Shown one piece after another: positions 1 through 40,260 of a stretch of 40,260 nt of DNA. The first letter of the stretch is position 1. The number at the start of each line of letters is the position of its first letter. The notes beneath the pieces are model-generated. The model did not search any database and was not told the origin of the DNA. It saw only the letters and a list, made by a program, of their open reading frames with translations. Made by a program: the position numbers and the translations under genes. This stretch comes from Caldimicrobium sp. GTDB taxonomy: Bacteria > Desulfobacterota > Thermodesulfobacteria > Thermodesulfobacteriales > Thermodesulfobacteriaceae. Where the stretch lies: the NCBI GenBank assembly GCA_009903935.1, contig WYEG01000060.1, positions 1 through 40,260 on the forward strand, in the 5' to 3' direction.

Positions 1-1398
1 TTAAAACCCGCCCCCTATGGCTTTTATGAAGTAGACCTGAGATTTGTAGTAGTCTGCCTTTAGTCTTTCTAAATCAAGCTTTGCGGAAAGCAAAGCCCTT
101 TCGCTGTCTAATACTTCTAAGTATCTCGATAACCCCTCTTTGTAACGAAGCTCAGAAACTTGGTATAGCTCCTCAAGGGTCTTTAGCCTTTGCTCTAAAT
201 CCTTTATCCTTCCTTCAAGCATCTCAAGCTGAACTAAGGAATCCTGCACCTCTTTAAAGGCAGTTCTAACGGTTTTAACATAGTTCAAGAGAGCTTCCCT
301 CTGCTTTGCTTGAGCAAGTTTAACCTTGCTTTCTCTCTTTCCAAAATCAAGGATGGGTCCGGTAATCAAACCCGCTATATTCCAGAAAGTTGCACCTCCT
401 TTGAAAAGATTCGCAAGTTCAATGCTCTGATAACCAAGGGCTGAAGTAAGGGTGATCCTTGGGAAGTATTCGGCTTTGGCTGAAGCTACATCATAGGCAG
501 AAGCCTTTAGCTCTTCTAAAGCCGCTTGAATGTCCGGTCTTCTCTCTAAGACCTCAGAAGGCAAAAGAGGAGGGAGCCTTAAAGCCTGAGGGAAAGAAAG
601 GGAGGTTTTGGCGCTCCTTTCAAACATCTTAGCCGGGCTCTCACCAACAAGGAGAGCTAAGAGGTTTCTTAGAAGCTCCCTTTCCTGCTTTAAGGATTTT
701 AGCGTTTGTTCTACGGCTTCTACCTCAGACCTTGCCTGAAGAACAACTTGAATGTTTGCCAACCCAAGCTCAAATTCCTTTTCCCTAAGGTTGTATATTT
801 CTTTCAGAGTTTGAAGCTGTCTCTCGGCTACTTCCACCATCCTTTCCTTTGCCAAAAGGTCAAAGTAGGCGTTCATGACAAGGCTTATCACCGAAAGCTT
901 AACGGCATCCCGACCATGAAGGGTAGAAAGATAACGATAAAGGCTCGCCTTTTCCTGAGAGCTGATCCTGCCAAAAAGGTCAAGCTCATACTGAACATTT
1001 AGGTTGAGCTGATAGGTGGTGTAAGTAGAGCCAGGTTTTGGACCTATAGTTTCCTCAGAGGTCCTCTGCCGGGTTACACTTGCCCCATAACCAAGATAGG
1101 GGAACCTATCTGCTCCCACATAGCGGACCATGGCTAAAGCCTGCTCTATCCTTGCCTCAGCGATAAGGATATCCTCATTCTGCCGTAGGGCTTTTTCCAC
1201 GAGCTCGTTTAAGATAGGGTCATTGTAAGCCTCCCAGAACTTATCCGGCAATAGCTCCTTCTTTTTTTCTGCCTCCCCCTTTAGACTTTTAGAAGCAATT
1301 TCTTTTGGCAGGTCAAGCTCAGGTGCCTCAAGCTTTACCCCTTGACTGCATCCAAAAAGGATAAAAGAGCTTGCAAATAGTATAAGCAACTTACGCAT
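1..1398 (-). CDS. Outer-membrane efflux lipoprotein, TolC/OprM (NodT) family
   Basis: Outer-membrane channel of a tripartite RND efflux system; a trimer would form the beta-barrel and long periplasmic tunnel. The 465 residues begin with a lipoprotein signal: a charged start, a hydrophobic stretch and the lipobox LFGC, with the lipidated cysteine at residue 17. The mature part has two long helical repeats typical of the OEP family, including the conserved YELDLFGR near residue 140 and a matching GPILDFGKR in the second half. Length is normal for OprM/NodT proteins. The start codon overlaps the 3' end of the pump gene by 8 nt, so it is the last gene of the repressor-adaptor-pump-channel operon. 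Its stop lies at the window edge, so nothing downstream can be judged. The substrate cannot be deduced. Family assignment is firm; a specific name is not justified. Confidence 0.95.
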   Translation of the reverse strand: MRKLLILFASSFILFGCSQGVKLEAPELDLPKEIASKSLKGEAEKKKELLPDKFWEAYNDPILNELVEKALRQNEDILIAEARIEQALAMVRYVGADRFPYLGYGASVTRQRTSEETIGPKPGSTYTTYQLNLNVQYELDLFGRISSQEKASLYRYLSTLHGRDAVKLSVISLVMNAYFDLLAKERMVEVAERQLQTLKEIYNLREKEFELGLANIQVVLQARSEVEAVEQTLKSLKQERELLRNLLALLVGESPAKMFERSAKTSLSFPQALRLPPLLPSEVLERRPDIQAALEELKASAYDVASAKAEYFPRITLTSALGYQSIELANLFKGGATFWNIAGLITGPILDFGKRESKVKLAQAKQREALLNYVKTVRTAFKEVQDSLVQLEMLEGRIKDLEQRLKTLEELYQVSELRYKEGLSRYLEVLDSERALLSAKLDLERLKADYYKSQVYFIKAIGGGF

Positions 1399-4300
1399 TT
1401 TCTTTGCCTCTTTTAAGGATTTTTAAGCTCAAAGCCTTTATCACATAGTAGAGAAGCGGGATAAAGAGGGGTCCAAAAAGGGTTGCAAAGAGCATACCTC
1501 CGACAACAGTCCAACCGATCACATGTCTACTCATGGCGCCAGCTCCTGTGCTTAGCGCTAAGGGGATGGCACCAGCGATAAAGGCAAAAGAGGTCATAAC
1601 TATTGGTCTAAACCTAAGGTAGGATGCTTCAAGGATAGCTGAGATGATGTCCAGGCCACGCCTGATACGCTCTTCGGCAAACTCCACAACAAGGATTGCA
1701 TTCTTTGCGGAAAGACCTACCAAGCTTATAAGCCCTACCTGAAAATAGACATCATTGGGAAGCTTCAAAAGGTTTAAGGTTAAGCTTGCCCCGAGTAGCG
1801 CAAAGGGAATGGAAAGGATAACCGCAACCGGTGCAAGCCAGCTTTCATAAAGGGCTACAAGGATAAGATAGACAAAGAGGACAGCCATGGCAAGGACGAC
1901 ATATCCTTTCTGCTGAGATAAAACCTCCTGCAAGCTTTGCCCCACCCAACCGATAGTATACCCAGGGGGAAGGGTAGCCTTAGCTACTTCCTCAACCACC
2001 TTTATAGCGTCGCCGGATGTGTAGCCAGGAGCAGGCTCACCAAGGATACGCACCGACTTAAACTGATTATGCCTCTCAAGGAGCTGCGGTCTGCTAAGGG
2101 GCTTAATTTGGATAAGGTTAGCAACAGGGATGGGAACGCCCTTTCTGTTCTTAACATAGACCTTGCTAAGGTCATCAAAGGCTTTACGGTAATCAGACTC
2201 GGCCTGAAGGTATACTCGGTAGACCCGGTCAAAGAGATTAAAATCGTTCACATAGCTTGCCCCTAAGGTCATGCTCAAAGTCTTATAAACATCGTCAACA
2301 GGGACCCCGTAGGCTTCAGCCTTCGTTCGGTCAACTATTACCTCAAAGTAAGGGTTTGAGGGATTGAAGGTTGTTCTAACTAAGGTTAGCTCCTTTCTTT
2401 CTCTAAGCTTGTTTATAAAACCTTGAGCAACCTCAAACATCTGCTTTATATCGCCACCAGTCCTATCCTCAAGATAAAGGTCAAACCCTCCTACTCTACC
2501 AAAGCCCATAATAGCCGGAGGACTTACTACAAAAAGCATAGCTTCCCTGACCTGGGAAAGCTCCTTATTTATCCTTTGGGCAAGGGCAAAGGAGGTTTCC
2601 TCCTTCTTAGTCCTTTTGTTCCAATCTATCAACCCTATAAAGCCACCTAAGGAATCTGTAGAATAAGTAAAACCTTGAAAGTCAAAGCCCGAGATGGCAA
2701 CATAACGATCAATGTAAGGGTTTTTCATCAAGATGTCCTCAACCTTGGATAAAACCTCCTCCGTTCGCTTAAGGGAGCTACCCGGTGGAAGGTTCCCGAT
2801 CAAGAAAAGCGCCCCTTTATCCTCAGTAGGGACAAGAGCCGTAGGTAGCCTTTTTATCAAAACATAGGTTAGAGGTAGAGTTAAAAGGAATAGCAAGACA
2901 AAGATTACAGGTCTTCTTAAGAGAAGCTTTACCCGTTCTACATAGTTTTCCCTTGCTCGGTTAAAGATTAGCTGAAAGAGATAAACTGGATAGATGGGGC
3001 GTTTGTGGAGCTCTCTTTCCCTAAGTAGAAGGGTACAGAGGACTGGGCTTAAAACTAAGGCTGTCATACCAGAAATAAGAACCGAGCTTGCTATAGCAAC
3101 GGCAAACTGCTGATAGAACCTTCCGATAAAACCACCAACAAGGCTTGCCGGTATAAAGACCGCAGAAAGCACAAGCACAATGGCGATAAGCGGGGAGGTA
3201 AGCTCTTCCATGGCTTTTAAAGTTGCTTCTTTTACGGGTAGCCCCTCTTCCATATGTCTTTCCACGTTTTCAACGACGATGATGGCATCGTCAACCACAA
3301 GCCCTATGGCTAAAATCAACCCAAAGAGAGTAAGAAGGTTTACCGAAAAGCCAAGAACATACATAACGATAAAGGCACCAAGGATGGAGACCGGAATGGC
3401 TAAGGTTGGAATTATCGTTGGGGCAAGTCTTCCAAGGAAAAAGTAGGTCACGATGACCACAAATAGAATGGCAAGCCCAAAGGTTATCCATACCTCCTTG
3501 ATGGATTCTTCAACAAAAACCGTGGGGTTGTAAGGAAAATAGTATTTAATGTCTGGGGGCCAAGTTTTGCTTAGCTCCTTTAGCTTTTCGTCAACAAGCT
3601 TTGAAACCTCAAGGGCGTTTGCCCTGCTTGTAAGAAAGATAGGAACGGGTAAGACCTTTTGCTTCTTAAAAAAGGAATTGCGATTAAACTGCTCAGAGGT
3701 TAGCTCAATTCTTGCTACATCCTTAAGCTTTAAGGTAGAGCCATCAGGCAGAACTTTAACCAATATCTCTTCAAACTGTTTAACCGAGGAGAACCTATCG
3801 CTACCCCTTAGAACATAGGTAAAGAAAGGTCTTTCTGTGGTTGGCTCATCCGCCAAGGCACCGGCGGTAAACTGTTGATTCTGCCGAGAAATTGCCTGAT
3901 AGACTTCAAGTGGCGTTAAGCCATACATAGAAAGTTTATCAGGTAAAAGCCAAACCCTTATAGAATATACCTTAGGGTCAACGAGGACAGCATCCCCTAC
4001 ACCGGGGATACGCTTCAACTCATCTATCACATTGATGAGAAGGAAGTTAGCAAGTTCAACTACATCCCTCTGCCCTCCTTCAGAGTAGAAGGCTACAGCT
4101 TTAAGCATGTCTGGGCTTTTTTCCTGGACTTCAACTCCAAGCCTTCTTACCTCCTCCGGAAGCCTCGGCAGGGCAAGCTGGACACGGTTGTTCACATCCA
4201 TCTTCGCTACATTTGGGTCCCAGCCAACCTCAAAGTAAACATTCAAGGTGTAAACTCCCGCTGAGGTTGAAGAAGAGACCATGTAGAGCATGCCGTCAAC

Positions 4301-4516
4301 GCCGTTTATCGCTTCCTCAAGAGGGGCAGCAACCGTTTTGGCGATGGTTTCAGAATCAGCTCCCGGATACCTTGCGGTAACCACTATCTGGGGTGGAGTT
4401 AGGGCTGGATACTCTTTAACCGGTAGGACAGAAAGGGCGATCAAACCTAAGAGCACGACCGCAATGGCTGAAACTAAGGCTACCTTTGGTCTACGAATAA
4501 AAAACTGGGATATCAT
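1391..4516 (-). CDS. RND-type multidrug efflux pump inner-membrane permease (HAE1/AcrB family)
   Basis: Proton-driven inner-membrane transporter of a tripartite efflux system, 1041 residues, the normal size for AcrB/MexB. The first 30 residues give the typical ISQFFIRRPK entry and TM1. The proton-relay aspartate pair is visible in TM4 (GLVVDDAIIVVENVE, near residue 410) and the partner lysine in TM10 (SAKNAILVVEFAEE, near residue 945). Two large periplasmic domains separate TM1-2 and TM7-8, as in the family. These residues place it in the hydrophobe/amphiphile exporter branch rather than the heavy-metal branch. It overlaps both the adaptor gene upstream (4 nt) and the channel gene downstream (8 nt), implying translational coupling. 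Expression is probably controlled by the TetR-type gene at the head of the operon. Substrate is unknown. Confidence 0.96.
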   Translation of the reverse strand: MISQFFIRRPKVALVSAIAVVLLGLIALSVLPVKEYPALTPPQIVVTARYPGADSETIAKTVAAPLEEAINGVDGMLYMVSSSTSAGVYTLNVYFEVGWDPNVAKMDVNNRVQLALPRLPEEVRRLGVEVQEKSPDMLKAVAFYSEGGQRDVVELANFLLINVIDELKRIPGVGDAVLVDPKVYSIRVWLLPDKLSMYGLTPLEVYQAISRQNQQFTAGALADEPTTERPFFTYVLRGSDRFSSVKQFEEILVKVLPDGSTLKLKDVARIELTSEQFNRNSFFKKQKVLPVPIFLTSRANALEVSKLVDEKLKELSKTWPPDIKYYFPYNPTVFVEESIKEVWITFGLAILFVVIVTYFFLGRLAPTIIPTLAIPVSILGAFIVMYVLGFSVNLLTLFGLILAIGLVVDDAIIVVENVERHMEEGLPVKEATLKAMEELTSPLIAIVLVLSAVFIPASLVGGFIGRFYQQFAVAIASSVLISGMTALVLSPVLCTLLLRERELHKRPIYPVYLFQLIFNRARENYVERVKLLLRRPVIFVLLFLLTLPLTYVLIKRLPTALVPTEDKGALFLIGNLPPGSSLKRTEEVLSKVEDILMKNPYIDRYVAISGFDFQGFTYSTDSLGGFIGLIDWNKRTKKEETSFALAQRINKELSQVREAMLFVVSPPAIMGFGRVGGFDLYLEDRTGGDIKQMFEVAQGFINKLRERKELTLVRTTFNPSNPYFEVIVDRTKAEAYGVPVDDVYKTLSMTLGASYVNDFNLFDRVYRVYLQAESDYRKAFDDLSKVYVKNRKGVPIPVANLIQIKPLSRPQLLERHNQFKSVRILGEPAPGYTSGDAIKVVEEVAKATLPPGYTIGWVGQSLQEVLSQQKGYVVLAMAVLFVYLILVALYESWLAPVAVILSIPFALLGASLTLNLLKLPNDVYFQVGLISLVGLSAKNAILVVEFAEERIRRGLDIISAILEASYLRFRPIVMTSFAFIAGAIPLALSTGAGAMSRHVIGWTVVGGMLFATLFGPLFIPLLYYVIKALSLKILKRGKENA

Positions 4517-5625
4517 CTTCCTTCTCCTTGGATAACCTTAACCTTGGTTCCGGGTTTTAGCCTCATTAGGTTGTCAAGAGCCACAACCTCGCCTTCTTTT
4601 AGCCCAGTTTTCACAAGGAAGTAATCCTTATCAACCTCTTCGATAGCAATTCCTCTGGGGTTTGCAGTCCCGTTCTCAATTACATAAACAATCGGTCCCT
4701 TAGGGGTGAAGAGGACTGCCTTCTGGGGAAGGAGAAGACCTCTTCTTTTTTCAGAGATAACCACCTTGACAAACTGGTCAGGCAAAAACTTCCTCTGCGA
4801 GTTTGGAATCAGAGCCTTGGCTTTAAGGCTTGCCGTCTCATCAAGCCTTGCATCAACGAAGAAAATCTTTCCCATTTCTTGATGCTTCATCTCATCTCTT
4901 TTTACCTCAACCGTCCTGCCTTTGAGCTTCCCGTAATCTCCGAGAAGACCAAGCCTTTCCAAATCCCTCTCCGGTATAGAAAATTCAACCTCAAGAGGTG
5001 AGACAGAATAAAGGGAAATGAGCTCCTTCCCGGGCTGAACCAAGTTGCCTGGGTCAACAAGCCTTTTCCCTACATACCCGCTTATCTCAGCCTTGACCAC
5101 GGTATAATTTAGGTTGACCTCAGCCTGACGAAGCCTTGCCTGAGCTAAGGATAGGTTTGCCAAAGCCTTTTGGTAGTTGGCGTAAGCTTGGTCCTTTTCT
5201 GCCTCGCTTACAAGCTTAGCCTTATAGGAAGCGGAAACGCGCTTCCAGTCCGCTGAAGCTTTCTCAAGCTCAGCTTTTGCGTTCTCAACTGCTGCCTTTG
5301 CTGCCTGATACTCCGCTTCGTATGGGTCGCGCTCGATGATGAAAAGCGTTTGCCCTTTTTTGACAAAGCTTCCCTCATTAACAAGTATCCTCTGTAAAAT
5401 GCCTGTTACCCTTGCCACAACGACAATGCTCTCCCTGCTTCTTGTCTTCCCAGGAAGCTCAACTTTAAAGTCGTAATCCTTTTCCTCAAGCTTATGGATG
5501 GATACTGGCACGGTCATGTTTGCGGGCTGAGCCGAGGAAGGCTGTCCCCCCTCCTTTGCTCCCCTTTCACAGGAGAAAAGAAGGACTAAAAGCAAAAGCA
5601 TAAAAAACGCCCTTTTTAAGCTCAT
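4513..5625 (-). CDS. RND efflux periplasmic adaptor (membrane fusion protein, AcrA/MexA type)
   Basis: Periplasmic adaptor that bridges the RND pump and the outer-membrane channel, 370 residues. A lipoprotein signal with lipobox LLFSC puts the lipid anchor at residue 19. The order is: a beta-barrel strand region and a first half-lipoyl motif (VARVTGILQRILVNEGSFVKKGQ, about residues 70-95, shown here only as a motif region), then a long alanine/lysine-rich helical hairpin (about 110-170), a second half-lipoyl motif (AEISGYVGKRLVDPG), and C-terminal beta-barrel and membrane-proximal domains. This is the canonical HlyD-like layout. The start overlaps the regulator stop by 4 nt, and the stop overlaps the pump start. 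No missing part is seen. Confidence 0.95.
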   Translation of the reverse strand: MSLKRAFFMLLLLVLLFSCERGAKEGGQPSSAQPANMTVPVSIHKLEEKDYDFKVELPGKTRSRESIVVVARVTGILQRILVNEGSFVKKGQTLFIIERDPYEAEYQAAKAAVENAKAELEKASADWKRVSASYKAKLVSEAEKDQAYANYQKALANLSLAQARLRQAEVNLNYTVVKAEISGYVGKRLVDPGNLVQPGKELISLYSVSPLEVEFSIPERDLERLGLLGDYGKLKGRTVEVKRDEMKHQEMGKIFFVDARLDETASLKAKALIPNSQRKFLPDQFVKVVISEKRRGLLLPQKAVLFTPKGPIVYVIENGTANPRGIAIEEVDKDYFLVKTGLKEGEVVALDNLMRLKPGTKVKVIQGEGR

Positions 5626-6227
5626 TTTTTTACTCCTTTTAAGAAGATTTGGACATATTTATGGAGGATATCCTCCTCGCTAAAGTTTTCACAAACCGGC
5701 ACACCCTTAATATCCTTAAGAAGAAAGTAGGAAAAAATCATCCCTAAGAAGGCTTGCCCCGCTATCTCAGGATGCACATCCTCCCTTAGCTCTCCTCTCT
5801 TTTTGAGCTTGAAAAGATACCTTGAAAATTCGGTTTTTATTGAGCTTATGATGGCTTGAAACGCATTCCTAACCTGTTCTGGATAGAGGTTTAGTTCACT
5901 GTGGAGGATGAGGATTAAAGGTTTTCTTTCCCTTAGACGTTCTAAGAAGGCCTTACCAAGAAGAGAAAGAGCTTTGTCAGCAGGCAGGTCTTCAATTTGA
6001 GGTAGAAGCTCTTTTAGCTTTTGGAGGAAGGAATAGCGTTTTAAGACCTCTTCAAAGATGACCTCTTTGCTTGGGAAGTGCCTAAAAAGGGTGGTTTCGG
6101 TTATGCCGGCTAAGGTGACTATCTCCTTTGTAGTCGTGCCAAGGTAGCCCCTTTCCGAAAAAAGCTTCAAAGCAGTCTCTAAAATCTTTTCCCGCGTCTT
6201 CTCTTTTTTAGCCTTTAGCTTTGTCAT
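5622..6227 (-). CDS. TetR/AcrR-family transcriptional regulator of the efflux operon
   Basis: Predicted ligand-responsive repressor, 201 residues. The N-terminal 60 residues form the TetR DNA-binding domain: KTREKILETALKLFSERGY followed by the recognition helix region ITETTLFRHFPSKEVIFEEV. The rest is an all-helical ligand-binding and dimerisation domain with little family-specific signature. It is the first gene of the operon and overlaps the adaptor gene by 4 nt, so repressor and pump are made from one message. A palindrome lies about 30 nt upstream of its start and overlaps the predicted -10 element. The simplest reading is autorepression relieved when a pump substrate binds. The ligand cannot be read from sequence. 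Confidence 0.93.
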   Translation of the reverse strand: MTKLKAKKEKTREKILETALKLFSERGYLGTTTKEIVTLAGITETTLFRHFPSKEVIFEEVLKRYSFLQKLKELLPQIEDLPADKALSLLGKAFLERLRERKPLILILHSELNLYPEQVRNAFQAIISSIKTEFSRYLFKLKKRGELREDVHPEIAGQAFLGMIFSYFLLKDIKGVPVCENFSEEDILHKYVQIFLKGVKK

Positions 6228-6256
6228 CAGGCAAATAAAAAAACCTTTTAATTTTT

Positions 6257-6274
6257 AGTAAGTTAGTACTTACT
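6257..6274. promoter_or_regulatory. Putative TetR-type operator palindrome
   Basis: AGTAAGT-TAGT-ACTTACT is a perfect 7-bp inverted repeat around a 4-bp centre, 30 nt upstream of the TetR-type start codon. It overlaps the predicted minus-strand -10 hexamer. Its size, position and AT-rich character fit TetR/AcrR operators next to autoregulated efflux operons. Binding by this regulator is inference. Confidence 0.65.
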
Positions 6275-6299
6275 CTAATAAACTTGGTTGATTTGTCAA
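6272..6299 (-). promoter_or_regulatory. Putative sigma-70 promoter of the efflux operon
   Basis: On the minus strand a perfect TTGACA (-35, at 6294-6299) is followed after 16 bp by TAGAGT (-10, at 6272-6277, four of six consensus positions). The -10 overlaps the palindrome at 6257-6274, giving a simple repression arrangement. The start of transcription would fall near 6265, leaving a leader of about 38 nt. Confidence 0.55.
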
Positions 6300-6304
6300 C
6301 CCCC

Positions 6305-6469
6305 TTGTCCTGCCAAGCATAGCAAGGCATCCCTCGCTTCGCTCGGGACGGCGTCCCTCCTCACTTCGTTAGGGACGGCGCATAGTGATGTCTTCCCGAG
6401 GCGCGTAAGCGCCGAGGGACCCCTCGGCTTACGCCTCGGGGAGACAAAAAAATTAGGCTCGGGGCGATA
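6305..6469 (+). repeat. Modular GC-rich palindromic repeat, copy A
   Basis: This fills most of the 436-base gap between the efflux operon and fliK. It is a chain of short self-complementary modules, for example CCCTCGCTTCGCTCGGGA, GGACGGCGTCC, and CCCGAGG...CCGAGGG followed by CCCCTCGG...CCTCGGGG. The same modules in the same order occur at 15657-15794 and, on the minus strand, at 35847-36010. This copy has an extra repeat of the TTCG-GGGACGGCG module in its middle (about 6360-6385) and a trailing partial unit (GGCTCGGGGCGATA) at its end. It is far more GC-rich than the neighbouring genes. The remainder of the gap holds the TetR operator/promoter on its left and the sigma-54 promoter on its right; 6470-6606 shows nothing else recognisable. 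Confidence 0.85.
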
Positions 6470-6606
6470 TTTTCCACCGTGTCATAAGGAAAAATTTTCC
6501 CAAAAGGAAACTTTGTTCACTTTAGCTTAAGCCTCATTTAGCGAATGGGAGCAAAGCAAACCGTTAAATTTTCTTGTTTAAAAGGTCTTAAACAGTTTTT
6601 ATCAAA

Positions 6607-6623
6607 TTGGCACGGATTTTGAA
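6607..6623 (+). promoter_or_regulatory. Sigma-54 (RpoN) promoter for fliK-flgD-hook genes
   Basis: TTGGCACGGATTTTGAA matches the RpoN consensus YTGGCACGRNNNTTGCW at every fixed position except the -12 cytosine, which is A. The GG and TTG elements have the exact family spacing. Transcription would start near 6635, leaving a leader of about 29 nt with AAGGAGG at 6651-6657 before the fliK ATG at 6664. Sigma-54 control of hook-class flagellar genes is well known in other flagellated bacteria. An RpoN activator is not in the window. Confidence 0.75.
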
Positions 6624-6663
6624 TAAAGCCTTTTGAAGGCTGATGAAAGCAAGGAGGTTTAGG

Positions 6664-8373
6664 ATGAAGATAACCGCTCAAACTGAAGTTAGCCCAAGCA
6701 ACTTCATGATGCAAAACGAAAATGGTCAAGCCTCAATGGACTTCCTTTTTGTCCTCTTTCTTCAGCTTATTCAATCCGCCCTGGATATCCTCAATCCTTC
6801 CGAAGAGCCTAACTCCGATTTAGGCGCAATAAATTCTCAGGATGCAAAATCAAACTATCAAAGGGCTTTAAACTTTATGGAAGATAATCCTTCTCTTAAA
6901 GAAACCTTCAATCAAGCAATTAGCTTCGTATTTTTGCTTTCTCAATTCGTCTCTTATAAAGAAGTAAACTCGCAAGATGTGCCGTTAAGCATAAAATTTA
7001 ATAATACAGCTAATAAAGAACTAATTAAATTAAATTTGATAAACATTGGATCAAAGGACCAAAAGTTTTCTTTGGATTCCAAAGCTCTATTTTTGCCCAA
7101 CCAAGCTTCAAGCTTGACCAATGATAAAGGCCTTGAACCCGTTAAACCTATACTACTATCTAATAATACGCTGCAGAGCCTATCCGCATTCATAAGCAAA
7201 GCTTGGAAGGAGTATAAAGCTCTGCTAAAAGACAAGGGTGAGGAAATAAATATAAACATGCAGTCTTTAAAAAAAGAATTTTTTGTTAAGCTCAACACTG
7301 ACTGGGAAAGCTTGCCTGAAGAGGCAAAAGCATATCTAAAGGAAGTTTTAGCCAATTCAATTTTTAATCAAAATAAAATGGGTAATAATGTCTATCCTAA
7401 TCTAAAAAATTATTTAAATAGTAATGAAATAAATGAAATGCAAGGTTTGTCTGTAGAAAAGAAAACAGGAGTTAACGAAATTCTCGAAGTTCATACTAAT
7501 AATAGTAATGAAAAGCAAGATTTGTCTCCAGAAAAGAAAACAGGGGTTAACAAAATTCTCGAAGTTCATACTAATAATAGTAATGAAATGCAAGGTTTGT
7601 CTGCAGAAAAGAAAATAGGAGTAGCTGAAGTTTTGGAGGTTAATACTACTAAAAAAGATGAAATACTTGGAAAGAATACACATGATATACCGCAGTGGAA
7701 TAAAAAGTTAGGTGACAATAGCCTTCAGGAAGTAAAAACTATATTAACAAGTGTTTTAGAAAGAGAAGAGGAGCATAAAGAAGTAAAAAGCTTTTTAAAA
7801 GAATTGGTTGAAAAATCCGAGCCTTTTCAATCAAAAAGCTCGGAAAGAGACAACCTTTTTGTGCTACCTACTCAAACCGAAGAGGGTCCCTCCACCTTAG
7901 GTATGCATAGTGCTGACAAAACTCAAGCACGGTCCTTATTACCACATAAACTAACCCTACGGGAACTTCCAGATTTTGTGCGTAACCTTGTGCTTGAGGT
8001 CCACCCTCAAGGAGAGCAGAAAGCAAGGCTTGAGCTTTTTCCTCCTGAGCTTGGACGCTTAGACATTGAAGTTCGGGTGGAAAACGGAGAAGTTTCAGTG
8101 GTTGGCAAGCTCGAAAATCCTCAAGCCTATCAAGATATCTTGAAGGAGGCTCCGGTAATCAAGACCCATCTTGAGGAGCTTGGGTTAAAAGTAAAAGAGC
8201 TAGTCTTTACCCTTACCTCAGGTGATGCGAACCTCCCCTACCATGGAGATAGACAACCAAAGGAGAATAAAGACGGACTATCAGTAAAAAACAACAGTAG
8301 GCTTCTAACTCAAGGGCTCCCCAAGGAGGAAACTTTGGTCAACGCTAAAGGTAGATATTACTACATTGTTTAA
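6664..8373 (+). CDS. fliK: Flagellar hook-length control protein FliK
   Basis: Secreted molecular ruler that sets hook length and triggers the export specificity switch. The conserved C-terminal Flg_hook domain lies at about residues 440-520, with the core pattern ARLELFPPELGRLDIEVRV, then GEVSVVGKL and a helical end (HLEELGLKVKELVFTL). The N-terminal three quarters are AT-rich, Asn/Lys-rich and unconserved, as expected of a FliK ruler region, and contain three tandem 25-residue units (residues 257-331). An ATG at 6643 is in frame, but the ATG at 6664 sits six bases after AAGGAGG and gives 569 residues, so it is preferred. The gene is first behind the sigma-54 promoter and is followed 14 bases later by flgD. 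Base composition of the 5' two thirds is clearly more AT-rich than in the neighbours. Confidence 0.9.
   Translation: MKITAQTEVSPSNFMMQNENGQASMDFLFVLFLQLIQSALDILNPSEEPNSDLGAINSQDAKSNYQRALNFMEDNPSLKETFNQAISFVFLLSQFVSYKEVNSQDVPLSIKFNNTANKELIKLNLINIGSKDQKFSLDSKALFLPNQASSLTNDKGLEPVKPILLSNNTLQSLSAFISKAWKEYKALLKDKGEEININMQSLKKEFFVKLNTDWESLPEEAKAYLKEVLANSIFNQNKMGNNVYPNLKNYLNSNEINEMQGLSVEKKTGVNEILEVHTNNSNEKQDLSPEKKTGVNKILEVHTNNSNEMQGLSAEKKIGVAEVLEVNTTKKDEILGKNTHDIPQWNKKLGDNSLQEVKTILTSVLEREEEHKEVKSFLKELVEKSEPFQSKSSERDNLFVLPTQTEEGPSTLGMHSADKTQARSLLPHKLTLRELPDFVRNLVLEVHPQGEQKARLELFPPELGRLDIEVRVENGEVSVVGKLENPQAYQDILKEAPVIKTHLEELGLKVKELVFTLTSGDANLPYHGDRQPKENKDGLSVKNNSRLLTQGLPKEETLVNAKGRYYYIV
7432..7656 (+). 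repeat. Three tandem 75-bp repeats inside fliK
   Basis: Units run 7432-7506, 7507-7581 and 7582-7656, each encoding 25 residues with the pattern NEMQGLS.EKKTGV.E.LEVHTNNS. Units 1 and 2 are nearly identical in DNA; unit 3 has diverged in its second half. The unit is a multiple of three, so gain or loss would keep the frame and change the length of the FliK ruler region. Confidence 0.95.
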
Positions 8374-8387
8374 GGGAGGTGGTTCTG

Positions 8388-9047
8388 ATGGTTAACAAGG
8401 TTCAGGAGAAGGTTGACCAGCCAGCAAACTTAACGAGGATACCAAAGAAGGTTTTAGATAGAGAAGATTTTGTTAAGCTCTTCATCACCCAACTTCAGTA
8501 TCAAGACCCTATGAAGCCCATAGAAAACCATGAGATGGCGCTCCAGCTTGCCGCCTTCAACCAGGTTGACCAGTTATCAAAGCTAAACGAATCCTTTGAA
8601 AATCTTCTCAAGTTTGTCAAGGCTCAGGAATTTGGCTATGCCGGAAACATGGTGGGAAAGCTCGTCAAGGTGGAGGGTAATGTGGGCAGAGTGGAGGGAG
8701 GAAGCTTCTTAGGGGCAAGCTTTGAGCTTGATGAGCCGGCAAACCAAGCCCTTGTTACCATAAGAGACGCATCGGGCAAGATAGTGAGAACCATAACCTT
8801 GCAGAATTTAAGCAAAGGAGCTCATACTCTTGATTGGGATGCCAAGGATAATTCAGGAAACCAGGTGCCAGACGGAAATTACAAAATCAGCATCACCGTG
8901 GGCGAGGGTGAGAACGCAAAATCAATAACCCCGATCATTACGGGGAGGGTTACCTCGGTTGTGTTTGAAGACGGCAAGGCCATGCTAAAGGTAAATGATG
9001 AGCAAACGGTCAACCTTGAAGACTTAAAAGAGATAGCCTGGAGGTAA
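8388..9047 (+). CDS. flgD: Flagellar hook assembly (hook-cap) protein FlgD
   Basis: Scaffold that caps the growing hook and directs polymerisation of the hook protein. The N-terminal FlgD signature is clear: DFVKLFITQLQYQDPMKP followed by AAFNQVDQLSKLNESF (about residues 22-65). A FlgD Ig-like domain follows (ASFELDEPANQALVTIRDA ... GAHTLDWDAKDNSGN, about 105-165). An upstream in-frame GTG at 8379 overlaps the Shine-Dalgarno, so the ATG at 8388, eight bases after GGAGG, is preferred and gives 219 residues, normal for the family. The fliK stop lies 14 bases upstream and the next hook-type gene starts 5 bases downstream, so it shares the sigma-54 transcript. Confidence 0.95.
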   Translation: MVNKVQEKVDQPANLTRIPKKVLDREDFVKLFITQLQYQDPMKPIENHEMALQLAAFNQVDQLSKLNESFENLLKFVKAQEFGYAGNMVGKLVKVEGNVGRVEGGSFLGASFELDEPANQALVTIRDASGKIVRTITLQNLSKGAHTLDWDAKDNSGNQVPDGNYKISITVGEGENAKSITPIITGRVTSVVFEDGKAMLKVNDEQTVNLEDLKEIAWR

Positions 9048-9052
9048 GGGGT

Positions 9053-10444
9053 ATGGGCATCTTTGGCACGCTTTACATAGGCTACTCGGGTTTGTTCACC
9101 GATTCTCATGCCATGAATATTTCTGCTGACAACATAACAAATCTTAACACCACGGGCTTTAAGGCTGGAAGATATGAGTTTGGAGATGTAATAAGGAACG
9201 CAGTAGGGGAGGTCTTTACTAGGGGAGCTGGTTATGGGGCTACTCCTAAGGCAACGAGGTGGCTTTTCTCTCAAGGAGGGATCCAGACAACGGATGTGCC
9301 AACAGACCTTGCTATCTCTGGTAGGGGGTTTTTTGTCGTCTCAGATAGCAAAGGAAACATCTTCTTTACCAGGGATGGTCAATTCATGATCAACGAGGCT
9401 GACGAGAAAAACTTTGCCCTCCAGAATAGCCTAGGAATGTATCTTTTGGGAGCAGACCCTAACGCTACTACAGCTGGCATTGCTGACCTTAAGACCCATC
9501 TAATCCCGAAGGTAATGCCAGCTAAGGCAACAAGCAAGGTTTCTGTTCAACTTCTTCTAAACGCAAACAGACCCACGAACACAGAGACCTTGTTATCTAA
9601 GTATGATTGGACTGCAGACCCAACGAAACCCCTTCAGGACGGAAAATACGATTGGGTCTTTGACTGGGATATCTACGACCCACTTGGCCAGAAGATTACC
9701 CTTAAAGCCTACTTTGACCGAGGAGACAACCCTAACACCTATGAAGTCCTCTTAGCCCTTGCTGACCCAACCAAGGATACTCGTGGCGATGGGAAGTTTA
9801 AAGGAGCTTTTCTTTACGGAACATTAACCTTTGGCGGAAACGGAGAGGTGGTTTCTGCCGATTTTAGCCAGATCTCAGACCCGAGCGGGACCTTATCCCC
9901 CCTTGACCTTACAACCCTTGGTCAACCAAAGTTTACCTTGACCGTTGATGGAAGGACCCAAGACATCACCTTAGACCTTGGCTTTAAGGTAAACCCTGAT
10001 GGGTCGATTACCAGGCTAAACTACCCTACAAGGCTCTCCGCAAATCCCTTTGCCCAGCTCTACTTTTCTCAAGACGGCTATGAAGAGGGGGTTTTTGACA
10101 GGATCGAAGTGATAACTGAAGAGGGATCGATAAAGGCTTGGTATACAAACAACAAAGACCTACCTGTGGCTAAGCTTTTCCTTGCTGATTTTAACGGATA
10201 CGAAGAGTCCTTAGAGAAGGTAGGCAATAACCTTTTCCGAGCCAAGGCTAACGCTACTCCTTTTATTTTTGCTCCGGGTGCTGGGGAAAGGGCTCGGATA
10301 CTTTCTGGCGCCCTTGAAACCTCAAACACCGACCTTGCTCAGGAAATGGTGCATTTGATACTTTTGCAGCGGGCTTTCCAGAGCAACTCCCGGGTGATTA
10401 CCACCGCAGACCAGATGTTGGAAGACTTTTTAAGACAGAGGTAA
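9053..10444 (+). CDS. Flagellar hook/basal-body protein of the FlgE family (smaller paralogue)
   Basis: Axial flagellar protein of 463 residues. The N-terminal rod-type domain (SGLFTDSHAMNISADNITNL, residues 12-31) and the C-terminal helical domain (LETSNTDLAQEMVHLILLQR ending in ITTADQMLEDFL) are the paired coiled-coil ends of the FlgE/F/G/hook family. Between them is a hook-like D1/D2 region beginning with the conserved DLAISGRGFFVV and FTRDGQF motifs. Its position directly after fliK-flgD is where the main hook gene usually lies, and its size is close to ordinary FlgE. A second, much larger FlgE-type gene follows, so I do not assign the symbol. GGAGG at 9040-9044 overlaps the flgD stop, suggesting coupled translation. 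Confidence 0.9.
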   Translation: MGIFGTLYIGYSGLFTDSHAMNISADNITNLNTTGFKAGRYEFGDVIRNAVGEVFTRGAGYGATPKATRWLFSQGGIQTTDVPTDLAISGRGFFVVSDSKGNIFFTRDGQFMINEADEKNFALQNSLGMYLLGADPNATTAGIADLKTHLIPKVMPAKATSKVSVQLLLNANRPTNTETLLSKYDWTADPTKPLQDGKYDWVFDWDIYDPLGQKITLKAYFDRGDNPNTYEVLLALADPTKDTRGDGKFKGAFLYGTLTFGGNGEVVSADFSQISDPSGTLSPLDLTTLGQPKFTLTVDGRTQDITLDLGFKVNPDGSITRLNYPTRLSANPFAQLYFSQDGYEEGVFDRIEVITEEGSIKAWYTNNKDLPVAKLFLADFNGYEESLEKVGNNLFRAKANATPFIFAPGAGERARILSGALETSNTDLAQEMVHLILLQRAFQSNSRVITTADQMLEDFLRQR

Positions 10445-10454
10445 GGGTAATGCT

Positions 10455-10481
10455 TAAGATTTTAAGGGTTTAAACCGATAA
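10455..10481 (+). promoter_or_regulatory. Sigma-28 (FliA) promoter for the large hook gene
   Basis: TAAGATTT (10455-10462), an 11-bp spacer and ACCGATAA (10474-10481) match the FliA consensus TAAAGTTT-N11-GCCGATAA at 6/8 and 7/8 positions with exact spacing. The start of transcription would fall near 10488, ahead of the GGGGGTGA Shine-Dalgarno and the ATG at 10505. It lies in the only sizeable gap (60 bp) within the flagellar block. Confidence 0.7.
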
Positions 10482-10504
10482 AATAAAAAATAGGGGGTGA
10501 TATT

Positions 10505-12754
10505 ATGGGTTTGACGGATGCACTTTTTACAGGAACAAGCGGACTTCGAGCCCTTGGGCATGGAATGAGCGTAATCGGCGATAATGTGTCAAACCTTAAC
10601 ACCACCGCCTTTAAAGGGGCAAGGATAACCTTTAGCGACATCATGGCGCAAAGCATCAACACCGCCGCAGGATCAGGTCAGCTCGGAAGGGGAGCAGCAA
10701 TTCAAGCCCTTTTCCAGCAGTTTACTCAAGGAGCTTTTGAGTCCACTGGAAATCCTACAGACATGGCTATCGCTGGCGCCGGCTTTTTTATGGTGAAAAA
10801 TCCAAAGACCACAGGCGGAGTTTATTACACCAGGGATGGTCAGTTCATGGTCGATAAAGACGGCTATTTAGTAAACCCTCAAGGCTTAAGGGTGCAGGGT
10901 TGGAAGATCGATGAGATCACCAACGATATCACCGGTGCTATAACGGACATCCGCATTGACCGGAGCTCTCCTCCTGTAAAGACAACCAAGATTGATATGA
11001 TCACCAACCTCGATGCCAGAACAGAAGCCAGGTCAAAGGTGGTCAATTTGAGCGGGAACTTATACGACGACCCAGCTACTACTGGTCCTACCTCCGTGAG
11101 CACAACCTTTGTTATAAGAGACATTGACGGCAAGGACAATAAAATTCAGGTTGATTTAGCTTACGACGCAAGCACCCAGAAATGGAACTACACCATCAGG
11201 AATGCGACCACCTCAGAAATACTGGCTCAAGGGACGAATGTAACCACGACGAGGACGACGATAAACCTTCCTTCCACAGGGGAAAAGGTTTACATCGACT
11301 GGGGTAACATCACCCATGACTCCGCAGCAACAAACGCAATTACCATTCCAGGAAGGGACGGAAGGATAGAATTAAGCGGAAGTGTAACAGCGGGAAATTG
11401 GGCATCCAAGGACCTATCTTTGGTTGATGCCAACGGAACAACGAGAAACCTTAGGGTTTGGCTATATTATGACAGTGCAACAAGCAGATGGAACTACAGG
11501 GTATTCGAAAATCCTGCAACTCCGCCTCCTGCAGACCCAACAGGCGAGCCTGAGACTAGCGTGCTTCTTGCCTCAGGCGACCTATCAAACGAAACCAACA
11601 TCTACTTCTTCTTAGACGGGACAACCCAGAGGATTAATCTTGATTGGACGGAAGTGACGCCCTCTACTACAACTTCTTTATCAGCAACAACATACAAATT
11701 AGAAGAAATGAACACTCTTTTTGACTCCTGGGATGCAAGGCAGGAAACACCTATTCCTTCTACCGCTTATGCCTACCGCTCTACCCTCTTTGTCTACGAT
11801 TCCCTTGGGACACCCCATGAGATAACCGTCTACTACGCCCCAACTACCAAAGACAATGTCTGGGAATTCCTTGTAGCTACCAACCCTACGGAAGACCAGA
11901 GAGATTTCATCCGGGATGAAAACCCCATGCAATGGCAGTATGAGGAGGGAGCATACATTCAGAAGGTTTCTATAGATTCTGGGAAGCTCTTTACCCAAAC
12001 CAAGAGAGGTGTCCTTGCATATGGGAGGCTTGAGTTTGACAATCAAGGAAATGTAAAAAGGTTTTATCAAACTTATCGCCTTGATGCCAACACTGGCGCC
12101 TTAGTTCAGATAGTTGACCAGAACGGCTCTCCGGTAGCTTTACCAGATGACAAATACAATGCTATTGGAGCAAACGGCTATCCCTTGCTGGTTGCTGATT
12201 TCTTAGGCATCGACCTACCCTACGACATCTACGCCCCTAACGACCCAAATCAAGGCACGGCAAGGAACGACCTTCAGCAGATAGAGCTCAACTTTGGCTA
12301 TTTCTACAAGGATAGCTGGCGCTCCGAGTCCGTTCGGACCACCCAGTATGCCACCTCAAACGCCACGCTCTTCTATGACCAGAATGGGTTCGGACCGGGA
12401 GCCTTAGAAAACATCACCGTGGATAACGAAGGTAGAATCACCGGTGTTTACTCCAACGGTAGGGTCATACCCCTTTGGATGGTTGCTCTCGCTAACTTTA
12501 ACGCCCCAGAAAGGCTTCAAAAGGTGGGAGGCAATCTCTTCAGGGAAACAACTCATTCTGGACCACCTGTTACCGGAAAGCCCGGAACAAACGGGCTTGG
12601 CACCATCTCTCCCAACTCCATTGAACAGTCAAACGTTGACTTGGGAGAGCAGTTTGTGAAGATGATCATCTTCCAGAGGGGCTTTCAGGCGGACTCAAGG
12701 ATTATCACCGTGTCTGATACCATGCTCGACGAGTTGATAAACCTCAAGAGATAA
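10505..12754 (+). CDS. flgE: Flagellar hook protein FlgE (large form)
   Basis: Hook subunit family member of 749 residues, much longer than classical FlgE (about 400) but comparable to the large hook proteins of some epsilonproteobacteria. Seen directly: N-terminal rod domain (GMSVIGDNVSNLNTTAFKGA, residues 20-39), DMAIAGAGFFMV and YTRDGQFMVD (about 86-116), the FlgE D2-type region (STLFVYDSLGTPHEITVYY, near residue 425), and the C-terminal domain (SNVDLGEQFVKMIIFQRGFQ ending with DTMLDELINL). Extra length comes largely from two consecutive related domains at about residues 181-275 and 289-390. The gene has its own sigma-28 promoter, so it may be expressed later than the preceding hook paralogue. 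Which of the two builds the main hook is undecided. Confidence 0.92.
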   Translation: MGLTDALFTGTSGLRALGHGMSVIGDNVSNLNTTAFKGARITFSDIMAQSINTAAGSGQLGRGAAIQALFQQFTQGAFESTGNPTDMAIAGAGFFMVKNPKTTGGVYYTRDGQFMVDKDGYLVNPQGLRVQGWKIDEITNDITGAITDIRIDRSSPPVKTTKIDMITNLDARTEARSKVVNLSGNLYDDPATTGPTSVSTTFVIRDIDGKDNKIQVDLAYDASTQKWNYTIRNATTSEILAQGTNVTTTRTTINLPSTGEKVYIDWGNITHDSAATNAITIPGRDGRIELSGSVTAGNWASKDLSLVDANGTTRNLRVWLYYDSATSRWNYRVFENPATPPPADPTGEPETSVLLASGDLSNETNIYFFLDGTTQRINLDWTEVTPSTTTSLSATTYKLEEMNTLFDSWDARQETPIPSTAYAYRSTLFVYDSLGTPHEITVYYAPTTKDNVWEFLVATNPTEDQRDFIRDENPMQWQYEEGAYIQKVSIDSGKLFTQTKRGVLAYGRLEFDNQGNVKRFYQTYRLDANTGALVQIVDQNGSPVALPDDKYNAIGANGYPLLVADFLGIDLPYDIYAPNDPNQGTARNDLQQIELNFGYFYKDSWRSESVRTTQYATSNATLFYDQNGFGPGALENITVDNEGRITGVYSNGRVIPLWMVALANFNAPERLQKVGGNLFRETTHSGPPVTGKPGTNGLGTISPNSIEQSNVDLGEQFVKMIIFQRGFQADSRIITVSDTMLDELINLKR

Positions 12755-12772
12755 AGGATAAGCCCTAATTCT

Positions 12773-12799
12773 GGGGAGGGGTCAACCTCCCCTTTTTTT
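12773..12799 (+). terminator. Rho-independent terminator after flgE
   Basis: GGGGAGG, a six-base loop and CCTCCCC are followed by seven Ts, starting 19 bases after the flgE stop. No T-run follows on the opposite strand, so it ends only the plus-strand flagellar transcript and not the convergent fabH message. Confidence 0.9.
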
Positions 12800-12825
12800 G
12801 ATTTAATCATATCTTTGACTCAATT

Positions 12826-13821
12826 TTACCAGCGCATCAACACCCCAGCAAAGGTAAAGCCTCCACCAAAGGAAACCATTAGCACAAGGTCTCCTCTTTT
12901 TAACCTTCCTTCAAGGCTTGCCTCATGCAAGGCTATGGGAATGCTTGCTGCCGAAGTGTTTCCATACTTATGGATGTTTACCATCACCTTTTCCTTAGGC
13001 AAGTTCAACCTTTCCCTCAGGTATTCAATTATTCTTAAGTTGGCCTGATGGGGTATAAGAAGGTCTATGTCCTCAGGATTGAGGTTGTTCCTTTCCAGAA
13101 GCTCTAAGGCGACCTTTTCCATCATCCGAACAGCGACCTTGAAAACTTCTCGTCCCTGCATCTTAATGTAGTAGTCCTCTTTGGGAAGCCTTTCGTCAAA
13201 AGGGGGGAAGGCTGAGCCACCGCCCTTAAGGGTTAAAAGCTCCCAGTTTGACCCATCAGCCCCGAGAATAAAATCTATAATCCCAGAATTCATTCCCTCT
13301 TGGGCTCTTCCAACAAGCACAGCCCCAGCTCCATCCCCAAAGAGGACACAGGTACTCCTATCCTGCCAGTTGGTCTTTCTACTTAAAGCCTCAGCCCCGA
13401 TGACCAAAACCTTAGAAGAGGGCTTAAAGGCTACTACACAGTTAGCCATGGCAAGGGCATAAAGAAAGCCAGAGCAGGTGGCTGAAAGGTCAAAAGCTCC
13501 AGCCCTTTCAGCCTTAAGCCCCTTCTGAACAAGGATAGCAAGAGAGGGCATCAAAAAGTCTGGCGTCAAGGTTGCGCAGATGATAAGGTCGACCTCCTCT
13601 GGAGCAACCCCCGCTGAACTAAGGCAGGCTTTTCCTGCCTCTATGGCGTAGGTGCTTATAACCTCGCCATCCTCTAAAATATGCCTCTCCTTTATTCCTG
13701 TCCTTTCAGTGATCCATTCATCGCTTGTCTCAACCATCCTTTCAAGGTCATGATTGGTAAGAACCTTCTTTGGGACAGCCATCCCAGTAGAGAGGATGTA
13801 GGCTAAAGGTTTAGAGCTCAC
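12826..13821 (-). CDS. fabH: Beta-ketoacyl-ACP synthase III (FabH)
   Basis: Starts fatty acid synthesis by condensing acetyl-CoA (or a branched primer) with malonyl-ACP. The catalytic triad is visible with this start: Cys116 (DLSATCSGFLYA), His258 (LIPHQANLRI) and Asn288 (KYGNTSAASIP). The FGDGAGAVLVG motif is also present. The frame is open 69 bases further upstream, but that part overlaps plsX and does not look like FabH. The GTG at 13821, just after a GGAGGAGGG run, gives 331 residues, the family length, with an 11-base overlap with plsX. It is last in yceD-rpmF-plsX-fabH, the standard lipid/ribosome cluster of Gram-negative bacteria. Confidence 0.95.
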   Translation of the reverse strand: MSSKPLAYILSTGMAVPKKVLTNHDLERMVETSDEWITERTGIKERHILEDGEVISTYAIEAGKACLSSAGVAPEEVDLIICATLTPDFLMPSLAILVQKGLKAERAGAFDLSATCSGFLYALAMANCVVAFKPSSKVLVIGAEALSRKTNWQDRSTCVLFGDGAGAVLVGRAQEGMNSGIIDFILGADGSNWELLTLKGGGSAFPPFDERLPKEDYYIKMQGREVFKVAVRMMEKVALELLERNNLNPEDIDLLIPHQANLRIIEYLRERLNLPKEKVMVNIHKYGNTSAASIPIALHEASLEGRLKRGDLVLMVSFGGGFTFAGVLMRW

Positions 13822-14821
13822 TTCCCTCCTCCTCAACGGCAAACTCAGAGATAGCCGATTCCAGCCTTTCCCAAAGATTGATCTTAGCAAACTTATAAGC
13901 CTGATAGATAGCGTTCTTTATGGCTACGGCATCAGATTTTCCATGGGAGATGATGACATTTCCCCTTACCCCAAGGAGAGGTGCGCCTCCGTATTCCCTC
14001 CAGTCTGTCTTCTTTTTGAAGCTCGCTAAAGCTGGTTTGGCAAGATACATTCCCAGGATGGAACGAAAGGACTTCTTCACCTCCTCTTTGAGCATGGTCA
14101 TGATGGTCTCAGCAAGCCCTTCAGAAAGTTTGAGACAAATATTTCCGATAAACCCATCGCAGACGACGACATCAACCGCTCCTAAATACAGGTCTCTCCC
14201 CTCAATGTTGCCCACATAGTTTAATTTAGATTTAAGAAAGAGCTGATGAGCCTTTTTAACCAGTTGGTTCCCCTTCCCTTGTTCTTCACCAATTGAAAGG
14301 AGGGCAATCCTTGGCTTTTCTCTCTGCCAAATCTTTTCTAAAAAAAGGCTTGCCATAAGACCAAATTGATAGAGGTCGTAGGGTTTACTGTCAACGTTTG
14401 CACCCGCATCAATAAGAACCATAGGAAGTTTCAGAGTTGGTAGCATGGTGGCTATGGCTGGACGGCGAACCCCTTTAAGCCTCCCGAGGATGAAGATGCT
14501 ACCAGCAACGACCGCTCCGGAATTACCGGCAGAAACAAAGGCTTGAGCCTCACCCTTAGCCAACAGGTCAAGACCAACAAAAAGGCTTGCCCTTCGCTTT
14601 CTTTTTAAGGCCTCATGAGGTTGGTCTTCCATGGTGACCACTTCATCGCCACTTTCGACAAGCTTTACCCTTTCTGATTGAGGAGCTTTTTCTAAGATGG
14701 AGCTTGGACCTACAAGGTAAAGCTCAACTTCTGGAAGCTCGCGAAGGGCTAAATTTACCCCTTTTAAGGTTGAATGGGGGGCAAAGTCCCCCCCCATTAA
14801 GTCAAGAACAACGCTGACCAT
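13811..14821 (-). CDS. plsX: Phosphate acyltransferase PlsX
   Basis: Converts acyl-ACP to acyl-phosphate, the first step of phosphatidic acid synthesis through PlsX/PlsY. The 336 residues open with VVLDLMGGDFAPHSTLKG, the characteristic PlsX start. They continue through SAGNSGAVVAGSIFILGRL and VDVVVCDGFIGNICLKLSEG, and near the end GGAPLLGVRGNVIISHGKSD. Length and order are typical. It lies 12 bases after rpmF and overlaps fabH at its 3' end, so all are probably one transcript. A PlsC acyltransferase for a later step is encoded at 33406-34140. Confidence 0.97.
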   Translation of the reverse strand: MVSVVLDLMGGDFAPHSTLKGVNLALRELPEVELYLVGPSSILEKAPQSERVKLVESGDEVVTMEDQPHEALKRKRRASLFVGLDLLAKGEAQAFVSAGNSGAVVAGSIFILGRLKGVRRPAIATMLPTLKLPMVLIDAGANVDSKPYDLYQFGLMASLFLEKIWQREKPRIALLSIGEEQGKGNQLVKKAHQLFLKSKLNYVGNIEGRDLYLGAVDVVVCDGFIGNICLKLSEGLAETIMTMLKEEVKKSFRSILGMYLAKPALASFKKKTDWREYGGAPLLGVRGNVIISHGKSDAVAIKNAIYQAYKFAKINLWERLESAISEFAVEEEGSEL

Positions 14822-14833
14822 TTATAAAATTTG

Positions 14834-15013
14834 CTACTCTTCACTTTCTAAAAAGGCTTTCCCCTTGTAGTATCCGCAGCTTGGGCAAACCCGATGGGGA
14901 AGCTTAAAAGACTTACACTTCGGACAGATGCTTCCCGATGTAATGCTTAGAGCCTGATGGGCTCTTCTCATCCCTCTGCGAGAACGAGAAGTTTTCCGCT
15001 TTGGAACAGCCAT
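14834..15013 (-). CDS. rpmF: 50S ribosomal protein L32
   Basis: A 59-residue L32 that begins [20 protein letters not shown], the standard family start. It carries two zinc-binding CxxC pairs (CPKC at residues 30-33 and CPSC at 43-46), so it is the zinc-containing form. AAGGAGG lies just upstream of the ATG. It starts 3 bases after the yceD stop and ends 12 bases before plsX, as in many Gram-negative bacteria. Confidence 0.97.
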
Positions 15014-15016
15014 GTT

Positions 15017-15571
15017 TTAACCTCCTTCCATCTCCTTAGATGTTGAAAGTAAGTCTTTTAATATAGCAAAAGGTGAGGATTTTTTAAAGACCCTACAGTT
15101 ACAAGGTCCCTCATTTAGATTTTTTCCGCAAACTTGACAGATACCTTTGCAGTCCTCTCGGCAAAGGGTTTTGTAAGGGATGGCAAGCATGACTTCTTCC
15201 CTAAGTAGCTCAGCAAAGGCAATAAAATCATCGTCGTAAAAACTTACATCAAGCTCCTCTAAGGAAAGCTCTTTTGTCTCTTCAATGTTAAGTGAACTTC
15301 TTGGGCGAAGAATAAGGTTGAAGGATAAGTCGATAGGAAACTCATACTCAGCCAAACATCTATCACAGATTAGGACTATTGCCCCCTTGAGAGTGCCGGT
15401 TACCTTTACTTCTATCCCCCGTTTATTTAGAGAAAGAGCGCCAGAAAAGGGCTTGCTAACGACGATATCTTCGCCTAAGTCAGAAAATTCTTCAAAGGTA
15501 AAAGATAGCCCTTCAGGGGGGATATCCTCAACGCTAACCCCCCAACTTGTTAAAGACCGGTCTTTTTCCAT
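15017..15571 (-). CDS. YceD family (DUF177) protein
   Basis: Small protein of the YceD/DUF177 family, linked in other bacteria and plastids to 23S rRNA accumulation; the molecular role is not settled. Seen here: a beta-rich N-terminal half with the core motif VLICDRCLAEYEFPI (near residue 70), an acidic middle, and a cysteine-rich end (CREDCKGICQVCGKNLNEGPC) that could bind zinc. Its place directly before rpmF is the usual one. A GTG at 15580 is also in frame, but the ATG at 15571 sits six bases after GGGGTG and is preferred, giving 184 residues. First gene of the yceD-rpmF-plsX-fabH operon. Confidence 0.88.
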   Translation of the reverse strand: MEKDRSLTSWGVSVEDIPPEGLSFTFEEFSDLGEDIVVSKPFSGALSLNKRGIEVKVTGTLKGAIVLICDRCLAEYEFPIDLSFNLILRPRSSLNIEETKELSLEELDVSFYDDDFIAFAELLREEVMLAIPYKTLCREDCKGICQVCGKNLNEGPCNCRVFKKSSPFAILKDLLSTSKEMEGG

Positions 15572-15589
15572 TTCTATCACCCCAAAAAC

Positions 15590-15618
15590 AATTTAATTCC
15601 TGTTGGGTGTTTTGTCAA
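15590..15618 (-). promoter_or_regulatory. Putative sigma-70 promoter of yceD-rpmF-plsX-fabH
   Basis: Minus strand: perfect TTGACA (15613-15618), 17-bp spacer, TAAATT (15590-15595; four of six). Initiation near 15583 would leave only about a dozen bases before the yceD ATG, just enough for the GGGGTG ribosome binding site. This also argues for the shorter yceD start. Confidence 0.6.
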
Positions 15619-15656
15619 ATTTTTCTTGGGCTGTTTCAGAAAAGGTTCCCCTACTT

Positions 15657-15794
15657 TGTTCCTGCCGAGCGATAACGAGGCATCCCTCGCATCATTCGGG
15701 ACGGCGTCCCGGGATGTCTTCCCGAGGCACGCAAGCGCCGAGGGACCCCTCGGCTGACGCCTCGGGGCGACAAAAAGGAGGGCTCGAGGTGACA
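15657..15794 (+). repeat. Modular GC-rich palindromic repeat, copy B
   Basis: Same family and orientation as 6305-6469. It runs through the module starting GCCGAGCGATAACGAGGC, then the CCCTCG...CGGGA arm, the GGACGGCGTCC palindrome, and the CCCGAGGC...CCGAGGG and CCCCTCGG...CCTCGGGG hairpins, with a trailing GGCTCGAGGTGACA unit. It occupies the gap between the end of the DVU0298-type gene and the yceD promoter. No gene is supported in this gap; an open plus-strand frame there is made of repeat sequence. Confidence 0.85.
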
Positions 15795-15848
15795 GCGTTT
15801 TATAAACTTGCCTCGTGGAACCTGTTACACAATCACCAATTCGTTCAA

Positions 15849-16541
15849 TTAAAAAAGTAAGCTCTCAAGGTCTTGGGGAGTATAAGTTTTTATAGTTTCT
15901 CCGTCAAACAGCAGAACCTTCCAATCTAAATGTTTTAATCTTTCTAAAGGTTTGGAATAATCCTCCTTTTTCAAGCTCGTTCTTAGCGATTTAAACTGCG
16001 TTAAGGACCAAAGGGATAGAAAACTTACTGTGGGGTCTTCCGAACTTAAATGAAGAAGAAGATATTCATGCCCTGAAAGCTTGATGACCTCTTCTTCGTA
16101 TCTTTGAGCGAGCCTACCTATACCCCAGGCTAATCCTCTCTGAGCTGGCGGAAACTCCAAATAGTTCCCCTCCGGCCAAAGGTAGGAAAGATAGACCTGC
16201 AGATACTCCTTCTTTAGCTTTTCTGAATGAAAAAGGGCTTCTGCATAGCCTTCCCCCACACCCCATCCCATACCCCCAGACTCTTCATTTAGCATCCACA
16301 TAAGCCTACGGATTATTATCCTTGCCCTCTCCATTTCAGCTTCGGCAATCTTTGCCACAGTTACTCCAAAGGCATAAACAGCCTTCCATCGGACATGTTC
16401 ATCCTTGTGAAGGAAGGCACCGATGAAATAGCTAACGATAGAAGAGGGAGGGTAGACGCTAAAGGCTTGTGGAAGCTCCTTTAGGTCTACCCTCTCGAGG
16501 ATGTCTAATACTTCCTCTTTCTTGGGATGGTATTTAGGCAG
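15849..16541 (-). CDS. DVU0298-family helical-repeat (HEAT-like) protein, apparent CTG start
   Basis: Resembles Desulfovibrio DVU0298-type proteins, whose function is unknown. Recognisable stretches are RIIIRRLMWMLNEESGGMGW and PPAQRGLAWGIGRLAQRY, plus a helix pair KDEHVRWKAVYAFG typical of HEAT repeats. The first ordinary start in this frame (GTG at 16358) would cut the protein inside a helical repeat. Homologous-looking sequence continues upstream to 16541 with no ATG, GTG or TTG. A CTG at 16539-16541 lies seven bases after AGGAG, overlaps the end of the flavodiiron gene by 8 bases, and is preceded by an in-frame TAA, so it is the best start (230 residues). It ends the desulfoferrodoxin-rubredoxin-DsrE-flavodiiron run. 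A decayed ATG or a sequencing error are alternatives. Confidence 0.75.
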   Translation of the reverse strand: MPKYHPKKEEVLDILERVDLKELPQAFSVYPPSSIVSYFIGAFLHKDEHVRWKAVYAFGVTVAKIAEAEMERARIIIRRLMWMLNEESGGMGWGVGEGYAEALFHSEKLKKEYLQVYLSYLWPEGNYLEFPPAQRGLAWGIGRLAQRYEEEVIKLSGHEYLLLHLSSEDPTVSFLSLWSLTQFKSLRTSLKKEDYSKPLERLKHLDWKVLLFDGETIKTYTPQDLESLLF

Positions 16542-17733
16542 AACAGCTCTCCTTTATTTTCTTCGCCACAAGCCTCCCCAATTCTTCGCACTGAGCTAAT
16601 ACTTCTTTATCTGGAGCATACTTACAGCGTATGCCTTCATGAACAATTTCGGCTTGGATTTCCTGTAGATACTGATTGAGAAGCTTTACTGACTCACCAC
16701 TCCATCCGTAGGAACCAAAAGCCGCCCCAATCTTACCCCTTGGTCTCAAGCCCTTCATGTAGGTTAAGAAGCCTGAAACAGTCGGCAAAAGACCGTTGTT
16801 GAGAGTTGGCGACCCAAGGATTAAGCCCTTACTCTCCAAAACCTCAGCCATAAGCTCTGTTGGGTCAGAGACCGTAAGGTTTCTAAGCTTTACCTCAACC
16901 CCCTCTTTTGAAACACCCTCCATGATAGCGTAAGCCATTTTCTCCGTGCTCTTCCACATGGTGTCGTAGATGATAAGAACCACAGGCTCGCAGGTAAAGG
17001 AGCTCCACTTCTCATACAGGGCAAGTATATCTTTAATGTGCTTCCTTAAAACCACTCCATGGTCTGGGCAAATTATTTCAAACTCAAGCTTCATTTCCTT
17101 TACTGTTTGAAGAAGCTTTGCCACTTGCGGAGAGTATGGATAAACGATGTTGGCGTAGTATTTGCGAGTTTCTTGAATAAGCTCGCAATAATCTACCTCA
17201 TCATCAAACCTTCCGCTTGTTGCATAATGAGCCCCAAAGGCATCCTGAGATACAAGGATCTTATCTTCTGGGATGTAAGTCATCATGCTATCTGGCCAGT
17301 GGATCATCGGGGTTTCGATAAACCTTAAGGTCCTTTTACCGACCTTTACCTCATAGCCAGTCTTGACCTCCTCAAAGGGAAGGTCGCCCTTGTGAAAATG
17401 GGAAATAATACCCTGTTTTCCGTTCCTGGTGATAAAGATCTTCTCCGGTTTTATCACCTCTACGGCTCTTAAAAAGGCGCCAGCATGGTCTGGCTCAATG
17501 TGGTTCACTACAAGATAGTCCACCTTTGAAGGCTCAACGACGCTTGAAATCCTTGCCAAAAGTTCCTCTTCAAACCCATGCTTTACGGTATCAAAAAGGA
17601 CTATTTTTTCATCAATAAGGAGATAGGCGTTATAGGTAGTCCCTCTTGTGGTAGAGTAGCCATGAAAGTTTCTGACCTTCCAATCAATAGCCCCAACCCA
17701 ATAAAAATCTTCCTTAACCTTGATAGCTCGCAT
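16534..17733 (-). CDS. FprA-type flavodiiron protein (A-type flavoprotein, oxygen/NO reductase)
   Basis: Cytosolic enzyme that reduces O2 to water (and in some members NO to N2O) with electrons usually from rubredoxin. The N-terminal metallo-beta-lactamase-like half holds a full diiron ligand set: His78, Glu80, Asp82 and His83 (NHIEPDHAG), His145 (MIHWPDSM), Asp164 (SQDAFGAHY) and His225 (CPDHG). The C-terminal half from about residue 250 is a flavodoxin domain (LIIYDTMWKSTEKMA; GSPTLNNG; FGSYGWSGE). At 399 residues it is a standard class A protein without extra rubredoxin or reductase modules. A separate rubredoxin is encoded in the same operon, the expected electron donor. Confidence 0.96.
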   Translation of the reverse strand: MRAIKVKEDFYWVGAIDWKVRNFHGYSTTRGTTYNAYLLIDEKIVLFDTVKHGFEEELLARISSVVEPSKVDYLVVNHIEPDHAGAFLRAVEVIKPEKIFITRNGKQGIISHFHKGDLPFEEVKTGYEVKVGKRTLRFIETPMIHWPDSMMTYIPEDKILVSQDAFGAHYATSGRFDDEVDYCELIQETRKYYANIVYPYSPQVAKLLQTVKEMKLEFEIICPDHGVVLRKHIKDILALYEKWSSFTCEPVVLIIYDTMWKSTEKMAYAIMEGVSKEGVEVKLRNLTVSDPTELMAEVLESKGLILGSPTLNNGLLPTVSGFLTYMKGLRPRGKIGAAFGSYGWSGESVKLLNQYLQEIQAEIVHEGIRCKYAPDKEVLAQCEELGRLVAKKIKESCSA

Positions 17734-17755
17734 ACCCCCCTCCTTTTAGTAAAGA

Positions 17756-18100
17756 TTAAAAGGTAATTATGCTATACCCCTTTTCTATGAATGGTGCCAT
17801 GCCCGCGTGGTTTGCCATGTCTTCCAAAATTGTTAGCCCCTTTTCTTTAGCAAACTCATAGGTCCCAAACTTCATGGAGCAAGCTTTGCATACCCCGCCA
17901 ATTAAGTCCCTTTCTAAGCAGGATTTAAAGAGGGTATAAAAGGGCGTGTCCTCTTTGTAGAGCTCAGGGATTAAAGAGGTAGACTCCCCCTCTAACACCA
18001 CCTTAACCTCATAGCCAAATTTATTTAATTGCAAGGCATTTAGCAAAACATGAATAAAACACATGGGTTCCTTTCTAAAGGCAAAAAGGGCAAACTTCAT
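17756..18100 (-). CDS. DsrE-like small protein
   Basis: A 114-residue cytosolic protein of the DsrE/DsrF/YchN-like fold. Seen: an N-terminal strand MKFALFAFRKE, a helix CFIHVLLNALQLNKFGY, a strand VKVVLEGESTSLI, and a central GGVCKACSMKFG with two cysteines that could carry sulfur. Family relatives handle sulfur transfer or are uncharacterised; the residues do not prove a trafficking role. It lies between the rubredoxin and flavodiiron genes (22-base gaps on both sides), so it is probably cotranscribed with the oxygen-defence genes. Confidence 0.82.
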   Translation of the reverse strand: MKFALFAFRKEPMCFIHVLLNALQLNKFGYEVKVVLEGESTSLIPELYKEDTPFYTLFKSCLERDLIGGVCKACSMKFGTYEFAKEKGLTILEDMANHAGMAPFIEKGYSIITF

Positions 18101-18122
18101 CGTTGCCTCCAGTTAAAAAGCT

Positions 18123-18284
18123 TTAGTCTTCAGGGCTAAAGTCTTCCTTTGAAGCCCCGCAGACAGGGCAAGTCCAATCATCTGGAAGCTTTTCAAAGGG
18201 AGTGCCTGGGGGGATGTTCCTGCTTGGGTCCCCTGTCTCAGGGTCGTATACATAGCCACACACATTGCATCTGTATTTCTTCAT
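18123..18284 (-). CDS. Rubredoxin
   Basis: A 53-residue one-iron electron carrier beginning [15 protein letters not shown]. The four ligands are Cys6 and Cys9 (CNVC) and Cys39 and Cys42 (CPVC), with the typical [18 protein letters not shown] stretch before the second pair. AAAGGAGG at 18291-18298 precedes the ATG. It lies directly after desulfoferrodoxin and upstream of the flavodiiron gene, matching the rbo-rub-roo logic of sulfate reducers in which rubredoxin feeds both enzymes. Confidence 0.97.
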
Positions 18285-18308
18285 CGCTATCCTCCTTTAA
18301 TAAATTTT

Positions 18309-18713
18309 TTAGGCTTTTTGAGGTTCGCAGACCTGAGCACCCTCCCAATAGCCATGAAGATTACACCATTCCTTAGCCATTACTTTGCCTGCTTTAACCT
18401 CAAAGGTTGCTTCTGGCTCCATTCCGGGCTTCAAGAATTTGATGTAAACCCTGTCATCGTCGGTATGAAGCTCAATCCATTCAATGTAATGCTCCTCGGT
18501 CATGGCATGAGGCGCGCTACCAACCTTTACCCTGTAAGCGTCGCCATGCTTCTCGATAACCGGAACATGCTTTTCCACTGCGGCATCAACCGTGTTAGGA
18601 ACCTGCAAAACCATAGGCTTATTACAACAAACAAGCTGACCCCTTCCACCATGCATCACAAGCACGATGTTCCCGCAAATTTCACACTTGTAAAGCTGTA
18701 ACCTCTCAGCCAT
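18309..18713 (-). CDS. Desulfoferrodoxin (2Fe superoxide reductase)
   Basis: Reduces superoxide to hydrogen peroxide without making O2. The N-terminal desulforedoxin domain has Cys10, Cys13, Cys29 and Cys30 (CEIC ... CC), so this is the two-centre class. The neelaredoxin domain carries the active-site Glu47-Lys48 (EKHVPV) and ligands His49, His69 (PHAM), His75 (EEHYIEW), Cys117 and His120 (EWCNLHGYW). The 134 residues are near normal length. First gene of the oxygen-defence operon, with AAAAGGAGGTG before its ATG. A 95-bp gap with an inverted repeat separates it from merR upstream. Confidence 0.96.
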
Positions 18714-18767
18714 AAGGCACCTCCTTTTTAGGATTGTTTTAAATTAAAAATAACTACATAAACTCCA

Positions 18768-18800
18768 AATTCAAGTTTTTTGTGAAAAAATTCTTGAATT
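18768..18800. promoter_or_regulatory. AT-rich inverted repeat upstream of desulfoferrodoxin
   Basis: AATTCAAG (18768-18775) and CTTGAATT (18793-18800) are perfect 8-bp arms; an inner T6/A6 pair extends the possible stem. On the minus strand one arm contains TTGAAT, a possible -35, with TATTTT 16 bp downstream. There is no GC stem plus T-run, so a promoter/operator role is preferred over a terminator. The specific regulator is unknown. Confidence 0.4.
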
Positions 18801-18808
18801 GAGCTACC

Positions 18809-19258
18809 TTATAGGTTCTCATAAATGTCTTTTAATTCTCCCAAAACCTCTCTTAAGAGAAGCCTCAAATCTTGGGTGCTTGAATTTTTAGATGCGGTTT
18901 TCTCCGAATTTGAATGTTTAACCAATTCTGGAAAAAGAGTTAAAGGACTGGGAAGGTTTGGTGCCTTTGTTCTTTTTGTTTCTTGGGCTGGTTTCTCCTT
19001 TGTTTGGGGCTTTGTCTGTTTTTTTATCTCCCTTTTAACTGCCGAGAGGGTAAAGCCCTGGTCAATCAGCCTTTTTATTCTCTTTAGCGTTTCTATCTGC
19101 TCAAAGGTATAGTATTTTCGATTGGCTATTTTTACAGGCTTTATCTCGGGGATCTTCTTTTCCCAGTACTTGAGAATGTAAGGTTTGATTTTTAAGAGGG
19201 TTGCGACCTCGGAGGCTGGATGAAAATTTTTAGGTTCTGTCTGACCCTTCTTTTTCAT
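18809..19258 (-). CDS. MerR-family DNA-binding protein
   Basis: Predicted transcription factor of 149 residues. The N-terminal winged-helix domain runs to about residue 80: FHPASEVATLLKIKPYILKY, RKYYTFEQIETLKRIKRLI and DQGFTLSAVKREIKK. The middle is a Lys/Thr/Pro/Glu-rich linker (KQTKPQTKEKPAQETKRTK), and a short C-terminal helix (LRLLLREVLGELKDIYENL) probably dimerises it. There is no metal-binding cysteine loop, so metal sensing is unlikely. The start lies 29 bases inside the IHF-type gene. The order pheT - IHF - MerR occurs in many proteobacteria-like genomes. Targets are not evident. Confidence 0.9.
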   Translation of the reverse strand: MKKKGQTEPKNFHPASEVATLLKIKPYILKYWEKKIPEIKPVKIANRKYYTFEQIETLKRIKRLIDQGFTLSAVKREIKKQTKPQTKEKPAQETKRTKAPNLPSPLTLFPELVKHSNSEKTASKNSSTQDLRLLLREVLGELKDIYENL

Positions 19259-19538
19259 TTATTAAGTTTTTAAGCTCTGGGGCTGGGTAGAAAAACACCT
19301 TCCGTAAACCTGGAACCCTAATAGGCTCCCCGGTTTTAAAATCCTTCCCTATCCTATCTTTAGACCTCTTTACTTCAAAAGTTCCAAAGTTAATTATCTT
19401 TATCTTCTCTCCAAGGTCAAGGGAATTTTTCATCTCCTCAAGGAGTGCGTTGATAAAGTTGTTTAAAAACCTCTCGGATAGACCAGTCTTTGCGCTAAGC
19501 CTCTTTACAATGTCCTTTTTGCTCAACCTCTCCTTCAT
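19230..19538 (-). CDS. HU/IHF-family DNA-bending protein, probable IHF alpha-type
   Basis: A 102-residue nucleoid protein. Seen: LSKKDIVKRLSAKTGLSERF, then GEKIKIINFGTFEVKRSKDR and the DNA-arm region GKDFKTGEPIRVPGLRKVFF, all diagnostic of HU/IHF. Its place directly after pheT is where ihfA sits in proteobacteria, which favours an IHF subunit over HU; the sequence alone does not settle it. IHF would be relevant to the sigma-54 promoter in this window, since such promoters often need DNA bending. It overlaps merR by 29 bases. Confidence 0.93.
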   Translation of the reverse strand: MKERLSKKDIVKRLSAKTGLSERFLNNFINALLEEMKNSLDLGEKIKIINFGTFEVKRSKDRIGKDFKTGEPIRVPGLRKVFFYPAPELKNLINEKEGSDRT

Positions 19539-19548
19539 AAAGTAAGCC

Positions 19549-21945
19549 CTATCTCAACCTAATTTGAAATTTTTCAATAAGCTCTTCGACAAGCCGTGAA
19601 ATTATAGGGTCTACCTCTTCAACCCTCAAGGTCCTATCCTCAGCCCTGAACCAAAGCCTAAGGGTTAGGCTTCTTTCATCAGGGTCTAAAGGCTTGCCTT
19701 CATACGCAGCGATCAACTTTATATCTTCAAGATAAGGTATCTCTTTAGCCTTCAAATAGGCTAAAAGAGTTTCCAAAGGTATACCTTTTTTCACAACTAA
19801 GCTTACATCCCTAAAGGTAGAAGGAAACTTGGGCGGTTTTTTAACCGATAAAGCTCTCTCCCCTTGTATGAAGCTTAGGAGCTCATCAAGATAGATTTCC
19901 GCAACAAAAACCGGCTCCCTCAGGTCTAAATCCTTAGCAATTAGGCTCTTTAGCCTTCCTAAGTAGCCTACCTTTTCCTCCCCAAGGTAGAGGTCAAAGG
20001 AAAAGCCCCTTTTCAAGAAAGGCTCTTCGCTATAGGGCTTAAACAGAAAGTCAACCCGTAAAGCCTCACCTAAAGCCGAAACTACCCCCTTAATATCGTA
20101 GAGGTCGAAGAAGCGTTCTTCTTCATACCAGGAAGGCAAGCTTTTCCATCCAGCAAGGAGAAGACCAAGGTTCAATCTTTCGGACGCAAGCTCCTCGGCC
20201 TTAAAAAAAACTTTTCCGACCTCAAAGAGTTTTAGGCTTTCAACCTCCCGGGCTTGATTAAAAAAAGCTGTCTGAAGAAGGCCGGGGACAAGGGTTGTGC
20301 GGAGAACGCTCATCTCGGCGGAAATTGGGTTTTCAAGCTTGATGGGGTCTCTCCTTGGGTCATCGGGCGAAAAGTTTAAATGCTCTATGAGCTTTGGGTC
20401 GATGAAGCTATAAGTGATGGCCTCAAAAAACCCAAAACCAGCAAGCAACCTTCTAATCTTCTGGGTAAGCTCTAAGGTCTTAAGAGGAGGCTCGCAGTAG
20501 AGGACCCCCTCTGGATAGGTAGTAGGAACCTTGTCGTAGCCATAGACCCGAGCAACCTCTTCGATCAAGTCCTCAGGAATGCTAAGGTCCTGTCTATAGC
20601 TTTTAGGAACAAGGATGAAGCTCTCGGGGGTGACCTCAAGGTCGCCAAGCTTGTTTAGTATGCCCTTTACTTTTTCTTCGGGAATTTCAAATCCAAGGTA
20701 GGCTGAAAGCCTTTTCTTTTTTAGTTCAATCCTTGGGGGTGTAAATCTGACGGGATATTCATCGACGATGATTGAGACTTCTTCAGGGTTTGCATAGCGG
20801 AAGATTAACTCCGTTGCGCGAAGCATGGCAAGATAGACCCCTTCAGGGTCAACCTTCCTTTCAAAACGGTAAGAGCTCTCAGTGGTAAGCCTATGCCTCA
20901 TTCCAGAAAGCCTGACCCTTTTTGCATTAAACCAGGCTGATTCTAAAAAGACCTCTTGAGTGTTATCGGAAACACCAGACTCCTCTCCCCCCATGATCCC
21001 TGCTAAGACTAAAGCCTTCTCGGCATCGGCGATCACTAAATCCTCGGAAGAAAGCCCCCTCTCAACCCCGTCAAGAAAGAGTAGTCTTTCCCCTTCTTTG
21101 GCTTGGCGAACGATGATCCTTCCGCCTGCAACCCTTTTCCAGTCGAAGGCATGAAGGGGTTGACCAAGCTCAAGAAGCACATAGTTTGTAATATCAACAA
21201 GGTTGTTTATCGGTCTAAGCCCGCAAAACACAAGCCTTTGTATGATAAAGAAAGGAGACGGAGCTACCTTTACCCCGCTAAACCAACGCCCAACATACCT
21301 AAAACACCCATCAGGGTCAAGGATCTCAATGCTTCCCTTGGGCTGAGACCCTTCCTTTAAATTCTCGCCAAACTTTACTTCTTTTAAGGGCGAGCCGGTT
21401 AGAAGAGAAAGCTCCCTTGCTAAGCCAAGAATAGAAAGACAATCCCTTCGGTTAGGGGTGATAGAAACATCAAGTATGGTTTCCGAAATGTTTAAAGCTT
21501 TGTAGATATTTTCTCCGGGCTTTACATCATGGGGTAGCTCAAGGAGGATATCCTTTTCTTCAGAGACTCCAGCCTCGTAAGGAGAAAGGAACATCCCCCA
21601 AGATTTATAGCCTTTTACTTCTTTAACCTCGATTTTATCCCAGAAAAAGGTCTTGCTTCCCGGGCGAGCAAGGGCTAAAACTTGTCCGGGCTTAACAAGG
21701 TCTACTGCAGCCGTCAAAACTGTAAAGCTATCCTTTCCGTCATGAACCGTGCATACCGCAAGGTCTTTGAGCTCGCTTGGTTTGTTGACCTCAAGAACCT
21801 TTACCGCTATGATTTCTCCGAGAGTTTGATAATGGTCGTAGACCTCCTCTACCTCAAGGCCACCAAAGGTGAGGATTTCTGCGACCTTTTCTGCCTCCTC
21901 TTCAAGCTCTATGAACTCAGAGAGCCATCTTACAGGAACCTTCAT
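19549..21945 (-). CDS. pheT: Phenylalanyl-tRNA synthetase beta subunit
   Basis: Large subunit of the alpha2-beta2 enzyme that charges tRNA-Phe, 798 residues. Domain order: N-terminal strand-helix (MKVPVRWLSEFIEL), an OB-fold tRNA-binding domain (about 40-150), the B3/B4 editing domain (ITPNRRDCLSILGLARELS; FDGVER-type region near 290), B5 (about 400-475), a catalytic-like core with RPINNLVDITNYVLLELGQP and PISAEMSVLRTTLVPGLL, and a C-terminal ferredoxin-like anticodon-binding domain (FPSTFRDVSLVV to the end). Length and order are normal. It follows pheS after 43 bases and precedes the IHF-type gene by 10. Confidence 0.97.
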   Translation of the reverse strand: MKVPVRWLSEFIELEEEAEKVAEILTFGGLEVEEVYDHYQTLGEIIAVKVLEVNKPSELKDLAVCTVHDGKDSFTVLTAAVDLVKPGQVLALARPGSKTFFWDKIEVKEVKGYKSWGMFLSPYEAGVSEEKDILLELPHDVKPGENIYKALNISETILDVSITPNRRDCLSILGLARELSLLTGSPLKEVKFGENLKEGSQPKGSIEILDPDGCFRYVGRWFSGVKVAPSPFFIIQRLVFCGLRPINNLVDITNYVLLELGQPLHAFDWKRVAGGRIIVRQAKEGERLLFLDGVERGLSSEDLVIADAEKALVLAGIMGGEESGVSDNTQEVFLESAWFNAKRVRLSGMRHRLTTESSYRFERKVDPEGVYLAMLRATELIFRYANPEEVSIIVDEYPVRFTPPRIELKKKRLSAYLGFEIPEEKVKGILNKLGDLEVTPESFILVPKSYRQDLSIPEDLIEEVARVYGYDKVPTTYPEGVLYCEPPLKTLELTQKIRRLLAGFGFFEAITYSFIDPKLIEHLNFSPDDPRRDPIKLENPISAEMSVLRTTLVPGLLQTAFFNQAREVESLKLFEVGKVFFKAEELASERLNLGLLLAGWKSLPSWYEEERFFDLYDIKGVVSALGEALRVDFLFKPYSEEPFLKRGFSFDLYLGEEKVGYLGRLKSLIAKDLDLREPVFVAEIYLDELLSFIQGERALSVKKPPKFPSTFRDVSLVVKKGIPLETLLAYLKAKEIPYLEDIKLIAAYEGKPLDPDERSLTLRLWFRAEDRTLRVEEVDPIISRLVEELIEKFQIRLR

Positions 21946-21989
21946 GGCAGGAACCTCAGAAATGCGCTTCCATTCATCGTTTGCTCCAA

Positions 21990-23003
21990 CTATTTAAAGC
22001 TTGAGAGGAAGTAAAGATGATTATCAAAGAAGAGCCGAATATCATCTATGCCATACTTTATCATGGCGATCCTTTCTACGCCTAACCCAAAGGCAAAGCC
22101 TTGCCATCTTGATGGGTCGTATCCAACCGCTCGAAAAACCTCCGGATGAACCATACCAGCGCCAAGGATCTCAAGCCAACCCGTTTGGCTGCAAACCCGG
22201 CATCCCTCCCCTTTACATATCACGCAACTTATGTCCATCTCAACGCTTGGCTCAGTAAAAGGAAAATAGCTTGGACGAAACCTTATCTTTGTATCCTCCC
22301 CAAAAATATTTTGGGCAAAGTAGGTAAGGATCCCTTTAAGGTCTGAGAATCTAACCTTCTCATCAACCATTAGCCCCTCTATCTGATGGAACATGGGGGA
22401 GTGTCTGACATCAGCATCACATCTATACACCTTGCCTGGTGCAATAATCCTTAAAGGGGGCTTTTTTCTCAACATCGTCCGAACTTGAATGGGAGAGGTA
22501 TGAGTTCGAAGAAGAGCTCCGTTCTCTAAGTAGAAAGTTGCTTGCATGTCCCGAGCTGGATGCCATTCCGGGATGTTTAAGGCTGTGAAGTTATAAAAAT
22601 CAGATTCCACTTCCGGACCTTCGGCTATCTCAAAGCCTAAGCGTTCAAAGAGGGAACAGATTTCAGAGATCACGATAGTTAAAGGATGGAGGGCACCAAG
22701 CTCAGGCTCCCTCCCAGGAAGGCTAAGGTCAAGGTCGGTTATCCCATCCTCCTCAGCTAAAAGGATTTCCCTTTCCTTGACCTTAAGAGCCTTTTCAAGC
22801 TCATCCTTAATTTGATTTAAAAGGGAGCCAAGCTCCCTCCTTTCCTCCAGAGGAAGCTCTTTTAATGATTTTAGAATATTGGTTAGGAATCCTTTCTTGC
22901 CTAAATACTTAACCTTTATGCTGTTTAAATCTTCGATGGATTTAGCATGAGCTAAAGAGTTTTCAATCTCAGCCCTAAGCTTAGCAACATCCTCTTTGGT
23001 CAT
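21990..23003 (-). CDS. pheS: Phenylalanyl-tRNA synthetase alpha subunit
   Basis: Catalytic subunit of PheRS, 337 residues. The N-terminal 90 residues form the tRNA-contacting coiled coil (KVKYLGKKGFLTNILKSLKE). Class II motif 2 is YRCDADVRHSPMFHQIEGLM, and motif 3 is GFAFGLGVERIAMIKYGIDD. A four-cysteine insertion (CVICKGEGCRVC) follows FTEPSVEMDIS; similar Cys clusters occur in many bacterial PheS proteins and probably bind zinc. It sits 18 bases after rplT. Confidence 0.97.
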   Translation of the reverse strand: MTKEDVAKLRAEIENSLAHAKSIEDLNSIKVKYLGKKGFLTNILKSLKELPLEERRELGSLLNQIKDELEKALKVKEREILLAEEDGITDLDLSLPGREPELGALHPLTIVISEICSLFERLGFEIAEGPEVESDFYNFTALNIPEWHPARDMQATFYLENGALLRTHTSPIQVRTMLRKKPPLRIIAPGKVYRCDADVRHSPMFHQIEGLMVDEKVRFSDLKGILTYFAQNIFGEDTKIRFRPSYFPFTEPSVEMDISCVICKGEGCRVCSQTGWLEILGAGMVHPEVFRAVGYDPSRWQGFAFGLGVERIAMIKYGIDDIRLFFDNHLYFLSSFK

Positions 23004-23021
23004 TAGTCGAGCAGATCTAAC

Positions 23022-23378
23022 TTATTGCCATTTAGATTTGGCTATTTCAGCAAGCTTAGCAAAGGTTTCAGGCTCCTTCATGGCAAGATAGGCAAGGACC
23101 TTTCTATCAAGCTCAATTCCTGCCTTCTTAAGACCGCCCATAAACTTGCTGTAGTTTAAGCCATGCTGTCTCGCACCGGCGTTGATCCTCACCTGCCAAA
23201 GCTTTCGGAAGTCTCTCTTTCTTTGCCTACGGTCCCGATAGGCGTAGACTAAGGCCCTCTCTACCGTCTCTTTTACACGGCGAAAGACATTCTTCCTTTG
23301 CCCCCAGTAGCCTTTGGCTAATTTGATAAGCTTTTTATGGCGTCTACGAGTTTTTGGTCCACCCTTTGCCCTTGGCAT
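23022..23378 (-). CDS. rplT: 50S ribosomal protein L20
   Basis: A 118-residue basic protein starting [20 protein letters not shown], the L20 signature, with the conserved [20 protein letters not shown]. It binds 23S rRNA early in 50S assembly. AGGAGGAAGG precedes the ATG. It follows rpmI by 29 bases and leads into pheST. Confidence 0.97.
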
Positions 23379-23407
23379 CTTACCTTCCTCCTTTCAAGGA
23401 TAAAAAC

Positions 23408-23608
23408 TTAGAATTTATCGGCGATGATCGGAGCTACATGCTTATAGTAGCCTTTGAAGAGCTCCTTATCCCTGCTCAATCTTCTCTTAGCTTTTGTGCT
23501 TTTTTTTCTAAGGTTGTGCCTCTTCCCTGAGGGCATATGCATTATTTTACCCGTTGCGGTAACCTTAAAACGTTTGGTAGCGCTCCTGTTTGTCTTCATC
23601 TTAGGCAT
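23408..23608 (-). CDS. rpmI: 50S ribosomal protein L35
   Basis: A 66-residue protein starting [20 protein letters not shown], typical of L35, with the basic [16 protein letters not shown] segment. GAGGTGAGAGC precedes the ATG. It usually follows infC, but here the upstream neighbour is a radical SAM gene ending 47 bases earlier, so rpmI may start its own transcript. Confidence 0.97.
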
Positions 23609-23640
23609 GCTCTCACCTCAAGCAAAAAGTTTGAAGGAAA

Positions 23641-23668
23641 ATCATAACCCATATTTTAAAAAAAACAA
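23641..23668 (-). promoter_or_regulatory. Possible promoter upstream of rpmI
   Basis: Minus strand TTGTTT (23663-23668), 16 bp, then TATGAT (23641-23646; five of six to consensus). The -35 overlaps the last codons of the radical SAM gene. The -35 match is weak, so this rests mostly on the -10 and on the absence of infC upstream. Confidence 0.35.
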
Positions 23669-25998
23669 GCTTTTAGCTTCACAATGGAAAGAACCGATAA
23701 AGGGTCATCGATCTTTAGGACCTCTCTCAAGACCTTGAACAAGCTTAAGCCTTCCTTCTTGATGGTAAGCTCGTAATCTGAAGGGTTGCCCCTCAGAGAA
23801 AACTCCTCAGTATCCAAGCTTGGAATTTCAACCTCCTTTAAAGGGATTAGCCTAAAAATCTGAGGATGGGTCGGGATCTTTGGCTTTTCTTGAGAGATGC
23901 TTTTAACTTCAAAGGTCGTTAACCCGTCATAAAGCTTCAGCCCGCAAAGTACTTCGGCATAGTCCTTTCCTTTAATGGCAAAGGCCAGGTATTCCTCCTC
24001 TGATTCTACGCCTACAGGTAAGGCAGGACCGGACACCATCTTTGGTCTTGGATTAAAGCCTTGGGTGTAAGAAAGGGGTATGCCGTTTCTTCTCAGGCAA
24101 AGCTCAAAGAGCCTAACAACCTCAAGCTGCGAGAGATACTTAGCAGAGCCTTGCTTAGTGTAAGCCAAAATATACCAATATTCTTGAGCCCCCTCCTTAT
24201 CCCCAAAATAGGCTTTAAGCACATCTTTTTGGATTGAAAGCTTAGCCTCCTTAGCAAGAATGTTCTTTATTTTCTTTCCGCAGACCCCACACTTTGAGCA
24301 TGGACTAAACCTACAATCCTTGGTTATCTTTCCTTTTAATGCCCTTTCAAACTCCCTTTGCAAGAACTCTTTTTTTACTCCAACATCTATATGATCCCAG
24401 GGCAGGCTCGCATTAAAGTCCCTTTCCCGTAAGTAAGAGGTAAGGTCGATGCTTAATTTTTCTGCGCTTTCAAGCCAGATGTTGAAGTTAAAGTAATCCT
24501 TCCAAGAATCAAGCCTTGCCCCTCTTCGGTAAGAGAGCTCAATAAGCTGAAAAAGCTCCCTTCCTCCCCTTGCTATTACTCCTTCAAGGAAGCTTTGCTC
24601 AGGGTCATGATGTTTAAAACCCTTTTTTAGTGCCCTTTTTAAAAAGGATAGCCTTTCTCTAGCGACCTCAAGCTCAACTTGATTTGTCCATTGGAAGGGA
24701 GTGTGAGGCTTCGGGATAAAGATGGATGCTGAAAAGGTCAAGTCAATGGGAGAGAACACCTTCTTTATGTCCCGGTAAAGCTTAATAATTTCTTCAAGGT
24801 CTGAGAGGTCTTCAAGCGGAAGCCCCACCATGAAGTAGAGCTTCACTCTTCTAAAACCAAATCTTTGAGCTAAGGCAAGATCATGGAAGAGGTCTTCAAG
24901 GTTGATATCTTTGTTTATGACTGCTCGGAGCCTACTTGAGCCAGCTTCAACGGCAAAGGTAAGGGTAGTTGTCCTTCCTTTGCGAAGAAAGCTTAGTAGG
25001 TTTTTGTTTAGGCTTCCTACCCTTAAAGAGGGAAGAGAAAAGGCAAACTCTCTTTTTTCTCCTCGGTAAAATGTCTGGTCCAAAAGGCTTACAAGCTCAT
25101 CAAGCCTTGTGTAATCACCGGTTGAGAGGGACATGAGGGATGCTTCGCGGTAGCCAGTTTTTTTAAACCCCTGAAGGATTTCTTGGACAATGAGCTCTGG
25201 GGGCTTTTCCCGAACTGGGCGATAGTAAAAACCTGCTGAGCAGAACCTGCATCCCCTCGTGCAACCCCGGGAGACCTCAACGGAAAGCCTATCATGGGTA
25301 AGCTCAATAGTCGGGATGGAATAAACCATAGGAGTTAAGCCCTCAGAAAACCCTTGAAAAATCCTCCTTTTTACTCGGTTTTTAAAAAGGGGCACATAAA
25401 CCCCTTCGACCTTGGCAAGCTCCTTCAAAAGTTCATGTTTATCTTTTCTTTTTTCTTTCCAATCTTTAATGACCTCTAAAACTTCTAATATTGCTTCTTC
25501 CGCCTCACCAATGATGAAGGCATCAAAGACCTCAGCGATGGGCTCAGGGTTTCCTGCTGAGGGTCCGCCACCAAGGATTATGGGAAAGCGCTCATCTCTA
25601 TTTTCACTTTTAAAAGGTAGGTTAGATAGGTCTAAAATCTGTAAGATCCCGGTAACAAGAAGCTCGTAGGCATAGCATATGCCGATGACATCAAACTCGG
25701 ATAGCGGCTTTTGGTAGTTTGTAGAAAGAAGAGGCTTTGATGCCGCTTTAAGATGCTCCTCAAAGTCCGGTGCTACGGCAAAGGCAAGGTCGCAGAGGTA
25801 TTCTTTTTGGGAATTTATGATTCCGCAGAGGATGTTTAGCCCAAGATGAGACCTTCCCACCTCGTAAAGGTCCGGATAGCAAAGGCAAACCTTTATTCTT
25901 GCCCTTTCCCAATCTTTTAACGGGAAGAAAGGCTCTTTCCCAAGGTAGCGAGAGGGCTTCCTGACTTTTATCAGGATGTCATCCGGATAGCCTGACAT
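23656..25998 (-). CDS. TIGR03960-type radical SAM protein fused to a TIGR03936 (DUF2344) domain
   Basis: A 780-residue protein of unknown exact reaction. The N-terminal third resembles a B12-binding-type fold (VRKPSRYLGKEPFFPLKDWE; ILGGGPSAGNPEPIAEVFDA). The radical SAM cluster motif is CTRGCRFCSAGFYYRP (CxxxCxxC), near residue 250. After the SAM barrel comes a cysteine-rich knot (CRFSPCSKCGVCGKK, near residue 570), then the TIGR03936 domain (KYLSQLEVVRLFELCLRRNG; YTQGFNPRPKMVSGPALPVG). The fused form is common in anaerobes and is often found near RNase G or ribosomal genes; a role in tRNA/rRNA modification is suspected but not proven. It is divergent from mreB. No strong Shine-Dalgarno is seen before its ATG. 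Confidence 0.9.
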   Translation of the reverse strand: MSGYPDDILIKVRKPSRYLGKEPFFPLKDWERARIKVCLCYPDLYEVGRSHLGLNILCGIINSQKEYLCDLAFAVAPDFEEHLKAASKPLLSTNYQKPLSEFDVIGICYAYELLVTGILQILDLSNLPFKSENRDERFPIILGGGPSAGNPEPIAEVFDAFIIGEAEEAILEVLEVIKDWKEKRKDKHELLKELAKVEGVYVPLFKNRVKRRIFQGFSEGLTPMVYSIPTIELTHDRLSVEVSRGCTRGCRFCSAGFYYRPVREKPPELIVQEILQGFKKTGYREASLMSLSTGDYTRLDELVSLLDQTFYRGEKREFAFSLPSLRVGSLNKNLLSFLRKGRTTTLTFAVEAGSSRLRAVINKDINLEDLFHDLALAQRFGFRRVKLYFMVGLPLEDLSDLEEIIKLYRDIKKVFSPIDLTFSASIFIPKPHTPFQWTNQVELEVARERLSFLKRALKKGFKHHDPEQSFLEGVIARGGRELFQLIELSYRRGARLDSWKDYFNFNIWLESAEKLSIDLTSYLRERDFNASLPWDHIDVGVKKEFLQREFERALKGKITKDCRFSPCSKCGVCGKKIKNILAKEAKLSIQKDVLKAYFGDKEGAQEYWYILAYTKQGSAKYLSQLEVVRLFELCLRRNGIPLSYTQGFNPRPKMVSGPALPVGVESEEEYLAFAIKGKDYAEVLCGLKLYDGLTTFEVKSISQEKPKIPTHPQIFRLIPLKEVEIPSLDTEEFSLRGNPSDYELTIKKEGLSLFKVLREVLKIDDPLSVLSIVKLKACFF

Positions 25999-26020
25999 GG
26001 GATTTTAAATTTAAGCTTAG

Positions 26021-26048
26021 TTTGAAAATTTCAAAGGTAAAGTAAAAT
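26021..26048 (+). promoter_or_regulatory. Putative mreB promoter within a divergent palindrome
   Basis: TTTGAAA-A-TTTCAAA (26021-26035) is a perfect 7-1-7 palindrome that supplies a TTGAAA (-35-like) on each strand. On the plus strand TAAAAT at 26043-26048 (five of six) could be the -10, with a 15-16 bp spacer. Initiation near 26055 would exclude the upstream in-frame ATG at 26054. The minus-strand -10 for the radical SAM gene is unclear. Confidence 0.4.
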
Positions 26049-26053
26049 GATAG

Positions 26054-27112
<1,059 letters not shown>

Positions 27113-27119
27113 GTATTTT

Positions 27120-27791
27120 TTACTCTAAGCCTTTTAGTCTTTGATAAAGCGAAAGAACTGAGCGCACATACCTTTGGGTTTCTGCGTAGGGCGGGATGCC
27201 ACCGTAAGCTTCTACCGCCTTAGGTCCGGCATTGTAAGCAGCAAGGGCAAGGGTAAGGTCCCTAAACTTATCAAGGAGATACTTTAAGTATCTCGCTCCG
27301 CCATGGATGTTTTCCCTTGGGTCAAAGGGGTCAGAAACTCCAACGAGCCTTGCCGTGCTCGGAATGAGCTGCATAACCCCTAAAGCTCCTTTAGGAGAAA
27401 CGGCTCGGGGATTGTAGTTTGATTCCACCTTGGCAATGGCATGAAGAAGCTTGGGGTCAAGATTATAAGTCCTTGCTATCTCATTAAAAAGCTCGTCAAA
27501 CTTCGTCGAAAGATTGGGGCTAAAGGATGTATCTTTGGCAGAATTTTTAGGGTCCTCAAAAAAAGGGTTCCTCGTCGCAACTACCATGTAGAGCCTTGAA
27601 TTTTCAACCATCTTGATGTTGGAGAAGAATTTCTCGCCCGTTTCAGGGTCCTCGTAGACATAGATCTTTGTAGCAAGCACTGCAGGCTTAGAATTCAACC
27701 CTTTATTTTTGGCACCGGTAAGCTTTGAACGAGCATAAAGAGGGGAGCTTAGAATAAAGATAAAAAGAAGGAGAAGAAAAAGCCTTTTCAT
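27120..27791 (-). CDS. Periplasmic lytic transglycosylase (SLT domain)
   Basis: Cleaves peptidoglycan glycan strands to leave 1,6-anhydro-muramic ends. It has an N-terminal signal peptide (residues 1-20, MKRLFLLLLFIFILSSPLYA). A short beta region (KIYVYEDPETGEKFFSNIKM) resembles DUF4124-like modules. The SLT domain starts near residue 105: LLHAIAKVESNYNPRA with catalytic Glu123, then GALGVMQLIPSTARLVG, and LALAAYNAGPKAVEAYGGIP. The 223 residues are typical. It is the last gene of the long minus-strand run and starts immediately after the YHS-protein stop. Confidence 0.94.
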   Translation of the reverse strand: MKRLFLLLLFIFILSSPLYARSKLTGAKNKGLNSKPAVLATKIYVYEDPETGEKFFSNIKMVENSRLYMVVATRNPFFEDPKNSAKDTSFSPNLSTKFDELFNEIARTYNLDPKLLHAIAKVESNYNPRAVSPKGALGVMQLIPSTARLVGVSDPFDPRENIHGGARYLKYLLDKFRDLTLALAAYNAGPKAVEAYGGIPPYAETQRYVRSVLSLYQRLKGLE

Positions 27792-28034
27792 CTAAGCCCT
27801 CTCTGAACGACCTTTCAAGAAAGCATCCTTGCACTCTTGGGAACAAAAATAATAAACTTTGTCCTCAATTTCAACCTTTAAAGCCTCCTCTTTCGGGAGA
27901 TAAACTCCGCAAACCTCGTCCTTTACCATCTCTGTAATCCTTATTTTTTCTTTTCGGTTAAGTTTCCTTTTTTTATAAATTTTATAATAAAAAAAGAGCA
28001 TCAAAAAGAAAGCTAAAAGAAGCAAAAATTTCAT
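27792..28034 (-). CDS. Small membrane-anchored YHS/PP0621-like protein
   Basis: An 80-residue protein: one hydrophobic N-terminal segment (LLLLAFFLMLFFYYKIY, residues 3-20), a basic linker (KKRKLNRKEKIR), then a compact cytosolic-side domain MVKDEVCGVYLPKEEAL ... YYFCSQECKDAFL. The C...FCS.EC pattern is the YHS/TRASH-like metal-binding motif, and the arrangement resembles PP0621-type proteins. Function is unknown; metal binding is plausible. The start overlaps the folK stop in ATGA, and its own stop abuts the transglycosylase start. Confidence 0.8.
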   Translation of the reverse strand: MKFLLLLAFFLMLFFYYKIYKKRKLNRKEKIRITEMVKDEVCGVYLPKEEALKVEIEDKVYYFCSQECKDAFLKGRSERA

Positions 28035-28567
28035 AGAAAATCCTCAGGGATTGCCTTATATTCCCAGATTTCTTGATTGTTTAAACTTCTTTCAAAGTTT
28101 TTAGCTAATTCTTTGATGGTTAAGCCAAAGCCAGGGTGAATAAATTCAGAAGCTATCTCAAGAAGAGGAAGCATCACGAAAGCCCTCTCCAAAGCCCGAG
28201 GATGTGGTATTTTGAGATATTCTGTATCTATTATCAGGTCTTCATAGAAGATGATGTCAATGTCTATTTCGCGGTCGGCGTAATCTTGCACCCGCTTTCG
28301 TCCAAGGGAAAACTCGACACACTTTGCCTCAAAGAAAAGAGCCTGAGGAGAAAGGGATGTCTCAGCAAGAAGAACAAGGTTTAAGAAGAGGTTTTGGCTT
28401 TCAAAACCAAGGGGAGGGGACTCGTAAACCTTGGATACCTTCAGAATATGAACCCCTCTTTCTCGAAGTTGGCTTAGAGCTAAACGGAGGTTTTTAATCC
28501 TATCCCCTAAATTTGTGCCAAGGGCTAAGTAGACCTTTTTTAAAGTAGTAGGCGGTGCGCAAACCAA
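28031..28567 (-). CDS. folK: 6-hydroxymethyl-7,8-dihydropterin pyrophosphokinase (HPPK)
   Basis: Folate pathway enzyme that transfers pyrophosphate from ATP to hydroxymethyl-dihydropterin. Motifs seen: KKVYLALGTNLGDRIKNL, KVSKVYESPPLGFESQNLFL, the signature GRKRVQDYADREIDIDIIFY and IPHPRALERAFVMLPLLEI. The conserved protein starts at about KKVYL. The frame is open to 28678, but the extra residues are translated repeat and begin at a TTG without a clear Shine-Dalgarno. I choose TTG at 28567, eight bases after AAGGA, giving 178 residues, a normal size. The AAGGA itself belongs to the repeat. The longer form cannot be excluded. It overlaps the YHS gene by 4 bases. Confidence 0.88.
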   Translation of the reverse strand: MVCAPPTTLKKVYLALGTNLGDRIKNLRLALSQLRERGVHILKVSKVYESPPLGFESQNLFLNLVLLAETSLSPQALFFEAKCVEFSLGRKRVQDYADREIDIDIIFYEDLIIDTEYLKIPHPRALERAFVMLPLLEIASEFIHPGFGLTIKELAKNFERSLNNQEIWEYKAIPEDFL

Positions 28568-28568
28568 A

Positions 28569-28678
28569 GTAGGGATCCTTCGCTTCCGCTCAGGATGACA
28601 GACAGAGGGTCCCTCGGTTTCGCTCGGGATGACAGATAGAGAGGCTTGGGATGACAGATAGAGGGGCTCGGGATGCAA
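28569..28678 (-). repeat. Tandem TGTCATCC-type repeat at the 5' end of folK
   Basis: On the minus strand, units of the form TGTCATCC(C/T)(A/G)AGC recur four times with spacers such as CTCTATC, and two carry palindromic arms (GAGCGAAACCGAGGGACC; GAGCGGAAGCGAAGGATCC). The last arm matches the TCATCCTGAGCG...GAAGGATC repeat style found in many bacterial genomes. It shares the TGTCATCCCGAGCG module with copies A-C but not their full order. It fills the space between dapL and folK and is in frame with folK. Confidence 0.8.
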
Positions 28679-28680
28679 GG

Positions 28681-29841
28681 TCAGCGAATGACAAAGCTCG
28701 ATAGTCGCTCCACCGCCTTTTTTAAGGTATCAACGCCTACGGTCAAAGCAATCCTAAAGTAGCCTTCTCCGCTTGCCCCAAAGCCGTTCCCAGGAGTAAC
28801 GACAAGGTCAAGCTCCTCAAGGAGCTTCCTACAAAAGTCGGTGGAAGTAAATCCTTTTGGCACCTTAACCCAAAGGTAGAAGGTAGCTTGAGGGATTTTA
28901 AGCTCAAAGCCAAGTTCTTGTAAAGCTTTGGCTAAATAATCTCTTCTTTCTTTGAAGACAGCCCTTAGAGGTGGGACGATCCTTTCCAGATTATCAAGGG
29001 CATAGGCGCCCGCATACTGGATAGCTGTAAAGACGCCTGAATCTATGTTGCTTTTGACCTTTGCCAGTCCTTGAACAAGCTCCTTTTTACCTACCGCAAA
29101 GCCAATCCTCCAACCGGTCATGCAAAAGGTCTTTGAAAGGCTGTGAAATTCTATGGCTACATCCCTTGCCCCGTCAACCTCAAAAATGCTGAGAGCCGGC
29201 TCCTCAAAGTACATCTCCACATAGGCGGCATCGTGAGCAAGGATTAATCCATATCTTTTGGCAAAAGAGATAGCCTCGGCAAAGAATTCTCGTGTTGCTA
29301 CCGCTCCAGTTGGGTTGTTAGGATAGTTAAGCCAAAGGATCTTTGCCCTTTCAAGAACTTCCTTAGAAATAGAACCAAGGTCAGGGAAGAAGTTATTTTC
29401 CCATAGAAGGGGGAGATAATAGGGTTCTCCTCCGGCAAAAAGCGTTCCTAAATGGTAGACAGGGTAGGCTGGCTCAGGGCAAAGAACAACATCCCCTGGG
29501 TTTACAAAGGCTAAAGGGAAATGGGCAATACCCTCCTTTGAGCCAATTAAAGCGGAAACCTCAGTCTCCGGGTCAAACTCAACGCCAAAGCGCCTTTTCA
29601 TGTAGTTTGCGCAAGCTTTCCTAAAAAATTCGCTCCCTTGGTTTGAAGGATAACGATGAAAGGCTGAATTTTCTAAAGCTTTCTTTGCTACCTCAACGAT
29701 TTCAGAAGGAGTAGGAAGGTCAGGGTCGCCTATGCCAAGGTCGATGATGTCTGCGCCTTTCTTTAGCTTCTCGTTTTTCAATCTATCTATCTCCACAAAA
29801 AGATAGGGTGGAACCTTTTTTAGCCTTTCTGCAAACTCCAT
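28681..29841 (-). CDS. dapL: LL-diaminopimelate aminotransferase (DapL-type)
   Basis: PLP enzyme expected to convert tetrahydrodipicolinate directly to LL-diaminopimelate for lysine and peptidoglycan. Fold-type I class I/II aminotransferase with DIIDLGIGDPDLPTPSEIVE at residues 31-50, NYPNNPTG (residues 172-179), HDAAY near 203, and the Schiff-base lysine Lys237 in SLSKTFCMTGWRIGF. The first half (ALIGSKEGIAHFPLAFVNPG; CPEPAYPVYHLGTLFAGG) looks like bacterial DapL rather than aspartate aminotransferase. Substrate choice is inferred from this resemblance. ATAGGAGGAAAGGG precedes the ATG. 386 residues, normal length. Confidence 0.86.
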   Translation of the reverse strand: MEFAERLKKVPPYLFVEIDRLKNEKLKKGADIIDLGIGDPDLPTPSEIVEVAKKALENSAFHRYPSNQGSEFFRKACANYMKRRFGVEFDPETEVSALIGSKEGIAHFPLAFVNPGDVVLCPEPAYPVYHLGTLFAGGEPYYLPLLWENNFFPDLGSISKEVLERAKILWLNYPNNPTGAVATREFFAEAISFAKRYGLILAHDAAYVEMYFEEPALSIFEVDGARDVAIEFHSLSKTFCMTGWRIGFAVGKKELVQGLAKVKSNIDSGVFTAIQYAGAYALDNLERIVPPLRAVFKERRDYLAKALQELGFELKIPQATFYLWVKVPKGFTSTDFCRKLLEELDLVVTPGNGFGASGEGYFRIALTVGVDTLKKAVERLSSFVIR

Positions 29842-29851
29842 CCCTTTCCTC

Positions 29852-30958
29852 CTATCTTTCCCTTTTTCCTTCGATGAATTCTAAGACCATCTGCTTAGCA
29901 ACATGATCCGGAAACTGCTGGGGCGGATGCTTCATGGTATAGGCTGAGATGGAGATGAGCGGTCCACCTATACCCCGGTCTTTGGCCAGCTTTGCGCAGC
30001 GGATGGCATCGATGGCTGAGCCTGCAGAGTTTGGCGAATCCTCAACCTCAAGCCGGACCTCAACGGATAAGGGCACGCCACCAAAATGTTCCCCTTCAAG
30101 CCTGATATAAGCTATCTTCCTGTCCTTTAACCAGGGAACCCAGTCAGAAGGACCGATGTGGATGTTTTGCTCTCCAATGTCATAGGGAAGAAGAGAGGCT
30201 ACCGCTTCGGTCTTTGAAATCTTTTTAGTCTTAAGCCTATTCCTTTCAAGCATGTTCAAAAAGTCGGTGTTCCCTCCAAAGTTAAGCTGGTAGGTTCTTC
30301 TTAGGGGTATACCTCTATCGACGAAGAGTTGAACTAAGGTGCGGTGAAGGATGGTTGCCCCAAGCTGAGATTTTATGTCATCCCCAACGGCAGGGATGCC
30401 CTCTTCAAGAAACCTTTTCCCCCACTCGGGGTCAGAAACTATGAAGGTAGGCATGGCGTTAACAAAAGCCACCCCTGCTTTAAGGCAGGCTGTTGCGTAA
30501 AACCTTGCTGATTCTTCGCTACCAACGGGCACATAGTTTATGAGGACATCAGCTTGAACATCCTTAAGGCAGGCCACTACATCTTCAAGCTCATCCTCCT
30601 TTTCTTTTGCCGGAACAAAGGAGAGGTCCCGAGGATAGGAGCTCATGTGCGACGCAAACCCGTCAAGGACCTTCCCCATGCGAACTTTAACCCCAAGCTT
30701 TGGCACATCGGGATAGAAGACAGTAGTGCAGTTTGGTGGGGCAAAGATGGCTTCGCTAACATCCTTTCCAACCTTTCTTTCGTCAATATCCCAGGCAGCA
30801 ACGATTTCAATATCGCCAGGTCCATACCCGCCAACATCAGGGACCATCAACCCCTCGTATTCCTCTTTTTTTCTATTTCTGTAATAGAAAATACCTTGGA
30901 CCAAGGAGCTTGCACAATTACCAACCCCGACGATAGCAAGACGCACCTTTTTGGACAT
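29852..30958 (-). CDS. Inositol-3-phosphate synthase (Ino1/MIPS family)
   Basis: NAD-dependent cyclisation of glucose 6-phosphate to 1L-myo-inositol phosphate. Seen: Rossmann start VRLAIVGVGNCASSLVQG, IEIVAAWDIDERKVGK, DVLINYVPVGSEESARFYA, GDDIKSQLGATILHRTLVQL and NFGGNTDFLNM, all characteristic of the prokaryotic/actinobacterial-type enzyme. Length about 368. Two ATGs are adjacent; the second (30958) is six bases from GGGGG and is chosen over 30961. In thermophiles the product may feed di-myo-inositol phosphate or phosphatidylinositol lipids; partners for either are not in the window. It lies in the long operon between gyrA and dapL. Confidence 0.93.
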   Translation of the reverse strand: MSKKVRLAIVGVGNCASSLVQGIFYYRNRKKEEYEGLMVPDVGGYGPGDIEIVAAWDIDERKVGKDVSEAIFAPPNCTTVFYPDVPKLGVKVRMGKVLDGFASHMSSYPRDLSFVPAKEKEDELEDVVACLKDVQADVLINYVPVGSEESARFYATACLKAGVAFVNAMPTFIVSDPEWGKRFLEEGIPAVGDDIKSQLGATILHRTLVQLFVDRGIPLRRTYQLNFGGNTDFLNMLERNRLKTKKISKTEAVASLLPYDIGEQNIHIGPSDWVPWLKDRKIAYIRLEGEHFGGVPLSVEVRLEVEDSPNSAGSAIDAIRCAKLAKDRGIGGPLISISAYTMKHPPQQFPDHVAKQMVLEFIEGKRER

Positions 30959-31009
30959 CATTTGCCCCCTTTAAAGGATCTTCCTAAACATACCACAACT
31001 CTAAAAGGT

Positions 31010-33421
31010 TTAAAGTTTTTCTGTAAATTCTTTATCAATCTTTATGACCTTAGTCACACGCTCACCCGGGAGAAGGGTAATCATCCTTGAGCCTTGCGTG
31101 CTTCGGGCAAGGGTGGGTATTTCTTCAGAGGAGATGCGTATCGCCTTGCCCGAAGAGGAAAAGATGATAACATCTTCGCTCCCCTCAAGGAATAAGGCCG
31201 AAGCTAAAGGACCAGTTTTAGCAGAAAGCTTGTGAAGGCTAATCCCTAAGCCACCCCGTCTCTGTATCCTAAACTCCGTTATATCCGTCTTCTTACCAAA
31301 GCCTCCCTCGGTGATGGTAAAAAGATAGCCCTTCGGTTTAGTTTCCACCATGGCTATAACTTCATCCCTTTCCTCAAGGCGGATGCCTATCACTCCCTCT
31401 GATTTTCTACCCATCGGTCTTAGTTCCGAGGTCTCAAAATGCAAGGATTGACCGTTCTTTGTGGCAAGAAGAACCGTGCCTTCTTTTTCAAGGCTCAGAA
31501 CAGAGCGGAGCTTATCACCCTTCTTTATGATTATCGCCGTGCTTCCTGCTTTACGCAAGTTTTGAAAATCCTTGGCTAAAACCTTTTTCACATTTCCCTG
31601 AGCGGTGGCCATGAGGATAAACCCTTCCTCTCTTAGAGGTAAAAGGGCAACCGGTGCGCCTTCAAAGTTCGGTAGATAATTCCTCAAGTGGTTCCCTTTA
31701 GCTTGTTTGGTTGAGGTTGGAACATCCTTAAGCGAGAGGGGATAAACTCTTCCCTCCTCCGTGAAGATAAGAACCGTATCATCAGAAAAGGCATAGATAG
31801 CTTGGCTTATCCTTTCTTCCCCGTAGACGGCAAGCGCACCTTTGCCACCCCTTTTCTGAGTAGAAAACTCATCAAGGCTAATCTTCCGTATAAACCCCTC
31901 TTCGCTTAAAAGGACTAAAACCGGAGCCTGAGGGGGCGCCTCTAAAATAACCTCAGTTTCTTCCTCCTCTATGATCTGCGTCCTTCTCTCATCGGCAAAA
32001 TCTTCTTTAAGTTTTCTTAGCTCCTCCTCGATAGTAGCAATAAGAGTTGGTTCGTGAGTAAGGATCTTTTCATACCGCGCGATAGCTTTCTTTAATTCCT
32101 CATACTCAAGAAGGATCTTTTCCCGCTCGAGGGCTGTAAGCCTCTGAAGCCTAAGGTTTAATATCTCCTGAGCCTGAACTTCGGTGAAGTTAAACCGGGC
32201 AATAAGCCTATCCTTTGCCGTCTTCGGGGTATCCGAGGTCTTGATAAGCTCTATTATCTCGTCAAGATGCTCAAGGGCTTTAAGGAAACCTTCAAGGATG
32301 TGAGCTCTTTCTTTGGCTTTTCTTAGCTCATACTGAGTTCTGCGGATGACAACCGTCCTTCTCCAGTTGAGAAAATGCTGAAGAAGGTCCTTAAGGGTTA
32401 AGACCTCGGGTCTTCCGTTAACCAGGGCAAGGAGGATGATGCCAAAGTTTGTCTCAAGCGGCGTATGGGCAAAGATCTCTTTGGCTACAAGATGGGGGGC
32501 GTTTGCCCATTCTTTCTTAAGCTCTACAACTACCCTTATGCCATGCCTATCCGATTCGTCGCGAACCTCGGTCGCGGCTTCAAGCTTTTTTTCTTTGATA
32601 AGCCTAGCGATCTTTTCCACCACACTTGCCTTGTTTACCTGATAGGGTATCTCGGTAAAAACGAGCTTTACTTTGTTTTTTTCCGTCTCCACATGATACT
32701 TAGCTCGAAGCTTGATCGTTCCCTTTCCGGTCTCATAGGCAGAAAGTATTGCCGACCTACCTACAATATAGGCTCCAGTTGGAAAATCTGGTCCCTTAAT
32801 GTGCTCCATGAGCTCTTCTGTCGTAAGGTCAGGATTGCGAAGGAGGGCTAAGCAGGCTGATAGCACCTCCCCAAGGTTGTGGGGCGGAATGGATGTTGCC
32901 ATACCTACGGCAATGCCAGAAGCTCCGTTCACAAGAAGATTTGGTAGCTTTGAAGGTAGGACCACCGGCTCTTTTAGCGTGTTGTCGTAGTTTGGGACAA
33001 ACTCTACCGTTTCTTTCTCAAGGTCAGCAAGCATCTCATGAGCGATCCTTGTTAGCCTCACCTCGGTATAGCGCATGGCTGCAGGGGGGTCGCCGTCGAT
33101 GGAGCCAAAATTACCCTGTCCATCAACCAAGGGATACCGCATGGTAAAATCTTGAGCCATCCGGACCAAAGCCTCATACACAGGCATGTCACCATGGGGG
33201 TGATACTTACCGATGACATCTCCTACGATCCTTGCGCTCTTCTTGAAGGGCTTATTCCATTCGTTTCCTGCCTCATACATGGCGTAAAGGATCCGCCTCT
33301 GAACGGGCTTTAGCCCATCCCGCACATCAGGAAGGGCTCGCCCAACGATTACGCTCATCGCATAATCTAAGTAGCTCTCTTTAAGCTCCTCTTCTAAAGG
33401 AACTTCTATGATTTCTCCCAT
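31010..33421 (-). CDS. gyrA: DNA gyrase subunit A
   Basis: Breakage-reunion subunit of the type II topoisomerase that introduces negative supercoils. Start [20 protein letters not shown], active-site Tyr118 ([14 protein letters not shown]), and a C-terminal beta-pinwheel with the GyrA box as QKRGGKG (canonical QRRGGKG), which supports gyrase rather than topoisomerase IV. In the quinolone-resistance region the usual Ser (E. coli Ser83) is Met79 and the Asp87 equivalent is Glu83 ([16 protein letters not shown]). 803 residues, normal. GGGGAG precedes the ATG, inside the last codons of plsC (16-base overlap). Confidence 0.95.
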
Positions 33422-34140
33422 GGCTTTTCTCCCCTTTTAAAATATTCTAAACCCCGACTAATCTCTTCTCGCACCATCTGGGAAAGCTTTTCTTTATCCC
33501 TAAGGGTCATTCCCTTTGTTTCTATCAAACTTCCCACATAAACAAAAACCTCTCTTTTATTTAAGTGGAACCAGAGGCTTCCCTTAGGTAGAATGTCTTT
33601 TGTGCCATAGATAGCTAAGGGGCAGACAGGAACCTGAGCCTTAAGGGGCACTAACATTCCCCCCTTCTTGAAAGGTAAAAGCTCCCCGGTTCGGCTTCTT
33701 GTCCCCTCAGGAAAGATGACTAAGCTCACTCCGGATTGTAAGGCAGAAACACAGGCTAAAAGGCTTCGCAAGCCTTCCTTCGGGTCTTCCCTTTCTACGG
33801 GAATGTAGCCAAGAGCTGATATACCCCAGCCAAAAAAGGGGATCTTGAAGAGGCTCTTTTTGGCTAAAAACCTGATGTCATAATCCTTTAACAGGACTTC
33901 AAGAACGGGGATATCAAGTTGGCTCTGGTGATTGCTCATGAAGACATACCTTTGACCCTTTGGAGGAAGAGAGTTCCCAAGCACAACTATCCTTATCCCT
34001 AAGACCTTAAGCAACCATTCACACCAAAGCCTTGCCCAAAACTTTTTCCGTGTAAGGATAGCAAGAAGACCCATAACAGGGACGCTAATCATTACATAAA
34101 GCCAGACTAAAAGATTACGCAAGACCTCTTGGATAAGCAT
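33406..34140 (-). CDS. plsC: 1-acyl-sn-glycerol-3-phosphate acyltransferase (PlsC family)
   Basis: Membrane enzyme that acylates lysophosphatidic acid to phosphatidic acid. An N-terminal hydrophobic segment ([20 protein letters not shown], about residues 10-29) anchors it. Acyltransferase motif I NHQSQLD (HX4D) is near residue 70 and motif [22 protein letters not shown] near 145. 244 residues, normal for the family. It starts 3 bases after the trpG stop without a visible Shine-Dalgarno, suggesting translational coupling, and overlaps gyrA by 16 bases. Confidence 0.93.
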
Positions 34141-34143
34141 GGA

Positions 34144-34797
34144 TCAGAATTTTTCTAAGAAATTTCGAAGGATTAGGACCCCTTCAGGAAGGTCATCCCT
34201 GGTGAAGTCCCATTCAACAAGGGGACTTTTCCATTTCATCCATCTCTCAAGGGAGGTTCCGATGGATTCTGGATGAAACTGCACCCCTTCAACAGGGAAA
34301 TATTTATGCCGAACTCCCATGATCTCGCCGTCCTCAGCCCTTGCCGAAATTTCAAGCACTTCAGGCAGGCTCTTCTCATCGATGGCTAAGGAATGGTATC
34401 TCATGGCTGAAAAGGGTTGAGGTAGCCCCTGAAAGACCCCTTTTCCGTCATGATAGATGGTTGATGTCTTACCATGCATAAGCCTTTTTGCTCTGACGAT
34501 CCTCCCTCCGAAGGCAGCACCGATGCATTGATGTCCAAGGCAAACTCCAAGGATGGGCACTTCTCCCGAAAAATCCTTTATCACCCTAACCGAAATCCCC
34601 GCCTCCTTAGGGGAACAAGGACCTGGGGAGATGATGATATGAGTAGGGTCAAGCTTTTTTATTTCTTCAACGGTTATCTCATCGTTCCGATAAACAAAGA
34701 TCTCTCCCCACCAAAGTTTTTTTATCATTATCCCAACGACCTGCACTAAGTTATAGGTAAAGGAATCATAGTTATCTATCACTAATACCCTTTTCAC
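34144..34797 (-). CDS. trpG: Anthranilate synthase component II (glutamine amidotransferase)
   Basis: Class I glutamine amidotransferase that gives ammonia to TrpE (it may also serve PabA). Seen: [19 protein letters not shown], the oxyanion strand [13 protein letters not shown], the nucleophile elbow [15 protein letters not shown], and the catalytic His/Glu in [13 protein letters not shown]. Starts at TTG 34815, ATG 34803 and GTG 34797 are all in frame; the GTG has GAGGG seven bases upstream, whereas the ATG is too close, so GTG is preferred (217 residues). It follows trpE and is followed by plsC rather than trpD. Confidence 0.92.
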
Positions 34798-34807
34798 GCT
34801 CATACCC

Positions 34808-36631
34808 TCAATCAAAATAACCCGAAGAAAAGAGCTCCAAAGCCTTCTCCAAAGCCTTAGCCTTATTTATCGTCTCCTCATACTCCTTTTTGGGATTAGA
34901 ATCGGCAACGATCCCAGCCCCAGCCTGAAGATATAATCTTCCTCCCTTCTGAAAGAAGGTCCTGATGGTTATACAAAAATCCATAGTATGGTTGAAGCCA
35001 AAGTAGCCAACCGCGCCTGCGTATGGACCCCTCTCCTTCTCTTCAAGCTCGGTAATTATCTCCATTGCTCTGACCTTAGGGGCACCGCTTACCGTCCCAG
35101 CAGGAAAGCAGGCTCTAAAAAGGCTAAACATATCTTCCCCGTCCTTTAGCCTTCCCTTAACCCCTGATACTAAGTGCATCACATGGGAGTATCGTTCAAC
35201 CACCATAAGGTCGTAAACCTGCACCGAGCCATACTCGCAAACTCGCCCAAGGTCATTCCTCCCAAGGTCAACGAGCATGATATGCTCAGCAAGCTCCTTT
35301 TCATCGTTCTTTAGCTCTTCCTCAAGCATCAGGTCTTCTTCCTCGGTCGGACCCCTCCTCCTTGTCCCAGCAATAGGTCTTGTCTCTACCCTTTTCCCTT
35401 CAGCCCGAACGAGTATCTCTGGGGAAGAGCCAATAAGCACCTCATCCTTAAACCTAAGGTAAAACATGTAAGGAGAAGGATTTATCTTCCTAAGAGCCCG
35501 ATATAAATACAAGCCTAAATGTGGATTTTTGAGGATCTCATCCTCAACATAAAACCTCTGAGAGAGAACAACCTGAATTATGTCCCCTTTTTCAATGTAT
35601 TTTTTTGCCCTTTGGACCATTTTCTCAAAAGACGCTCTCTCCATCTCCGGAGTCAGCTTAATAACCCCCTGCAAACGGGGTGGGCTAACCTTAGCGCTCC
35701 TAAGCCTCTCCCTTAACGCTAAAAGCTCATCCCTTGCTTTAGAGTAAAGCTTCTCCAAATCCGCCCTTTCTTTATCAACAAAACTACTTCTTTCTCTATC
35801 CTCCCGACCCTCAACCTCTTTATCAACCCAGGCTCTCTTTCCTATGTCACCCCGAGCGCCCCTTTCATTGTCACCCCGAGCGCCCCTTTCATTGTCACCC
35901 CGAGCGCCAGCGAGGGGTCCCTCGGCACTTGCGTGCCTCGGGATGACATCCCGGGACGCCGTCCCGAACGAAGTGAGGGATGCCTCGCTATCGCTCGGCA
36001 CGACAAGGTGGAGGTTGGCACCCCGAGCCGCAAGGTCAGGGGTCTCCTCATAAGCCCCAGCATTACCCTCATCCCTTGAGCCAAGGTTAGTGAGAAAACT
36101 CTCTTCGGTTGAAACAAGAGCAATCAGCTTATAAGTATGCTTAAGCCTATCGTAGACTATAAGCTTCCTTGGGAGGACAAAGTATAGGTCATGAAAGCCA
36201 AGGACTGGCTCCCCCCGCTTTACCCTTTTTTCAAAAAAAGATACCATCTCATAGGATACATACCCAACAAGCCCAGAAAAAAACCTTGGCAAAGGCAAAT
36301 TTTCCGGAACTCTAAAGCCTTCCCAAAGCCTTTTTAACTCCAAAAAGGGGTCTTCGCAGGAAAATTCTTTTTTAACTTCCCCTTCAAGATAGACCTTTTT
36401 GCCCTTGGCTCGAAAGATAATAGAAGGCTCAAACCCGATGAAAGAATAGCGAGCCCATTTTTCAGGACCTTCCATGCTTTCAAGAAGAAAAATATGCGTC
36501 TCATCATCAAACACCTTGTAAAGAAGAGATATCGGCGTCTCAAGGTCAGCAGGCATCTCAAGATATAAGGGAATAAGGTTGTAATTTTGAGAAAGCTTCA
36601 CAAACTCATCAAAGGAAGGACTGATGTTCAT
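34808..36631 (-). CDS. trpE: Anthranilate synthase component I with a repeat-derived linker
   Basis: Makes anthranilate from chorismate with TrpG, the first step of tryptophan synthesis. The N-terminal domain (residues 1-175) carries the tryptophan-feedback motif LLES (49-52) and [10 protein letters not shown]. The chorismate-binding domain (about 290-607) is intact: [70 protein letters not shown] and [14 protein letters not shown]. At 607 residues it is about 100 longer than usual. The excess is a low-complexity linker (about 178-288) made mostly of the palindromic repeat at 35847-36010, in frame and without stops, including the eight-residue tandem GARGDNER. Both catalytic halves look functional. 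It starts 4 bases after the hisS stop. Confidence 0.95.
35847..36010 (-). repeat. Modular palindromic repeat, copy C, inside trpE
   Basis: The reverse complement has the same modules in the same order as the copies at 6305 and 15657: GCCGAGCGATAGCGAGGC, CCCTCACTTCGTTCGGGA, GACGGCGTCCCGGGATGTC, then CCCGAGGC...GCCGAGGG, then CCCCTCG...CTCGGGG. It ends in a 24-bp tandem unit present twice exactly plus a partial third (35847-35870, 35871-35894, 35895-35908). It lies in the trpE coding direction and encodes residues about 208-262 with no stop. A decayed fragment of the same style seems to continue at about 36015-36095. Confidence 0.9.
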
Positions 36632-36635
36632 CTCC

Positions 36636-37922
36636 TTACTCTGCTTGGCTTTTTATTCTATTAACTAAAAAGGCTATGTCATCAAGAGGAAGAAGCTCTT
36701 GCGTGCCCCTTTTCATATCCTTTAGGCAGACCTTGTTTTGAGAAATCTCATCCTCCCCAAGGATAAGCACATATTCTACCCCAAGTTTATCCGCAAAACG
36801 AAGCTTAGCTTTTAAGCTTTTATCCTCATAGGAAGGAACGGTCTTAATTCCTCTTACCCGAAGCTCATAGGAGAGCTTTAGCGCAAGCTCATTAGCTTGG
36901 TCACCTAAGGGCGCGATGAAGACTAAAGCTTGTCTCTCAGGGACTGCTCGGTCCTCACCGAAAACGACAAGCCCCCATCTTTCAACCCCGATGGCAAAGC
37001 CAATCCCCGGTAGCTTTGGACCCCCAAGCTCTTCAACCAAGTAATCATACCTTCCCCCAGCACATACCGTATCCTGAGCAGAAAGCCCCTCGGCCTTAAT
37101 CTCAAATATGGTCCTCACATAGTAATCAAGCCCCCGCACAAGATAGGGATTGTGAAAAAACTTTAGGCCAAGGGAAGATAAAAGCCCGCTTAACTTTGTA
37201 AAATGCTCTCTACAAGCCGAACACCAAAACTCATTTAGCGTCTTAAGACCAGAAACAACTCGCTTGCAGGCATCTTCCTTACAATCAAGCACCCTAAGAG
37301 GGTTCCTCTCAAGCCTTTCTTGGCAGGTCTTGCAAAGCTCATCCTTCTTTTCCTTTAAGGCAGAAACAAGGTACTCCCTGTAGCTTGGTCTGCACTCAGG
37401 ACATCCAAGAGAATTTATCTCAAGCCTTAGGGGATGAAGAAAAGACCCGAACTCCTTTTCAGGCTCTTTAAGAATATGCATGGAAAGATTTATCAGCTCT
37501 GCCTCAACAAAAGGGGTTATATCCCCAAAATATTCAACCGACACCTGATAAAACTCTCTAAGCCTTCCCTTCTGGGGTCTTTCATGCCGAAACATCGGAC
37601 CGATGGTAAAGAAACGAATGGGTTTTTGCTTGGCGTAGACGCTCTTTTCTATAACCATTCGGCAGATGCCAGCTGTGGCTTCAGGTCTAAGGGTTAAAGA
37701 TTCTCCATTTCTGTCAATAAAAGTATAAGTTTCCTTCTGCACAATGTCTGTAACTTCACCGATAGAACGCACATAAAGCTCAGTTCTTTCCAAAATGGGT
37801 ATCTTTACCTCTTCAAACCCGTAAAGGCTTAAGATTTTTCTTGAGACCTCGCAAAGATAGTGATACCTTCTAAAATCCTCGGGCAACCAATCTTTAAAAC
37901 CCCGAACCGCTTGAAGCTTCAT
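36636..37922 (-). CDS. hisS: Histidyl-tRNA synthetase
   Basis: Class II synthetase charging tRNA-His, 428 residues. Seen: AVRGFKDWLPEDFRRYHYL, TYTFIDRNGESLTLRPEATA (motif 1-2 region), FFTIGPMFRHERPQKGRLRE (motif 2), the HisRS loop LVRGLDYYVRTIFEI, motif 3 LPGIGFAIGVERWGLV and a C-terminal anticodon-binding domain (FIAPLGDQANELALKLSYEL). A Cys-rich insertion (CPECRPSY, CKTC, CSAC, about residues 170-245) is common in bacterial HisRS. The ATG overlaps the stop of the upstream oxidoreductase gene by 4 bases. Confidence 0.97.
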   Translation of the reverse strand: MKLQAVRGFKDWLPEDFRRYHYLCEVSRKILSLYGFEEVKIPILERTELYVRSIGEVTDIVQKETYTFIDRNGESLTLRPEATAGICRMVIEKSVYAKQKPIRFFTIGPMFRHERPQKGRLREFYQVSVEYFGDITPFVEAELINLSMHILKEPEKEFGSFLHPLRLEINSLGCPECRPSYREYLVSALKEKKDELCKTCQERLERNPLRVLDCKEDACKRVVSGLKTLNEFWCSACREHFTKLSGLLSSLGLKFFHNPYLVRGLDYYVRTIFEIKAEGLSAQDTVCAGGRYDYLVEELGGPKLPGIGFAIGVERWGLVVFGEDRAVPERQALVFIAPLGDQANELALKLSYELRVRGIKTVPSYEDKSLKAKLRFADKLGVEYVLILGEDEISQNKVCLKDMKRGTQELLPLDDIAFLVNRIKSQAE

Positions 37923-39622
37923 CTAACCTCTTCTCCCCATCTCCTCGGAAAGCTTATCCCCCCTAAAGGCACATACACCTTTTGAAAACCATGAGCCTTA
38001 AGCCACCTTGCCACCTCGTAAGCCCTGCGTGAGGAGTTGCAAATAAGGATTAATTCCTTATCCTTTGGCACTTCATCCAAATGATTACGAAACTCTTGAT
38101 ACAGAATATGTCTACAATTAGGATATCTTTTCGTTAAGTATTCAGCTTCTTTTGGATGTCTAAGGTCTATGATCACGGTGTTTGGGTCGCCTTCCTTCAT
38201 CCGTTTTAAAACTTCGTCCCATTCAATCTTCTGAAAAAGCCCCTGTATTAAATTGTCTGCAACATGGGCGGTATCGTGGATAGGGTCAAGGGCTGAGTTA
38301 AAGGGTGGGGCATAGGCAAGCTCAAGGTTCACTAAATCTTCAACGAGTGGCTTATAAGGGAGGATGCTTGATATGGCATGAAGCCTTGCCAGCGTCCCGT
38401 CTGTTGCCGGTCCAACTGCTTGAAAGCCAAGGACCCTCGTTGTCTTTTTATCGTATATCAAGGCATAGTAAGCATACTTAGCATCAGGATAAAAGTGGCT
38501 CCTCTCCGTTTGATTGTTTAAGGCATAATCCGCCGAAAACCCTTCAGCCAAGGCTTGCTTGAGAGTTAAACCAACCCCGCCCACAGCAAGTTCAAAGCAC
38601 TTCATGATAAAGGCACCTACCGCACCCGGGAAGGTTGCTACCCCTCCAGCGATGTTCGTTCCGATAACCCTTCCCTGTCTGTTAGCAAGGCTGCCAAGGG
38701 GCATGACCACTCTTTTACCTGTTATTAGATGTTTAATCTCGATGCAGTCTCCTCCGGCGTAGATGTCCGGGTCTGAGGTTTGGAGCCTATCGTTGACGAT
38801 TATCCCCCCAGTCTGAGGTGAAACAAGGAGCCCAGCCTTTTTGGCAAGCTCGCTGTTTGGACGCACACCAACCGCCATTAGCACAAGGTCTGCAGAAAAG
38901 AACCCCTGCTCAGTCTCAACCCCCACAACTCTTCCATCCTTTCCCTTGATCTCCTTTATCCTTGCGTTGAGGACAAGATTTACCCCCTTTTCCCGAAGAT
39001 GATTTTCCACTATCCTTGCGGTAAAGTAATCTAAGCTCTGAGGTAGGACCTGAGGAAAGTATTCAAGCACTGTAGTATCAAGCCCCCAGAGGTCGGAAAA
39101 AGCTTCAGCCATCTCAAGCCCGATAAAACCTGCCCCGATAACCACCACATTTTCCACTTCGCCTTTGGCTATCTTCTCCTTTATCTCAATGGCAGAATGC
39201 AGGCTTGAAATAGTATAAACCCCCTTTAGGTCTACACCAGGAATGGGTAAAACCTTGGGGACAGAACCCGTTGCTATCACAAGCTTATCATAGGAGATTT
39301 CATCGGTCTTTCCTGTCTCTAAGTATCTAACTTTTAGGACCTTTCTTTCTCGGTCTATCTCCTCAGCAAGGGTCTTTGTAAGGACCGTTAGCCCCTTCGC
39401 CGAGGTAAAGAATTTTTCGTCTCTTACTACATGAAAGGAAGTTTCTCTTAAGGCGTTCTCTGTGGCGACATCCCCGGAGACATAATAAGGAATCCCGCAG
39501 GCACCGTAGGATATTAAATCATCCTTATCTATAAGGATGACCTCAGCATCAGGTCTTAGCCTTTTTACTCGGCAGGCTGCCTTTGCCCCACAGGCGTTTG
39601 CCCCAACCACAACCACCCTCAT
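37919..39622 (-). CDS. CoA-disulfide/persulfide reductase-type flavoprotein with C-terminal rhodanese domain
   Basis: FAD- and NAD(P)H-dependent oxidoreductase of the CoADR/Npsr family, 567 residues. Seen: FAD site VVVGANACGAKAACRVKR, the single redox Cys42 in SYGACGIPYYV, a second Rossmann site VVVIGAGFIGLEMAEAF, FAD-binding IYAGGDCIEIKH, and a dimerisation domain. From about residue 470 there is a rhodanese domain (VIIDLRHPKEAEYL) with active-site Cys528 in LICNSSRRAYE. Such fusions reduce CoA persulfides or polysulfides, fitting a sulfur-metabolising host; the substrate is inferred. First gene of the long minus-strand run, with GAGGAGGGGGCT before the ATG. Confidence 0.92.
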   Translation of the reverse strand: MRVVVVGANACGAKAACRVKRLRPDAEVILIDKDDLISYGACGIPYYVSGDVATENALRETSFHVVRDEKFFTSAKGLTVLTKTLAEEIDRERKVLKVRYLETGKTDEISYDKLVIATGSVPKVLPIPGVDLKGVYTISSLHSAIEIKEKIAKGEVENVVVIGAGFIGLEMAEAFSDLWGLDTTVLEYFPQVLPQSLDYFTARIVENHLREKGVNLVLNARIKEIKGKDGRVVGVETEQGFFSADLVLMAVGVRPNSELAKKAGLLVSPQTGGIIVNDRLQTSDPDIYAGGDCIEIKHLITGKRVVMPLGSLANRQGRVIGTNIAGGVATFPGAVGAFIMKCFELAVGGVGLTLKQALAEGFSADYALNNQTERSHFYPDAKYAYYALIYDKKTTRVLGFQAVGPATDGTLARLHAISSILPYKPLVEDLVNLELAYAPPFNSALDPIHDTAHVADNLIQGLFQKIEWDEVLKRMKEGDPNTVIIDLRHPKEAEYLTKRYPNCRHILYQEFRNHLDEVPKDKELILICNSSRRAYEVARWLKAHGFQKVYVPLGGISFPRRWGEEVR

Positions 39623-39744
39623 AGCCCCCTCCTCACTAAGGTATCATAATTTTAACATAAAAAGTCATTCTATCACCATTTTTAGGCTTACAAAGTAACA
39701 TTAAAACCTTAGAACAACATAAAAAAGAGTCGAACAAGACAACA

Positions 39745-39807
39745 TTGCCCCTTCTATTGATATATAGGAAAGCAGAATTTGTCCTCAAAAACAAGTTGTA
39801 GGGGCAA
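39745..39807. repeat. Inverted repeat fragment upstream of rlmH
   Basis: TTGCCCCT (39745-39752) and AGGGGCAA (39800-39807) are perfect 8-bp arms around 47 bp. The right arm continues as TAGGGGCAACCGG, a sequence style often found as one half of bacterial intergenic palindromes. No coding function is seen. The rest of 39623-39850 holds the promoter regions of the two divergent genes. Confidence 0.4.
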
Positions 39808-39815
39808 CCGGTCAA

Positions 39816-39844
39816 TTGCTCATCCAAAAACTAGTTATTATTAT
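39816..39844 (+). promoter_or_regulatory. Possible promoter of rlmH giving a leaderless message
   Basis: TTGCTC (39816-39821), 17 bp, TATTAT (39839-39844; five of six). Initiation about seven bases after the -10 falls on or next to the A of the rlmH ATG at 39851, and no Shine-Dalgarno precedes that ATG. The -35 is weak. Confidence 0.4.
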
Positions 39845-39850
39845 GTCAAT

Positions 39851-40260
39851 ATGAAAAAGATAACCATTGCTGCCCCTGGACCTTTAAAACACAAGTTTAT
39901 CGCTGAAGGGCTAAACTATTATCAAACCTTGATAAAGCGCTTTGCTATCCTTGAGGTCAAACTCCCTAAATTAAAAAGAAGCTATGCTGACCCTGAGAAA
40001 AGAAAGATGGAAGAAGAAGCTTTAATCTGGAAGGTTCTTGAAGAAATTCCTGCCCAAAAGAGATTTGTAGTAGTCTTAGATGAGCGAGGAAAGGCTTTAA
40101 AAACGGAAGAATTCGCTAAGTTTATTGAAGATAAGCTTTCCCTTGATAAGGAGTTAATCTTTGTTATCGGTGGTCCGGAGGGTCTTTCGGAAGGTCTAAA
40201 ACATAAGGCAGACTTTGTGTTAAGCCTCTCCTCTCTTACCTTAAATCATGAGCTAGCTCT
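39851..40260 (+). CDS. rlmH: 23S rRNA (pseudouridine1915-N3)-methyltransferase RlmH, 3' end beyond window
   Basis: SPOUT-class enzyme methylating pseudouridine 1915 of helix 69 in 23S rRNA. The first 136 residues are present; the gene runs off the window a few codons before the expected end (family length about 155). Seen: the N-terminal strand MKKITIAAPGPL, then FVVVLDERGKALKTEEFAKF, the SAM-binding trefoil-knot loop FVIGGPEGLSEGLKHKA, and the knot end LSLSSLTLNHELA. All are RlmH hallmarks. It is divergent from the CoA-disulfide reductase gene. The start is fixed by homology; there is no ribosome binding site. Confidence 0.93.
   Translation, partial: MKKITIAAPGPLKHKFIAEGLNYYQTLIKRFAILEVKLPKLKRSYADPEKRKMEEEALIWKVLEEIPAQKRFVVVLDERGKALKTEEFAKFIEDKLSLDKELIFVIGGPEGLSEGLKHKADFVLSLSSLTLNHELA

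Follow-up and report, generated by a model that had tools for sequence, protein, structure and literature searches.

A well-supported natural CUG start codon for a DVU0298-family gene overlapping a flavodiiron protein gene in Caldimicrobium-type bacteria

Background

Conserved use of a rare start codon is familiar in bacteria from infC, whose AUU start serves autoregulation by IF3. CUG is rare and weak as a start codon in E. coli and is left out of the usual start-codon sets; figures cited in PMC11497404 put it at 0.024% of bacterial initiation codons, and its expression in E. coli at about 0.86% of that from AUG. A survey of 36 genome triplets inferred 4 switches to CUG, 2 of them from AUG, 1 from GUG and 1 from UUG (PMC5622118), and a CUG with a Shine-Dalgarno (SD) sequence in dnaA formed a toeprint yet was unused in vivo (PMC8443254). 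Termination-reinitiation at overlapping genes with internal SD motifs has been demonstrated in E. coli and Haloferax (PMC6728339).

The candidate CUG start described here belongs to a DVU0298-family gene in the window, the whole 40,260-nucleotide stretch of contig WYEG01000060.1 from a Caldimicrobium sp. assembly (GCA_009903935.1) that was analysed. It has CUG initiation in common with annotated bacterial CUG starts, but differs from them in its conservation at genus level, despite diverged synonymous sites in the neighbouring gene, and in overlapping the last codons of that neighbour, which encodes a flavodiiron protein (FDP). Unlike the dnaA CUG, it is conserved and is accompanied by no other start. 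Gene pairs with ATGA or TGATG overlaps resemble this one in lying on the same strand, in having an internal SD and in placing the downstream start within the end of the upstream gene; their overlaps span 4 or 1 nt, whereas the present pair has an 8-nt NTG-NN-stop overlap with a CUG start, and its coupling is putative. With the infC AUU the locus shares a conserved rare start, but the DVU0298 start codon varies between genera and autoregulation is a property of infC.

Results

The CTG site and its reading frame

Features of the locus are collected in Table 1. On the minus strand the DVU0298 frame reads TAA AGG AGA GCT GTT CTG CCT AAA TAC... and remains open until a stop at 15851-15849. The in-frame TAA lies five codons ahead of the CTG, and the first ATG, GTG or TTG in the frame is the internal GTG, codon 62 counted from the CTG, so that the stretch upstream of it amounts to 61 of 230 codons (26.5%). 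The FDP gene, from which the DVU0298 frame is shifted by one base, ends ...AAG GAG AGC TGT TCT GCC TAA with its stop at 16536-16534, and CTG-CC-TAA constitutes the overlap of the two genes. An overlapping start and stop with an internal SD, as in a coupled pair, is thus present (CTGCCTAA, AGGAG at 7 nt), and the overlap recurs in relatives. The initial annotation, made from this DNA alone, had claimed a seven-base spacing between AGGAG and CTG, a CTG overlapping the flavodiiron stop, a 61-codon stretch ahead of the first usual start with no ATG, GTG or TTG back to the in-frame TAA, and the loss of a quarter of the protein from a start at the internal GTG; the minus-strand sequence agrees with it on each count. 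RNA folding predicts the AGGAG to be mostly unpaired; the CTG falls in a weak predicted stem, which counts against initiation there.

Table 1. Features of the DVU0298-FDP locus and the adjoining gene cluster (window coordinates)
Feature	Coordinates	Strand	Basis or remark
DVU0298-family HEAT-like protein gene	15849..16541	-	230 aa counted from CTG; NF045662 match, AlphaFold model
First conventional start, GTG	16356..16358	-	61 residues lost; within predicted helix 48-68
FDP gene	16534..17733	-	PF19583 (ODP beta-lactamase) and PF00258 (flavodoxin); last codons TCT GCC TAA contain CTG
Putative CTG start codon, DVU0298-family gene	16539..16541	-	aligns with CTG in 6 Caldimicrobium-type species and with GTG/TTG/ATG in other genera
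Shine-Dalgarno AGGAG	16549..16553	-	7 nt before CTG, within FDP gene (Lys-Glu codons)
In-frame TAA upstream of CTG	16554..16556	-	excludes any start farther upstream
114-aa conserved operon protein gene	17756..18100	-	no Pfam match
Rubredoxin gene	18123..18284	-	PF00301, synteny
Desulfoferrodoxin gene	18309..18713	-	PF01880, PF06397, synteny

The gene order is desulfoferrodoxin, rubredoxin, the 114-aa protein (which by eye we take to be DsrE-like), FDP and, last, DVU0298. Those CTG species that were checked retain this oxygen-defence cluster, and most other relatives have all or some of it; at a guess from gene context, the DVU0298-family protein might act as a scaffold or partner in oxygen defence.

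The N-terminal 61 residues belong to the family

Searched against NCBIfam, the 230-aa product hits NF045662 (DVU0298 family) with 154.1 bits (E 3.8e-45) against a curated cut-off of 75 bits, residues 11-222 aligning with positions 2-204 of the 213 in the profile, which confirms the DVU0298-type assignment made initially. The whole protein matches; what is unusual here is the start codon only. Because the match begins at residue 11, the family boundary lies just past the CTG and not at the internal GTG. Homologues were found in 45 of the 60 relatives searched, the close ones typically aligning from about query residue 7-9. Before the GTG the N-terminal part of the family is present, residues 11-61 being covered both by the profile match and by an alignment of 18 homologues in which L15, I40, F43, W52 and G59, all upstream of the GTG, are invariant and K8, P31, S37, A42, H45, V50 and A54 nearly so. 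Family-like sequence upstream of the GTG, as reported in the initial annotation, was therefore upheld; an alignment of these 61 residues with homologues had been proposed there as a check. The homologue starts line up with the CTG, not with the internal GTG.

An AlphaFold2 model built with the 18-homologue alignment has a mean pLDDT of 93.7 for the 230-aa protein and predicts helices at residues 8-17, 20-29, 32-42 and 48-68, with block-mean pLDDT of 94-98 over residues 11-80 and with residues 1-10 as the sole loose portion of the N-terminal region. A start at codon 62 would consequently delete three predicted helices and enter the fourth midway. The predicted fold is mostly helical and HEAT-like; a fold search of the PDB returned generic HEAT/armadillo matches (TM about 0.5), and a PDB sequence search with the protein returned nothing useful. 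A single paper mentioning DVU0298 places it in a table, apparently on CO-dehydrogenase genes, and offers no usable function.

Start codons in relatives

Junctions were compared in about 35 genomes, among them the window genome (G000) and the Caldimicrobium-type group (g5). At the orthologous position G000 has CTG, as does every g5 species with the gene (six in all); groups g3, g4 and some of g8 have GTG, the rest of g8 as well as g10 have ATG, and G024 has TTG. Public records with loci of identical junctions include ones from Caldimicrobium and Thermodesulfobacteriaceae. A TTG close to the FDP stop is present in most other g6 species, and in several g6 species the FDP stops ahead of the DVU0298 start, which is TTG. 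Across the 22 species with overlapping genes the start codon nearly always sits at the FDP gene end as NTG-NN-stop; in G006 the FDP is lengthened by two extra codons at the overlap. Of the seven CTG species, G000, G013, G016 and G019 have an in-frame stop directly upstream, which makes CTG the only NTG option there; G004, G007 and G010 carry an in-frame TTG or GTG farther upstream, so CTG is not forced in those three. These alignments indicate that the CTG start is kept across a genus-level clade of hot-spring bacteria, a pattern not visible from a single sequence.

Two g6 homologues, from T. hydrogeniphilum (L039:2950-3702) and a Thermodesulfatator MAG (L044:2971-3666), have a DVU0298 frame whose start lacks ATG, GTG and TTG; the candidate start is an ATT in each, preceded in L044 by an SD-like AGGAGG.

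Codon constraint at the end of the FDP gene

Met and Trp codons offer little or no choice of third base. In the strongest test of the start position, 396 FDP codon columns were searched for an invariant third base across the 22 overlap species; 12 columns qualified, of which 11 were Met or Trp and the twelfth was the codon supplying the NTG. All 22 of 22 species have NNT here, and only in G006 is the codon not the penultimate one; six combinations occur at its first two positions (TC, GC, GG, AG, AA, GA), and the codon after it starts with G in every species listed. That the sole degenerate FDP column with a fixed third base encodes a variable amino acid is precisely the pattern that an NTG start in the +1 frame requires. 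The FDP codon and the start change together: AAT or GAT (Asn/Asp) gives ATG, GGT (Gly) or AGT (Ser) gives GTG, TCT (Ser) or GCT (Ala) gives CTG, and in G024 TTT gives TTG. G010 keeps the CTG start even though its FDP has Ala (GCT) rather than Ser (TCT) at this position. The FDP genes of the seven CTG species have pairwise four-fold identities of 0.32-0.48, with the third base invariant in 8 of 120 four-fold columns (5 of them T), and given this divergence residual similarity is unlikely to explain the T of CTG. As judged from these alignments, the DVU0298 start codon is dictated by the FDP penultimate codon, and the comparison excludes a chance origin of the CTG and the upstream frame.

Evolution of the start and decay of the FDP gene

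In a tree from both proteins (FDP and DVU0298), G000, g5 and G024 form one clade with full support. The placement of G024 inside this clade is weak (40%), and CTG may therefore have been gained once and later replaced by TTG in G024, though this is not proved. The FDP gene of G024 (L033) is broken by frameshifts and stops, with the DVU0298 start still in the FDP tail; in G014 (L039, L016) it is reduced to a C-terminal remnant, preceded by a rubredoxin gene; G020 (L014) has only a short C-terminal FDP match; and for G027 no FDP match was recorded. The DVU0298 frame is open in all four despite the damaged or missing FDP, suggesting that FDP translation is not always required and that FDP activity is not needed for retention of the gene.

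Screen for other unusual starts and the initiation apparatus

A screen for unusual starts compared about 0.58 of the 1.56 Mb of G000 with 1.6 of the 1.81 Mb of G004; the raw output was mostly antisense frames, and in its place a set of 444 non-overlapping matched genes was used. No further conserved CTG start was recognised among these 444 genes of the partial G000/G004 screen. Two other outliers remained once noise had been discounted by eye, a CDP-alcohol phosphatidyltransferase gene and a prfB-like frame. Recognised by eye, the latter is presumably prfB, the known RF2 frameshift gene, and its recovery serves as a positive control. The CDP-alcohol phosphatidyltransferase gene (PF01066; L084:3533-4451, plus strand, G000 contig C19) has 36 codons without ATG, GTG or TTG, and an ATT 8 nt after GGAGG aligns with the ATG of G004, a possible ATT start.

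Two further frames of G000 deserve mention. A hydrogenase-small-subunit-like frame on the minus strand of L182 (plus-strand coordinates 3102-3831) opens at a TAG and is interrupted relative to G004, being either a pseudogene or an assembly error. A cytochrome-like frame in L069 (contig C4; minus strand, plus-strand coordinates 18870-19233), which has a G004 homologue, is a candidate selenoprotein: it reads through a TGA common to G000 and G004 (GHAIPDG-TGA-PTPNRLVLEVTA), and shortly after that TGA a 27-base stretch with GGTC, identical in the two genomes, might fold into a small hairpin. A tRNA-Sec gene is present in G004.

Two possible changes to the initiation apparatus were rejected. The tRNA-fMet of G000 and G004 keeps three G-C pairs in the anticodon stem, which speaks against an altered initiator tRNA, and the G004 16S rRNA ends with CCTCC, which speaks against an altered anti-SD.

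Discussion

We consider it very likely that the DVU0298-family gene is translated from the CTG at 16541-16539. The start position is conserved among homologues and no alternative AUG, GUG or UUG is compatible with the conserved N-terminus, so that a natural CUG start appears well supported, an unusually strong case within a known rare kind.

Were the true start instead the GTG at 16358, the first conventional start in the frame, the similarity upstream of it would be a relic or chance. Such a start would drop 61 residues with five invariant positions that homologues in about 35 genomes keep, would fall inside predicted helix 48-68, and would leave the upstream NTG signature unexplained, and we find it scarcely credible. 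We give equally little credence to a correctly placed start region with another near-cognate codon in use (GTT 16544, or ATC at codon 14); very low-level initiation at other codons is possible, but only the CTG aligns with the GTG, ATG and TTG of relatives and has an SD at 7 nt, and the ATC sits inside predicted helix 8-17. The window was drawn from a 68-contig draft genome, in which the real codon might be ATG or a frameshift might mask an upstream ATG. A base error at the CTG, for which the initial annotation advised a check, is excluded by a CTG at the same position in six other species, one of them a closed, single-contig genome (G004), and we regard the chance of a sequencing or assembly error at the locus as negligible.

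A programmed +1 frameshift at the FDP stop, yielding an FDP-DVU0298 fusion and dispensing with initiation, finds support in two observations: where the overlap has the form NTG-NN-stop, DVU0298 lies in the +1 frame relative to FDP and is open across the stop, and the lineage contains a frame resembling prfB, itself known for its +1 frameshift. However, the FDP stop varies (TAA/TAG/TGA) and follows differing codons, none of them slippery (GCC, GCT, GGT, GGC, GTC, GTT, GCA, GGA), and the conserved slippery codon and stop context of the prfB type are not found. Several g6 species, moreover, end FDP ahead of the DVU0298 start and use TTG, and a frameshift cannot account for an NTG in 22 of 22 species. 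We therefore judge it very unlikely.

If the CUG start is accepted, the initiator fMet-tRNA would read CUG as fMet, tolerating the first-base mismatch. The strong SD and a ribosome ending FDP at the overlapping stop would place a 30S or 70S on the CUG, by termination-reinitiation or by coupled initiation, and CUG initiation is probably coupled to FDP termination. A small HEAT-repeat protein would then be made in low amounts tied to those of FDP, a low level being probable because CUG output is only 0.86% of that from AUG in the figures that PMC11497404 cites. The C of the CTG would have arisen as the FDP penultimate codon turned into Ser TCT or Ala GCT, the overlap handing that base to the start codon. 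Rather doubtfully, we suggest that the weak CUG may be kept on purpose, as a start dependent on coupling that holds DVU0298 at a low, fixed ratio to FDP in the Caldimicrobium clade, the overlapping codon pair co-evolving the FDP penultimate residue with the initiation strength of its neighbour and so generating the ATG/GTG/TTG/CTG allelic series.

Conclusions

Ordinary gene finders would lose a quarter of this protein, and annotations of DVU0298-family proteins from this clade probably lack 61 residues or carry a false upstream extension. The putative CUG start in seven species is backed by an overlapping-gene signature that is independent of any gene model. With ATG, GTG, TTG and CTG at one orthologous site, the locus would provide a natural series and a direct means of measuring the cost of a CUG start, of testing whether coupling through the overlap makes up for that cost, and of studying the constraint that a shared codon places on two proteins.

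Follow-up and report, generated by a model that had tools for sequence, protein, structure and literature searches.

Palindromic repeats that lie in frame inside protein-coding genes are known from the accounts in PMC2229807 and PMC10969869, where they include the Rickettsia palindromic elements (RPEs), ERIC and repeats of M. jannaschii. RPEs such as RPE-1, RPE-4 and RPE-6 are described there as dispersed palindromes that occur between genes as well as in frame within unrelated, conserved genes, with no known transposase (Ogata et al. 2000/2002, reviewed in PMC2229807, PMC10969869). An archaeal thermophile also has a palindrome fused into protein genes, and this repeat is set beside the present one by its description (2005 study cited in PMC2229807).

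REPs constitute another group of such repeats, and the account in PMC3733652 reports intragenic GTAG and CGTC REPs in Opitutus, Thioalkalivibrio, Rickettsia and others, including cases in uvrA, uvrB and pseudouridine synthases. GTAG REPs and REPINs are short tagged hairpins, also described as paired units, that are moved by RAYTs (PMC3733652, PMC3116915, as far as these describe them). The CGTC-tagged superfamily includes dRS3 of Neisseria as well as RPE-4 and RPE-6, which in R. conorii are CGTC/TGTC-tagged REPs; its members are characterized in the same account by an unpaired CGTC/TGTC tag, a covarying stem of 8–9 bp with A-T almost invariable at positions one and two, a loop of 4–5 nt, a short 3' tail, a predominance of head-to-head dimers, and intragenic copies without a dedicated transposase (PMC3733652). 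MITEs such as ERIC, YPAL, RUP and Correia are a further class, and the target duplications of YPAL are given as 3 to 26 bp (in the part of PMC2229807 that treats them).

In-frame coding REPs and RPEs are thus already published from Rickettsia, Opitutus and Thioalkalivibrio, and the case described here, a repeat inside trpE of Caldimicrobium sp., is a variant of a known phenomenon. Like RPEs, it is a dispersed palindrome with intergenic and in-frame genic copies in unrelated genes; unlike them, it appears to have another sequence, belongs to another phylum, uses several frames, forms composite copies with tandem arrays, is partly MITE-borne and is flanked by long direct repeats at some sites. 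The first-pass annotation had likened it to RPEs in an unrelated thermophile and with a different sequence. The host is as it stated and the sequence appears to be so too. The comparison is a reasonable one, and the kinship could be closer than was supposed; RPE-4, RPE-6 and the present unit share CGTC/TGTC tagging.

The insertion in trpE

The window, a stretch of 40,260 nt from contig WYEG01000060.1, contains trpE at 34808–36631 on the minus strand, which encodes anthranilate synthase component I of 607 aa with a frame open throughout and a TIGR00564 match above the cut-off. Its Pfam domains span residues 29–167 (N-domain) and 332–590 (chorismate_bind), and a Foldseek search with the TrpE model returned TrpE/PabB structures. 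In a MAFFT alignment with orthologues, an insertion of ~110 residues (~179–288; ~35768–36097, minus strand) lies between the two domains; it is absent from 29 of 29 relatives of the same family and order, in which the trpE open frames are mostly ~496–523 aa long. A stop-free, in-frame repeat in the inter-domain linker had been proposed from the letters of the DNA, and both the frame and the position held, while its extent of 35847–36100 and about 100 residues had to be corrected to the values given above. The catalytic and feedback motifs are intact, as had also been claimed: all columns invariant across 46 TrpE proteins are present and lie outside the insert, both Pfam domains are there, and the AlphaFold core is mostly above pLDDT 90, with residues 187–271 below 50. 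The insert peptide is probably a disordered and neutral linker.

The insert has a recognisable repeat-derived core, a composite palindrome at 35816–36054 (minus strand, from merged blastn matches), which as a whole folds better than all its shuffles (z of −3.5 as DNA and −4.2 as RNA). Within it are two 24-nt half units in tandem (TGTCACCCCGAGCGCCCCTTTCAT, 35845–35892, plus strand), a hairpin unit with a CCCC/GGGG stem and the GNNA loop GCCA (TGTCACCCCGAGCGCCAGCGAGGGG, 35893–35917, plus strand) and a second one with a TGCC/GGCA stem and the GNNA loop GATA (TGTCGTGCCGAGCGATAGCGAGGCA, 35981–36005, minus strand). The side of the C-terminal domain consists of decayed tandem units similar to GGGCTCGGGATGACAAAGAAA (35768–35844, minus strand), with a local alignment score of 26 against 9.0 ± 2.2 for shuffles, reached by 0 of 2000, for a unit picked by eye, and p ~0.001 for two other unit forms. 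The frame is kept in the tandem array because units of 24 nt are a multiple of three, as against ~21 nt in many other arrays of the genome. A target duplication was sought at the trpE flanks and none was found (p ~0.3).

The repeat family and its hairpin unit

The trpE insert is built from a dispersed palindromic repeat that forms ~90 clusters in the 1.56-Mb genome. The trpE core has at least 76 matches in its own genome, with 40 of 120 candidates scored, far above chance, and the core CGAGGGACCCCTCG has 47 exact sites. Merging the stretches fetched around all sites gave 94 clusters, a few of which are chance matches, and this list, drawn from stretches around repeat sites in a 68-contig draft, may be incomplete. 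The control for the pattern GAGCGNAGCGAR was invalid since the motif is identical when read backwards. An Rfam search of the window gave no match, and a literature search by motif letters returned unrelated papers only.

Likeness to two intergenic copies of the window had been noted near 6305 and 15657 and was confirmed, with inverted repeats that pair over 93 nt (92% alike) and over 68 nt (85% alike). The former copy spans 6297–6483; the latter (15648–15794) shares 88% identity with the trpE core across 135 nt and has a degenerate MITE end, GGGCTGTTTCAGAAAAGG, directly before it. A fourth copy, overlooked earlier, consists of single units in tandem at 28571–28675 and joins the folK reading frame in phase at its 5' end; downstream of the copy, folK has no obvious ATG start. 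The window also has three tandem 75-nt repeats, 89–78% alike, at 7418–7663 within an open reading frame (6643–8373).

The elementary unit is a hairpin of ~28 nt, TGTC-[5-nt covarying stem]-GA-GC-G(N)NA-GC-GA-[stem], and 44 distinct units, some of them from four relatives, align as TGTC-N5-GAGCG-N-AGCGA-N5. The TGTC tag stays unpaired and is followed by a covarying stem of 5 bp, tandem G.A and, innermost, GC pairs that carry a GNA or GNNA loop. The outer stem occurs as CCCC/GGGG, TCCC/GGGA, TGCC/GGCA, TTTC/GAAA and TTCT/AGAA. The stem is paired in 93.2% of cells (81.6% in shuffles and 14–53% in slid controls), with a covariation score of 0.457 compared with 0.225 for shuffles, 0 of 500 of which reached it, while the inner pairs are invariant by construction because the units were chosen by their loop. 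In 38 distinct units of this genome the tag is conserved as T1 in 30, G2 in 37, T3 in 33 and C4 in 35. Stem pair 1 is A-T in 22 and pair 2 T-A in 32 of the 44 units, with C-G instead in many of this genome's own. Single units have modest predicted energies, for the most part no better than those of shuffles. A GNA or GNNA loop on two G-C pairs is known as an extraordinarily stable DNA mini-hairpin, and GCGAAGC melts near 78 °C (PMC4686876); the inner part of the unit, GC-GNA-GC or GC-GNNA-GC, is this motif, and its stability may matter in the cell.

The tag resembles that of the CGTC/TGTC REP superfamily, and the covarying stem and the lack of a transposase also fit, as do the short 3' tail and the intragenic copies. 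Many units have A-T pairs at the first stem positions, as against an almost invariable A-T in the superfamily. The unit has five Watson-Crick pairs, two G.A, two G-C and a loop of 3–4 nt, and membership is withheld because these stem and loop sizes do not fit those given for the superfamily. Facing pairs and tandem arrays of units are present in this genome; clusters and tandem arrays are common here but rare in CGTC REPs as PMC3733652 describes them, and Thermodesulfobacteriaceae are absent from the hosts that this account names. The dRS3 of Neisseria (ATTCCC-N8-GGGAAT) is similar in form. GTAG REPs and REPINs share the short tagged hairpin, the paired units and intragenic cases in uvrA and pseudouridine synthases (in the descriptions of PMC3733652 and PMC3116915), but the tag here is TGTC and the draft has no Y1 transposase.

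The unit pattern, which leaves out units with a GNNA loop, was searched for in relatives and matched nowhere in 29 further family genomes, against 1–37 times in eight genomes from the order and phylum and 0 times in controls. About 28 loci sampled in four unit-bearing relatives had no copy inside a recognisably conserved gene. In relatives of other families (L253–L282), an AT-richer unit, TGTCATTCTGAGCGCAGCGAAGAATCTC, is intergenic and often forms inverted pairs ~40 nt apart. Among plasmids searched, the unit turned up in four, all of them cyanobacterial. The search for a REP-associated transposase found no RAYT/Y1_Tnp (PF01797) in the draft genome itself, nor any DDE_Tnp_1 (PF01609); IS elements often fall in assembly gaps.

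Genic copies, MITE-borne copies and flanking repeats

At least 14 genes, trpE included, have a copy in an open frame. The site is empty in all relatives compared for trpE (29/29), ispE (L153, 27/27), nadD (L182, 29/29) and a ubiE/menG-type methyltransferase (L148, 19/19), and the copy forms an extra segment relative to solved homologue structures in uvrA (L155), aroD (L251) and murI (L284). The genic call rests on the repeat sequence itself in a hyuA-like gene (L142) and tldD (L162), and likewise in the putative mutS (L182), trxB (L246), aroE (L251), rsuA-type pseudouridine synthase (L252) and MBL-fold hydrolase (L290), all five named by eye from sequence motifs; in aroE and the hydrolase the C-terminus alone is changed. 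The aroD, murI and ubiE/menG-type genes were named by PDB search, and trpE, ispE, nadD, uvrA, tldD and the hyuA-like gene with NCBIfam. Predicted tryptic peptides from the inserts include VEAYWGSSSSSSVIPSVAR for NadD and IALGLDQGVPR for UbiE. Three insert peptides matched no NCBIfam family at E ≤ 10, in a library that may not contain RPE models.

Three of the 14 genes, trpE, aroD and aroE, belong to aromatic amino acid synthesis, and the latter two are neighbours. The DNA repair genes uvrA and mutS and the rsuA-type gene belong to classes that match REP-tagged genes elsewhere (as listed in PMC3733652). Serine-rich stretches (SSSS or similar) stand immediately before the inserts in ispE, nadD and tldD and are possibly filler DNA from the insertion. 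Repeats in dnaX (L168, 960–990) and rpoC (L286) were rejected, the former as low-complexity chance and the latter as chance, and those before nadB (L149) and a HAD-like gene (L179) were not counted as genic because the likely true starts sit downstream.

Both orientations are represented among the genic units, with all three phases for plus and two or more for minus, and of the six frames of an elementary unit four to five contain no stop. These five or more combinations of orientation and phase indicate that there is no single selected frame, and the suggestion in the first-pass annotation that the element selects one open frame did not hold up. Its second suggestion, that the element lands in protein linkers, stands as regards position, the genic copies lying in loops, linkers or C-termini, but not as regards targeting; most clusters are intergenic, and survival fits better. 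The share of in-frame insertions is incalculable because frameshifted ones would look intergenic.

The copies exist in two forms, 41 clusters with MITE ends and 53 without, and all 14 genic clusters are among the latter. The ends, GGCTGTTCAAAAA, are present on both sides in 31 clusters and on one side in 10, the two ends reading approximately GAGGCTGTACTAAAAATGTTTTTGTGCAAGCCC and GGGGCTGTTCAAAAAAGTCCCC, and several clusters have target duplications of ~9–12 bp such as AGAAATTTCAA (L147) and GGTTTATTCGA (L187). Terminal inverted repeats and target duplications are shared with the MITEs named above, but here hairpin units make up the MITE interior and the same units also occur MITE-less and in genes. 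Ends are found in 41 of 80 non-genic and 0 of 14 genic clusters (Fisher p = 0.0002), a bias part of which selection may explain because full MITEs have few open frames (none in five and one in seven of 13, and at most two). At L145 (5112–5545; contig C4 ~33111–33544), a MITE stands between two copies of a ~70-nt stretch, 51 nt of which are perfectly identical when aligned, far exceeding the duplications of other MITEs. At L160 (2440–2800) and L174 (2280–2700), a full MITE is preceded by a lone MITE end that has an identical target sequence, which would suit the loss of an earlier copy and reuse of its site; the long direct repeats there were rejected as long target duplications because they include remnants of the neighbouring MITE end.

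Four single-unit insertions are flanked by direct repeats of 21–30 nt, namely ubiE (30 nt, 28 identical), which is the clearest, the end of an mrdA-type gene (L287, 27 nt), L247 (21 nt) and aroE (24 nt). Against a null in which each left flank is combined with right flanks taken from different clusters, ubiE, L287 and L247 reach p ≤ 0.001 and aroE p ~0.02, with ~90 tests made. In ubiE, the 66 nt gained correspond to one 29-nt duplicate and a 37-nt insert, exactly 22 codons, and exactly this segment is missing in 19 of 19 relatives. A clear target duplication is absent from most genic copies. The variable length speaks against a fixed-stagger transposase, though four cases are few. Cas1-Cas2-like integration was considered for the ~30-nt duplications, but the same unit was inserted every time.

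Origin and meaning of the repeat

The trpE insert is likely to be a copy of a REP-like, selfish family of ~28-nt hairpins that has spread both free and MITE-borne, and of which the genic survivors are the frame-keeping copies in tolerant sites. Units would travel free, singly or in groups, and also inside an IS-type MITE that carries them; the free ones would insert widely, selection would remove most genic insertions, and those that keep the frame in tolerant loops, linkers and termini would survive, which would be easy because the unit is nearly stop-free. For trpE, we infer that one or more units may have entered the inter-domain linker and then been amplified into the composite palindrome and the 24-nt in-frame tandem array, the edge of which would be decaying, and mobility may have come from an enzyme or from hairpin-dependent template switching.

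The units could instead be REPs moved by the Y1 (RAYT/IS200-type) transposase of a donor lineage, since lost or unassembled here, which we consider possible at perhaps one chance in a few. The tag-plus-hairpin layout is that of REPs, and Y1_Tnp is found in seven of eight unit-bearing relatives against 21 of 51 others (59 relatives, Fisher p = 0.02, counted genome by genome whatever the distance of Y1 from a unit). It is absent from this draft, and four units are flanked by 21–30-nt duplications, whereas duplication of target DNA is not known from IS200/IS605 transposition. That CGTC-type REPs are described without a dedicated transposase also argues against it (PMC3733652, in the passages on this type).

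Somewhat more tentative is the suggestion that this unit represents the heat-stable mini-hairpin (GCGNAGC or GCGNNAGC) in nature and multiplies without a dedicated transposase. Its folded single strand would be copied by template switching into gaps or staggered breaks, with variable duplications (21–30 nt, and ~70 nt at one MITE), and it would have become MITE cargo later.

It is rather unlikely that all copies are MITEs inserted in trans by an IS transposase and that the genic ones lost their ends later. This would suit the 31 clusters with both GGCTGTTCAAAAA ends, the ~9–12-bp duplications of several of them and the 88% identity of the trpE core to the core at 15660, and selection could have produced part of the end bias, five of 13 full MITEs being frameless and seven single-frame; against it are the lack of ends on all 14 genic copies when 41 of 80 others have them, the presence among the genic copies of several lone ~30-nt units that have no MITE core, and the 30-nt duplication in ubiE, which is unlike the MITE type.

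An adaptive linker, selected for feedback or partner binding for example, is very improbable. The insert sits exactly at the domain boundary and has kept its frame even in the decayed part, but it is found in no relative, is predicted to be disordered, and the same repeat lies in 13 unrelated genes in differing frames and orientations. An assembly or binning artefact, which the 68-contig draft and several repeats near contig ends might suggest, is scarcely credible given 14 independent genes that run uninterrupted through the repeats, gene-specific flanks and decayed copies.

Coding palindromes tend to be treated as peculiar to Rickettsia, though coding REPs have also been described from several other bacteria. 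The present case connects a TGTC-tagged hairpin that is widespread as a repeat with the GNA/GNNA mini-hairpin of DNA chemistry, and annotators should note that in conserved genes such repeats can belong to the actual protein. This small free-living thermophile, in which 14 or more genes are decorated and a few duplications are still readable, and whose family relatives gave no match to the unit pattern, offers a system for tests of mechanism.
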